Positions 1 to 64,000 of a DNA stretch of 64,000 nucleotides are shown piece after piece. Below the pieces are notes generated by a model. That model made no database searches. It was not told where the DNA came from and saw only the letters and a program-made list of their open reading frames with translations. Source of the stretch: Spongilla lacustris (lineage: Eukaryota > Porifera > Demospongiae > Spongillida > Spongillidae); assembly GCA_949361645.1 (NCBI GenBank), contig OX442423.1:5431505-5495504 (forward strand), given 5' to 3'. Position numbers and translations under genes: made by a program. Position 1 is the first letter of the stretch; the number at the start of each line of letters is the position of its first letter.

Positions 1-13
1 TTTTTGCAAATTG

Positions 14-232
14 AAACAACTTGAACTAAAAGAGGGGCGTACCCCCAACCAGAGTCTACGTACTACTAGCGCCATGCTGGCATTGTTTTCTGCCACCGTC
101 TTGCAAGTAGCCCTCTTTGCATATTGATTGTTGTTATTTCAAGTGTTGGATGTCTGCTCATTAAGTGATTTAGAACGCCTGCATTTAGGTTAATGCGCCT
201 ACTCGTAGGCGATGATCTATCATTAAATTTGT
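14..232. repeat. dispersed repeat, copy A
   Basis: This block of about 220 bp matches a second block at about 4326-4556 in the same order and orientation. Shared landmarks are AAAAGAGGGGCGT, a CTTGCA(A/G)GTAGCCCTCTTT segment, and GGTTAATGCGCCTAC near the right end. The two copies are clearly diverged. No protein is apparent, and the family is not recognised. Confidence 0.7.
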
Positions 233-835
233 ATTACTTGAGCCAGTTAGTTTAGTTCAGCCTTTTGATTTCACTGTGCCATGTTGTACACCTGTAACAC
301 AATGAGTTAAATATCAACATAGCTTGTCTCTGAAAAATCACCTTACGAACGAACACCCAGCGAATGCAGAAAGCAACCATCTCCACCAAATTGCTAAAGT
401 ACTGTCTTGTCTGGTGGTAAATGAGCAAACTGCAAAGCACACACATCGACATGTTGGAGGATACTATGAACTAATACATGTAGGTGTGGATAGCACCAAA
501 CCTTTGCACTGGCAGTGTCCTTCAGATTTCAAATGCTCGTCTTTGCAATAAATTACAGTGTAAGATCGGACTTACCAAGGTAAGAAAAAAGCTAGCCACC
601 ATTACCCAGTATAGTGTGTCTCATTCCTCTGCATGTAGGCAAAGCCACGATAACGTTCTTCAATTCAACTAAATAAAATCGGCATCAATTGCTGGGTGTT
701 AGTAAGGTGATTTTTCAAAGACAAGCTAAGCTGTAAAGCGTTGATATTTAACTCATTGTGGTACAGGTGTACAGTGTGGCACAGTGAAATCAAAAGGCTG
801 AACGAAACTAACTGGCGCAAGTAATACAAATTTAA
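223..835. mobile_element. foldback (inverted-repeat) MITE-like element
   Basis: The left arm (about 223-370) is the reverse complement of the right arm (about 688-835). Both carry the TTTGATTTCACTGTG segment, a GAGTTAAATATCAAC segment and AAAATCACCTTAC. The spacer of about 315 bp is unrelated. Short open frames in the arms are repeat translations with no protein family. The left arm abuts the right end of the dispersed repeat at 14-232. Confidence 0.7.
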
Positions 836-1610
836 GTGAAGAGGTAACCATGAAGAGTAGGCACATGCATGTTTGTAACTAACACCTGATGCTAATAAAA
901 CTGGTGGGGTTCTCCACACCACAAATAGGGTAGGGGGATGTTTACAGCCAGGTGTCTATTTACTTATCTGCACTTGGGTAACTGTAACTGGCACATGTAT
1001 TAAATTAAGTGATGTACATATTCAAATGCATATCCACAATTTTGTATGGCTCCTACGCATACAAAATCAGCAGCATTATATGTAGCTTAAATCCCCGTGG
1101 CAGCCAGCCTAACCTGATTGTACTCCACAGACATTTGTCTGCAACGTCCATCTGCCTCAATGAGCCAGAGACCTAAACGCAATTGATCTGCATGTGTTCT
1201 CTGTATGAATGGTTGGCAAAGCTGTCCTAAATATAGAACAGTTTCTGATGTCCCTTTTTTGACACGTACAAAAGTCGTAATGCTGCAACTGCAATTTGTA
1301 TGCTACTATACACACTTGTCATACAAAATGACCATTTCCTTCAACATGTTATTTATGCACGAGCATTTGAGCATAAAGAAAAGCATTACTCCACACACTG
1401 TATGACTTTTTTTCATCCTCACATAAATGGCGTGCTCATTTGCAAAACTAAGATGAGTTATCATGATATGGTAGGATTAGGATAACTGCACTCCTCCTAT
1501 CCCTTAATGCTCCAGATTCAGACGATTGCCAATGTTCTGACATGGCTGATATTCCAGGTACATCCATATTAATGCATACATGTACCTATAGACTCCTCTC
1601 GACCTGAGGT
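836..1610. other. no gene seen
   Basis: No coding region, RNA gene or clear repeat can be supported here. Open frames are short and show no protein-like composition. Confidence 0.5.
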
Positions 1611-1617
1611 GTTACAT

Positions 1618-3010
1618 ACGGTGGCCCGGTAGGTCGCGCGTACGAGCAACGGTTGGAGAGCGAAAATGGGTACGAGCGGTGGTTGCCGAGCAAAAGTGAG
1701 CACGAGCCGAGAACAAAAATGAGCACGAGCCAAGAACAAAAATGAGCACGAGCCGAGAGCAAAATTGAGCACGAGCCGAGAACAAAAATGAGCACGTGCA
1801 GAGAGCAAAATTAAGCACGAGCCGAGAACAAAAATGAGCACGAGCCGAGAGCAAAAATGAGCACGAGCCGAGAGCAAAAATGAGCACGAGCCGAGAGCGA
1901 AAATGAGCTAGTGCGGAGAGCAAAAGTGAGCTAGAGCAGTTGTTTACATCTATTTTACAATACGTCATTTGTCACTGGAGTTAAAAATAGCCTCGTGATG
2001 GAATGCAGCTACGTATTATGAGGCAGCACAAGGCTATTCAAGTTGTCTTCCGTATTTACGCGTACGTGTAGGCTACTTCACTTTCGGGACCAGGGTAACG
2101 ATCATCACTGTGTGTGTGTGTGTGTGATTCAGTTTAGCTTGCATCGTGGTCTCTGTTAGCCCCCTATGTCATTTTTGTTGTGAGGGGCCGGGTGGGATGT
2201 ATACATGCGTTGTCGAGTGTGTCGATTGTGTACTGTGTGTGTGTGTGTGTGTGTGTGCGTGCGTGTGTGTGTGCGTGCGTATGTATGTTTGTGCGTGCGC
2301 GCGTGCATGTGTGTGTGTGTGTGTGATTGTGTATTGTGTTGTGTGGTGTTTACATGCGTGTGTGTGTGTGTGTGGCTTTGCTAAAGCCACAAGGTATGTC
2401 TCATAACTAAGCTGAAGAACCAGTACATGTAAGGTTTAATGATACTTATGTCATCACTTGTACTGATGCATGGTTTCTTTTTGTTTTGCTCGCACTCGGG
2501 ATTTCAGTCGGCAGGTTGACGTACGACTAAGAAATAGCTATGTATTTTTCCTGTTACCAATGTTTGCTGCATCCATGTTTGTTGCTACAGTTGAGTGGCG
2601 CAGCCACATCCTCTCATTAGAGCTAAAGATCTGCTTACATCTAAAGCTTTGGAGGCACCAGCCTTGCTTGAACCCACATTCATATGTGTTGTGCTGCCAG
2701 TGTTAAGTAACACAGTCTGCTAACATGTACAGGAAACATAAAGAATTGTCAATTGATGTTATTTATTGGCATGTGTGTGTGTTGTGTGTGCGCACGCACA
2801 CACACGCACGCACACACGCACGCACACACACGCACGCACACACACACACACAGTACACAATCGATACACTCGACAACGCATGTAGGCCTACTGTATACAT
2901 CCCACCCGGCCCCTCACAACAAAAATTACATAGGGGGCTAACAGATACCACGATGCAAGCTAAACTGAATCACAAGCACGCGCGCGCGCACGCACACACG
3001 CACACACACA

Positions 3011-3044
<34 letters not shown>

Positions 3045-3487
3045 GTGTATGATCGTTACCCCGGTCCCGAAAGTGAAGTAGCTTACACGTACGCGTAAAT
3101 ACGGAAGACAACTTGAATAGCCTTGTGCTGCCTCATAATAGGCTACGTTCCATCGCGAGGCTATTTTTAACTCCAGTGACAAATGACGTATTGTTAAATA
3201 GATGTAAACAACTGCTCTAGCTCACTTTTGCTCTCAGCACTAGCTCATTTTTGCTCTTGGCTCGTGCTCATTTTTGCTTTCGGCTCGTGCTCATTTTTGC
3301 TCTCGGCTCGTGCTCAATTTTGTTCTCGGCTCGTGCTCAATTTTGCTCTCGGCACGTGCTCATTTTTGTTCTCGGCTCGTGCTCATTTTTGTTCTCGGCT
3401 CGTGCTCACTTTTGCTCGGCAACCACCGCTCGTACCCATTTTCGCTCTCCAACCGTTGCTCGTACGCGCGACCTACCGGGCCACCGT
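1618..3487. mobile_element. large foldback element with 23-bp subrepeats in both arms
   Basis: The two arms, about 1618-2250 and 2850-3487, are near-perfect reverse complements. The ends begin ACGGTGGCCCGGTAGGTCGC and are flanked by GTTACAT at 1611-1617 and 3489-3495, a plausible 7-bp target duplication with one extra A on the right. Inside each arm lies a tandem array of about 23 bp built on GAGCACGAGCCGAGA (about 1690-1925 and 3230-3415), then unique sequence, then a long TG/CA tract. The middle (about 2400-2760) is unpaired and carries no recognisable transposase. It is probably a non-autonomous foldback transposon. Confidence 0.75.
2236..2395. repeat. (TG)n microsatellite inside foldback left arm
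   Basis: This is an imperfect TG/CG dinucleotide tract. Its mirror is the CA tract at about 2795-3045 in the right arm. The Cys/Val and His/Thr reading frames across both tracts are translation artefacts of the repeat. Confidence 0.85.
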
Positions 3488-3495
3488 AGTTACAT

Positions 3496-4325
3496 GTACA
3501 TGATCAGATGCTCAATCTAGGTGCATAACAAGAGTGCATGTGCATCATCAAGAAAACGGAACACGTGAGGTAAAATTGAAAGAATAGTGTACTGTTCAGG
3601 GAAGTTTCTTTTTTTGGGTTGGGTACTCAGGCCTCCACCAAGTTAAAAAAGCGAGATTTAAGCTCATATTCTGGCTAGGAAGTGAGCTAGCAGGTATTAC
3701 ATACACATAGCATCCAATCTTAGTACTAGTACATGTAAGAAGTACAGGTAGGAGGGGTGCAGAGAAGGACTGATTAGGAAGCGCTGCAAAATCCAGGAGA
3801 GAGGTCAACCACAGGTGGGTTTGCTAAGTACACCAACAGTTTCTTCTGTACCTAAAGAGGTAAGAATAAATTCAATTGGTGGGGTAGGTTGCCCCTTTGT
3901 TTTTCCTAACTCCTGATTAATGTACCTTATTTTCCCAATCTGTGAGGTGTTATTTTTCCTTATCTGCTAGCGGGCACTGTACTGTACAGAAAATAGATAT
4001 TGTTTTCTTGTTGATTTCATATTGAGGTTGCTAGATTGTGTGCCACTATAGAGGTTGATCTGTTTGTGCTACCTATCGTAAGTCACTTTCTGCCTTTTTC
4101 TCCATCATAAGTGCTGTCAATACTGAGATGCCTCTAAGTAAGGATCTGACCTTTTATTATCCTTGTGGTTACTGTGTATTTAATGACGATCAAGATGGAG
4201 GAGTGTATAAAAATTACCTACGATTTTGGTATCAGATGGCATAAAAGTTGGAAATAGCATGTGTTTGGCAACCAGAGATGAAAAAATAGCTGTCTAAACA
4301 ACGAAAAGGTTTTTAGCAAGGTTTG
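3496..4325. other. no gene seen
   Basis: No supported coding region, RNA gene or repeat family member was recognised in this stretch. Confidence 0.4.
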
Positions 4326-4556
4326 GAGAAAATCAGAACAACTGAGTAAAAGAGGGGCGTGTCCCACCAGAGCGTACGTACTCGCTGATGTTGTTGTCTG
4401 ACGCCACCTTGCAGGTAGCCCTCTTTTGCTGTACTGATTATGCTTATTTCAAATGTTGGCTGTTTGTTCATTGTTTGAAATAACGCGATTTGCAACGCCT
4501 ACATGTAGGTTAATGCGCCTACATGTACATGTAGTGGTCGACCTATCGTTAAAACA
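4326..4556. repeat. dispersed repeat, copy B
   Basis: Diverged second copy of the repeat at 14-232, in the same orientation. It ends immediately before the 250-bp tandem array that starts at about 4560. Confidence 0.7.
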
Positions 4557-4559
4557 TTG

Positions 4560-6310
4560 ACATTAATGCTCTGTTAAAAAGTTAAGTTTGGGTTATATTA
4601 TAATCTGTTGCAATAACATTATTTCGTTGACATATGTTTAAGGAGACCTTTCTTTTGGTTACTGCGTGTTTAGAACATTAATGTTCTGTTAAAAGGCGAA
4701 AGTTATATCATAATGTAATTGTATCTGTTGCAATAACTATATGAACATAAGTTTTTGGAATAGGGTTAGCTGGTAGTTACATGTAAATCAAACATTTCAT
4801 TTGTTCAGCGAAACGAAAACGAGGCAGGAGATGTGTAAAGAGGCTAGTGGAAGCAGGTAAAAACCCTTAAAGTGATCAATACATTAACTTCTGTTAGAAA
4901 GTTAAGTTTGCGCTTGCATATCCTTTGGGTTATTGTGTGTTTAAAACATTAATGTTCTGTTTAAAGTTATATTATGATCTAATCTTGTCTGTTGCAATAC
5001 CTACATGTATATGACCATAAGTTTTTGAAGTAGTGTTAGCAGGTAGTGAAATCAAACATTTCATTTGTTCAGCAAAACAAAAACAACTTAGATAGAGGCT
5101 AGTGGAAGCAGGTGAAAACCATTAAAGTGATCAATATATTAACTTCTGTTAAAAAGTTAAGTTTGTGCTTGGATATCCTTTTGGTTACTGTGTGTTTAAA
5201 ACTTCACTGTTCTGTTAAAAGGTGAGGTTATATTATCATCTAATCTTGTCTGTTGCAATACCTATATGAGCATAAGTTTTTGAAGTAGTGTTAGCAGGTA
5301 GTGAAATCAAACGTTTCATTTGTTCAGCGAAACGAAAACGAGGCTGGAAGTTTGTAAAGAGGCTAGTGGAAGCAGGTAAAAACCATTTAAGTGATGAATA
5401 CATTAACATTCTGTGAAAAAGTAATGTTTGTGCTGGCATATCTATTTGGTTACAGTGTGTTCAAACATTGTTAAAAGTGAAGTTATACTACAATCTAATT
5501 TTGTCTGTGCAATACCTATGTGTATATGAACATAAGTTTTTGAAGTATTGTTAGCTGTTAGTTAAATCAAACATTTCATTTGTTCAGCAAAACGAAAACG
5601 AGGCAGGAGATGTGTAAAGAGGCTAGTGGAAGCAGGTAAAAACCATTAAAGTGATCAATAATTAACTTCTGAAAGTTTGTGCTTGCATATCCTTTTGGTA
5701 ACTGTCTGTTAAAAGGTGAGATTATATTATCATCTAATCTTGTCTGTTGCAATACCTATATGAACATAAGTAGTTTTAGCTGGTAGTTAAATCAAACATT
5801 TCATTTGTTCAGCGAAACGAAAAGGACTTGGAAAAAGGCTAGTGGAAGCAGGTAAGAACCATTAAAGTGATGAATACATTGACATTCTGTTAAAAATTTA
5901 AGTTTGTGCTTACATATCCTTTTGGTTACTTTGTGTTTAAAACATTAATGTTCTGTTAAAAGTTGATATTATAATCTAATCTTGTCTGTTGCAGTACCTA
6001 TATGAACATAAGTTTTTGAAGTAGGGTTAGCTGGTAGTTAAATCAAACATTTCATTTGTTCAGCGAAACGAAAACGAGGCAGAAGATGTGTAAAGAGGCT
6101 AGTGGAAGCAGGTAAAAACCATTAAAGTGATCAATACATTAAAAAGTAAAGTTTGTGCTGGCATATCCTTGTGGTTACTGTGTGACAGTAATGTTCTGTT
6201 AAAAGGTCTAATCTTTTCTGTTGCAATACTTACTGTACATGTGTATATGAACATAAGTTTTTGAAGTAGTGTTAGCTGGTAGTGAAATCAAACATTTCAG
6301 TGAAACCTAA
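4560..6310. repeat. tandem array of ~225-265-bp units
   Basis: About seven imperfect units follow one another. The phrase TCATTTGTTCAGCRAAACGA recurs at about 4798, 5061, 5317, 5578, 5801 and 6055, with a degenerate copy near 6295. Each unit also holds GAGGCTAGTGGAAGCAGGTA, a TTAACTTCTGTTAAAAAG-like phrase and CTTGTCTGTTGCAATACCTA. Every frame is interrupted, so the array does not appear coding. GGCTAGTGGAAGCAGGTAAAA looks like a splice donor context but recurs in each unit without exons. Confidence 0.85.
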
Positions 6311-6727
6311 GCACATTACAATAATTATTTAGACAATTGAATACGGCAAATTGAAGTGACTTTGGATTCTGCTTTTCAACAATTTTAGATTTGGAAATTA
6401 GTGATTACTATTCTACAGTATGGTAATTGAGAGGATTTGCACGATTTTTTTAGTGCAGAGAAGGCACTGAGGATGAGAGTGTAAATAGGGTGACCATAAG
6501 TGATCATCATGTGTGTGTGCAGTGACTATTACAGCAGAGCAGAGCACGATGGTCACCCTAGCTTCGCTACTTCTGATAGTGCTTTGGTGCCTACACAATA
6601 AAGATTCAGCCAGGGTCTACTCCCTGATTAAGTGTTGCACCTATAGGACAGATACACTACCACCAAACCAAACAAACAACAAGAAAGTTTGCAGCACGTG
6701 CATGCAAGCTTAGAATGAACACTCATA

Positions 6728-7045
6728 CAGTGCCATCCACCCACAAGGACACACTTGCACGCGCTCGACTCGCGCGTGACTCGATCGAGTGCAATAATGA
6801 CTTGCGCGTGACTCGATCGAGTGCAATAATGACTCGCGCGCCTTAAAGCAAAACAGTTGGAACAAAAACATATACTATTAATAGCTTGAAACTAACGTAA
6901 TCATCTGTAGGTATGCCGTAAATAGGTACATGTATTTGAGTGACGCTTGCAACAGCGGGCGCATCGAGGGCTAATTGCACTCTTTACTCGCGCTCGACTC
7001 GCATACATGCGCGCGCAAGTGTGAACTTGTGGGTGGACGGCACTG
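6728..7045. mobile_element. TA-flanked MITE, CAGTGCCGTCCAC family, copy 1
   Basis: The ends are inverted copies of CAGTGCC(A/G)TCCACCCACAA followed by a GTTCACACT-like segment, and a TA lies at both borders (6726-6727 and 7046-7047). TA duplication with CAGT...ACTG ends is typical of Tc1/mariner-type elements. The interior shares the CTAATTGCACTC and TATTAATAGCTTGAAAC segments with the copies at 9472 and 25658, in the opposite orientation. It also has two copies of a CGCGTGACTCGATCGAGTGC repeat. It has no transposase, so it is non-autonomous. Confidence 0.85.
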
Positions 7046-7097
7046 TACTAAGGTACTAGCCTTTTAAACCCCAACCACGTGGCCCAATCACATGCTA

Positions 7098-7250
7098 CAG
7101 TGCCGTCCACCCGCAAGTTCACACTTGCACGCAAGTCGCTCGAGTGTCATGTTCGAGTGCATTAATGCACTCTCAAGTGTGCGTACATTGTGAGTGCCAC
7201 TCGCTCACTCGACAAAACTATTTACGGCATTGCCGGAAGTTGATTGCAAG
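7098..7250. mobile_element. truncated MITE of the CAGTGCCGTCCAC family
   Basis: The left terminus CAGTGCCGTCCACCCGCAAG is present after a TA, but no matching right end follows. The sequence fades into unrelated DNA after about 150 bp. It lies only 52 bp from the right end of the complete copy at 6728-7045. Confidence 0.65.
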
Positions 7251-7593
7251 TTACTTGGGCATGGTTGGTATGTGTATGCCTAGTTGGGCGTAGCCCGATC
7301 ATCGCGTATTGGGACACCAAGCATTTGATAGCCTCCGCCTAAATGTGATCCTTTTTTTATGCAAAAGTTTATGAATGTATCTCTCACTGACTACAATCCT
7401 CTCTTCCACCAATATCTCTTACGCGGTACCCAGCTTTGCGTAACAACACTACTCACTGTCTTGTTTCCGCATCTAAACGCGGCATTATTACGAAATAGTA
7501 TTATTTCATATAACGTGCATGGACATACGCGTACGTATCTGCTGTCCGTTGCACATTCGCATAGAAATAGATATTTTTAAAGCTACAAGTACC

Positions 7594-7827
7594 CATGGGT
7601 GTGGTCTATGAGTAAGATGTTGTGGAGTTAATGTACTCTGTCGCTAAGAGGGCTCATGAGTGGGGCCAGTGAGTGGAGGTGTGGAGTGAAGCAGGTTAGA
7701 TGATTGCAGCTGGTATGTTCTTGTTTAACAAGATGTCTTTATGTATGGCACATGATTTGTGTTGATGTCCATATATGGAAGGACATATTTGTCCTCATTT
7801 ATGGCCACTCCCCTCATCCCACTCAGT
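7594..7827. repeat. left direct repeat flanking a minisatellite
   Basis: This block recurs at about 8350-8580 with few differences. Shared landmarks include GCTAAGAGGG(C/T)TCATG, TGGTATGTTCTTGTTTAAC and CATTTATGGCCACTCCCCTC. Its first 60 bp also match the ~61-bp minisatellite unit seen, in reverse orientation, at 13.3-14.1 kb and 15.7-16.1 kb. Confidence 0.8.
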
Positions 7828-8348
7828 ACGAACACCCCCTCCTCCCCTTTGATAGGCACATGTGTACGAACAACCCACTTCTCCCCTTTGATAGGCACAT
7901 CAGTACACACAACCCCCTCCTCCCCTTTGATAGGCACATCAGTACACACAACCCCTCCTCCCCTTTGATAGGCACATTAGTACGAACAACCCCCTCCTCC
8001 CCTTTGATAGGCACATGTGTACACACAACCCCCTCCTCCCCTTTGATAGGCACATTAGTACGAACAACCCACTCCTCCCCTTTGATAGGCACATCAGTAC
8101 AAACACCCCCTCTTCCCCTTTGATAGACACATCTGTACACACAACCCCCTCCTCCCCTTTGATAGGCACATCAGTACGAACAACCCCCTCCCCCCCTTTG
8201 ATACGAACAACCCCCTCCTCCCCTTTGATAGGCACATGAGTACACACAACCCTCTCCTTTGATAGGCACATCAGTACGAACAACCCACTCCTCCCCTTTG
8301 ATAGGCACATTAGTACACACAACCCACTGCTCCCCTTTGATAGGCACA
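7828..8348. repeat. minisatellite, ~39-bp unit, 14 copies
   Basis: CTCCCCTTTGATAGGCACAT is repeated 14 times at about 39-bp spacing, separated by variants of the AGTACACACAACCC segment. One unit is shortened near 8195-8215. Long open frames on both strands are artefacts of a unit length divisible by three. Confidence 0.9.
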
Positions 8349-8349
8349 G

Positions 8350-8580
8350 GATTCATGTGTGGTCAGTTGGTGAGAAGTTGTGGGGTTAATGTACTCTGCC
8401 GCTAAGAGGGTTCATGGGTGGGGCCAGTGAGTGGAGGTGTGTAGTGTATAAGGTTAGATGTATGCAGCTGGTATGTTCTTGTTTAACAAGATGTCTTCAT
8501 GTATGGCACATGAGTTGTGTTGATGTCCATATATGGAAGGGCATTTGTCCTCATTTATGGCCACTCCCCTCATCCGCTTA
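8350..8580. repeat. right direct repeat flanking a minisatellite
   Basis: This is the second copy of the block at 7594-7827. The minisatellite therefore sits between two direct repeats, as expected if the array grew inside a duplicated unit. Confidence 0.8.
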
Positions 8581-8659
8581 AAATCTAAACACCTCTAAAT
8601 TCCACATGAAAGGTTTAATTTACCCTCCCCCATGCAACAGCTTTACTATAAGTAGGACA

Positions 8660-8965
8660 ATTAATTTGAAAGCGCGCTTGGCTAGTTGGCCATAGGCCGT
8701 AGGCATCAAGGAGATTTGTGATAATAGCCCACACTTTATACCGAATACGTGAAGGTCGGGCTACGCCCAATAAGCGCTTGGCTACATCATAGATGTGAAA
8801 TCGAGAAGCGCTTGGCTAATTGGCCGTAGGCCGTAGGCATCACCTATCTGATAGCGTATGTGTGTTATTATATGTGTGTTATTATATATGATAATAGCCC
8901 ACATATGTGATAATGGCCTGCACTTGATACGAAGGTCGGGCTACGCCCAACTAGCGCTTAAGATA
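8660..8965. repeat. short GCGCTTGGCTA...CTACGCCCA repeats
   Basis: At least two related units occur. Each has GCGCTTGGCTA(G/A)TTGGCC, GGCCGTAGGCATCA and, further on, GAAGGTCGGGCTACGCCCAA. A related GGGCGTAGCCCGA word occurs at 7287. No coding potential was seen. The block could belong to the 5' LTR of the retroelement that follows, but no second LTR copy was found to prove that. Confidence 0.5.
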
Positions 8966-9141
8966 TTTGAATACATATCTATGGCTACATTCCTGTATAT
9001 ATTGACGTTAGTTAGGTATATGTGCGCATGTGCAGTGGACATTGGAGAGTATGCATTAATTAGAATAGGTTTTGGTAGTTCGTTCTTTGCAATTATGTCA
9101 ATTTGGTGTTAAGACATTACATTGGCGATGAGGGTGAAGCA

Positions 9142-10649
9142 ATGGCTACAATTGGACAATTGAGTGAATTTCAACCAGAGACCGAAAAGGCATCGGCATA
9201 CTTGGAGCGAGTGAAGTTGTTTTTGTTGGCAAATAGTGTAAGTGACGATAAGCACATTGCGGTTCTCTTAACAGTGATCGGTGCAAGGCATTTTTCGCTG
9301 CTTAAGGACCTCTTCTTACCAGAGGATGTAAAGGCCAAGTCGTTTGAACAAATTTCAAAGGTATTGGTTGAACACTTTGAACCAAAACTGCTAGTTATCG
9401 CAGAGCGTTTTCGGTTTTATTGAAGAACGCAGGAAGAGGAAGAATCCGTGACAGAGTTCATGGCTCAACTACAGTGCCGTCCACCCACAAGTTCACACTC
9501 GCGCGCGCGTGTATTCGAGTCGCGCGCGAGTCAATTAGCGAGTGCAATTAGCCCTCGATACGCGCGCTATTGCGAGCGTCACTCAAATACCTATTTACGG
9601 CATACCTACAGATGATTACGTTAGTTTCAAGCTATTAATAGTATATGTTTTTGTTCCAGCTGTTTTGCTTTGAGTTAAGGCGCGCGAGTTATTATTGCAC
9701 TCGATCGAGTCGCGCGAGTTATTATTGCACTCGATCGAGTCGCGCGAGTTATTATTGCACTCGATCGACTCGCGCGCGAGTCAAGCGCGTGTCGAGTGCG
9801 AGTCGAGCGCGCGCGTGTGAACTTGTGGCTGGACGGCACTGTACGACGCTTAGCGACACACTGCCAGTTTGGAGCCTTTCTTGAAGAGGCTTTACGAGAT
9901 CGGCTGGTTTGTGGTTTGAGAAATCACAGCATTCAAAGGAGACTGCCTAATCTGTCACTGCAAAAGGCTGTGGAAATCTCAACTGGAATGGAGGCTGCTG
10001 AATTGAACAGCAAGACAATTAGTACATCTACACCGGTAAATGGTCCAAAGAAGAAACCTGTTTGTTTTAGGTGTGGTGGTCCTCATCTAGCAACTAGTTG
10101 TCATCATTAAAAGGCACAGTGTCACAAGTGCGGTAAAATTGGTTATCTTGCTAAAGTGTGTCGAGGAGCTCAGGTTCCACGGCATAGACAGGCCCCCAAA
10201 GTCGGCAGACACCCAGTGGGTTGAAGACGATATTGATCAGTCTCTAAATGAATTGATGGTGGGACTAAAGAACAGTTGTCCTTTTTGTGTGGAGCTGGGT
10301 ATCGAAGAAAGGAGAGTTCAGCTCGACATAGATACGGGATCTGCTGTGACCCTTGTTTTAGAGAGAACTTGGAAGAAGTGGAACTTGGATGTCAAGTTGA
10401 GAAACTCCAGGGTGTTACGAAGGACGTATACAGGTGATCCCATTTCAGTGGTGGGTGAGGCAAAAGTAATAGTGAGTTATAATCAGCGATTGAGTACATT
10501 GGTGCTGTATGTGGTCAAGGGTACGGGTCCAAGCTTGCTGGGACGTGATTGATTAAGGCACATCAAGCTTGACTGGAAAACAGTGGGTCAGGTTGCCAGT
10601 GTTAACCGTGTTATGATGCTAGACTCCTTGTTGAAGAGATACCATGAGG
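9142..10649 (+). pseudogene. decayed LTR-retrotransposon gag and aspartic protease
   Basis: The frame opens at ATG 9142. Just upstream, TGGCGATGAGGG at 9124 begins with TGG, as a tRNA primer-binding site would. The product resembles Ty3/gypsy-type Gag: an N-terminal capsid-like region, then DRLVCGLRNHSIQRRLPN, then two zinc knuckles (CFRCGGPHLATSC and CHKCGKIGYLAKVC). A protease follows with the active-site signature DTGSAVTL and the distal GPSLLGRD motif. Lesions are an in-frame TGA at 9421, a 370-bp MITE (9472-9841), a TAA between the knuckles at 10108, a frameshift near 10190 and a TGA right after GPSLLGRD at 10550. Reverse transcriptase and integrase are absent, because the element is cut at 10650 where another TIR begins. 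It is a dead, truncated copy. Confidence 0.85.
9472..9841. mobile_element. MITE of the CAGTGCCGTCCAC family inserted in gag
   Basis: The ends are inverted copies of CAGTGCCGTCCACCCACAAG (right end with GGCT for GGGT) and the borders are TA at 9470-9471 and 9842-9843. Removing the element plus one TA joins the gag reading frame without shift and rejoins two halves of a conserved gag segment, so the insertion is later than the retroelement. The interior has three tandem copies of a CGCGAGTTATTATTGCACTC unit. Confidence 0.9.
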
Positions 10650-10651
10650 TA

Positions 10652-10895
10652 CAGTATGCGTCAGAATGAAGTTGGCGCTACGCATTACGGTTCAGATTAT
10701 TATGTTGCGCCGTAATTGCATTACGATCGGAATTAGTTCCGTTATGACCGTAAAAAATTTACGCTCCGATGGCAACGTAATTAGAAGGCTGTTACGTTCC
10801 GTTACGGTCGCTAAAAGGCTTACATCTAAACACATGTCCAAAACACATGTCCAGGAACTGCAAATGGGCAGGCAGCTGTAAGTGTTGATTCGAGG
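10652..10895. mobile_element. truncated end of a Tc1-like element
   Basis: After a TA, CAGTATGCGTCAGAATGAAG matches the terminus of the element that starts at 11173 (CAGTATGCGTCAATATAAAG). The following 180 bp are rich in TTACG/CGTAA words and end in a doubled AACACATGTCC. Both features resemble the left end of the 26676 element. No matching right end was found, so this is likely a broken third copy. Confidence 0.6.
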
Positions 10896-10985
10896 AGTAG
10901 TAAACAGGCACGCCCCTCCGACCTCCTATCAGCTAGAGTAATGGCCTAATGGGTTCCCGAGGCGCCACACCTGTATATGATACTT

Positions 10986-11026
10986 CCGCGATAGAACGGT
11001 TCCTATCTGGAACCGTTCTATCGCGG
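10986..11026. repeat. perfect 18-bp hairpin
   Basis: CCGCGATAGAACGGTTCC (10986-11003) is followed by a 5-nt loop and its exact reverse complement (11009-11026). The surrounding 10.9-11.15 kb also holds two copies of GTAAACAGGCAC. Its function is unknown; it may be the tip of a small foldback element. Confidence 0.8.
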
Positions 11027-11765
11027 TAGTGTGAACGCAGTGTAAGATGCTAGCTTGGGTATCCTCTCGTTTACAGTGGTACGTTAGCAGTGGTGCGTTA
11101 GCGGTTATTAAAACCACTGTTGCGGTTATCGGAGAGTAAACAGGCACCTCCCCCCTGATACCTCATATGTTACAGTATGCGTCAATATAAAGTTAACGCC
11201 ATGCAGTGCGACACGAGGTAGCGCACTACCTTATATAGGTAGAAATGTGCGGAAGGTAGACATGTGCAATATAAACGTAGAAAAATGCTCTACCTTATGG
11301 CCAACACGTAACATAAAAACATGTTTACAACAAGTGTTCGATTCTGCAGCTGCTACAACTACCCACGCTCTGCTAGGCTTTGCTTGAACAGCTGCACGAT
11401 TTTATATCGCAGACGCTACCAGACTGAACGACGCTGCTAAGGTCGCTTGATCTACATGTAGAGTGCCACCTGCCCAAATTCACACTCACAGACACGCGAG
11501 TCGAGTGAGTCGTATTCGATCATGATAAGCAAGCGCGCGAGTCCTCTTACGAGTGCATATTGCGAGCGCCACTCAACAACCGAACTACATGTAAATGTAC
11601 GGCCCGGCCCGCTTTACAAAAGTTGGCACGCTGATGTGTACTTTCAATCGATCGCACGTACGATGAAAATAGTTCTAACTGTTATAATCAGATTCAGATT
11701 ATTATCTGTAATCATACTTTTGCGTGCGCTTTGATTAACTGGATAGATGCCATAATTGTATGTCT

Positions 11766-11941
11766 ACTATAATGGGTCCTGGGTGTGGCCCTTACATGGA
11801 GGCGGAACAGGATTAAAACACTTGAAGGGCCCTGGGTGTGGTCTATCACAAAAGGCAGAATGGGGTTAATAGACTTTGGTGTGGCCAATCTTTGGAGGCA
11901 GAATGGGGTTAAGGGGCTTACGAGCCAGAAGGGTCCTGGGT
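11766..11941. repeat. degenerate minisatellite units, left of nested element
   Basis: Repeats of GGGTCCTGGGTGTGG and GGCAGAATGGGGTTAA occur with irregular spacing. The same words resume at 13183 beyond the nested element, showing that one array was split by it. The unit is a reverse-oriented relative of the ~61-bp repeat at 13.3-14.1 kb. Confidence 0.7.
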
Positions 11942-11948
11942 GTTTAAG

Positions 11949-13174
11949 CATAGATAATAGAGTAGGGGATTGGCAACACATCACGTGAGCTATACCTTAT
12001 GCGCGGGACATCCGAGGTAGTGGTATTCACACCTCTAAAGTTGTGAAAAGGGGTGGGGTTTTTTTTGGAGAAGGTCTGATTTTCGTTGGAATCTCTTAGA
12101 AAGTAAGCCAAAATGTTACAAGTATGCGGCCAACGAATAGTTCTATAAATTCTCTTTTGATGTATGAATTCTAATTGCGGTAGCCTAATTTATAGTCGTT
12201 AGTTTTTTGCTTGAAAGTAGTGAAAGAAAGAATTTTTTTTTTTGCCCAGGTAACCACTCGGTATCTGGTAAAGCTTTAACCTATTCTTTACGCTATAAGT
12301 ATCTTACGGATGTAGTAGTATCGTGGCTTGATGAAAGTTTTAAGCTTTAAAACTAATCCTAGCTTGAGTAGGATATTGTTATGTGTTTTTTAACCCATTT
12401 GTTTGCCCGGGATGTTTCGACGGTCGGTTGCACGACAAGACTTTCTTTCATATGCGTTTTCCAATACTGAACTGTGGTTTGGTACACAGGGTATAGCCCC
12501 AAGTGCGTTGCGTGGTTACTATACACGTGTTTGAAAGTGACACCTAAAACTTGATTTTGTTAGGTCAGAGATAAAATAAGGACTAGTTCAACACCTATGG
12601 ATATTCCAATACAAATTTCTTTTGTTTCAGCAGAGATCAGGCATGGGTGGGTCAAAATTTCGACTTGGAAGAGTGCGAAAATATACAGACCAGCAAAAGA
12701 GAAAGGCAGGAAATTGGTGTTATACATTCTACACTGCAGCAGAGTGAGGATGTTTTGTTCCACTGGTCTATGATAACGGCAACCTGGGATAATGAAGTGG
12801 CTATAAAATTGATGGAAATGATTGTCGAGCTGTGGATTACTGTTAGGGGTTTTTCATTGGCCAGTGCTTGGATTGAACAGTACAAGAAAGTTACGAAAAA
12901 GACACTTCAAAAATCTAAACCACTTAGAAAACAGATCACTTAATTTTGCATCAAGTTGTATGTTTTTATGTATGAGCGCTTTGACGTCAGCCTGTCTACA
13001 TGCATTACGATTCGATTGCTAATTGTACAGGAACAAAGTCCTTGCATGTACAGCTTTCATAGGGCCTGTTTTGACAGTACTAGCACTTGCATGGTTTCTG
13101 TTGCTATACTCGCATTGCCCGTGAGACCTAGTGTTAATTACGAGTGTTGCCAATCCCCTACTCGATTATCTATG
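11949..13174. mobile_element. nested TIR element with 7-8-bp target duplication
   Basis: The left end reads CATAGATAATAGAGTAGGGG and the right end is the reverse complement of CATAGATAATCGAGTAGGGG. The TIR goes on through ATTGGCAACA for about 30 bp. GTTTAAG, or GTTTAAGC depending on border assignment, flanks both sides (11942 and 13175). An 8-bp duplication would suit hAT or Zisupton-like groups, but no transposase domain is recognisable. The element carries one protein-like exon at 12631-12943. Confidence 0.7.
12631..12943 (+). CDS. exon of uncharacterised transposon-associated protein
   Basis: A strong acceptor (TTTCTTTTGTTTCAG, ending 12630) is followed by about 104 codons ending at TAA 12943. 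The frame entered from the acceptor reaches VGQNFDLEECENIQ and then a more conserved-looking stretch containing DVLFHWSMITATW and MIVELWITVRGFSLASAW, ending in a basic tail KKTLQKSKPLRKQ. I recall similar segments in predicted proteins of sponges and cnidarians linked to transposons, but cannot name the family. Upstream exons inside 11949-12600 were not identified. There is no ATG in this frame near the start, so it is a 3' exon rather than a whole gene. Confidence 0.5.
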
Positions 13175-13182
13175 GTTTAAGC

Positions 13183-14160
13183 GACTAAGCCACCAAAAGG
13201 GTCCTGGGGTTTGGGCAGAATGGGGTTAATGGACATGAGCCGCTAGAAGGATCATGGGTGTGGCCTATCTCTGAAGGCAGAATGGGTTTAACCCCAAAGC
13301 ATCTCCCTCACTGACCACACCCATGAAACCTATGTGCCACAGAGTTCATTAACCCCAAAGCATCTCACTCACTGACCACACCCATGGGACCTCTGTGCCG
13401 CAGCAGTCATTAACCCCAAAGCATCTCACTCACTGACCACACCCATGGGACCTCTGTGCCGTAGCAGTCATTAACCCCAAAGCATCTCATTCACTGACCA
13501 CACCCATGGGACCTCTGCCATAGAGGTCATTAACCCCAAAGCATCTCACTCACTGACCACACCCATGGAACCTCATTCACTAACCACACCCATGGGACCT
13601 CTGTGCCGCAGAGGTCATTAACACCAAAGCATCTCACTCACTGACCACACCCATGGGACCTCTGTGCCGCAGAGGTCATTAACCCCAAAGCATCTCACTC
13701 ACTGACCACACCCATGGGACCTCTGTGCCGCAGAGGTCATTAACCCCAAAGCATCTCACTCACTGACCACACCCATGGGACCTCTGTGCCGCAGCAGTCA
13801 TGAACCCCAAAGCATCTCACTCACTGACCACACCCATGGAACCTCATTCACTAACCACACCCATGGGACCTCTGTGCCGCAGAGGTCATTAATCCCAAAG
13901 CATCTCCCTCACTGACCACACCCATGAAACCTATGTGCCACAGAGTTCATTAACCCCAAAGCATCTCACTCACTGACCACACCCATGGGACCTCTGTGCC
14001 GCAGCAGTCATTAACCCCAAAGCATCTCACTACTGACCACACCCATGGGACCTCTGTGCCGCAGAGGTCATTAACCCCAAAGCATCTCACTCACTGACCA
14101 CACCCATGGGACCTCAGTGCTGCAGAGTTCATTAACCCAAAGCATCTCACCCAGCAAAGA
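13183..14160. repeat. minisatellite, ~61-bp unit, with polarity switch
   Basis: From about 13285 to 14160 the unit runs as ATTAACCCCAAAGCATCTCA, CTCACTGACCACACCCATGG and GACCTCTGTGCCGCAGAGGTC. It repeats roughly 14 times, with a few short units. Before 13285 the same unit is in reverse (GGGTGTGGCCTATC...GGCAGAATGGGGTTAA). The strand switch falls in GCAGAATGGGTTTAACCCCA at about 13280-13297. Confidence 0.9.
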
Positions 14161-14289
14161 GTGCATTAACTCCTAACTGATTGACTTGTACTGCTCTGAG
14201 GTAGATGGAGTGGTGATAGTAATGGTGAGTAGACAAGGATGAATATGAATATGAATATCTATGCCTATAGGGTGAAAATGGATCAGGTC

Positions 14290-14895
14290 AGTGGCTAATT
14301 CTGGCTGTGGGTCAGTGGCTGGTGCTGTGACTGTTGCTGTGGCTGGTGCTGTGACTGTTGCTGTGACTGGTACTGGTGCTGTGACTGGTGCTGTGACTGT
14401 TGCTGTGACTGGTACTGGTGCTGTGACTGGTGCTGTGACTGTTGCTGTGGCTGGTGCTGTGACTGTTGCTATGGCTGTTGCTATGGCTGTTGCTGTGACT
14501 GGTGCTGTGACTGGTGTTGTGACTGGTGCTGTGATTGGTGTTGTGGCTGGTGCTGTGACTGTTGCTGTGGCTGTTGCTATGGCTGTTGCTGTGACTGTTG
14601 CTGTGACTTGCTGTGACTAGTGCTGTGACTGATGCTGTGACTGGTGCTGTGACTGTTGCTATGGCTGTTGCTATGACTGTTGCTGTGACTGGTGCTGTGA
14701 CTAGTGCTGTGACTGGTGCTGTGGCTGGTGCTGTGACTGGTGCTGTGACTGGTGCTGTGACTGTTGCTATGGCTGTTGCTGTGACTGGTGCTGTGACTGG
14801 TGCTGTGACTGTTGCTATGGCTGTTGCTGTGACTGTTGCTGTGACTGGTGCTGTGATTGGTGCTGTGGCTGGTGCTGTGACTGGTGCTGTGTCAG
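14290..14895. repeat. 12-bp/6-bp minisatellite (GGTGCTGTGACT)
   Basis: GGTGCTGTGACT and GTTGCTGTGACT variants are repeated about 50 times. On the minus strand this encodes a T-A-P-V-T repeat that continues the frame of the BEN-family pseudogene. It occupies the same place as the VPTTPTALP array in the intact relative. Confidence 0.9.
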
Positions 14896-15348
14896 TCCCA
14901 GCTGTTTCCATTGTTGTTGCTGCAGGATGGTTGAATTATACACCCAGTAGCGCTATCAATTCGCTTACGTTGTTCTATTGTGGCAATTACAACAGCTGTC
15001 GCCACTGAATCAGCTCCCCCTTGTAGGAACTCTTTTTCGAGACACTCCATATCACTCTTGCCCCTAATGGTAATCATTGAATCTGGATCGATTGGTTTGT
15101 GGTAAATTGATTTAGTTTACCTGAACCCACAATCTCTCCATAGTACAGCGTCTTCGCCCAATTCACGGTGCAATCCACCCCGCCCCCGCTGTTGACGGAT
15201 ACGGCTCTGCCAGGCACCACAAACGCTGCATCCTCGTCTCGCCACCGTATCAGATAGTAGAGTTCTAGTGTCATCGCGCGGGTCATTAAACTAAATCTAA
15301 CATCTCTTATATCGAACCTGTCTCCTTGAGCGCCGTTCTTAAAGACAT
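14312..15348 (-). pseudogene. BEN-family gene of TIR element 1, broken and missing the BEN domain
   Basis: Exon 1 (15348-15318, 31 nt) reads MSLRTALKET. A 53-nt intron (15317-15265) leads to exon 2 (15264-15121) with ELYYLIRWRDEDAAFVV and CTVNWAKTLYYGEIVGSG. A 57-nt intron (15120-15064) leads to exon 3 (15063-14969), and a 49-nt intron (14968-14920) to a long Thr/Ala/Val-rich repeat exon. Exon lengths and phase-1 junctions match the gene at 26992-29272. Exon 3 is off by one base relative to phase 1, so a 1-bp loss in the GGGC run at its start is likely. No C-terminal BEN-like domain follows; the minus strand runs into minisatellite. The complete relative suggests a DNA-binding protein. Confidence 0.7.
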
Positions 15349-15404
15349 AGCTCAAGTCTTGTGCTAAATTGTACGCTATATGCACTGCTCGCGGATCGGC
15401 TGCA

Positions 15405-15411
15405 TTATATA
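15405..15411 (-). promoter_or_regulatory. TATA-like box upstream of BEN-family pseudogene
   Basis: TATATAA on the minus strand lies 57 bp upstream of the ATG at 15348. The related gene at 26992 has TATATAA 40 bp upstream of its ATG. The shared position supports a core promoter role, but this is inference. Confidence 0.4.
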
Positions 15412-15714
15412 CGAGCGATTGCTATAAGCACATGCGCATTCGATGAATGTTAGGCGCGCTTAGATATGATTGGTTAACGGTGTTGAAGAAACGCGGGACT
15501 CGTACAATATGGAATGCATACGCACATGCATCAAAACACATGTTTACATACAGGAACATAATGTTCAAGTTACCCTACATAAAGGTAGTACCCTTATTAG
15601 GTAAAAAATTACCCCCTAGCGCAAATTAATTATCTACGTAGGTAGAGCACTGCGTAGGTAGCGCACTGCGTGGCGTTAACTTTATATTGACGCATACTGT
15701 ATTTCAGAAGTCAT

Positions 15715-16140
15715 GCTTACAGATAAAAATGATATTGAATAGGCCCTCTTAGCCAGAGAGTTGATTAACCTCATGACTTCTCACCCATTGTCCACTTCCA
15801 TGGGCCCTCATAGCCGGAGAGTTCATTAAGCCCACAACATCTCACTCATTGACCACACCCATAGGCCCTCATAGCCGGAGAGTTCATTAACCCCACAACA
15901 TCTCACTCATTGACCACACCCATGGGGCCTCTTAGCCGGAGAGTTCATTAACCCCATGACTTCTAATCCATTGACCACACCCATAGGCCTTCATAGCCGG
16001 AGAGTTCATTAACCCCACGACTTCTCATCCATTGACCACACCCATAGGCCCTCTTAGCCGGAGAGTTCATTAACCCCATGACTTCTCACCCATTGACCAC
16101 ACCCATAGGCCCTCTTAGCCGGAGAGTTCATCCAATGGGT
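15715..16140. repeat. minisatellite, ~61-bp unit, ~6.5 copies
   Basis: Units of TAGCCGGAGAGTTCATTAAC, CCCA(T/C)(G/A)ACTTCTCA and TTGACCACACCCATAGGCC are repeated. This is the same family as the 13.3-14.1 kb array, but it lies just outside the right TIR of element 1. Confidence 0.85.
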
Positions 16141-16805
16141 ACAAACAGGGCTCTTATAAGAGCTGGAAGAGCTCATTGAACTCATTCACCGCATGATTTG
16201 GAACTTTGAAAGATACATGTAGCACGTTTTTCTCCTTCAACTATGCTGATGATTGTCCCTAAATGAATTTTAAAGTAGAATTACATGTACATACACTTTC
16301 TGTTAAAATTCGCAAGTTTGTTTTGGCTGGTTTAGCTATAAGATTGGGGCATAAGATAAGCTTTCTACATTTTTATATACGAGCGAACTCGATCTAAAGC
16401 AGGTACCTTCCTTGAAAATGAATACAATGAATACTTTTCAATGTACATAATTCCCTCGCATACTACTTCGAGTGATGAAGAGGAACGGTACCAACATCTG
16501 TAGATTTAATGATCTTTTGCAACGGACTGTGGCTAATGATATCATGCGCATGTGCCCTGTGGTACGCTTGTGGTTTACCTGAAGTAATAACATTGTTATG
16601 CATAACACAGATGTTTTATAAACAGAGAGAGGATCCTATAATTTACATGCTGTGTTTTGAAAACTTATTTCAAAATATCAAAAGTTTTGTTTTGTTATAA
16701 ACGTTTCTCCTCACAACAGATGTGCCAACATTATCCCATGATGTAAGTTTATTTAAGTAGGAATTGTTATCATGATGAATGTCTGTTTGCTTCTGTGCAG
16801 TGTCA
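16141..16805. other. no gene seen
   Basis: AT-rich unique sequence. An open frame at 16509-16700 has no recognisable domain or codon pattern. Confidence 0.4.
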
Positions 16806-17660
16806 TATATAATATATATATATGGGAAAGTTTACGAGAAAAGGGACCTAGCGTGTATTATAAAAAAGTATAATAAAAATGCATTACGTTTGATTTGCTA
16901 TAACTTCCGAACAGTTAACGCTATCAACTTCCTATTTTCAACACTTCATACTGCACCATTTCTCTATGGTAAAATACATTTTGGAGTCTTGCACTTGCTC
17001 CGTGTCAGTATTGCAACGTTCGATACCCCACTGGGTTCAAACCCGCCATAACTTTCGGTAGGAGTAATCAATTCGCTTCAAATTCGGTTTGTAGGTAGAG
17101 AGGTCCTATACCTATCGATGTGTTCTGTTCATTGATTTTTATGCCATCCATTACGGAGATACAGTTGAACAAACTACGTGCCCATTTTCGCGCTCGATTC
17201 GCGCCAATGATTTGGGCAAATTGCGTTCCGCTCAATGTATGGGAGGCGGGGATTATAACATTGGCGCGAATCAAGCGGGACAACGTGCACGTAGTTTGTT
17301 TAACTGTATCTCCGTAACGGATGGCATAAAAATTAACGAACAGAACCATTTGATAGGTATAGGACCTCTCTACCTACAAACCGAATTTGAAGCGAATTGA
17401 TTACTCCTACCGAAAGTTATGGCGGGTTTGAACCCAGTGGGGTATCGAACGGTGCAATACTGACACGGAGCAAGTGCAAGACTCCAAAATGTATTTTACC
17501 ATAGAGAAATGGTGCAGTATGAGGTGCTGAAAATAGGAAGTGGATAGCGTTAACTGTTCGGAAGTTATAGCAAATCAAACGTAATGCATTTTTATTATAC
17601 TTTTTTATAATACACGCTAGGTCCTGTTTCTCGTAAACTTTCCCATATATATATATATGG
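16806..17660. mobile_element. foldback element with (TA)n ends
   Basis: Left arm 16806-17225 and right arm about 17245-17660 are near-identical inverted copies bounded by TATATATATGGGA(A/C)AG words. They share TTTGATTTGCTATAACTTCC, GGGTTCAAACCCGCCATAAC and CGATTCGCGCCAATG. Open frames in the two arms translate to almost the same peptides, which is a mirror artefact. Relatives occur at 17648-17990, 21440-21872 and 45468-46170. Confidence 0.8.
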
Positions 17661-17990
17661 GACAGTTTCCACGAAAATGTCACCCTTTTATAACATTATA
17701 ATGTTATTAAAATGCTTCTTGTTTGAATCACTATATCTTCCGAACTTCAACAGTTAATACTACACCATTTCTCTATGATAAATTACACATTTTGGCGTCT
17801 TGCACTTGCTGCACGCCAGTATTGTAATGTTCGATACCCGACCGGGTTCAAACCCGCCATAACTTTAGGTAGGAGTAATCAAATCGCTTCAAGTTCAGTT
17901 TTTAGGTGCGGAGGTCCTATACCTATCGGTTTGTACTGTTCGTTAATTTTTATGCCATCCGTTACGGAGATACAGTTGAACAAACATGTG
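17648..17990. mobile_element. half copy of the (TA)n foldback family
   Basis: Starts TATATATGGGACAGTTTCCA and continues through ATAACATTATAATGTTAT, the GGGTTCAAACCCGCC word and GTTACGGAGATACAGTTGAAC. It stops where the centre of a complete foldback would be. It shares the TA tract with the preceding element. Confidence 0.65.
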
Positions 17991-18429
17991 GGGCTAACAG
18001 TAGCATGTGTGGCTCCCCTGAAATAGTGCTAGTGTGGGCTCACATCTCCACTGCATCACATAATGTCGGGGCCATAATTGTAGCTAGCTGTGTCTGTGCA
18101 TGCAATTTATGTAACATTCTAAATGGCACTTGCATGTTTTGCTAGAGCTCTACTTGTACATCAACAGTGTAAAGCACTACATGTACATGTGTAGTTCCCA
18201 GTAAGACTCACGCTTTCTTTTTTCTCTACATGAAAAGCCCTCTGCAAGCCTTGCTTGTCTATATAAATTAACCACGGGTGCAGCAGACCCACTGCAGTCA
18301 GTACTGATAGGGCAGCTAACTATATTCACCACTAACCACATGGCTTCACTTCAAAACAAACTGTACATGTACATGCACACTAGCTGAGATCTACAACACA
18401 AAGAATAACGTAGACATATACACTCTACA
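17991..18429. other. no gene seen
   Basis: Nothing supported here. The stretch contains several TACATGTACATG words, common throughout the window. Confidence 0.4.
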
Positions 18430-21150
18430 AATGGAGGCTGCTTCAGTGGAAGTGTTCCCATTTGTCCAATGTGGGCTCGTAGCTCCACTAGTAGTTGACG
18501 GTTCCCCTGACGGTAAGTCCTCTTGTAGTGTGAGGCTTAATGGTTTCATAGGTAGTGGGTCTGGTGAGTTAGGAGCTGGTGGTTGTACTGTGAGGGACTA
18601 ATTTTGTCCACATGCAGTGAGGGCTAATGGCTCCATTGCATGTGTGGCTCCAGTTGAAAGTTCTACTGTACATGCTGGGGTCTAGTTTTGTGAGAACCCA
18701 TTCAACCCTGGTGATATGGCAGCTGGCGGCTACCCTGCTGGCAGTCTGATTACACCATATGTAAGAGGGGTGTTTGGGGGTGGGTGAGTGGTAGTGAGGG
18801 CTGGTTTTGTGCTGACTGAACAAGCAGTGTGGTTTCACTGGTATTGAGTGTTTGCAGTGAGAGGGCTACATGTAGTGAGTGGGGGATGGCCATGTTCGCT
18901 GGAGGGACAACCTGCAGTAACAGACATAGGTAGTGGGAGATAGAGCTGTAGGGGGGTGGTGTGTGGCGGCTGCTAGTTGAGGGTGAATGGTTCCCTGGGT
19001 AGTGGGGGCTTGTGTGAGTCCAGCTGATGGCTCAACTAATATTGTGGGGGATGCCAATTATAATTGCAGTGTGAGTTTTCACCAGCATGATCATTCTGGG
19101 AGACCCCAATGACCATGGGGTGTTTGGCAGCCGGTTGCTCTCTTGCTGGTAGTCTGATACATCCATATGTAATAGCTCAGCTGGTGCTAACAGGACGTGC
19201 AGTGTGAAGCTATTAAGTTCATTTGCAATAATGCTTGCAGTGACCCCATTGGTGGTCAATGGGCCGTTTACTCTATGTGCAGTGAAGAACAGGTAGTGGG
19301 TAGTAGGGCCATGCAGGCTGGTCCAAGTGTGTGAGGCACTTGTAGTGTGAGTCTTCACCAGCAGGATTATTCTGGGGGGGGGGGGGGGGGGGGAGGGGAG
19401 CCAATGACCTTGGAGTGTTAGGCAGCTGTTTGCTCCCTTGCTGGTCAGTACTATGATAACTCCATATGTAATGGCTCAGCTGGTGCTAACTGGACGTGCT
19501 GTGTGGGGCTATTAAGTTCATTTGCATTAACACTTGCAGTGATATAACTGACCCCATTGGTGGTTAATGGGCCGTTTTCTCTACGTGCAGTGAAAGACAG
19601 GTAGTGGTTGGAGGGCCGTGCGGGCTGGTCCCAGGCACTTGTACTGTGAGTCTCCACCAGCATGATTATTCTGGGAGCCCCCAATGACCATGGGGTGTTG
19701 GCAGCTGGTTGCTCCCTTGCTGGTAGTCTGATAACTCCATATGTAATGGCACTGCTGGTGCTAACTGGACGTGCTGTGTGGGGCTATTAAGTTCACTTGC
19801 ATCAATAGTTATGGGAGCTGACCCATGAAGTGAAGAACAGGTAGTGGGCAGGAGGGCCATACAGGCTGGTTCTAGCGTATGAGGCACTTGTAGTGTCAGC
19901 TTGATTACTTTGGGGGAACCCAATGACCATGGGGTGTTAGGCAGCTGGTTGCTCTCTTGCTGGCAGTCTGATAACTCCATATGTAATGGCAGAGCTGGTG
20001 CTAACTAGACGTGCTGTGTGGGGTTATTAAGTTCACTTGCATTAATAGTTATGAGATCTGACCCAATTGGTCCCTGAGTCGTTTAACTCTACGTGTATTG
20101 AAGGACAGGTAGTGGGTAGGAGGGCCGTACGGGCTGGTCCCAGTGTGTGAGGCACATGTGGTGTGAGTCTCCACCAGCATGATTATTCTGGGGGCCACCA
20201 AAGACCTTGGGGTGTTTGGCAGCAGGTTGCTCCCTTGCTGGTAGTCTGATAACTCCATTTGTAATGGCTCAGCTTGTGCTAACTGGACGTGCAGTGTGGG
20301 GCTATTAGTACACTTGCATCAATGTTACTGCCCACTTGCAGTGTTGTAACTGACCCCATTGGTGGTTAATGGGCCGTTTACTCTACATGTACATGCAGAA
20401 AAGGACAGGTAGTGGGTAGTAGGGCCGTGCGGACTGGTCCCAGTGTGTGAGGCACTTGTAGTGTAAGTCTCCATCAGCATGATTATTCTGGGGGACCCCA
20501 ATGACCATGGGGTGTTTGGCAGCTGTTTGCTTTCTAGCTGGCAGTCTGATAACTCCATATGTAATGGCACCGCTGGTGCTTAACCGGACATGCAGTGTGG
20601 GGCTATTCACTTGCATCCATCAATAGTCATGGGAGCTGACCCCATTGGTCTCTGGGTCCAGCGTTGACTCTACGTGCAGTGAAGGACAGGTATTGGGCAG
20701 GAGGGTCGTGGCACAGTGTGTCGGGCACTTGCAATGAGGGTTAATGGTTTCATTGGTCCCTTGAACTTGCAGTGAAAGATAAATAGTGGGGGCGGGGAGG
20801 GGGGCTGGACCCAGGGGATCTGCTACATGTACATGTAAGTCCATTTGCAGTGAGGGCTAATAGTTCCACTGATAATGTTGGGAGGGGGCATGTGTGGCTT
20901 CCCTTGGTACATGCAGATGTAGTTAATGGCTCCCCTGAATTGTGGAGGCTGCCAACTCCATTTGTATCGAGAGGGTTAGTAGTGTCTCCACTGGTATTGT
21001 GGAGGCTGACCCCATTGGTTAAATGGTGGTTCATGTGTAGGGTCTGATATGGGCGGGTGGTTCCATAGGTAGTGCGGGTTGGTAGCTCTGCATGGCATCT
21101 GTTGGTTATGCTGGGCTGCTGTCTGGACTTGCAATGTAGTGAGGCCCCAT
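18430..21150. repeat. tandem array of ~240-300-bp units
   Basis: Well-preserved units lie between about 19070 and 20745. GATAACTCCATATGTAATGG-type words recur near 19152, 19452, 19727, 19968, 20244 and 20546. Other constants are GACCATGGGGTGTT, GCTAACTGGACGTGC and CCACCAGCATGATTATTCTG. The flanks (18430-19070 and 20745-21150) hold degenerate units. A run of 20 G residues lies at 19374-19393. Minus-strand open frames follow the unit and show no protein family. Confidence 0.85.
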
Positions 21151-21439
21151 ACGTGGGGGTGGGGCTATTGGCTCTTTTAGTGATTTAGCGACTGTTTACT
21201 CCCAATCCTCGTCGAATATTGACCGTCGTATTCGTACCGCTCAAACTCGTCCTCGGATTGAAACTCTTACGAGCTTGTCTTCAGTGGATCTCGCCGCATC
21301 GTTTATCTGTACACAGAAGATAACGAATAACAACTGTGACAGGGATGATAGATTTATTTTAAAAACTTACCCAGCTAGCTAGCACAGTAGAGGTGTGGCT
21401 ATAAGTTATCAAAGTCTCAGCCCACATGAAGTTGTCATG

Positions 21440-21872
21440 TACTCTGGTGAATGGAAGCGGTTCACGCATGTACAACGGCGCGATTCGAGTGGGAAACGTG
21501 TACCAACTTTGCGCCGCTGTATCTCAGTAACGCATGACATAAAAATTAACGAACAGAACAAATCGATAGGTATACGACCTCTCTACCTACAAACCGAATT
21601 TGAAGCGAATTGATTACTCCTACCAAAAGTTATGGCGGGTTTGAACCCAATGGGGTATCGAACGTTGCAATACTGGTACGGAGTAAGTGCAAGATCCCAA
21701 AATGTATTTTACCATAGAGAAATGGTATAGTATAAAGTGTTGAAAATAGGATGTCGATAGCTTTTACCGTTGGGAAGTTATAGCTATTTAAACGTAAAGG
21801 TATTTTATAACATTTTATATATTTACATGTATACGAGGGCTCATTTTGTCGGAAACTGTCCCATATATATAT
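21440..21872. mobile_element. half copy of the (TA)n foldback family
   Basis: This matches the right arm of the element at 16806-17660, from CATGACATAAAAATTAACGA through TACCAAAAGTTATGGCGGGT to the terminal GGAAACTGTCCCATATATAT. The left arm is missing apart from a short remnant of the centre. Confidence 0.7.
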
Positions 21873-22029
21873 AATATACTATACATACATGTACTTGATA
21901 ATGTACACCAATGAATGATGAATTTTTTTTCTTATCCATTTTGGGGTTGTACTGTTTTCACAAGAAATGTTCTTTTGTATCATTTAACATTATGATGAAA
22001 AGAGGAAGAGGAGATCGGACTCGGACCAA

Positions 22030-22541
22030 CTACTGGAAAGAGAGAAGCTGAAAAGTGAAATGGAGAAGCTGGAAAGTGAAAAGAAGGAGCTGGAAGAGAA
22101 AGAGAAGAAGCTGGAAGAGAAAGAGAAGAAGCTGGAAGAGAAAGAGAAGAAGCTGGAAAGTGAAAAGGAGAAGCTAGAAAGTGAAAAGAAGAAGCTGGAA
22201 GAGAAAGAGAAGAAGCTGGAAAGTGAAAAGGAGAAGCTAGAAAGTGAAATTGAAGAGCTGAAGCAGGCTGGAGATAACGAGGTACAAGTGTACAAGATTT
22301 GTTGTGGATATCAGGGTGGGTGTGATTGTATCTGCTTTTATTTATGTTCTACACCTTGGCCAAGAGTTTCATTTTATTTTATTTTTATGTGCAGCACATA
22401 GCAGAGAAAGAGAAAAGGCTGACTGAGCTACAGAAACAGCAGACTGAGCTACAGAAACAGCAGACTGAGCTACAGAAACAGCAGACTGAGCTACTACAGA
22501 AGCAGCTTGCTGAGATACGGATGAACGGTATGATGATGTAA
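22030..22541 (+). CDS. two-exon coiled-coil protein, 5' end not resolved
   Basis: Exon 1 encodes repeated KLESEK and KLEEKE heptad-like units (ATG 22060 available, frame open from about 22030). It ends at GAG|GTAC (22281). A 113-nt intron ends in TTATGTGCAG (22394). Exon 2 continues in phase 0 as HIAEKEKRL, then four copies of TELQKQQ, and ends LAEIRMNGMMM at TAA 22541. The charge pattern predicts a long alpha-helical coiled coil; nothing shows a catalytic role. The 18-bp and 21-bp DNA repeats under the heptads could expand or contract. Upstream, the frame has a TAA near 21980, so either ATG 22060 is the start or another exon lies upstream. No family was assigned. Confidence 0.5.
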
Positions 22542-22589
22542 TACGAAGTTAGGTCTGTGAACGCACCAGGGTCAATTTTGATGTACACA

Positions 22590-22745
22590 ATGTAACTTCT
22601 CATATATAGTTGTCTTCATATGAAATAACATTTGACCATTTATTACTTTAATAACCTTAATGGTTTAGGAGATATGTGTTGCTGAATGATTAACCACACC
22701 ACTGTTTGAAATGTTTTATCTTGATATCCACTTGGAATATATTTG
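22590..22745. repeat. left arm of a 3-kb-spaced inverted repeat
   Basis: Reverse complement of about 25440-25595. Shared words are ACAACTATATATG, CTTTAATAACCTTAATGG, TTTAGGAGATA and GTTTTATCTTGATAT. Everything between the arms is other mobile DNA. Confidence 0.7.
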
Positions 22746-22844
22746 CATGTGTTACATCAAATCCAAGATCTTATGAAGTACAATCAATATATCATGTGCA
22801 TTTCTCAGAGAGGTGAAAGGGTTAAACAGTGTATCGAGAAGCCC

Positions 22845-24320
22845 AATATAGGATATGACCCGTATTATGGACTCATTAAAAAAACGAGATTGTCTTTATC
22901 AGGGAAACTGATGATCAGATGGCTCAGCTTGTTGCAAATATACAGTATCGTTCACGAGAAAGTTTAAAAAACTTGCGCGCACCTCGCGTGTGACACGCGA
23001 GCAACTCGGGAGTAGTTATGTAGCGCTCGCAAAACGCGTGTGCCTCGCGAGTGACACGCGTGTATGGGCAATTTGCGAGCGTACTATAGTTACACGCGTG
23101 TGCAAATGAATTACGTGTACATTATAAAGGCAACAGCGGAAGAATTCTATTTCGAATGGTATGGTTGACTGTAGAGGCTTCAGTTGCAGAAATGCCTGTC
23201 AATCCCTCTAGCTTTTGCTGCATCAAATGACAATAACTTGTCTCCTATTTTTTTAAAAGTGACTAGTTCAAATTACTGATTGCACATGTATGATTACATT
23301 CATAGATGATGTGGTTATACCTGTGTCAACAATTGTAGATGTACAGATCTACTGTGCAGTTTGATTCTGCACACAGCTCTCCTTTAGCAGCAACCTTCTT
23401 TACTGGTACGACGCTGTATGTTACATCGGCATCAAAATGCACCAACGCATGCGTATGAGTAACAAAGGACGAATAGCAATGAGCAGTGCCATTAATATAC
23501 CTTTTCGAGACAGTACACAAGCATATTCTTTGCTACTTGTCCGCGAAAATGGAATAGCTTACCGTCGCTAAGCTAGCTTGACCTTAAGTACGTTTTAACG
23601 AAGAGGTCCACTTCGAATCACCTCTTTCATTACAGCTGTATACATGTATCCCGCTCGCGCGCATATACCGTATTGGATGATATTACTTCTACACATTCGT
23701 AACGGTATAACCCAAAGCGATGGGTGTAAAGTGGTAAAAACACATGCTAAAAAGTGGTGTTTGCAGCGTGTGCTTAATACGTGTACACGTTTATAACGTT
23801 ATCGCTGTCCAGATTATATAAATTAAAAACGGTTGCTAGGAACCATAAAGCACGCGTGTACTCGCGTGTGAGTACACGCGAGTGAATTGCGTGTGGTAAA
23901 CGAGGAGGCACTCGCCTGGGACATAAAACTACACGCGAGCAACTCGCGGGTTGCTCGCGTGTATTTTTAACTTTCTCGTGGACGGTACTGTAGAACGAAA
24001 AGACGGAAATAAACAGTTTTGCGTTTGTCCGATATCACACTATGAACAAAGAGTGGTCGTACCCGGTCCCATTTCTCGTCTGGTTCTTCATTTTTCTTCT
24101 TCCTTCATTGTGTCATAACTCGGGACAGGAACACTTCTAAGGAATGAAAATCATACCAATAGCTTCAGTATTCTTCCGGATACTTGCTTCAGGGGTCTAA
24201 TAGTCTCTAAGGCGGTACATATATATATCAACGCGTCTTGTACTCGGAAGGACTCGCGATGATTGGATACAGTTCCTACTTCGCTGTAGAACAGTCTCGC
24301 CTCTCTCAGGAGTACAGTTT
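22845..24320. repeat. dispersed repeat interrupted by a TIR element
   Basis: 22845-22942 and 23991-24320 together match 46795-47140. Shared landmarks are ACCCGTATTATG, CGAGATTGTCTTTATCAGGG, ACAGTTTTGCGTTTGTCCGAT, GGGACAGGAACAC and TTGGATACAGTTCCTACTTC. The second copy lacks the 1-kb insertion and shows the unoccupied site. Confidence 0.8.
22943..23990. mobile_element. TA-flanked TIR element, CAGTA(T/C)CGT family, 1.05 kb
   Basis: The ends are inverted copies of CAGTAYCGTYCACGAGAAAG followed by TT, with TA borders at 22941 and 23991. The matching repeat at 46795 has an uninterrupted GTTGCAAATATAAAAGACAG at the same position. Subterminal segments hold many ACACGCGAG/CTCGCGTGT palindromic words. 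No transposase frame is present. The terminal GTCCAC resembles the CAGTGCCGTCCAC MITEs, so they may share a transposase. Confidence 0.85.
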
Positions 24321-24675
24321 AATAAATTAATCATGTGCAGTAAGCCACGCCTACATTATACACCACACGTCAAATCATTTTTTTATCATGACGCTTTTGT
24401 TGCTTAGTGAAGTGTTTTCGTCAAAATGCCTTCACATCAGGAGCTAAACGGCAAGTGGAATACCTCCTAAAGCGAGAGCAAATATTGAAAGAATGATCAT
24501 CAGAAGCAAGAGCACCTGCTCGACACAAAGAAACAATGTGTAAGCAATATCACAAGAACCTCATCCAAAACTAACCTCTGAGAAAGAACAGTCACACTAG
24601 AACCCTCAGCCAAAACGGAATGCAAAAAGAGTCTGAAGCTGTGTTCTGGGAGCGACATTTTGAACAAAAATCCAT

Positions 24676-24930
24676 GAAACAAGTAAATAAAAACTTTCTT
24701 TGTTAGAAAGTTGGGAGATTTGAATGCAATGGTGGTGTAAAAAGGAAGGAAACAAGGATATAATATAAAGGGAAAATGTAATTGTTGGGTATTACTTATG
24801 TTGTAAGTGTGCTATAGGACTATTACCCATTTGTATTGGACCCTTGTTTCCTTCCTTTTAACACCACCATTGCGTTCATATCCTATATACCCTTCAACTT
24901 TCTCGCAGATAATGTTTTTATTTACTTGTT
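24676..24930. mobile_element. small foldback element
   Basis: AAGTAAATAAAAACTTTCT and AATGGTGGTGTAAAAAGGAA on the left (24676-24763) are mirrored as TTCCTTTTAACACCACCATT and AATGTTTTTATTTACTT on the right (24840-24930). The spacer is about 75 bp. No coding was seen. Confidence 0.7.
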
Positions 24931-24945
24931 AGCTTATATCAGAGA

Positions 24946-25385
24946 TCTCGCAAATGCTGTATGAAGGTTGATAATCACCACTTTTTTTTTAACCAGTGTG
25001 GGGACAGTATTGAACTTGGTGGTTTAGGACTATAACAATGTTGTTTATGGAGAATCTGGAATGGTTTTATGTGCAGCAGCCATTCTGAGTTGATTTAACA
25101 GTGAGTGACTAAGTGGGTTACATCCTCAGCAATCAAAACCAAAATGTAAACTGTTTACATTAACATAGAGATGAACATTGTAGTTTGGATTGCTGAGGCT
25201 GGAATATTACGTAACTCACTTAGCCACTCTTACAGTTAATTAAACTTAAAATGGCTGCTGCACATAAACTATTCCAGGCTCTCAGGGGTTATTCATTTTT
25301 ATTTAAACACTAATTTTAATACTGTCTCCACACTGGTTAAAGATTATCAACCTTCTTCATACAGTATTTGCAAAATCTCTGTTAT
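24946..25385. mobile_element. small foldback element
   Basis: The left arm (24946-25140) and right arm (25190-25385) are inverted copies sharing GAAGGTTGATAATC, AACCAGTGTGGGGACAGTAT, ATGTGCAGCAGCCATT and CTCAGCAATC. The spacer is about 50 bp. Confidence 0.75.
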
Positions 25386-25439
25386 AACTAATATATTGTA
25401 TAACCCTTTCATCTCTGCAAAATGCACATTGTATATTGA

Positions 25440-25595
25440 TTGTACTTCATATCAAGATAAAACATTTCAAAGTTGAGCTTATCAGTGATGTGTTTAATTA
25501 TTCAGCAATGCGTATCTCCTAAACCATTAAGGTTATTAAAGTAATAATTGCTCACAAGACAACTATATATGGGAAGTTGCATAAAAATCTGAGAG
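25440..25595. repeat. right arm of a 3-kb-spaced inverted repeat
   Basis: Mirror of 22590-22745. It ends 60 bp before the MITE at 25658. Confidence 0.7.
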
Positions 25596-25657
25596 GTGCT
25601 GTCCATCTGCTACCCCAAAGGAGGTGTATTGACCCACTGTAGTCAATTTCCATTTTA

Positions 25658-25877
25658 CAGTGCCGTCCACCCACAAGTTCACACTCACGCGCGCGAGTCA
25701 ATTAGCGAGTGCAATTAGCCCTCGATACGCGCGCTGTTGCGAGCGTCACTCAAATACCTATTTACGGCATACCTACAGATGATTACGTTCGTTTTAAGCT
25801 ATTAATACTATATGTATTTGTTCCAGCTGTTTTGCTTTGAGTTAAGGTGCGCGAGTGTGAACTTGTGGGTGGACGGC
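25658..25877. mobile_element. MITE of the CAGTGCCGTCCAC family with damaged right end
   Basis: The left terminus CAGTGCCGTCCACCCACAAG follows a TA. The right end keeps GTGAACTTGTGGGTGGACGG but then departs from the expected CACTG. The interior (GCGAGTGCAATTAGCCCTCG and TACGGCATACCTACAGATGA) is the same as in 9472-9841, minus the triplicated internal unit. Confidence 0.8.
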
Positions 25878-26194
25878 TTCACAGTGAAATTAGTAGCACT
25901 TAACTACATGTACATGTATGACATTGCATGTGTAGCCAGTATACATGTACGTCTCTACAGGTATCAATTACTTGTAATGCATTGTAATCTTGCAACTATT
26001 CATGGCAATGTAAACAACAACAACAGTTCAATAAAACTTTCACAATAAATACAGCATTCAACTAACCATGTATCTGCAACGTTTCTCTGCATTCTTTGGA
26101 CACTAAACATTTGATAAAGGTCAGGTTCCAATGAGATACATGTATGTCTAATCTTTGTACAGCCGTTATGTTAAGTCAATAGTTCTGACCCCCC

Positions 26195-26300
26195 TTCCCT
26201 TACCTTACCTTACCTTACCTTACCTTACCTTACCTTACCTTCCCTTCCCTCCCCTCCCCACCCCTCCCATCCCCTCCCCTCCCCCCCACTCACTATATAG
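26195..26300. repeat. (CCTTA)n and pyrimidine-rich microsatellite
   Basis: About eight tandem TACCT/TTACC pentamers are followed by a CCCTCCCC-type pyrimidine run. Purely simple sequence. Confidence 0.9.
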
Positions 26301-26945
26301 TACCTTTTACTATCACCAATATCGATCTTTTGGCCTTAGCTTTGTCCTCATGTCTTAATTAGATTCCATCCATCCTAGCTCTATCAAGGCGTAATGGATT
26401 TTATGTGCATTCTGAGTGACTTAATTCTCCATAATGTCCTTGCATGCAGCAACCAACATTATGCACATAACAGCACGCGTGTTCATCCAATTTGTCATCT
26501 GATGTTGACCTGAATTTTGCAATTTCATCAGACACAGTTACTATGTCAAGTAAACATTCGAAACACAAAGGTACATGTATGTGTTGTTTACATGGTTAGC
26601 ATTTTATTATTCATAGATATCAATAAATAAGCATGAGAAAATCATCTCAATCTTATCTTACTACTGTGGTACTTACAGTATAGGTCAATAAAAAGTTAGG
26701 ACAAAGGAAATTTTTACGAACGTAACGTAATTTAATACTTTCGTAACGGAATATCTTACCTTCCTAACGATTACGTTCAATACAAATGAACAACATAGCG
26801 ATGGAAACGGACATGTGTTTCATGTCTTGTTAGCAAGGCAGGTGCTTTATTTTAGCGCCGGATCAATTCACAAACAACAAATCAGTTTGCAGCGCGCCTT
26901 TTACGCGTCCTTGCATCCCTTACAAACTGTCGCGCGCGCGCGGTC

Positions 26946-26952
26946 TATATAA
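26946..26952 (+). promoter_or_regulatory. TATA-like box of the BEN-like gene
   Basis: TATATAA lies 40 bp upstream of the ATG at 26992 and 270 bp inside the TIR. The paralogous gene in the other TIR element has the same word at a similar distance. Confidence 0.45.
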
Positions 26953-26991
26953 TTCATCGCCTTAAGATTTTTAGTACCACAGTACGACGCA

Positions 26992-29272
26992 ATGACTCTG
27001 CGTGTGGCCCTAAAGGAAACAGGTTAGTCTTTTTTTCGTGCCGCAGCTTCTTTTTAGTACCACCGCTTGTCGAAATGTAGAGCTGTACCATCTTATCCTC
27101 TGGAACGAAGAGGATACAGTATCTATTGTCAGAGGCAGTAGCATCACTTCCCCGCAACAGAGCGACATCACTGTAGGCGCAATATGTTCCATTAAGCACG
27201 GGAGGAATGTAAACAATGGAACCGTTTTGGCTTCAGGTAAACCACAATAGATTTCGATAAACCACATGCAAACCGCATAATGAATGTAATTAGGATCAAA
27301 GCTGTTGGTGGAGGCAAAGGAAGCTGAATTCATCTCCCAAGTGCAGCCAGAAGGGGAAGATGCGCCAACTGACACAGCTCCATCTGCTAAAAAGAGTGGG
27401 TTTGAATAAATGATCATGCACAATAATACTGTGTGATGATTAGGAAAGATGAAAGCAAAAGTGAGCCAGCCAGCAGTAACAAAATCCAGAGTTGTGAATC
27501 CAAAAGGTATAAGATTGAGGTGTTATAAACATGCTGTAAATAATGTATGTTTAGGGAAAATATTGTGCCATGCTCCTTCTGCCAGCAATTCATCAGTCGT
27601 TTCAAGTAGGGTAGAACGTGTGTGCCACTCAATTCTATCAGTGCCCACCACACCTACAGCTCTACCAGTGCCCACCACACCTACAGCTCTACCAGTGCCC
27701 ACCACACCTACAGCTCTACCAGTGCCCACCACACCTACAGCTCTACCAGTGACCACCACACCTACAGCTCTACCAGTGCCCACCACACCTACAGCTCTAC
27801 CAGTGCCCACCACACCTACAGCTCTACCAGTGCCCACCACACCTACAGCTCTACCAGTGACCACCACACCTACAGCTCTACCAGTGCCCACCACACCTAC
27901 AGCTCTACCAGTGCCCACCACACCTACAGCTCTACCAGTGCCCACCACACCTACAGCTCTACCAGTGCCCACCACACCTACAGCTCTACCAGTGCCCACC
28001 ACACCTACAGCTCTACCAGTGCCCACCACACCTACAGCTCTACCAGTGCCCACCACACCTACAGCTCTACCAGTGCCCACCACACCTACAGCTCTACCAG
28101 TGCACACCACACCTACAGCTCTACCAGTGCCCACCACACCTACAGCTCTACCAGTGCCCACCACACCTACAGCTCTACCAGTGCCCACCACACCTACAGC
28201 TCTACCAGTGCACACCACACCTACAGCTCTACCAGTGCACACCGCACCTACAGCTCTACCAGTGCCCACCACACCTACAGCTCTACCAGTGCCCACCACA
28301 CCTACAGCTCTACCAGTGCCCACCACACCTACAGCTCTACCAGTGCCCACCTCAACTACAGTTCAACCAGTGGCCACAACTCTATCTTTTCCCAGTGTGT
28401 CATCTCCCTTATCTAGAACTCCATCACCGCTACAACCACCGTATCGTCCACAGTTTTTTTCCTCTTATTCACGAGAAGATTCTCAGGTAGCTGATGCAGG
28501 TGAGAGTACCGTCATTGTGTACAACTCAACTTTAATAACTGCAACCTTATAAACAGTGAAACAGATTGTACGGGACATACTAAATGCCATTGAAGCCATG
28601 CACCAGCACTTGGCCGAGCTACTGCAGAGCAGGAGTGATCGGCAATCCCGACCAAGAACATCATCAACCCAATGGCAGGAATGGCCGCCACAAGAGAACC
28701 TATGGCAGCTACCATCCCTACCACCATCACAGCTATCATCGTTTTTTCCACCAACTCAGAACTCACCACTTTTCCCACCATCTCAGCTGTCACCATTTTA
28801 TCCCCCAATGCAACAGGCACCAACAACACCAACTGAAACCTCCTCTAGCATTAGCAACTCTCCACTAGCCGGTGAAACTAGCATCACAGCAGTGGGAAGG
28901 CCAAGGTGCATACCAATACAAGGTGTAAACCATTTACCATCTTCAGTAATAAATAAAAGCATACTTAGAAGTCCTGAAGTAGTAGTACAGTTGTACCCAA
29001 AGTTAGTGACAGAAAGCAAATTGCACACACTGGCATTAAAACTTGCAGTAGATGCGTATTTTGGGTTGCCTGTAATGGCACAATGCACAGTATTAGGGTG
29101 TGCAGGTTTTAAAGGATTACCCATTACTGAACTTAATGAACTAAAGTTATTTTTGTATAGTAAATGTAGCAAGTATTGGAGCACCCCTTTTGAATTTGAG
29201 CCACTATGGACAAGATGTATGGACTCAATTGGACATGGTTGCACTAGAGCAAGAAGGGGTAGCATTGTTTGA
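26992..29272 (+). CDS. BEN-domain-like protein, six exons, transposon cargo
   Basis: Exons 26992-27022, 27081-27236, 27294-27395, 27444-27506, 27555-28499 and 28557-29272 join with five GT-AG introns of 48-58 nt, all phase 1, to give 671 codons including stop. Residues 1-10 are MTLRVALKET. Residues 11-62 hold ELYHLILWNEEDTVSIV and end in NGTVLASG, a small conserved N-terminal module also found in the 15.3-kb copy. A charged linker and 26 copies of VPTTPTALP-type repeats follow. The last ~100 residues (SPEVVVQLYPKLVTESKL, AYFGLPVMAQCTVLG, FEPLWTRCMDSIG) resemble a BEN domain, a helical DNA-binding fold. Role inferred: nuclear DNA- or chromatin-binding protein. The family call is from memory of sequence style, not a search. 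The start was chosen because exon 1 is conserved in the second copy. Confidence 0.65.
27647..28348. repeat. 27-bp coding minisatellite, 26 copies
   Basis: The unit CCCACCACACC plus TACAGCTCTACCAGTG is repeated 26 times with very few substitutions (GTGACC, GTGCAC and one ACCGCACC variant). In the gene frame it gives VPTTPTALP. The near-identity of units indicates recent expansion or homogenisation. Confidence 0.95.
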
Positions 29273-29379
29273 CTTGATCTGTTGTGTATGTATTTGGTGT
29301 ACATGTTTTATAATCACTATATCCTTTTGTGTTAGTCAGATGGGCAAGGCAGGGTGTGGCCATAATAGATGGTTACTAC

Positions 29380-30225
29380 GTGGGAATACAGCGCCTGTCC
29401 GTAACATATACCTGGGTGTGGCCATAACAGATGGGCACTATATGGGAATACAGTGCCTGGCCGTAACATATACCTGGGTGTGGCCATAACAGATGGGCAC
29501 TATATGGGAATACAGCGCCTGGCCGTAATAGATACCTGGGTGTGGCCATAACAGATGGGCACTATATGGGAATACAGTAACATATACCTGGGTGTGGCCA
29601 TAACAGATGGGCACTATATGGGAATACAGTAACATATACCTGGGTGTGGCCATAACAGATGGGCACTATATGGGAATCCAGCGCCTGGCCGTAATAGATA
29701 CCTGGGTGTGGCCATAACAGATGGGCACTATATGGGAATAAGGCGCCTGGCCGTAACATATACCTGGGTGTGGCCATAACAGATGGGCACTAAATGGGAA
29801 TACAGCGCCTGGCCGTAATAGATACCTGGGTGTGACCATAACAGATGGGCACTATATGGGAATACAACGCCTGGCCGTAACATACCTGGGTGTGGCCATA
29901 ACAGATGGGCACTATATGGGAATACAGTGCCTGGCCGTAACATATATCTGGGTGTGGCCATAACAGATGGGCACTAAATGGGAATACAGCGCCTGGCCGT
30001 AACATATACCTGGGTGTGGCCATAACAGATGGGCACTATATGGGAATACAGCGCCTGGCCGTAACATATACCTGGGTGTGGCCATAACAGATGGGCACTA
30101 AATGGGAATACAGTGCCTGGCCGTAACATATACCTGGGTGTGGCCATAACAGATGGGCACTAAATGGGAATGCGGTGCCTGTACCTGGGTGTGGCCATAA
30201 CGATGGGTGGGAATAAGGCACTTAG
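29380..30225. repeat. minisatellite, ~62-bp unit, ~13 copies
   Basis: GGGTGTGGCCATAACAGATG, GGCACTATATGGGAATACAG and CGCCTGGCCGTAACATATAC are repeated, with short units near 29570-29640 lacking CGCCTGGCC. It lies between the 3' ends of the two convergent genes of the element. The GGGTGTGG(C/T)CA core recalls the ~61-bp family at 11.8-16.1 kb. Confidence 0.9.
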
Positions 30226-30355
30226 ACTTTCCCTTGTGTGGGCATATATAGTCCTCTGCTGTAATGTATGTGTGTTAGAACTTTGTAACAGCTGACTTTG
30301 ACAAAATAAATAAGTCACTTTGAATATACATGTACAATGTTCTGCTATACATAAT

Positions 30356-31512
30356 TCAATACCCAGTAGGGTGGCCCTGTCTTTCAATACACTTTGGAAT
30401 TACTTTTTTTAGGTGTCTAATGTATTTTGTGTAAACTTCAGGTGTAACTGTATTCCAAAACTTCATGATACCATTGATGAGCTCTTCCTTGTTCGTTGGC
30501 TTTACTTCCCTTCTCATGTACTCTTTCAACTCATGCCACAAGTTCTCAATCGGATTCAGGTCAGGTGACTCTGCTGGCGTCCTAAACCAATTCACATTCT
30601 TTTCTGCCAGGAAGCCCTGAGCAAGTTTAGAAGTATGCTTTGGATCGTTGTCAGCCATGAATCGATGAGAATCGCTGTACTTGTGCTGGATAAATGGCAA
30701 GAGTGAAGAGTCCAAGATGTTGGTGTACAGTTCAGCATCCATTATACCATCAAATATGCATAGTTCAGTTGTCCCTCGCATACTAATTCCACCCCATACG
30801 TGAACCTTCACTGGGTGCTTTGGTCTGAAAGCAGAAACATGTACCTCGTCATCAACAATGCAGGATGAGAATCTGATAGTTATACTATCTGCATACACAC
30901 CACACTTTGAGGTCAGCGTACAATGTACCTTGGTTTTGGTTTTGCGGGTTGTCCAATCTTGCGACAACAAGTTCTGCGGTGCGTCTCCAATTGAATGGAA
31001 CTCTCGTCCGTCCAAATCACATCTTGGAAATCGTCTAGCTGGTGTGCCTGGCACCACGCTAAGCGCTTAGCTTTGTTCGCTTCTCGAATGGTCTGGCAAT
31101 AAGCGCTCCCACGAAAAACCCATCCAAGCAAAGTTCGGGCACGCAAAACTGTACGCAAAGAAATGTTGTATCCTATTCATGGAACGTAATCAAAAGTACC
31201 GGTAATAAGAATAATAGTATAATTACCGAGCTCCTTCAAGAAACCGTGTATCTGACAGGCAGTTGTTTCGTCATCCTTCTGCATCCAGTTCTCCACTAGC
31301 GCCTTCACTTCACGCGTAATCTTTGTCGGACGACCTGACCCAGGACGCCGCGAAATACATCCTGTTTTAGCTACCCGTAAAAGAAATTTGTAAATACCAA
31401 CATCACTGGCACGTATACCCTCGTTTAGCAACAGGTTTCTAATCCTGCGCGCCTTACGCCCCTGTTCGTGGTAGAACAAAATCCTTTGTTTCACGTACGT
31501 TGTGTATACCAT
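30356..31512 (-). CDS. Tc1/mariner DD34E transposase, three exons, apparently intact
   Basis: Exon 1 (31512-31227) starts MVYTTYVKQR and carries a helix-turn-helix region and a GSGRPTKIT linker. A 78-nt intron (31226-31149) precedes exon 2 (31148-30929) with GWVFRGSAYCQTIREANK and the first catalytic Asp in DVIWTDES. A 104-nt intron (30928-30825) precedes exon 3 (30824-30356) with PVKVHVWGGISMRGTTE, the second Asp in FMADNDPKHTS and the Glu in SPDLNPIENLWHELKEY. There are exactly 34 residues between the second Asp and the Glu. The joined exons give 975 nt, 324 residues, with no stop. An in-frame ATG further upstream at 31593 would add 27 residues. The enzyme cuts and pastes DNA at TA sites. 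TIRs surround it at 26676 and 31721. Confidence 0.85.
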
Positions 31513-31723
31513 CTCCGCAGTAATAGAAGAATAGAAACTCCAGCTGCAAGTGCGTACCAGCCGCTCCCACGTGATATGATGTTTACATGTCAATATGTCG
31601 ACATCATCGTTAGCTTGTTCTTAAGAATTTCATTTCGCGAACGTAAAGTATTCCGTTACGAAGGTAACGGAATACGATAGTAACGGACTACGTTGTCCTA
31701 ACTTTTTATTGACCTATACTGTA

Positions 31724-32015
31724 GGTGCACCAAGGAATAACCCAAAAACATCTTTTTTTAGGTTAACGTAAGTTGAACCTATGCAGTATTAGTTTAACGT
31801 TTGCAAATAAATGTATACGAATGTACCAAACACAATGGAGCACAACACTCTCCAGTCCATGCTTGTTTAAACATCACTTATACGAGCAAACACAACCACA
31901 ATTCCTATCTATCTCACTTTACAAGTTCGTTCAAAATATCACGTCACGTGCAGGAGTTCACGTTTTTTATTGGTCTAAATTTATAAGTCGGCACCGATAT
32001 GTATTCTAACATTTA
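31724..32015. other. no gene seen
   Basis: Unique sequence between two TIR elements, without supported features. Confidence 0.4.
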
Positions 32016-32393
32016 CAGTAGCGGTCAAGAAAAGTACATACGTGTAGCGTTTACGTGTGACGCTGCTTTTGAAATACGTTTTGTCATTCGTACGCAAACG
32101 CTATGCTCATGCTTTATCCACGCGGTAGATTTATTGATTTTACAATAAAAAGGACGGAAGGTATAAAAATCTCACACACTCGATCCCGATATTAGCGTAC
32201 ATAAGTGGTCAGATGTGGCTAGTGATATGTCTATCTGGGCTTGTGGGTGGTGCATAACTGCCATTGGTTATGTTTTAAAACGCAATGTTCTATAAATGCT
32301 ACGCTAATCTCACATATACTGTACGCCAACGTTAATTGCGTTCGACACAAACTCTACGCGTACGTTACGTGTACTTTTTTGTGACCGCTACTG
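32016..32393. mobile_element. TA-flanked MITE, CAGTAGCGGTCA family
   Basis: Left end CAGTAGCGGTCAAGAAAAGT and right end inverse of CAGTAGCGGTCACAAAAAAG, with TA on both borders. The TIR continues through ACATACGTGTAGCG-like sequence. At 378 bp it has no coding capacity. Its terminus resembles those of the two Tc1-like elements (CAGTA, then GTCAA, then AAAGT), so it may be mobilised by a related transposase. Confidence 0.8.
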
Positions 32394-32762
32394 TAAGCTA
32401 ACATTGGGAGCACCATCATCTGCCAGATCCAGTTTGGAAAGATAAGCAATTGATCCAGACTGAGAGATGTTCATACTGATGCCTGTTTGCCGGTTCTGTA
32501 CGTGTATTTGTGTTATAAGCTAGCTGTGCCTGTTCACCGGTTCTGTACATGTACGTTGTAGGTTCCGAACATTGTACATGTGTATGTACATGTAGCTTAA
32601 TTCCCATGGCAGCTTGCCTGACAAAGTATTGCTTTCTGAGAGCCCCTCTCCCTAGGCTGTGTTAAACTTAACGATGTAGAAAATTGTATTGTTACTTTTT
32701 GAATGTGGTACGTTTTACATGAATTTTCATAATCCATGACCAGTGTATTTTTTTGTCTTCAG

Positions 32763-34669
32763 CATTCATTACTATTGATAAAAGCACTGATATTGGAAAA
32801 TTGCTTGTGGAATCTGGCATTGAATTGTACAATGGTGTTTACACATGGCATAGCCAACAAGCACTTCCAATGATAGACAGAGAAGGCAGTTTAACTTTTT
32901 TGAAATCGTACGTCGATCCGAATAGATTCGAATCTAAAGAGCTAAAGCAAAGGTTGTCATTCGTAGCCACATTGGGTGCTCCGGGTAGCGGGAAAACCAC
33001 CTTTCTGAAATTTGGACTGGAGCAGCTTCGCTTATCTTTTCCGACAATTGTCCCTTTGTATGTTTCATTTAATGATTCTACTAGTATTTTGCCAATTGAA
33101 CTTACTGAGCTTAAGGAGGATCTAGACATTTCATGTAACTGTTTTGTACGGCGAATTTTGTACTCTTATTATTGTTGGGGAACTACTTCTTGGGAGTTGT
33201 TTGCTAATGTTATTGGAAATATTTCTATCACATTGGATGAACTTTTTGATGCACTTAGGAAAGATTATATGAAAAAGAATCCTAATCATTTGCCTTCTTT
33301 TGTATTAGGAGTGGATGAAATTATGAAGCTTGATCAATGCAAAACTTTTTCTCTTGTTCTGAGGAAGTTTTGCAATCAGATTGATCAGTATTCTAAAAAA
33401 CATTTCTTGAAAGTCATCATAACAACATTAGATGGATATGTTTTATTTGAACAATTCAATACAAGATTTAGAGTATTATCAAATGGAATATGTATGTCTC
33501 TCACTCAATCGAACAGAGAGATAAATTGGATCAGTCTTTCGCCACTATCCTTTGATCCAACATTTACAGCATTTAAAGAGATCACATCATTTGATAAAGA
33601 TAGACTGAAACATGTTGGTGTAGCTGTAGCTGTTTGTGCTGGTCATCCAAGGTCACTTACTCGTCTTTATCAAATAATCAGCGCGAACAAAGATATGACT
33701 GTGTGGCAGTGGATTAGTTTATTAGATCTCACCCTTCCTGAAATATCACCTAAAAAATTTATGTGTTGTTTAGCTGTGTGTTTAACAAACACAGAAGTTT
33801 CTGAGCAAACAATAACATATCATGGAATGACATTTGGCAATATGTTATCATTGGGCTATATAGTAAACAGTATAATTCAAAATACGAAATTTGTACCTCG
33901 TGTTCCTCCATTATTGCTGCATCGATTATACAGTAAATATGCACTAAGAGTACCAAAGAATCATGAAGAAAAGGAATTATATCGGTTGTGTCTTCAATTA
34001 CATCATATCTATGATGATGTGTTGAAATTAATTGAACATAGATCTTGGGAAACGTTTATTTGCCGTTACTTTCTTTTACGCTTGTGGGGTCATGTTGAGG
34101 TATACAAGTGGAAAAATAAAATTTCAGAAAATGTCACGACCACCATACGATTGTCAAACCTTTTTAGTGTGGAAAGAGAAGATATTTATGGCACTGATAT
34201 ACTTTTGACTATAGGTGTACATCGATCACTGAGGACATGCATTCATAATTCCAGTTTAACATCATGTTGGCGTAATGTCAAGGACTTCCAGCCATGTACA
34301 TTTACTACAAACCAATCTGGTTTTGATATACTTTGTAAGATGGCCAATGATCTAATGCTGTTAGAAATCAAGTGGTCTGATTTAAAAAGTATGACACAGT
34401 TTAATGTGGCAGACTTGAAGGCAAAATTGATCCTCACAAAACAAGAACTGGAAAAAATTAAGTGGCCTGAAAATCGCACTGTATATGTGGTTGCAGCATG
34501 GAGATCCAAAATTCCAGGAAGGGAAAAAATTAAACATTGTGTTAAGGAAGCCAAATTTAGCGGGCATGTGATTATATTAAAAAAAGAAGCTATAAATTCA
34601 TGGTTGGGTCCTATGTTTGATTCAATGCCAGCACTTAATTTGTCATTGTATGATATCATGCCAAGGTGA
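32763..34669 (+). CDS. Crinkler-RHS-type P-loop NTPase with PD-(D/E)XK-like nuclease, 3' exon
   Basis: The frame is open for 636 codons to TGA 34669 and is preceded by a textbook acceptor (TTTTTTTGTCTTCAG, ending 32762). There is no ATG at the start, so one or more 5' exons are missing from this call. About residue 75 holds a Walker A motif, TLGAPGSGKTTFLKFGL, and about residue 185 a Walker-B-like LGVDEIMKLDQ. The last 120 residues hold GFDILCKMANDLMLLEIKWS, where Asp and Glu-x-Lys fit a PD-(D/E)XK nuclease core. An NTPase followed by such a nuclease is the architecture of Crinkler-RHS-type effectors, known in oomycetes, fungi and some animals. The codons look uniform and intact. Host-defence, inter-organism effector and selfish roles all remain possible. 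No N-terminal header domain or secretion signal can be seen here. Confidence 0.65.
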
Positions 34670-34844
34670 CATGACTGTTTTGCTGTGATTTTGCTTTGAG
34701 TTGTACATGCATTTGTGCATGTGTTTCTATGACTACATGTTAACCTACGTTGGAGTAGAAGCTGGACATGCACTTAGATAGAACCGCATCTTATAGGTTC
34801 ACCTACGTACTTTCTATGCATACATCACTTAAAACAAGAAGCAT

Positions 34845-34897
34845 TTCTATAACATTATAATGTTATAAAAGGGTGACATTTTCGCGGAAACTGTCCC
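34845..34897. mobile_element. terminal fragment of the (TA)n foldback family
   Basis: ATAACATTATAATGTTATAA, GGGTGACATTTTCGCGGAAA and CTGTCCCATATA are the inverse of the left end of the element at 17648. The fragment directly abuts the giant inverted repeat. Confidence 0.65.
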
Positions 34898-35699
34898 ATA
34901 TATGGGACAGTGTCCAGCAAAATCGGGCTTGTGGGGTTATAATTTTATCACTATAAAAATTGTACGTTACACTTAACAGCACATCTTCGCAACGGTACAA
35001 CCTTTTCCTTTCAAATTTCGTACACTTGTTTCCACACCATTTCTCTCTGTGGAAATCGATTTTTGTAATCTACGTAGTTTCCGTGCAGCGGGTACAGCAT
35101 TCGTTAACCTCGCGGGCTAGAAATCCACATTTCTCGAGGTGCGAGTGTTGAAAACGCGTCAAATTCGGAACATACATAGTGAAGTCCTGTAGCTATTGAT
35201 TTGTTCAGATCGTTGATTTGTATATTATCCGCTACGGTAATATGGCAGTGCAAAGTTAGTGCATATTTCCCGCTCGATTCGCGCCACCAATGTATCCTAA
35301 CGCGCTTCCCGTTCTTCCGAGCACATGAATATGCAATTTATATCTGGCTCCGCCTATTCTCCGCCCCAAAGACCCAGTACGTACGTACCACTTTTGCTTG
35401 CTGGAAATTAAAGTGGAAACAATCTCGTTACGGCTGGCTTTGACTTTACAACTAGCGATTAGCGAAGTAAAGTTAACAAGTAATCGAGGCGATCGTGCAA
35501 TGCACGTGGACTCTCGTGCCAACTTGGTACGTACGCACTCATAGCCACATTATAATACATCGCAGACAGCAGGAGGGTGGTGATTGATTCATTTAGGAAA
35601 AGGCTTTCCGGGACAAGTACGATTGCTAAGCCTTACTGTATACTACATGTACTATAAGTCTTGCTGCCTTCTTTGCACAACGTTAGCAACACAAACTAG

Positions 35700-38600
35700 T
35701 GCTATGGTGCAGTGCCAGTTATAAGAAGTGCTGTTACTGTGCTTGTAAAGTAGTGCTATGGTGTTGTGCTTGTGAAGTAGTGCCATTGTGCAGTACCCGT
35801 TATGGTGCTGAAGTAGTGCCATGCATGGGTGAAGTAGTGCTATGGTGCTGATTGTGTAGTGCTATGGTGCTGCATTTATGAAGCAGAGTGCCTCTGTGTG
35901 ACGTAGTGCTATGGTGCAGTACTAGTGAAGTAGTGCCATCGTTCTGTGCTTGTGAAGTAGTGCTATGGTGCTGATTGCATATTGATATGGTGCAGTGCTT
36001 GTGACAGTGCTATGGTGCAGTGCTTGTGACGTAGTGCTATGGTGCAGTGCTTGTGACGTAGTGCTATGGTGCAGTGCTTGTGATTAGGGTGTGTAACCGG
36101 TTTTCAGGTTTTGTAGGTTAACCGATTATTCGCGATTACCTATTCGGTCGACTATGCAGTTAGTAGAATAGCAGGTTACCGATTTCAGAATTTCCTTTAG
36201 TCGAAATAACCGATTCTGTTTTTCTTAGTCGCGATTAGTCGATATTCGTTTCCTTCATATGCAGAAATCGGTAGGAAATCGATTACCCTTTTCCCTTACA
36301 AAGGGTTAATTAATCGATAAACAGAAACATTGTTGATATGATGTAATGAACATTAGTCTGGGGACCCGGCTGAATTAGTCAAGGTACGCGCAGTCAGTGG
36401 GCACGGCGATTTAAATGCGTTCGCGCTCTCTGCAGTATATATAGTACATGCGCGTTAATCGAACGTGCTATATGTACTCTTTTGCACAGCAGCACGGGTG
36501 ACTGGCTCTTTTCCAGACGTTCGGCCATAACATTATGAAATCGTACATGTCTTGATTGGCGGCTTTGGCATATGTGTGAAAAGGTGTTCCACCCATCCAC
36601 CCAACATGCAAGAACGTGTTCTTTGGTGAAAAGATATTTGAAACACATTACACTAACTTATAATTCCCGTCCACCGCCATTGGCATTACATTGGAATGCG
36701 CCTCGTTCCCATTCCCTGAGGATACTATCTTATAAGGGACGCGCTGGTAACTGTTGTTTTAATGTTGGCATAACCAGCTGATAAGTAATAAAACTGGCTA
36801 TACGTGTATAGACTTGAGAAACTGCGATATATCTGGCCAATATCAAAAATCGAAAAACCTCATAAAACCTAGGTAATCGTTGGCAAATTAATGGTGCACT
36901 AATCGCCAAAATCGATTTAATGCTTCTAATAACCGATTTTCAAGTTGCTATTAACCTGAAAAATCGATTGGACTTTTTTTCATAGTCGAAATAATCGATT
37001 TTGATGTAGTGCTATGGTGCAATGCTTGTGACGTGCTATGGTGCAGTGCTTGTGACGTAGTGCTATGGTGCAGTGCTTGTGCAAGGAAGCAAGGGCCATG
37101 GGGGCCATTACCCCCATTTTATTGTCACAGGGGGGCATTCCCCACCCCCCCCTCACCTTTATTCAGTACGATCTATACACCATCCTAAAATTTATGTCAG
37201 GTCCTCAGTCTATAGACATGCACATTTATTTGTACCCCCCCACCTTTAAATACCTTACTACACACCTGATGGTGGCACCATGCTTCTGAAGTAGTGCTAT
37301 GCTTGCTGTGGTGCTTATTGTGTAGTGCTATGGTGCTGCGTTTATCAAGTAGTGATATTGTGCAGTGCTAAGCAATGCTATGGTGCTGTGTTTGTGAAGC
37401 ATGTGAAGTAGTGCTATGGTGTTGTGCATGTGAAGTAGTGCCATCCCTGTTATGGTGCTGAAGTAATGCCATGGGTGAATTATGTGTGCTGATTGTGTAG
37501 TGCTAAGGTGCTGATTGTGTAGTGCTAAGGTGCTGATTGTGTAGTGCTATGGTGCTGATTGTGTAGTGCTATGGTGCTGATTGTGTAGTGCTATGGTGCT
37601 GATTGTGTAGTGCCATGGTGCTGATTGTGTAGTGCTATGGTGCTGATTGTGTAGTGCTATGGTGCTGATTGTGTAGTGCTATGGTGCTGATTGTGTAGTG
37701 CTATGGTGCTGATTGTGTAGTGCCATGGTGCTGATTGTGTAGTGCTAAGGTGCTGATTGTGTAGTGCTAAGGTGCTGATTGTGTAGTGCTATGGTGCTGA
37801 TTGTGTAGTGCTGTGGTGCTGATTGTGTAGTGCTATGGTGCTGATTGTGTAGTGCCATGGTGCTGATTGTGTAGTGCTATGGTGCTGATTGTGTAGTGCT
37901 ATGGTGCTGATTGTGTAGTGCTATGGTGCTGATTGTGTAGTGCCATGGTGCTGATTGTGTAGTGCTATGGTGCTGATTGTGTAGTGCTGTGATGCTAATA
38001 GTGTAATGCTATGGTTCTGCATTTATGAAGTAGGGCTATGGTGCAGTGTTTGTGACTTAGTGCTATGGGTTAGCCATCCTAAAAGTTCTAATATAGATCA
38101 GATCTCTCCCCCCTCCCCCCTCGGCCTATAGACATGCTCATTTATATGCACCCCTCACCTTCCTACACGCCTGATGGTGCTGTCCTTCTGAAGTAGTGCT
38201 ATGGTGCAGTGACTGTGAAGGAGTGCTTGGTACAGTGGCTGTGATGTAGTGCTATGGTGCAAGGGCCATGGGGGCCATTGCCTCCATTTTATTGTTGTAG
38301 AGGGGCATTGCCCCCCCCCCCCTCCCCCCTCACCTTTATTCTGTATGATGTTTAAAAGTATAAATGGAGGGGGGAGGGGGGGGGAAGTGCTATGCACCAT
38401 CCTAAGTCAGGTCCTCAACCTATAGACACACTTATTTATTTGTACCCCCCACCTTTAAATACCTTCCTACACACCTGATGGTGGCACTGTGCTTCTGAAG
38501 TAGTACCATGGTGCTATGCTTGTGAAGTGGTGCTGTGGTGCTTATTGTGTAGTGCTATGGGCTGTGTTTATCAAGTAGTGTTTTTGTGCAATGCTATGGT

Positions 38601-39120
38601 GCTGTGTTTGTGAAGCATGTGAAGTAGTGCTATAATGTTGTGCATGTGAAGTAGTGCCATCCCTGTTTAGTGCTGAAGTAGTGCTATGGTGCTGATTTTG
38701 TAGTGCTATGGTGCGATTGTGTAGTGCTATGGTGCTGATTGTGTAGTGCTATGGTGCTGATTGTGTAGTGCTATGGTGCTGATTGTGTAGTGCTATGGTG
38801 CTGATTGTGTAGTGCTATGGTGCTGATTGTGTAGTGCTATGGTGCTGATTGTGTAGTGCTATGGTGCTGATTGTGTAGTGCTATGGTGCTGATTGTGTAG
38901 TGCTATGGTGCTGATTGTGTAGTGCTATGGTGCTGATTGTATACTGCTATGGTGCTAATAGTGTAATGCTATGGTGCCGAATTTATGAAGTAGAGCTATG
39001 GTGCAATGCTTGTGAAGCAGTGCTTGTGAAGTTGTGCTATGGTGTTGTGCCTGTGAAGTAGTGCTATTGTGCAGCGCCTGTTAAGAAGTGCTAGTATAGT
39101 GCTGTGCTTGTGAAATAGTG
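35700..39120. repeat. tandem array, GTAGTGCTATGGTGC polarity
   Basis: The densest parts (37490-37990 and 38690-38950) are 22-bp units of TAGTGCTATGGTGCTGATTG plus TG. Elsewhere units of 20-35 bp alternate with TTGTGAAG words. Longer non-repeat inserts rich in C or G runs and containing GTCTATAGACATGC recur at about 37090, 38050 and 38270, giving a higher-order structure. Confidence 0.9.
36085..37001. mobile_element. 917-bp insertion absent from the mirror arm
   Basis: The opposite arm reads uninterrupted across this point (about 44275-44300). Here the repeat is broken by TAGGGTGTGTAACCGGTTTT at the left and AATAATCGATT at the right, with TGAT at both borders (36081-36084 and 37002-37005). 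Both ends are rich in AACCGATT/AATCGATT words, suggesting degenerate TIR-like subrepeats. No transposase is recognisable, and the family is unknown. Confidence 0.7.
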
Positions 39121-39309
39121 CTTTTTATGGTGGGCTACTACAGATCAAAGACAACTTGTTACCCATTTTGTTTCAGGAGTATTGGTAATTGCTATAGGAA
39201 GGTTAGCCCTTAATCCTCATTTAATGCTGTCTGAATGCTCCCTCATGCTTGGTAGCTACGTGCGCTCTGATCGTGATACCCATTGCACTTGACATAATTT
39301 ACAGTTTGC

Positions 39310-39490
39310 CCAAAAGGGGGGTAGGCGACAGCCGGTCAGTCGGGTGTGCGTAAGGGTGCTGACCCCCTACCCTGAGCCTGACTGGAACCAAGGGAAACGC
39401 TGGTCCCCATTAGGTCAGCCCCACCCCTTGATGCTGGTCAAGTTAAGGTGGTTAGGTCAGGGTAGAAGCCCGAAGGGTGCCGCCTACCAT
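39310..39490. other. possible structured RNA-like segment
   Basis: GGTAGGCG near 39320 can pair with CGCCTACC near 39487. Inside, GGTCAG pairs with CTGACC at 39335-39364, and a GGTTAGGTCAGGGT/ACCCTGAGCC pairing is also possible. On the minus strand the segment ends CCCCCCTTTT, compatible with a pol III stop. No A/B box of good quality and no known RNA family was recognised. It lies in the unpaired centre of the giant inverted repeat. Confidence 0.2.
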
Positions 39491-40870
39491 TGATGTGCAA
39501 GTAAGAACACAGCAAACATGTGTACAAGTACAGGTGGAGTGTTGGGTGGGTAAACAATGCAGCTGGCAGACTTGGCTTTGGACTGAGTGATTGCTGCCCA
39601 CCCTACCATCCATTATATACATGTGTGACCTGGAACCATATCAACCGGTGTCAATATCTTTGGGGACAGTGTGTTAGATTGGATGAGGGGATTAGTTTAA
39701 TGTAAGTGAGACTTATCCCAGACTTTAAGGCTTTAGGTTTGAATGGAGGAGAGGCTTTCCCTAGGCTCAGGTTTGAATGGAAGTGAGGCTTTCCCAGGGG
39801 GTACAACCCTGTGGATTTTAGTATATTGCTCGCATACCCCCAAAACATTAAACCAAGTTTAGTACCTAAACCAACACTTGAAAAGACAACAGTTTGCACC
39901 ACCCATCCTCATTTTAATTGGGAATGGGCTTGTGACTCATGTACACATCTGATGCTCCTTGAAATCTTACTTTTTGAAAGCGTACTACACCTTTAATTAA
40001 TGTTCATGTATAGTTTACAGCCCCCTTTTAATGGGGTGCAATGCCCAAGCAATACACATGTAGCTTCCATGGCACAAGGTGCACCTTGAACTGATGTCAT
40101 GCAGGCCAGGTCACCACTTAATGGCTGCATGGGAAATATGCTCAGATGGAAACAATAGATGGTCTTTAAAGCAAGCTATGACCACCTCGGCCATCATGCA
40201 GCTATAGTGACCACCTCAGTGTGGAGCTATGTCTCCTGACCACTCCAAAACTTGCCAAAGCTGTTATCCAACTGGTACATGGGAAAGGCAATGGCTCTAG
40301 ACTTGCCCATCACTTCTCACCTCTTCATTTGACCCCCTAGCACTATTGGAAGTGAGGGTACCCAGGTCAATACATACTGCCAATAACACCTTGTGCTCTG
40401 ATCTGGGGTGTGTTTGTGTGAAGCCTAAGATACGGAGGCACCAGCTATAAGCTTGCCTCACCTCTTGCCACCACCTCTAAATTCCAAAAGCTATCCTTAC
40501 CCGGACTGCCAACCCTGATGTACATTAGTGATTGCTTTGATTGCTTGTGTGTGTTCTACATCTGTGATTGTGTGTGTATATGTGCCTGCATATGTGTGTG
40601 TGTGTCTGTACGTGTGTGTGTTTGCAAATTCTAAGTGGTGCCCCTCATACATGGCCCCTATTTCATCTAGGGAGCTGAGCAAAATACTCTGAATATTTGT
40701 ATAGTAGCTCATATAGTACAAGAGCAGTGTTGAGATTTTTTTTTTTAAGTCCAGGCTAGAAGCTTTGGAAGCCTTGCATATGTTAGCAGTGAATATTATA
40801 GCTAACCTATCACTACAGATTATGGCAGGTCTGGGCCACTGGAAAGTTTACATAGACTGTGTTCATAACC
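39491..40870. other. central spacer of giant inverted repeat, no gene seen
   Basis: Mostly unique sequence with short TG-rich stretches (40540-40625). Open frames near 39520 and 39650 lack protein-like features. A ~100-bp block at 40755-40860 is repeated at 41195-41290 (ATCACTACAGATTATGGCAG, GGGCCACTGGAAAGTTTACA). Confidence 0.5.
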
Positions 40871-40969
40871 AACAAGCTTGTTATTTCTTATAGTGCAGTG
40901 CTTGTAAGGTAGTGCTATGATGCAGTGTTTGTGAAGTTGTGCTATGGTGCTGTGCTTGTGAAGTGCTTT

Positions 40970-43900
40970 TTCACAGGCACAGCACCATAGCACTACTTCA
41001 CAAGCACTGCACCATAGCACTGCTTCACAGGCACTGCAACAATAGCACTGCAAAATAGCACTTCTTGATAAAACAGCACCATAGAAAGCACCATAGCACT
41101 ACTTCATAAGCATAGCACCAAGGCACTAACAGGTGCGAAGGAAGGTATATAAAGTTGGGGGGTGCAAAAAAAAGAGCTCACACAGTACAGAAGCAGCTTT
41201 GGAAGCCTCGCATATGGTGGCAGTGAATATTATTGTTAACCTATCACTACAGATTATGGCAGGACTGGGCCACTGGAAAGTTTACATAGACTGAATGGTA
41301 ATAGTGTTCACATACCAGCTGAATGGTAAGTGTTCACGTTCAAATTACACCAACAAATTTCCCAGCTTGAACATGTATGTTATTTAAAAAAGCACTTCAC
41401 AAGCACCATAGCACTACTTCACAGGCACAGCACCATAGCACAGCATCACAGGGACTGCACCATAGCACTATTTCACACTGTGGAGGGGGGGCCCAATGGC
41501 CCCCATACTTCCTTTGCCACTGACCATAGCACTATGTCATAAATGCAGCACCATAGCACTACACAATCAGCACCATAGCACTACTTCACAGGCACAGCAC
41601 CATAGCACTACTTCAACACCATAGCATTACACTTTTAGCACCATAGCACTACTTCACAAGCACTGCATCATACCACTACACAATGGCACCATAGCACTAC
41701 ACAATCAGCACCATAGTACTGCACAATCAGCACCATAGCACCACTACACTGTACTTCACAAGCATAGCACATACCATGGCACCATAGCACTACACAATCA
41801 GCACACAGCATTACACAATCAGCACCATAGCACTACACAATCAGCACCATAGCACTACACAATCAGCACCCTTGTACTACACAATCAGCACACATACTTC
41901 ACCCATGGCATTACTTCAGCACCATAACAGGGATGGCACTATTTCACATGCACAACACCATAGCACTACTTCACATGCACAACACCATAGCACTACTTCA
42001 CATGCACAACACCATAGCACTACTTCACATGCACAACACCATAGCACTACTTCACATGCTTCACAAACACAGCACCATAGCATTGCTTAGCACTGCACAA
42101 TATCACTACTTGATAAGTGCAGCACCATAGCACTACACAATAAGCACCACAGCACTACTTCACTAGTATAGCACCAAGGCACTACTTCAGAAGGACAGCA
42201 CCATCAGGCGTGTAGGAAGGTGGGGGGTGCAAATAAATGAGCATGTCTATAGGCTGAGGGGAGAGGGGGAGGGGGGAAGAGATCTGACCTACGTTTAGGA
42301 TGGTGTGTGGCACACCCCTCCCCCCACCATTTATACTCTTATACATGGTACTGTGGAGGGGGTGGGGGGGGGCTATGGTCCCAATGGCCCCATACTTCTT
42401 ATGCCATTGACCATAGCACTACTTCACAAACACTTAACCATAGCATGCCATAAATGCAGCACCATAGCACTACATAATCAGCACCATAGCAGTATACAAT
42501 CGGCACCATAGCACTACACAATTAGCACCATGGCACTACACAATTGGCACCATAGCACTACACAATCGGCACCATAACACTACACAATCGGCACCAAAGC
42601 ACTACACAATCGGCACCATAGCACTACACAATCAGCACCATAGCACTACACAATCAGCACCATAGCACTACACAATCAGCACCATAGCACTACACAATCA
42701 GCACTATAGCACTACACAATCAGCACCATAGCACTACACAATCAGCACCATAGCACTACACAATCAGCACCTTAGCACATAACATGGCACCATAGCACTA
42801 CACAATCAACACCATAGCACTACACAATCAGCACCATAGCACTACACAATCAGCACCATAGCACTACTTCACCCATGGCACTACTTCACCCATGGCACTA
42901 CTTCAGCACTAAACAGGGATGGCACTAATTCACATGCTTCACAAACACAGCACCATAGCACTACACAATAAGCACCACAGCACTATAGCACTACTTCAGA
43001 AGCACAGTGCCACCATCAGGTGTGTAGGAAGGTATTTAAAGGTGGGGGGTACAAATAAATAAGCGTGTCTATAGGTTGAGGACCTGACTCAGAAATTTTA
43101 GGATGGCGTATACCACTTCCCCCCCCCCCACTCCCCCCTCCATTTATACTTTTATACATCATACAGAATAAAGGTGAGAGGGGGAGGGGGGGGGCAATGG
43201 CCCCCTTATGACAATAAAATGGAGGCAATGGCTCCCATGGCCCTTGCTTCCTCGCACAAGCACTGCACCATAGCACTACTTCTGAACAAACACTGCACCA
43301 TAGAACTACTTCACAAACCATAGCACTACTTCATAAATGTAACACCATAGCGCTACACAATAAACACCACAACACTACTTCACTAGTATAGCACCAAGGC
43401 ACTACTTCAGAAGGACAGCACCATCAGGCGTGTACAATGTAGGAAGGTGGGGGTGCAAATAAATGAGCATGTCTATAGGCCGAGGGGGGAGAGATCGGAT
43501 TTTTAGGACAGCGTGTAGCACCCCCCCCCCCCTCCATTTATATATGGTACTGGTGGAGGGGGTGGAGGGGGGCTATGGCCCCAATGGTACTCGTACGTCC
43601 TATGCCACTGACCCATACCATTACATGTACTTCACAAACACTGCACCATAGCACTACTTCATAAATGCAGCACCATAGCAGTATACAATCAGCACCATAG
43701 CACTATACAATCAGCACCATAGCACTACACAATCAACACCCTAGCACTACATGTACATGTACACTGTACTTCACAAGCATAGCACATACCATGGCACCAT
43801 AGCACCACAAAATCAGCACACATAATTCACCCATGGCATTACTTCGGCACCATAACAGGGATGGCACTACTTCACATGCACAACACCATAGCACTACTTC

Positions 43901-44690
43901 ACATGCTTCACAAACACAGCACCATAGCATTGCTTAGCACTGCACAATATCACTACTTGATAAACGCAGCACCATAGCACTACACAATAAGCACCACAGC
44001 AAGCATAGCACTACTTCAGAAGCACGGTGCCACCATCAGGTGTGTAGTAAGGTATTTAAAGGTGGGGGGTACAAATAAATGTGCATGTCTATAGGCTGAG
44101 GACCTGACATAGGATGGTGTATAGATCGTACTGAATAAAGGTGAGGGGGGGGGGGGGCAATGCCCCCCTGTGACAAAAAAATGGGGGTAATGGCCCCCAT
44201 GGCCCTTGCTTCCTTGCACAAGCACTGCACCATAGCACTACATCACAAGCACTGCACCATAGCACGTCACAAGCATTGCACCATAGCACTACATCACAAG
44301 CACTGCACCATAGCACTACGTCACAAGCACTGCACCATAGCACTACGTCACAAGCACTGCACCATAGCACTATGTCACAAGCACTGCACCATATCAATAT
44401 GCAATCAGCACCATAGCACTACTTCACAAGCACAGAACGATGGCACTACTTCACTAGTACTGCACCATAGCACTACGTCAGCACTCTGCTTCATAAATGC
44501 AGCACCATAGCACTACACAATCAGCACCATAGCACTACTTCACCCATGCATGGCACTACTTCAGCACCATAACGGGTACTGCACAATGGCACTACTTCAC
44601 AAGCACAACACCATAGCACTACTTTACAAGCACAGTAACAGCACTTCTTATAACTGCATGGCACTGCACCATAGCACTAGTTTGTGTTGC
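40970..44690. repeat. tandem array, GCACCATAGCACTAC polarity
   Basis: Inverse of the array at 35700-39120. The polarity flip occurs inside a local hairpin at about 40938-40997 (GTGCTATGGTGCTGTGCTTG against the inverse with CACAGGCACAGCACCATAGC). Dense 22-bp units (CACTACACAATCAGCACCAT) lie at 42460-42870. Higher-order inserts with TGAGCATGTCTATAGGC recur at 42230, 43060, 43460 and 44080. Confidence 0.9.
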
Positions 44691-45467
44691 TAACGTTGTG
44701 CAAAGAAGGCAGCAAGACTTATAGTACATGTAGTATACAGTAAGGCTTAGCAATCGTACTTGTCCCCGGAAAGCCTTTTCCTAAATGAATCAATCACCAC
44801 CCTCCTGCTGTCTGCGATGTATTATAATGTGGCTATGAGTGCGTACGTACCAAGTTGGCACGAGAGTCCACGTGCATTGCACGATCGCCTCGATTACTTG
44901 TTAACTTTACTTCGCTAATCGCTAGTTGTAAAGTCAAAGCCAGCCGTAACGAGATTGTTTCCACTTTAATTTCCAGCAAGCAAAAGTGGTACGTACGTAC
45001 TGGGTCTTTGGGGCGGAGAATAAGCGGAGCCAGATATAAATTGCATATTCATGTGCTCGGAAGAACGGGAAGCGCGTTAGGATACATTGGTGGCGCGAAT
45101 CGAGCGGGAAATATGCACTAACTTTGCACTGCCATATTACCGTAGCGGATAATATACAAATCAACGATCTGAACAAATCAATAGCTACAGGACTTCACTA
45201 TGTATGTTCCGAATTTGACGCGTTTTCAACACTCGCACCTCGAGAAATGTGGATTTCTAGCCCGCGAGGTTAACGAATGCTGTACCCGCTGCACGGAAAC
45301 TACGTAGATTACAAAAATCGATTTCCACAGAGAGAAATGGTGTGGGAACAAGTGTACGAAATTTGAAAGGAAAAGGTTGTACCGTTGCGAAGATGTGCTG
45401 TTAAGTGTAACGTACAATTTTTATAGTGATAAAATTATAACCCCACAAGCCCGATTTTGCTGGACAC

Positions 45468-46170
45468 TGTCCCATATATATATATATTATAGCATAAAAT
45501 CCAAAGCGCTATATCTTCAGAATGGTTTGTGCTATTTATTGGGGTCTTGCCCGCCTTCCGTGTCAGTATTGCAACGTCCGATACTCCACCGGGTTCTAAT
45601 CCACCATAACTTTCTGTAGGAGTAATGAAATCGCTTCAAATTCGGTTTGTACATATAAGTAGAGAGGTCCTATACCTATCGATTTGTTCTGTTCGTTAAT
45701 TTTTATGTCATCCGTTACGGAGATACAGTTGAACGAACTACGTGCACTTTTTCCCGCTCGATTTGTGCCAATGATTTGGGGCAAATCGCGTCCCGCTCAA
45801 TATATGGGAGGCGGTGATTATATCTTTGGCACGAATCGAGCGGGAAAAAGTGCATGTAGTTTGTTCAACTGTATCTCCGTAATGGATGACATAAAAATTA
45901 ACGAACAGAATAAATCGATAGGTATAGGACCTCTCTACTTACAAACCGAATTTGAAGCGATTTCATTACTCCTACAGAAAGTTATGGCGGATTTGAACCT
46001 GATGGGGTATCGGATGCTGCAATACTGACACGGAAAAAATGCAAGACCCCGAAATATATTCTACCACATAGAAATGGTGTAGCACAAAGTGCTGAAGATA
46101 GGAAATGAATAGCGCAAACCATTCTGAAGATATAGCGCTTTGAATTTAGAACGTTCCATATATAGATATA
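45468..46170. mobile_element. complete (TA)n foldback element
   Basis: Bounded by TATATATATATATTATAGCA at the left and CATATATAGATATATGGAAC at the right. The arms mirror each other around about 45805 with the shared words AGCGCTATATCTTCAGAATG, GTTACGGAGATACAGTTGAA and CCCGCTCGATT. This is the same family as 16806-17660 but clearly diverged. Confidence 0.75.
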
Positions 46171-46790
46171 TGGAACAGTGTCTAGCAAAATTAGGCTTGT
46201 GAGGTTATAATTTTATCACTATAAAAATAACATGGTACACTTAACAACACATCTTCGCAACGGTACGTTTTCCTTTTAAATTTCGTACACTTGTTCCCAC
46301 ACCATTTCTCTATGTGGAAATCGATTTTTGTAATTTAAGTACTTTCCGTGCCGCGAATACAACATTCGTTAACCCCGCTGGTTAGAAATCCACATTTATC
46401 GAGGTGCGAGGGTTGAACATACATAGTGGAGTCCAGTAACTATTGATTTGTTCAGATCGTTGATTTTATTTTCATCCGTTACAGTTATATGGCAGTGCAA
46501 AGTTTGTGCATATTTCCCGCCCGATTCGCGCCACCAATATATCCTAACGCGCTTCCCATTCTTCTGAGCACATAAATATACAATTTATATCTGGTTCCGC
46601 CTATTCTCCGCCCCAAAGACTTGGAGCAATCTCGTTACGGCTGGCTTTGACTTGTAAACTAGCGATTAGCGGAGTAAAGTTAACAAGTAATTGAGGTGAT
46701 CGTGCAATGCATGTGGACTCTCGTGCCAACTCGGTACGTACGCTTTCAATTAACTCATAGCCACATTATCGAGAGTTACGTCAGTAACTC
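46170..46790. repeat. third, diverged copy of the giant repeat's outer block
   Basis: It matches 34905-35560 in the same orientation: GGGTTATAATTTTATCACTA-like start, ACACATCTTCGCAACGGTAC, TATATCCTAACGCGCTTCCC and GACTCTCGTGCCAACT. It has several small deletions. Confidence 0.8.
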
Positions 46791-46794
46791 TCAT

Positions 46795-47140
46795 ATAGGA
46801 TTTGACCCGTATTATGAACTCATTAAAAAAAAACGAGATTGTCTTTATCAGGGAAACCAACGGTCTGATGGCTCAGCTTGTTGCAAATATAAAAGACAGA
46901 AATACACAGTTTTGCGTTTGTCCGATGTCAAAACACTGCGCTTGTAAAGAACAAAAAGTGGTCGTACTCGGTCCCGATTTTCCTTAGGTTCTTCTTCCTT
47001 TATTTTGTCATAGTTCGGGACAGGAACACTGCTAAGGAATGAAAATCACACCAATAGCTTCAGAATCTATCCGGATACTCGATCGCTTCAAGGACTCGTG
47101 ATGATTGGATACAGTTCCTACTTCGCTGTAGAACAGTAAA
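46795..47140. repeat. dispersed repeat, unoccupied copy
   Basis: Second copy of 22845-24320 without the inserted TIR element. Short frames here are not protein-like. Confidence 0.75.
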
Positions 47141-47219
47141 TGGTTTACTAGTAGTAGGTCTGGGCAAAGTTAAATTAACCACTATACGGTAGGTCACACC
47201 TACATTTAAGCTTTATATA

Positions 47220-47807
47220 CAGGGTGTTTCACAATCAAGGACAATTCTTTATAAATTAACCACAAGCAGTTAATAAAATTTAAAATGCGAGCTTATATGC
47301 TGATGTAAACAAACTAAATATTAAATTAATAATTAATTTAGTAAAATCAAAAATAAATAAACAAAACGAATTAATAATCCCGATAACACCTAATTAAACC
47401 ATACCATTTTAGAGGCATTCCAAAGCTCCAACATTTCCTTGAATTTTAATAATATCAACTTGGCCAAATTTATTAATAAATTCAAACCACTAAATCTAGA
47501 TACAATGGCTCCTAAATTGCGAAAATCAAAAATCAAGATTTCAATCTTGAATAACTTCTAAATGGAAGCAATTACTTAAATACAGTTTGCATCTTTTGAC
47601 TAACCACCAACCCTACATTTATTAACATTAGTTGAAATGAATGGGGATTTTGGGACTTTTATTATTGTTAATTAACCATTAAAGATAATATTAATTTTGT
47701 TATACGAGCATGTCTTCTTTTGCTGTTAGAACTTTAACAACAATTACCAGTAAATTAACTGCTTGTGGTTAATTTATAACAATTTTCCTTTATTGTGAAA
47801 CACCCTG
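47220..47807. mobile_element. AT-rich MITE, CAGGGTGTTTCACAAT family, 588 bp
   Basis: The left end CAGGGTGTTTCACAATCAAG and the right end, its inverse (ATTGTGAAACACCCTG), carry TA on both borders. The TIR goes on imperfectly to about 55 bp, including TAAATTAACCACAAGCAGTT. The interior is very AT-rich (about 75-80% by eye), unlike the flanks. CAGGGTG...CACCCTG ends with TA duplication are typical of mariner-related non-autonomous elements. Confidence 0.85.
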
Positions 47808-47809
47808 TA

Positions 47810-48955
47810 TATATACACAGCCAAAAAATTTCATAATATGTCAGCAGTGATGACAAGTGTACATAATGTCGCAGTGATGATATCATTGAGTAACAGCGAT
47901 ATTTCTAAATGGACATACTGTATCAGCACATGTCACATTGTTCCACGTCATTGATGATGGGTAATGTATTCAGGCAAAGTAGCATTGTTGATACATGGGC
48001 GTCGGAAGGTATAAAACAATGGTCCGGCAAATGAATAAATAATTAATGAATTGGGTGTAGACAAAGGGGATGGGTGTGGGAGGGGGTATAACACCCTCCC
48101 GCCCAGCTAGGGGGTATGGGGGAGTGGTGTAAGCTCCCCCATCGGGGTCTGGGGTGAAGCCCCAGAAGTTTTGCAAGTTGTGCATTATTCTGCCCAAAAT
48201 CATGGCAAGAATTGCGATTGTAGACATTAAAAATGCTTACTCCACCAAATTGGCTATAAATAAAGGTGCGGCAAATTCGTTATACCTCGAACAGACTCCT
48301 CCGCAATAACATATCTGATATAAGGCAGTGGCTTTCTTGGTTAATGTTTAGCAGCTTTATGTGGTTAACTCAATTGACATTGACATGTTATGCAAGTATG
48401 TCTAGGTGTACGTTATTATTGACGCGATGATGGCATCTTTCTAGTTTTTAACTCCTTTGCTAAAGAAAGCTCGATCGCGTTTGGTACTTGCCAAAAATTT
48501 ATTCTCATGCTCTGCCTTCATGCCAGTAAAGATGAATCGTAATGGAGCCAGCTGTATTTTAAACACCATTCGGCTCGAAGCGAACACATCTGGCCCTGGC
48601 CTTCAATTCAAAGGTAAAATAAAAGACTTCGAGAAGTGATCATGAAATTTCTCTGGCATCGATGCAATCGCTAAGCCAGTGGGCTTTGTCGAAGAGGACA
48701 ATGGACTGAGTGAATAGTAGCGATGAAGACATGATTGGTGGGTTCAGTTAGTAATTTTATTCAACGCGATAATTAACTGGCGATAAGTTATGCATGCGCG
48801 TAACATTACATGTAACATGTTTAATTTTTAAAATAATAATAAAATTTGTGATGGCGCGTGGTAAGCGCATTTCAAGAGGGAGCACAATCGTCAGAGCGTT
48901 TCTGTAGGTAGGTTTGAATGTTTCTTACCTGGTTGTTCCTTATCTTTAGGGACGA
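47810..48955. other. no gene seen
   Basis: No supported feature. A stretch of GGGG/CCCC-rich sequence occurs at 48060-48160. A frame at 48457-48639 has no recognisable similarity but might be an upstream part of the retroelement that follows. Confidence 0.4.
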
Positions 48956-50521
48956 AGGATGCTTTTAAAAAAACACCTGCAGGGACACTTTTCGAAAAAC
49001 GACCCTGGAATCTTGGCGGACTTACTTCACGAAGCAGGTATCACCGCTGGTGTGAATTGCAAATTAGTCCTTGTTACCATTAAGCAGGCCCGGTGCACGT
49101 CTTGCTTGAATGACAGCCGCCATTCATCCAAGTCCAATGGCAGCAGCTGTGAGTCCTTGCTTTCAAATAATAATAGCGGTTTGATAGTTGGTAGTTCGCT
49201 GCCGCCCTCTGTGCCATATCTATGTTTTAATACGTCGTCACCTGGGCCATCCCAATCGTTGGTTTCGCATGGGACACCCTCATCACCGCAGCCCTCTCCT
49301 AGCACTTCATTCACACCTTCTTCTTTGGCAGTGCCAGCGCATACACTCCACATACATGTAGAACCTTCTGTGCTTCCTTCACCTGTCCCAGTATCGCCCG
49401 AGCCTTTGCAAGTGGATATCCTCACACTGATATTGCCTCAGGTACCATTAGTCAGACCTCTTCACATGAAGCAGTGCATTGTAGCTGGCTGCCACGAGCT
49501 TATTGCTCCAACCATGTGGCGTTCACATATGGGCCTTCACGCACGGGGTCTCTTTCGGGGGGGATGTACCTAGTGAATGGTTACAGGAACAAGACTTGTA
49601 TATATGTGATTGTCGAGCACTTGTGGCTAAATCTCGATGCCTACTATCCTGCCGAACCTTACGACACATTTCCAAAAAGTCTCGTCCTGTATTTGCTCTA
49701 GCGTTGTCTTTTTCTTTGAAAGCAGTGCTTCACGACAACTCATTGGACTCTTGACTGAAGTTATTTATGCTACCAAAGTACCTCTTGCCTTCAAAGATAA
49801 GGGGTGGTAGGCATAATAAACCAACCCCAATAGATGCGCTATGCAATCTGTGGTGTAGAGGAGAACACGCAACACTATGGAATATGGCGATGAGTCACAG
49901 AGCGATAGGACCTTTGGAGCGCATCCACTCAGATGACTCTATCCCGCGAAATCTCATTAATTTTGCAGTCTTTTTGTCTCATGAGGGTATGTTTGCTAAA
50001 GCTTGTAGTATTTGCGCTAAGCATTTTCCAGATTTGCTTCCTTGGGTGGCATGGTGTTACGGCTCTCACCCTTTTTTGTGGCACCCTATGGGCCAGCTAA
50101 CATCACAATCAGGTGTGCAGCAGGGAGACCCACTGGGTCCTTTTCTGTTTGCTTTGGTCCTGCATAAGGCTGCTGGAGCTATTAAAGAGGATACTGAGTG
50201 CAACCTTCTATTATATCAAGCTTGGTATCTGGATGATGGCATCTTAGCAGGCAAGAAATCTTCAATTTGTACATCTTTGGCCCTTATTAAACAGGAGTTA
50301 GGACCCCCTCTTGGTCTACATGTCAATATCTCTAAATGTGAGCTGTACTGCCCGAGTGATACCTCCCCTTTCCCACCAGAGCTCAAAGTTTTCCATTTGC
50401 CTCATTTTGAGATATTACGATGCCCAATAGGTGACTGTGCAAACTTTATTGCCTCAAAATGGCTTGAAGCTCGCAAGCTTTTGCACTGGGGTTTCTGTCA
50501 TAGATCCTCAAGTAGCTTTAA

Positions 50522-51540
50522 TCATAGATTGACCGTGCGTTTGTGACTTAAGTCATATGACTTAAGTCACAAATCACTAATTATATTCATGTGGCCTTTC
50601 AAAACTTAGCTAAACTCCTCGTTTTGGGGAGCGATATGGCCTGTCACGAAATCGCTTTGAAATTTTACTTAGATGCCTATCATTCTGCCCTGAAGATGAG
50701 AATAACAGTGATAAATGGCCATCAGTTCGCCGCTTGATCGAATGCTTCAATCAGCGAAGAGTAGAGAAGTTCTATCCTGGGTGGCAGCTGTGCGTAGATG
50801 AGTAGACGGAAGTATTTAACAAAACTGTCAAGCGAAAGAAGATTGTTGAATCCTATTTTGATGCAGCATCGATTATAGACATGCGTCAAGGAGGCCTGGC
50901 ACTGGAAACAGCATGGCGAACCCAGTCTTGGACAAACCGTGTTGTGGCAACAGTTCTTGGGATTGTAGAAACTGATGCATACCTCTTGTACAAGAAGTTC
51001 CACCCAGGAAGCAGTATGCTGAGCCACTCCAACTTCACTGAAGCTGTTGCCAAAGCCTTGCTAATGCAGATAAGCATAGGCACACAGGCGAACCATCGTA
51101 CAAGGCTTGAAAGTGAAAATGAGCATTTGCTACCTAATTTTGTACCACTAAAGTCTCTTCCATTATACAACAAGGATTCTGAACTGTGCACTGCTACTTA
51201 TGCAAGCAGACTATGCAGTGTTTGTAGGAGCCCCTGCAAGAACTGTTGTAGTGTTTGCTCAGATGCATCAAATGGAAAAATCGTGGCTCTATGTGGACTG
51301 CGATCAAAGCAAGGAAGCAATTGTCTAGTAAAGCATATTGCAGATGCTGCATTGTAAATATAGTGCCTTGCATACACATTCAGCTGCTCACATTCTACAT
51401 GTACATTTATATATTCACTGATTTTGTAGCTGTACCTATCAATTTACACAATCCACATGAAGGTAGCTAAGTTTTGAAAGGCCACATGAATATAATTAGT
51501 GATTTGTGACTTAAGTCACAAACGCACGGTCAATCTATGA
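50522..51540. mobile_element. piggyBac-like element, 1,019 bp, internally reduced
   Basis: TTAA flanks both sides (50518-50521 and 51541-51544), and the TIR starts TCATAGATTGACCGTGCGTT at each end. It runs about 75 bp to AACTTAGCT, with an extra 14-bp TATGACTTAAGTCA duplication in the left copy. Removing the element plus one TTAA rejoins the reading frame of the surrounding retroelement. The content is a piece of piggyBac-type transposase. TTAA duplication is the hallmark of this superfamily. Confidence 0.9.
50700..51357 (+). pseudogene. piggyBac-type transposase fragment
   Basis: A region resembling the start of the transposase core (RLIECFNQRRVEKFYPGW then LCVDE at about 50730-50800) is broken by TAG at 50801. 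It rejoins, after a large internal loss, a frame from 50881 to 51357 with TNRVVATVLGIVETDAYLLY and a C-terminal Cys-rich segment (CSVCRSPCKNCCSVC) like the zinc-binding tail of piggyBac-type enzymes. Missing catalytic-domain residues make it non-functional. It may still be moved in trans through its intact TIRs. Confidence 0.65.
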
Positions 51541-52716
51541 TTAACATTACTTCGTCTATGTGGCAGTTTTGCAGGTTAAGCTACTTGGCTCGCTCAATTC
51601 CAACCAATTTAGTATCAGAGGCTTTCAAGCTTTCAACAATGACGTCCACCACTGTTTCATGGACTGCATAGGTTTTGAAATGTCAGATGAGGCTGGTGTC
51701 AGGCCCAACTTGGCCTTAACAGTGATGGTCTTGGGTTGTGCTCACTGTCCCTACACTCCATCTCAGCTTTTATTGCTTCCTTCTGCTCCTCTGGGGTGTA
51801 TGATACAGATGACATACACCTTAAAAATGCCTTGGACCACTTCAATTCTACTGTTGCTCTAATTGAGAAACTGTCTGCAAATTCTGTGGTTTCCTCGCCT
51901 GTCAGAAGCTTCTGTCTTCAAAAGTAAACGACTATTGCTTTCAAGTCCTCTTTTATCAATCCGCCCCTGCTAACAAGGCTAGGTTGCTATCAGTTTCAGC
52001 CCCCCATGCGACATCCTGGTTATCAGTTATTCCCTCCACATCCCTAGCTCTCCATCTTGACCCAATTGAATTCAGGGTAGCTGTCAAGTGGTGGCTAGGC
52101 CTAGATACCTCCCAGGGTTCTCAGTGTGCTTTCTGCCCTGCCCACAGTCTGGACCCTCTTGGACACCATGCATTAACATGCAAATGTGGGGGGATGTTAT
52201 TACACGCCATAATGCTCTCAGGGACACTTTAGCGCAGTTTCTTCACCTTGCCCATGCTTCAATCGAAGTTGAAGCTGGTGCTGGGCTCATTCCTGACCAT
52301 TCACAGTCACGGCCTGCTGATATTCTCCTGAAGCATTGGAATCATGGACGGCCCGTTGCCCTGGACATCTCCGTTGTCTCACCGCTAAATCCTTCAACTT
52401 TAGCTGAAGCGGGAGCAACATTTGGTGCAGTCCTTGAGGCAACGGAGAGCAGGAAACACCAGGCCAATGATGAAAAGTGTTTAACTTTAGGGTGGGACTC
52501 AACCCCTCTAGTAGGGGAGGAGTAGGGGTAGGAGGGGAGGAGTAGGGGTACACTGCATAAAAAACGGGTTTACGCAAGCGGTAAACACGATGTAAAGATG
52601 AGGTAAAGCTCAGGTTTACACATATTTACTTATGTTTACAACGAAGCAAACCTAATGTTTACGCAATAGTGTAAAGGTGGTAAAGTCTGGGTTTACACGT
52701 GTTTACACATCGCAAA

Positions 52717-52736
52717 GGTTAGGGTTAGGGTTAGGG
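52717..52736 (+). repeat. interstitial telomeric repeat (TTAGGG)3
   Basis: GGTTAGGGTTAGGGTTAGGG, just over three units of the metazoan telomere repeat, lies 64 bp before the Ginger-type transposon. It is too short to be a telomere; it is probably a relic of break repair. Confidence 0.8.
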
Positions 52737-53175
52737 ACCCTGTCTCATCGAAATACATCAAGCTCGGTCGCGCTCAGCGTCGCTTTCGACTCTTGCCGGT
52801 GTCACGAAATAGTTTATCCCCCAGTAATTTTACCCTCCCGGATGCTCTACTCCGGAATAATCAATCCTCCTGTGATAGATTATTCCGGAATAGATCATCC
52901 TCCCTTGGAATAGACTATCCCCCCCATTCATGTGATAGATTATTCTGGAATAGATCATCCTCCCTTGGAATAGACTGTCACCCCCATTCAAGTGTTTTGA
53001 ATAGACTCTTTCATGCACGATGAATAGTAATTTGTCCTGTACTTCGTGCCTGCATAGAAGCACTGCACCTAGCTCTGAGATAGGGGTCATGCTATATAAA
53101 CTAAAAATGTTCATATCTTTTTGAAGTGACTGAAATAGAGATTGCTGTTACATTTCTAACGCACACGGTGCACTG

Positions 53176-55200
53176 ATGGAAACTGAAGAATACAATGATA
53201 TAGTGCGGTTCCTTGAGAGCAAAAGTGATAAGCAAAGATCTTGGCCTCGAGGTGTGGAAGAGTCCAAAGACAAAGAGGCTAAAAGGGCATATCGTCAAAA
53301 ATGTGAAAGCTTCGCTACCTATGACGGTCTTTTGTTCAAACTTAAAAGGCGCAAAAAACCTGAAACTGGAGCATTGGCGTCTACACAGGCTACCGGTGCG
53401 CGCTTGCGGGACGAGCCCCAGGATGAACGATACAGGGTGGTAAAAATCGACGAAAAGATGCGGATGCTTGAAAGTGTCCATAAAGATCCGGCAGGGGGTC
53501 ACTTTGGAATTCATAAAACGTAAGGCTAGCCAATGGTAACTGTATTTGAATCGTATATATACTCTTATTCATTTACAGGCAAGAGAAGATAGCCGAGCGG
53601 TACTATTGGAAAGGAATGACTAAGGATGTAGCAGAATATTGTGGTACTTGCCTAGTGTGTCAAAGGAGGAACAAAATGCCCAAGAAGACTGCAAGCCTAC
53701 ATCCGGTTGGTGTTCCTAATCGAGCGTTTGCACAATGGGGTATGGACCTAGTAGGTCCATTGTCAGGTGCAGTTGTCTGTTATCTAATGGTGCTGACAGA
53801 ATATCTAACCAAATGGCCAGAGGTATATTGCATACCTAATAAGGAGGCATTAACTGTGTCTAGGTGTCTGAAGAAGCTAGTAGGAAGGTTTGGGGTACCA
53901 GAGATAATCATATCAGACCAGGGACGAGAGTTTTGCAATGAGCTCAATGATAATTTTTGCAGTAGCTTAGGTATTGCTAGACACATCTGCACAGCATATC
54001 ATCCCCAAAGCAACGGCCTCACAGAGCGATTTAACCAGACAATTTGTGCTTGCTTAAGTAAGTACTCAGAAGGTGGAAAGCTAAATTGGGAGGATGATCT
54101 AGTCCTTTTTTTTGCTTGGTTATCGCTCATCCATACAATCATCTTCATTGTATTCTCCATTTGAACTTGTTTATGGTGTGAAAGCAAGGCTACCCATTGA
54201 ATTAGATCTTCCACCACATAAATTTCAAGCTGATAAAGATGATAACCCTATGGAAAAGTTAATGGTGAACTCAAAGTTGCTAGGTGAAAAACGTAGTGAT
54301 GCTTGTGAAAATATTCACATAGCACAGGCCACCCAAAAAAGGCAGTACGACAGAAAACATTGCAGGCAAGAAGAGTTTGTAGTCGGAGATGAAGTCTGGT
54401 ATGCCAATTCCAGGCAAGATACAAGAAAGGGTGACAAACTATCCACCAAAAGGCTAGGGCCTGTTTTTGTTGCCAAAGCATGTGGGAAAAACACGTATAA
54501 GCTTATTGGTCTTAAAAGGAAGTTTCATTCTGATCAATTAGTGAAGGTGAAGAGAGCTATCGCTGGTGACATAGTACTATCAGCTAAGACAGAGGTTGGC
54601 ATGTGTGATGGTGCCCAGCACTCAGATGAAAAGGGCTCTATGCAGAAAGAGAAGAGAACCAGGAATACTGATGTGACACCTGATTGTGACAGTGCCCAAG
54701 AGTCAGCAAAAAAAGAAATCACTACTAAGGGATTTAAGATTCCAAAAGGGAAGAGGACTAAGGCTAGCAATGTGACACTATTAACAAAGCGTGTGTCAGA
54801 ATGTGATGGTGTTCTACAGCCAGTAATTGAAGAGGTTGCTGCTAGGGATCTGACAAGGGAGAAAACTGCTCTGGGAGGGCCAAGACCAGTGATGTGGCAC
54901 CAACAATAAAGCTGGAGGGTAGCATGTCTAATGGTACTCAACAGTCAGCAGATGGAGAGGTGGTGGTTGTAAGAGGACAATCAATTCATGAAAGAACGGA
55001 AAGTTAAAGGGCAGATTGCTAAAGGTAAAGAAATGGTGTCGTTCAAGATAGGAGATCAGGTATTGTACAGCCTATCACATGGAAGCAACAGAAAGGATTC
55101 CAAACAGTATGGTCCTTCTGTGATATCTCAGATATGTGGCAGTGACATGTATTTACTTGCTGGTCTTAAGAGGAAGTATCGCAGCAACCAACTTCAAAAA
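53176..55200 (+). pseudogene. Ginger integrase-like transposase with duplicated GPY/F-like module
   Basis: Exon 1 (53176-53519) and exon 2 (from 53579, after a 59-nt intron) join an H2C2 zinc finger: HFGIHKT, then CGTCLVCQRR. The catalytic core follows, with Asp in WGMDLVGPL, Asp in IISDQGREFCNEL and Glu in YHPQSNGLTERFNQTI. A frameshift in the T-run at about 54105-54112 separates it from the next part (YSPFELVYGVKARLP). A C-terminal barrel module (FVVGDEVWY, KRLGPVFVAKACGKNTYKLI, FHSDQLVKV) is followed, after a low-complexity linker with two more frame changes (about 54890 and 54985), by a second related module (FKIGDQVLY, QYGPSVI, YRSNQLQKV). The enzyme would cut and join transposon ends. 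The splice at 55200/55292 leads to the OTU region. Confidence 0.8.
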
Positions 55201-55291
55201 GTAAACATGATAACATCTCAAGTCAATTAAGTAATGTGCATTCTTATGCTGGTATACCAGTTCTAATCTGTTCATTTTTTTATGCCTACAG

Positions 55292-55997
55292 GAAATGGAT
55301 AATGCAATTTGTAGCAGCAGAACATCAACTTGTGCAGTAACTACTGCCATTACACAAGACAGCTCAAAACAAAATGAAGAGCTGGTACAAGGCATTACTC
55401 ATCATGCCTACTGTAACAACAGCTTTGCATGAGCAGAGGCAGAAATCTGATACATTCAATGGTCATGCTGCACTAATCAAGAATATTACAAAATTTGGCC
55501 TGCAGGTGTGCATAAATGTACCCTTAGATGGTAACTGCTTGTTTACAGCTGTTTGTGATCAAATGATGAGAGTGCTTGGAGAGCGCAAGCGACATTTGAG
55601 TCTACGAAAAGAAGTTAACTACATGCAGCGCAATCCTTTAATAGTAAGTTTTAGCATGGCTACATAACTCTAATTGACAAATATGACTTTACAGCCTGAA
55701 GGGATTCCCTTCTTCAGCTTTATTGAGTCTTCTCAATCTTGGGAAATGTACATATTGAAGATGGAAAGACCAGGAACATGGGGTACCCATTTAGAGTTGC
55801 AGGCATTGTCCAATATGTTGGGTGTTACATTCTGTATAGTCACAAACAGCAGTGTTGAGGACCAATCGATTATTTGGTTATATCCTATTTTGAATGGCAT
55901 AACACAGATTGATGCTCCTGTACTAATTCTGGGCTGTGAAATGGAGTTTCACTACCATAGCTTAGTTCCCATCATGTCAGCAGATTCACATTTTTGA
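55292..55997 (+). pseudogene. OTU-type cysteine protease domain of the Ginger element
   Basis: The exon begins after an acceptor at 55291, in phase 0 with the integrase exon, but that frame meets TGA at 55430. The domain itself is in another frame, so a small indel lies between 55292 and 55490. The domain shows VPLDGNCLFTAVCDQM (Asp and nucleophilic Cys of OTU), then HLSLRKEV. A 49-nt intron (about 55645-55693) follows, then PEGIPFFSFIESSQSWEMYI, GTWGTHLELQALSNMLGV and a terminal FHYHSLVP whose His would complete the catalytic set. OTU proteases remove ubiquitin from proteins. In a transposon this may protect the transposase or its complex, an inference. Confidence 0.75.
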
Positions 55998-56133
55998 TTG
56001 CCAAATAAACGATTCAGTAATGAAACCACTGCCAGCGGCAATAGCAAATTGATTAGCTACTGTGATGTAAATAAAGGTGAGACATGCATGTAAGATTTAT
56101 TTCAATATTTGATTTGTTTCTCCTTATTTAGAT

Positions 56134-57540
56134 TCAAATGCAGAAGCAGCACAAAAGCAATCATATCATCTAAATTCCATTGACAATACTGCTTCTCTTC
56201 CCTTAAGTTTGGAATGTGATGGTAAGACAAATAAAATTAACAATACCCCATCCATGAGATCATATTGCACACATGAACTGCACCTGATGGTATTATTATT
56301 TTCAGAGCCAATGATAACAGCAAGGTCAGGAGCTGTTACAGTCAGAGTGTCCGAATATATTCAACTATTGAAGGGAGATTGCAAAGGAGATAATGTATAT
56401 ATGTTTGTGCTCTTGAACCCATGCAGTTCTAATAAATAAGCTTTCAATCCCTCTACATATAGGTCATAAACTTATTTTTCCACATGCTTGAAAATGACAA
56501 TGCAAAGGTTAGTAAGTCAGTTCTAAGGTATATGCTTGATGTAACCTTTTTGCCTAATATGTAGTTGTCTAACACTACAATAAAATGCCTTAACTCCTTT
56601 GTGTTCACCATGCTATCTGAGAAGAATGGCTATTCCCTGCACCGGATTTCATCAATTTTTGAGGTAGTTTTGGTGTATAATAAAGCTTAAAGGCATAGCT
56701 TTAATCAACTCAGAACAAAAGCATCTTTGAATACAGCTTTATCCTAATGCCATGCAATATTCCAGGCCATTGGTTCCTTGCTGTAAGATTAGTTAGGTTT
56801 TTTTCATGTTTTCTTATCATGTACCCTGTACTGAAATTTTAGGTGATTGAAGTACAAAAAGGAAAGGTGACATTTTATGATTCAGTATTTGAAACCATTC
56901 AGGGCAATGCTGTTAGTGTGATAAGGTAATGCATTTGTTGATTTATGCATTTTTATGGATTATTTTTTTCCCTTCGGTTTAAAATGCAAAAGTAACTGCC
57001 TGCTGTTACAGCATGAACGACAGCAGTGTGACAAAACAAGAGATAACTACATTTACAAGGAGGATGAATGGTTTTTTCATAAGGTAAGACACATTTAGGA
57101 TATTTCATTTCTTAATCACTGCCCATTGGAAAGAATCCCTCCCTCATACAGAACAACGTGTATGATTGTGGTGTGTATGTCTGCAAGGTGAACACTATTA
57201 TGTAAATATAATGTAACTGCTTGTAAGTACATTCATTGTCTAGTTTGCAGAATGCATTGTAAGCAAGTTGGCTTTAAACTTTGTGGTAAGTAACTGATCA
57301 TTGTATTGCAGTTACTACCGCTGCTGCGGTGATTCATTTTACAGACAGAGAGCATTCAGCTTCGCTCCTGGCTAGCAGTACAGCTGTTAGAATGGTAGCT
57401 GCATATATGAAAAAAAAATGCCATTTAAAATGTGCCCACACACCTTTCAAGTTCATCAGTTCACATCAATGCCAAATCAGTACAGTCAGTTTTGTACCAA
57501 AATGTCACAGACATTGTGCCTGAGGTGAAAGCTACTATGG
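56134..57540 (+). pseudogene. Ulp1-like (C48) cysteine protease of the Ginger element, multi-exon
   Basis: Several short exons after good acceptors spell a C48 fold in order. They include IKCLNSFVFTMLSEKNGYSL (about 56593-56652), HWFLA (about 56763) joined by an intron to VIEVQKGKVTFYDSVFETI (56843 on), then SMNDSSVTKQEI (57012 on). QNNVYDCGVYVCK (about 57149-57187) follows. His of HWF, Asp of YDS, Gln of QNN and Cys of DCG are the expected catalytic residues. Not every junction keeps phase (entries to the HW exon and the NNVYDCG exon are off), so the copy may be mildly damaged or my boundaries are wrong. Ulp1 enzymes remove SUMO-type modifiers. An exon with KFISSHQCQISTVSF ends at 57523. Confidence 0.7.
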
Positions 57541-57749
57541 ACAAGGTACGCATCCATTGACTGTAACTATGATCTTTAGAAAAAATTATCACTACTTGCT
57601 CAGTTTAGCAAGAATGCTGTTTTCATACCTAATCATGAAGGAGTAGAGGGTTGGTGTTCTAGTACAGATTTCAGTTTGTAGTATGTCCTTACATCTTCAT
57701 AACACACCTTCTTCATAACACACCTTTATAGCATCATATACATGTACAT

Positions 57750-58373
57750 ATAGGGACTTAATGCCCCAGTTTAATTCACCACTTCCTGAAGTCAGCCCAA
57801 TTGATCCACTACCGGAGAGATGTAATTATGAAAAACGTGCGAAGAAATTAAGGCTGTGGAAGAAACCCATTCCTTCATTTGTAGACAGGTACCAAAGTTG
57901 ATGTGATGTATTGAACCATGCTGGCATGCATGTACATATTCAGAGATCAGCATGTATCATTTACCTTTGTAATTGACTCATGAAACAAACATGTGGTAAA
58001 GGTGTAAATGTTTTTAAAACCATACACTTCTAACCATAACTTCTCCCATGTATAGGAGCATCTAAGGTCAATTTGTCGCAGATCTATTGATTCAATCTTT
58101 TATAATGTTTACATTGATGGAAGACATGATGGGGTTTTTGAAAAACTTAACCCCAAGGAGTTGAAGTATTTTTTTCGCAAATGGCCCATAATCAACTGTG
58201 ATGTAGTAGGTTATTAAAATGTACCATGCATGCATAGACTTGATAAGCTTATCGATATTCATAGGTGGAAGGTATAGAGCATTTTCTATATGGAGTTGCC
58301 ATAGAGGAGGGGTACAAAGGGAACAGAGCAAATAGTCTTACCTTAGATGTTTTGTATCCAGAGGTGAGCAATT
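57750..58373 (+). CDS. 3' exons of the Ginger element, domain unknown
   Basis: Three protein-like segments follow the Ulp1 region. One is near 57755-57890 (PQFNSPLPEVSPIDPLPERC and KRAKKLRLWKKPIPSFVDR, ending before a GTACC donor). Another is at about 58056-58199 (SIDSIFYNVYIDGRHDGVFE, LKYFFRKWPIINCDV). The last is at 58265-58364 (VEGIEHFLYGVAIEEGYKGN, SLTLDVLYPE). They read like consecutive exons of a conserved protein end, but I do not recognise the domain. They could belong to the protease gene or to a separate gene. Confidence 0.45.
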
Positions 58374-58849
58374 TAAGGAAATCACTATAACGTCTTATCT
58401 ATCACCTTAAAAAGTTGATCTGTTTGATTTCCAACAAGCAACAAATGAAACGTAAAGAAGCGGTCCAGTACTATGTGAAAAACCTAATGACGTAATGATT
58501 GTAATTTGTATTTGTATAATGAATAAATGCAATGCAATCAACATACAACTGCATTCATTTGTTGTGCTTGTTATCTGGTCTTTTCTCAGTGCAATGATAC
58601 TCACGCCGGTATACACATGCATGTCCGCGTGCATGCGCACTCACATGCAAATTATTGTTACAAGTATTGCAATGCTTGTACCATAAATAATCTATGCTTG
58701 TACGAACACAAGCATACGACGCACGCACAGCCTGCATGCAGTGTATGCGCACATACACAAACACAAACACAAAACAGACACACGCAACAATTGCAGTATG
58801 ATATTGAAGTGTGTTATTTTGCTTGATCTGTGTATTTGGATCCTTATCA

Positions 58850-59212
58850 GTAAGGGGGATAGTTTATTCCGACGGCGGATAAACTATTCCGGAATAATTT
58901 ATCAGGACGGATAAAAAATTCCGGAATACATTACCCGGAGGATAAATTTTTACGGGGGATAATCTATTTCGTGACACCGGCAAGTTATGAATTATGCGTA
59001 CACGCATGCATGGCCAATAATTGCCAGCGACGAACACCGTGCTCGATTCGCTAAATAGTCATATATGTCACATACAAAGACGCGCGTTTAAGCCCGGACA
59101 CGAAAGCGAAGCTTCAAGATTTCTGGCTCAGATCATTGCTAGGCTTGCGATTCACAAGTCTCTGCCATTTTCTAAAAACATATTGGTCCGGCAATTGCCG
59201 GACCTGCCCCCT
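58850..59212. other. Ginger right TIR and flanking unique DNA
   Basis: 58850-58976 is the right TIR with GGAATA/TTCCGG subrepeats. From 58981 to 59212 no feature is supported. Confidence 0.6.
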
Positions 59213-59235
59213 CCCCCCCCCCCCCCCCCCCCCCC
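59213..59235. repeat. homopolymer run of 23 C
   Basis: An uninterrupted C tract, as seen also at 19374-19393 (G20). Length in the assembly may be inexact. Confidence 0.9.
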
Positions 59236-59245
59236 GACTCCGGCG

Positions 59246-59265
59246 CCCGTGTGATATCACACGGG
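59246..59265. repeat. 20-bp perfect palindrome
   Basis: CCCGTGTGATATCACACGGG reads the same on both strands and lies 10 bp from the C23 tract. It could bind a dimeric protein or be the tip of a lost hairpin; nothing supports a specific role. Confidence 0.85.
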
Positions 59266-59269
59266 TGTT

Positions 59270-60770
59270 TCATTGCATTGGACATTAGGTCTCGTCCCCA
59301 TACACAACCAGTTCTACACACTGATGAATCTCTCATGATAATATGACCACGGGCGTTACGCTTGTGATATTACGGACGTAGCAGGGGTGATCTCCGAAAG
59401 GCTGGGATTCAGACCGTATATATCAGGTGTGAATCACCTGGATTGTTATAGCGAATGGTAATTTGCTATGGGGGGTGATCACAGCCATAATTCGTATGGG
59501 GGGTGATCGGGTCGCGCCGTTTAATTCGTATTCGGGTCGTGCCATCTCGTATTCATACTGACACATGCGTAGGGTACTGTCGTTAAGCTCATGCACCAAT
59601 GAGAACCCGAGAGTGACGTGTCCTTTGGACCTCTGCTCACTTTGCATCGATCTTCTAATTTAACAATAAGACCGGTACCATGCAGATCATGTATATAACC
59701 AGACACACCCCACCTACAATAATACTAGGCCTAGTACTCTCGTGTTCTAGTATACTTCTCTGTTATACCCGGTGAATGCCTGACGACGACACAGATGTGT
59801 TTGTGTGACAGTACATATGTTAGGGGTTTGTGAACACTTAAGTGACTTAACATTTTTGTGTGTCATTAAAAAAATTTTAGTTGCATGTATATGCAAGCAA
59901 CTGCAAAATGAGTTCCATCACAGCAATACGTCTGATGGCATCTAACCATTTTCCTGGAGCTAGCCAGCAATCCTCTATACAGACGTCTGATGGTAGGTGG
60001 GGAGTATGAGGGAGAGAAATTAGCAGAGGGAGTGGTTGAGAGATGTAGGGAGGGGTCAAGAATGGTAGGGAAGGGACCACAAGAGGGAGGGGTCATGAGG
60101 GGGAGGGATGAAAACAGGACAATAATAAAATTTGGATTTTTAATTTTCATGTATGTACATGACTGGATGTACATGTACCTCTGTTCCAAACTGGAAGGTG
60201 GTACTATTAGCTGCCTGGAGTCATCTTGATGAAGTCATCAACACCACAGCTGCCACAGTCATATTAAGTAATGTTCTGGCGCACACTGCTGTACTTGAGG
60301 CGCAGGGGGGTGGAGAGAGTTCAGCCTGCTAGCATGGAGGGAGGAGGAACATTTTGACTAGGACGTCACACCCATCCTTACATGTTCATGTGTACACAAC
60401 TGTGCAGTAACATATGTACATGTAACTGCATGCACAATAACATGTGGTGTTAACTGAGTTACACATATTTGTATACAAACACCTTGATTGCATCCTTAGC
60501 AGAGCTCTCATTAGATTTATGATGGCACTTGCCTGGTAAAATGCAGTGATATATAAATATTATACACACATGCAAAAGTGGCACTTTTGAAATAGAATAT
60601 CTTTAAAAGTACCGTTTCTCTTTCTTGCCTTTCTTAAAAAATTCTATAACTTGGAGTTTTGCCAGGTCGTCCAAGTTTCTGGCCATCAAAATAAATTATT
60701 GGGATCCTACATGTAATGCCACAATTTAGTAGAATGTCCAAATGTTTTATATAATTATAATGTAGATATC
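59270..60770. other. no gene seen
   Basis: No supported coding region. A short frame at 59904-59993 (starting ATGAGTTCC) ends at a possible donor (GATG|GTAGGT) and might be an upstream exon of the integrase-like gene that follows; evidence is weak. The rest is unique or G-rich. Confidence 0.35.
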
Positions 60771-60782
60771 ATTGATTTTCAG

Positions 60783-62047
60783 CTGGTGGTTTGTTATTCA
60801 TGGAGGCATTGATGGCTATAGTCGTCGAATCATATACCTACATTGCTCCAATAACAATCGAGCAGACACAGTTCTGCAGTTGTTTCTTGCATCTGTAAGA
60901 GAATTTGGGCTACCAACCGGAATCCATGCAGACAGAGGTGGAGAAAATACAGAAGTTGTTCAACTAATGCTACAACATCCATTACATGGACCAGGTAGCT
61001 TTATTACTGGTCAGTGTCCACAATCAGTGTATTGAGAGGTTATGGAGAGATGAGTTTACACTGTGCACACAATCTGTTCTATACCATGGAAGAGGAGGGG
61101 CTGCTAGATTGTGAAAATGAAGTACATGTCTGTTGTCTCCATTATGTATTTTTAAGTTGTATCGATAATAGCTTACAAGTATTTAAGGAGGCATGGAATC
61201 AGCATCTTCTAAGTTCTGAAGGCAACCTTTCACCATGCCAGTTATGGATCAGTGGGGAATCTAATACAGAAAGCATACCTGAGGTATGGCATTTTTGATA
61301 TTGGAAAAATTGTGCATACATTTTATAATCACTAAAAAACAAGACACAAGCACACAACACTGTATAAACCAGATAGCTTATAGGTGTCTGATGTTTCACA
61401 CTTACCTAATAGTTGTGTGTTTGTTAGCAGAACTCAGCATATGTGCAGCAATCTATTAACTTGCAGGCAAATGCCTGTGGTTAAGACTTGACTGAAATAC
61501 TTCATTTCAACGTTAGGCTACCTGACTTGCTGTGAAGTCCTTTCTACTGTCCCGCATCAGCATGTAGCATGGCCTTGATTGATGAATGTAGAATTTTATT
61601 TGAATGTACACTCTAAAGTCATATAGTTTCGGCATGTAGCTGCAGAGCTCTGAAGCTGCATGCCAAAACTATATGACTTTACTGTATGGTGTTGCTATCA
61701 ACACCATACAGGTAATATATTGTATGCCTAATAGCTGGTTACTAAGACTTGCCCGCACAATAATATGCTTACCCCAGCTATACTGTATACAGATATGACT
61801 TGAAGGGAAATAAATTTGGTACATATACTTACACACATGATTATGTGAATTATATATTGTTTTGCAGGATGATTTGAATACTTATGGTATCGACTGGAAT
61901 GGTCCACTTGCTGTTTCCAGAAATGATGATGATTATGAAGTCACAGTACCTTATATTCAATCTATAGCTCCTTTACCAGATGGTGACTTGCAGGAAACTG
62001 TTCACCCTCTTGACCACAGTTGTAACCATCAATTGACTTGTACATGA
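60783..62047 (+). pseudogene. integrase-core (DDE) gene of the vertebrate/cnidarian-type family, broken
   Basis: After an acceptor ending at 60782, exon A reads WWFVIHGGIDGYSRRIIYLH with the first Asp, LPTGIHADRGGENTEVV with the second Asp, and, after a frame change near 61013, HNQCIERLWRDEFTL with the Glu. It continues through ALHYVFL-like CLHYVFLSCIDNSLQVFKEA and WNQHLLSSEG to a donor at 61283. An intron of 584 nt leads to exon B (61868-62047) in phase 0: DDLNTYGIDWNGPLAV, LQETVHPLDH, ending at TGA. I recall many animal genomes with such integrase-core proteins, often linked to an IS3-like eukaryotic transposon group; that assignment is from memory. Upstream exons were not found. The frameshift makes it inactive unless it is an assembly error. 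Confidence 0.7.
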
Positions 62048-62049
62048 CA

Positions 62050-64000
62050 GCTTTGCAATTTGTTAGTAGTAGATTGTAAGTGAATGTTGAAATGTGCAAT
62101 TTTTTACTAGTAGATTGTGGAGAAAGAAAATGCATGTGCATGAATGAAACCTTTTTTTTTTCACCATATTATTTCCTGCATGAAATATTGTCACGTAAAA
62201 GTTCATGGTTGTGGAGATACTATCGTTAAACACTGCCTTTTTTTCTTTCCTTTTTTTTTCATGGGAGGGGGCCTGGGTGTTGTACATCATGTGTATAGGG
62301 GCAAGATTACAATACTAACCACTTTACATTGACTGTAAATTCATTTTGGGAATCACTTTTCTCAGTTATGTTCATGCAATTACACAGTAATTTTACAGAG
62401 GATTTTAAAATAAAGTGGATCCATTATTTCTTTTCTGGTGTCTATAACCATGCCGTGGAGCAAGCCATTCTGAAGGCACATGCAGTCAAGGCTAAGATAG
62501 CTAGATACTATACCATGCAGTTTGGTAACATAAGAGAAATAGAATTCACTACTCTATACGGTATCTCCATCCCTCTCCCCTGCATGCAGCCCCACAGCAT
62601 GATACTGAGGACGGTTTATGTGTTGGTTCTTGTGTCACCAACAACGCAGCTTCAACTTGAAAACTGTGATCATTGACAAATAATTCGACAATGATATATC
62701 GCGATATAGACGATATCGGCAAAGAACCATATCGCGGCAGCACTAGCTACAATACAATTCCCTTGAGTGATCACTCAATATTTCCGAAACAACACCAGAA
62801 ATTAGATATATGGATACAAAACATTTTATTGTGTCTTGGCCTTGTAAAAGAACATATTAACATTAAATGGAGACACCAAATCTATCTACCTTGTATGAAA
62901 TAATGGCTTTTTGTAGAATACAAATACAGTAAGATATCTGAAGCTTCCTCCACTATAGTGCCAGTGGTTGCACTATTGAAAACACTGATGAATGAGGAGG
63001 CTAAATATGGGAAGGAGTAATCAAGGCAATATATGCATTACTACATTTACACTTCAGCGATTGTCGAATGGAATAATTCAAAAACTGAGGTTTCTCTGCA
63101 TGTGAATGATGATTTATTCTTAACTTGTCACTAATTTTTTGGTCTCTTGGTTTGTAAAAATATTTTTTAGAATCCACAATACATGTAATAGTACACAAAG
63201 TTCAATATACATCATAATAAATAATTATTACTGAGAACATGATAAAAATGTCACTTTGTTGTCCGTGTACAGGAATTGATTGCTGCTCCATCATCAAACC
63301 CTAGACCACAATCGCCAATTTGTTGGTCTCTATAATTAAATGATCCATTTTAGATACTACCCCCCAAATAGCACTTTTAATGTCATAGCTATAGATAATT
63401 CTCTTGACTGGTATACTCTGAGGTATGAGTCTCATTCATTAATTCAAATTTAAAAAACCTTCATCAGTCCCTTGCAGCATGCATGGAGGTATACTTCTGA
63501 GATGCACTTCAGTCTAGCTACTAGGATGCACTGCACTTCAAGCTGCTAGGATGAACTGTACTTCTAGCTGCTAGCTGATAATGCATGCAGCATAATATTT
63601 AATTGTATGTGGAATAAACACCAAAGTAAAACTTTTGAGATGTGACTAGAATTACAGCGAGCTTATCACCTGCAGGTTTGTATCCCAATGGCGCTGTGTA
63701 GATATATGCAGCCTACTTGCTATCAAGGCTCAACATATACTTCACTTAGGCCATGCACCAGATTTGCTGTGAGGTCTTTGTTGTCCGACTCCCACATGTA
63801 TATGATGAATTTGACACTGGTCAGTGCGAAAGCAAGGGCCATGATACACTGAAAAACATACAGTCCTATATAAAATATTCAGTGACCTTGTTTCGCATGC
63901 AAATGTATGTAATATTAACATGCAGTATCATTGTTTCAATTAAATTATGCATAGTAAAATAGATATCTTACATCCCGTGTTACATGCGTGATTACATTGC
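62050..64000. other. no gene seen
   Basis: Open frames at 62329-62676 and 62673-62903 have no recognised domain or splice support. No repeats of note were seen apart from short CTAGCTGCTAG-type words at 63515-63575. Confidence 0.35.

Follow-up and report, generated by a model that had tools for sequence, protein, structure and literature searches.

Tc1/mariner elements are a textbook case of transposons that have one gene and do not depend on their host, and the question raised by positions 26,676 to 31,721 of the window (the whole 64,000-nucleotide stretch of Spongilla lacustris DNA that was analysed) is whether a second gene found there, of BEN type, belongs to such an element and what it might do for it. 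The region is a single Tc1-type element of 5.05 kb, with two intact convergent genes between its terminal inverted repeats (TIRs). The perfect 29-bp TIRs and the TA duplication described in the original prediction are confirmed by the sequence, and spliced models of both convergent multi-exon genes that it placed inside the TIRs are open. The features are as follows:

26674..26675, TA target-site duplication, left (sequence)
26676..26704, plus strand, left TIR, perfect over 29 bp (sequence and genome search)
26712..26775, CGTAACG-type motifs in the left subterminal region, as candidate binding sites with weak statistics
26992..27022, plus strand, BEN exon 1 (MTLRVALKET), matched by three Ephydatia muelleri models
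27081..27236, plus strand, BEN exon 2, N-terminal conserved piece (LYHLILWNEEDTVSIV...) (gene model)
27294..27395, plus strand, BEN exon 3 (gene model)
27444..27506, plus strand, BEN exon 4 (gene model)
27555..28499, plus strand, BEN exon 5, holding an in-frame 27-nt tandem array at 27634-28377 (27.6 copies)
28557..29272, plus strand, BEN exon 6 including the stop, with the BEN fold modelled from 28895-29269
29352..30171, intergenic, non-coding array of 13.6 tandem 62-bp copies
30824-30356, minus strand, transposase exon 3 including the stop, with the second D and the E of the DDE triad
31172-30929, minus strand, transposase exon 2 (gene model)
31512-31227, minus strand, transposase exon 1 with the start codon (gene model)
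31633..31692, GTAACG/CGTTAC motifs in the right subterminal region
31693..31721, minus strand, right TIR, perfect over 29 bp (sequence and genome search)
31722..31723, TA target-site duplication, right (sequence)

The transposase is encoded by three exons on the minus strand; it is the DD34E enzyme without lesion that had been predicted, but its length is 332 codons and not 324. D235 and E270 are separated by 34 residues, counted from the first D of a DND motif, which we take by convention to be the catalytic residue (from the second D, at 237, the spacing to E270 is 32). The Pfam domain DDE_3 was matched at 77.3 bits (cut-off 28.6), and the N-terminal HTH matches stayed below their cut-offs (HTH_32, 26.2 bits against 33.7; HTH_Tnp_Tc3_2, 13.9 against 31.5). 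Among the 120 of 2543 matches listed, the spliced protein aligns over its full length (100%) to many proteins of similar size, the best of which is 63% identical. TIRs, TA duplication, DD34E transposase and DDE_3 are all shared with Tc1-like DD34E elements, while the second conserved gene and the spliced transposase set the window element apart from them. The section on Tc1-like elements in one review mentions no gene but a transposase, with a range of 282-345 residues that includes the 332 found here, and gives an element length of 1-5 kb, a range and no strict criterion, which is exceeded by the window element and further by its relatives described below (PMC2874221).

The other gene has six exons on the plus strand and five introns, all of phase 1 and with GT-AG ends, and its product has 670 residues, as first proposed; the structure is a model made by eye and predicted from the DNA alone. 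At the junction of exons 1 and 2 (MTLRVALKET/ELYHL), three Ephydatia muelleri models starting MSLRTALKETELYHL agree with it, and a fourth continues through the predicted position of intron 1. The protein comprises an N-terminal conserved piece, a repeat region and a C-terminal BEN domain. The predicted fold of this domain matches solved BEN domains (BANP, BEND3, insv, NACC1 and BEND6), with a best Foldseek E-value of only 0.36. In Pfam, residues 1-146 and 433-670 (repeat region excluded) matched no family, PF10523 included; the window protein is too diverged for the Pfam BEN model. The PF10523 cut-off was passed by relatives with the two-gene plan (lineage f4, 23.7 bits; f10, 26.1 bits; C2:5472045 and C3:14473771, both 29.4 bits). 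Pfam left 11 of 15 database relatives blank and gave the other four sub-cut-off matches only, three of them to BEN. With alignment A1, hmmsearch of the PDB returned a single match that was not BEN (E 0.33), and a scan of viral contigs returned none. The five proteins with solved BEN domains are host proteins, whereas the BEN fold here is transposon-encoded; the element's protein would be a factor that binds DNA sequence-specifically.

If the left TIR stemmed from a solo or other element and the BEN gene were a host gene, the arrangement would be a chance juxtaposition or a nest of elements. No point in support of this reading was found, and it is refuted by the copies elsewhere. A 26-nt TIR-region query (up to three mismatches) gave 21 matches in the genome and its reversed control gave 0; in this family (family 1), four separate insertions have the same two TIRs around both genes, the kind of copy that the original prediction had proposed to count by a genome search, and TA flanks both ends also in the copies on C3, C16 and C17. 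Both genes are open at two of the four sites, namely in the window and in the 6.2-kb copy on C3. The claim that a Tc1 transposon here holds an intact transposase and, next to it, an intact gene of BEN type is upheld, its TIRs belonging together according to the other copies. Transposase-only copies of 1.5 kb, together with a 26676 TIR from a separate solo element, had been named as evidence that would speak against it, and this objection fails: one short copy with the same ends (C1:24873924-24875239, 1.3 kb) retains fragments of BEN exons 1 and 2, and because these remain it looks like a deletion derivative.

Copy B (C10:4916555) was rejected as a second insertion, since it matches the window element together with its flanks over 9 kb at 99.76%; it is therefore either a segmental duplication in inverted orientation or a duplicate created by the assembly. 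Two TIR-like matches with three mismatches (L030 and L031) had neither gene within the 4 kb examined, L023 and L024 hold rearranged pieces of the BEN gene only, and L032 is a decayed, non-autonomous relative.

The two-gene plan is repeated in families 2 and 3, each with different TIRs, which also argues against juxtaposition; TIRs were located for these three families only. In these two families the TIR pairs lie 6-12 kb apart (10-12 kb in family 2), and the BEN copies face a Tc1 transposase in 8 of 8 and 4 of 4 cases. Of the 84 BEN loci in the genome, 42 are followed downstream, within 12 kb, by a Tc1 transposase in convergent orientation, where about 0.17 would be expected, and three have one in another placement, so that 42 of 45 linked loci are convergent; this count drew on the 150 matches listed out of 170, with only the best candidates scored. 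At the other 39 loci, such as the gene in L034, no listed transposase lies within 12 kb. BEN-type genes away from listed transposases are compatible with a host BEN gene that was captured once and has hitch-hiked without a role, but this passenger reading is disfavoured and very improbable, given the nearly uniform convergent placement and the BEN frame that is still open in two separate insertions.

The evolution of the two genes also stands against a passenger. Across ten hand-chosen lineages (f1 to f3 and seven others, f4 and f5 being near twins), BEN and transposase distances were correlated with a Mantel r of 0.96; further tests were run without f10, and without f10 and f5. Stops interrupt both genes in lineage f8 and, once, the transposase in f10. 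Between lineages, purifying selection acts on the BEN domain, as tested in eight lineages for BEN (without f8 and f10) and seven for transposase exon 2 (without f1, f8 and f10). Within families, dN/dS rests on too few changes to settle constraint: BEN ranged from 0.34 to 1.34 among five family 1 copies, some of them broken, which is not low and would suit a passenger; window against C3 gave 0.61 for BEN (9 changes) and 0.11 for the transposase (7 changes), and the twins f4 and f5 gave 0.57 for BEN (12 changes) and 0.30 for the transposase exon (15 changes). Recent constraint on BEN is therefore looser or not measurable.

Taken together, the element is a member of an old two-gene Tc1 (DD34E) lineage with a spliced transposase and a convergent BEN-fold gene. 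The joint evolution of both genes across lineages makes it probable that the BEN gene does functional work for the element. The second gene that was originally called cargo is present, but this term is probably too weak, because the same-orientation pair at 42 loci and the co-divergence make the gene look integral.

As for its function, we favour, with some reservation, a BEN protein that acts on the element's own DNA and most resembles the plant anti-silencing factor VANC. It would recognise the element's non-coding DNA, at the subterminal motifs, at the tandem arrays specific to each family or at both, and once bound it may keep the element's chromatin open for expression and transposition, while the transposase, judging from its family, would perform ordinary cut-and-paste at TA. 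Within the window element, CGTAAC/GTTACG occurs only in subterminal DNA (3) and in the 62-bp array (8); the count observed for the subterminal motif is reached by 6.4% of random window-stretch pairs and is not clearly beyond chance. VANDAL elements of Arabidopsis, which encode VANC, are Mutator-like, in contrast to the Tc1-type element here. Both combine a transposase with a faster-diverging second protein containing variable tandem-peptide regions, and in both the non-coding tandem arrays vary from one related element to the next (PMC5735166, PMC10398659). VANC carries DUF1985/DUF287, neither of which was matched in residues 1-146 and 433-670 of the window protein. As a VANC counterpart, the BEN protein would bind the non-coding arrays within its own element and erase silencing marks there; such arrays are present in the window element. 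Points that stand against the VANC-like view are the 39 of 84 unpaired BEN loci, the weak motif, the loose recent BEN dN/dS, the absent Pfam match in the window protein and the Foldseek value of 0.36.

For other DNA transposons with two genes, the second protein has been proposed to serve as an accessory factor in transposition, and the BEN protein might likewise load on the subterminal repeats as a co-factor and aid end assembly, nuclear entry or target choice. This possibility, ranked a close second to the VANC-like view, is nevertheless rather unlikely: the convergent two-gene plan, the confinement of CGTAAC/GTTACG to subterminal DNA and array, and the co-divergence with the transposase all agree with it, but the subterminal motif is statistically weak and Tc1/mariner transposases are generally considered to work without a helper. 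PIF/Harbinger elements offer a parallel as two-gene DNA transposons whose transposase pairs with a DNA-binding protein (a property only predicted here), of Myb/SANT type and with a role that the authors call unclear, although their target site is TWA instead of TA and their second protein has Myb/SANT in place of the BEN fold (PMC4482050). Pfam matched no Myb/SANT domain in residues 1-146 and 433-670 of the window protein.

Some BEN proteins, including the solved relatives insv and BEND3, are repressors, so the gene could also encode a self-regulator that represses the element's promoter or transposase and limits damage. We consider this improbable, as selection on single copies would hardly maintain a repressor carried by every copy. 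A bolder extension of the VANC-like view, which we regard as doubtful, is that of an animal counterpart of VANC arisen separately in Tc1, in which the BEN protein would read the fast-evolving arrays of its own family and relieve only that family of silencing, while transposase, BEN protein and arrays co-diverge. None of the literature matches listed describes, by title or start of abstract, BEN genes in Tc1 elements, and an earlier description is possible (Repbase was outside the scope). The only text among them that joins BEN domain, mariner and DNA transposon has its BEN-domain passage in the reference list (PMC5704228).

A long-lived Tc1 lineage with a linked gene of DNA-binding fold means that elements of this kind are able to acquire a further function and retain it. 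The Tc1-BEN pair provides a concrete animal system for testing transposon-encoded anti-silencing or helper proteins, and it bears on how this genome came by its many genes of BEN type. If the reading as a VANC counterpart is true, some animal BEN regulators could descend from transposon genes or repeatedly exchange with them.

The genome searched comprised 248.6 Mb in 51 contigs, in which the window corresponds to C10:5431505-5495504. Perfect 29-bp TIRs with TA on either side were found at 26676-31721, where they bound one element as originally predicted. The predicted gene of 670 residues was also recovered, on the plus strand, with six exons and all five introns in phase 1; its product consists, from N- to C-terminus, of a conserved piece, a repeat region and a predicted BEN-fold domain. 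The transposase gene is, as proposed, open, multi-exon and facing the BEN gene; it has three exons on the minus strand, and its length had to be corrected from 324 to 332 codons. Generally, Tc1/mariner elements are 1-5 kb long with transposases of 282-345 residues, according to parts of a review (PMC2874221). BEN genes in Tc1 elements were found in no paper by a literature search that had Repbase and most subscription papers outside its reach. Among 29 relatives of the BEN gene, all 12 named proteins belong to Ephydatia muelleri, as the Em prefix in the eukprot names was read, which makes a freshwater sponge or something closely related the likely source.

Tandem arrays of the window element (family 1)
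62 bp, non-coding, between the genes, which it separates
27 nt, open-frame, in frame within exon 5 of the plus-strand BEN gene

A genome search with the TIR returned 21 matches (0 for the control), among which facing TIR pairs mark both ends of five copies (window, a second on C10, C3, C16 and C17), all five with BEN and transposase exons. The second C10 copy (L009, C10:4914600-4923600) is inverted, about 0.54 Mb away and 99.76% identical to the window over 9 kb, flanks included. It is thus a duplicate of the window insertion and no separate event, leaving four separate insertion sites, not five. Since another BEN/Tc1 pair is mirrored likewise (C10:5421430-5423978 and C10:4956245-4958700), the inverted duplication would span about 42 kb if continuous, or else be an assembly duplicate. 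In the stretches read, at least one BEN exon is present in 11 of 12 copies or fragments (exception C4:6.64 Mb), and so is at least one transposase exon (exception C1:15.07 Mb). Transposase-only copies of 1.5 kb would have spoken against the cargo idea; a single short copy was found, 1.3 kb on C1, and it retains bits of BEN exons 1 and 2. The BEN exon 1-2 DNA gave seven matches of equal score (L023, L024 and five more), and the two read have a 390-bp segment in common (99%) that fuses this DNA to part of the BEN 3' end in inverted orientation.

The window copy, its duplicate and the C3 copy keep an open BEN frame, which is broken in those on C5 and C17. Those first three copies, and C17 too, have an open transposase. 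Retrotransposons, typed by eye, lie in two copies: a Gypsy-like one interrupts BEN exon 5 on C16 (L014/L015), and a BEL/Pao-like one is inside BEN intron 4 on C17 (L012/L013). Exon 5 measures 945 nt in the window, 819 on C3, 1452 on C5 and 732 on C17, all multiples of three, which is partly automatic because of the 27-nt unit; in a decayed C6 copy it measures 643 nt.

With the last BEN exon as query, 91 matches were obtained in this genome, and two groups that were followed repeat the two-gene plan under different TIRs. In family 2 (TIR TACAGTAGAGGACGCGATAAAGGTTA; L029, L033), the BEN gene faces a Tc1 transposase, and the BEN domain and transposase are 44% and 57.5% identical to those of the window. 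The transposase adjoins all eight BEN copies of the group, seven of which lie inside TIR pairs of 10-12 kb; for the eighth, whose stretch includes a run of N, the right TIR only was seen. In family 3 (TIR TACAGTAGCGGTCAAAAAAAACATCACA), TIR pairs of 6-12 kb enclose 4/4 copies, and the copy read (L035-L037) has the same plan, with the first part of the transposase spread over two frames. A group sister to family 2 (TIR TACAGTAGGGG) consists of long elements with 12 TIR pairs 8-15 kb apart, and the copy read (L032, C1:3058000-3066950; 8.66 kb) is decayed, with BEN and transposase remnants and long repeats of the 165-bp type; non-autonomous copies therefore probably owed their mobility to a relative, for instance family 2. 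As well, three short elements are likely MITEs of these Tc1 lineages, with TIRs resembling those of the sister group (C25:2489326-2489609, about 0.28 kb), family 3 (C1:11899355-11899954, about 0.6 kb) and family 1 (L031 at about 110-380, about 0.27 kb by eye).

Each of the three families has a non-coding array of its own.

Tandem arrays of families 2 and 3
Family 2, 165 bp, non-coding, ahead of the BEN gene
Family 2, 231 bp, gene array, possibly coding
Family 3, 38 bp, non-coding, between the genes
Family 3, 33 nt, open-frame

Within the window element, the motif CGTAAC/GTTACG is confined to the regions near the ends (three occurrences) and the 62-bp array (eight). Taken by itself, its subterminal enrichment is not a strong signal, with p 0.064 when compared with random stretches and 0.004 when compared with shuffles. 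The N-terminal pattern W..ED..S.V is present in the window, family 2, E. muelleri and L034, a further BEN locus; the family 3 piece WPDEDSVTAVP is similar by eye, though the scripted pattern had no match there.

Genome-wide, the 91 BEN matches form 84 loci, and the transposase matches listed (150 of 170) form 83. Among these listed matches, the nearest transposase lies downstream on the opposite strand within 12 kb at 42 of 84 BEN loci, copies of one family each being scored separately, against about 0.17 convergent loci expected by chance; three loci have a transposase in a different placement and 39 have none within 12 kb. Half of these 42 loci (21) belong, as we sorted them, to none of families 1-3, the families for which TIRs were located. 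Conversely, among the matches listed and with Pfam BEN matches counted in, 46 of 83 transposase loci have a convergent BEN locus, five another placement and 32 none. Five genome loci passed Pfam BEN, three of them facing a Tc1 transposase. In L034 (C13:3037300-3044300), the BEN gene shares 64% identity with the domain in the window, and the 3.9 kb downstream of it contain no Tc1 transposase; it may represent a host gene or an element that has decayed. At C1:22700122-22717375, seven same-strand BEN matches fall inside 17 kb, with no transposase within 12 kb among the matches listed. Tc1 transposases at C2:5476460, C12:5476352 and C1:22559751, each one open frame of 323-350 residues and 44-50% identical, look like intronless relatives of the spliced transposase.

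Across ten sampled lineages, BEN-domain and transposase distance matrices correlate strongly (r 0.957, p 0.0001), also without the most distant lineage (r 0.912, p 0.0001) and without it and one of two twins (r 0.846, p 0.0004). Both trees share the groups f4+f5+f6+f9 and f3+f7 (support for the latter 0.39 in the transposase tree and 0.74 in the BEN tree); they disagree on the positions of f8 and f1, and deeper BEN nodes are poorly supported. Between lineages, 27 of 28 BEN pairs have pS 0.69-0.92, near saturation, and pN 0.23-0.42, the 28th being the twins f4/f5 (0.06 and 0.028). Close pairs say less about selection than this comparison: dN/dS is 0.61 for BEN (9 changes) and 0.11 for the transposase (7 changes) between the window and C3 copies, 0.57 and 0.30 between f4 and f5, and 0.34 to 1.34 for BEN across the ten pairwise comparisons among five copies of family 1, not all of them intact. 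Between families 1-3, BEN is the less conserved (44-60% identity; transposase 58-70%).

In anatomy, this greater divergence included, BEN closely resembles the Arabidopsis VANDAL second protein, VANC, as described in parts of two papers (PMC5735166, PMC10398659). VANC proteins are anti-silencing proteins with conserved domains and variable tandem-peptide regions, are less conserved than the adjoining transposase, and target tandem repeats that differ between related elements. Given this close likeness, a self-recognising anti-silencing or expression factor is favoured by analogy, with a role as transposition co-factor next. The transposase would cut and paste at TA. Under the favoured anti-silencing or expression reading, the BEN protein would recognise its own element and may thereby counter its silencing or promote its expression.
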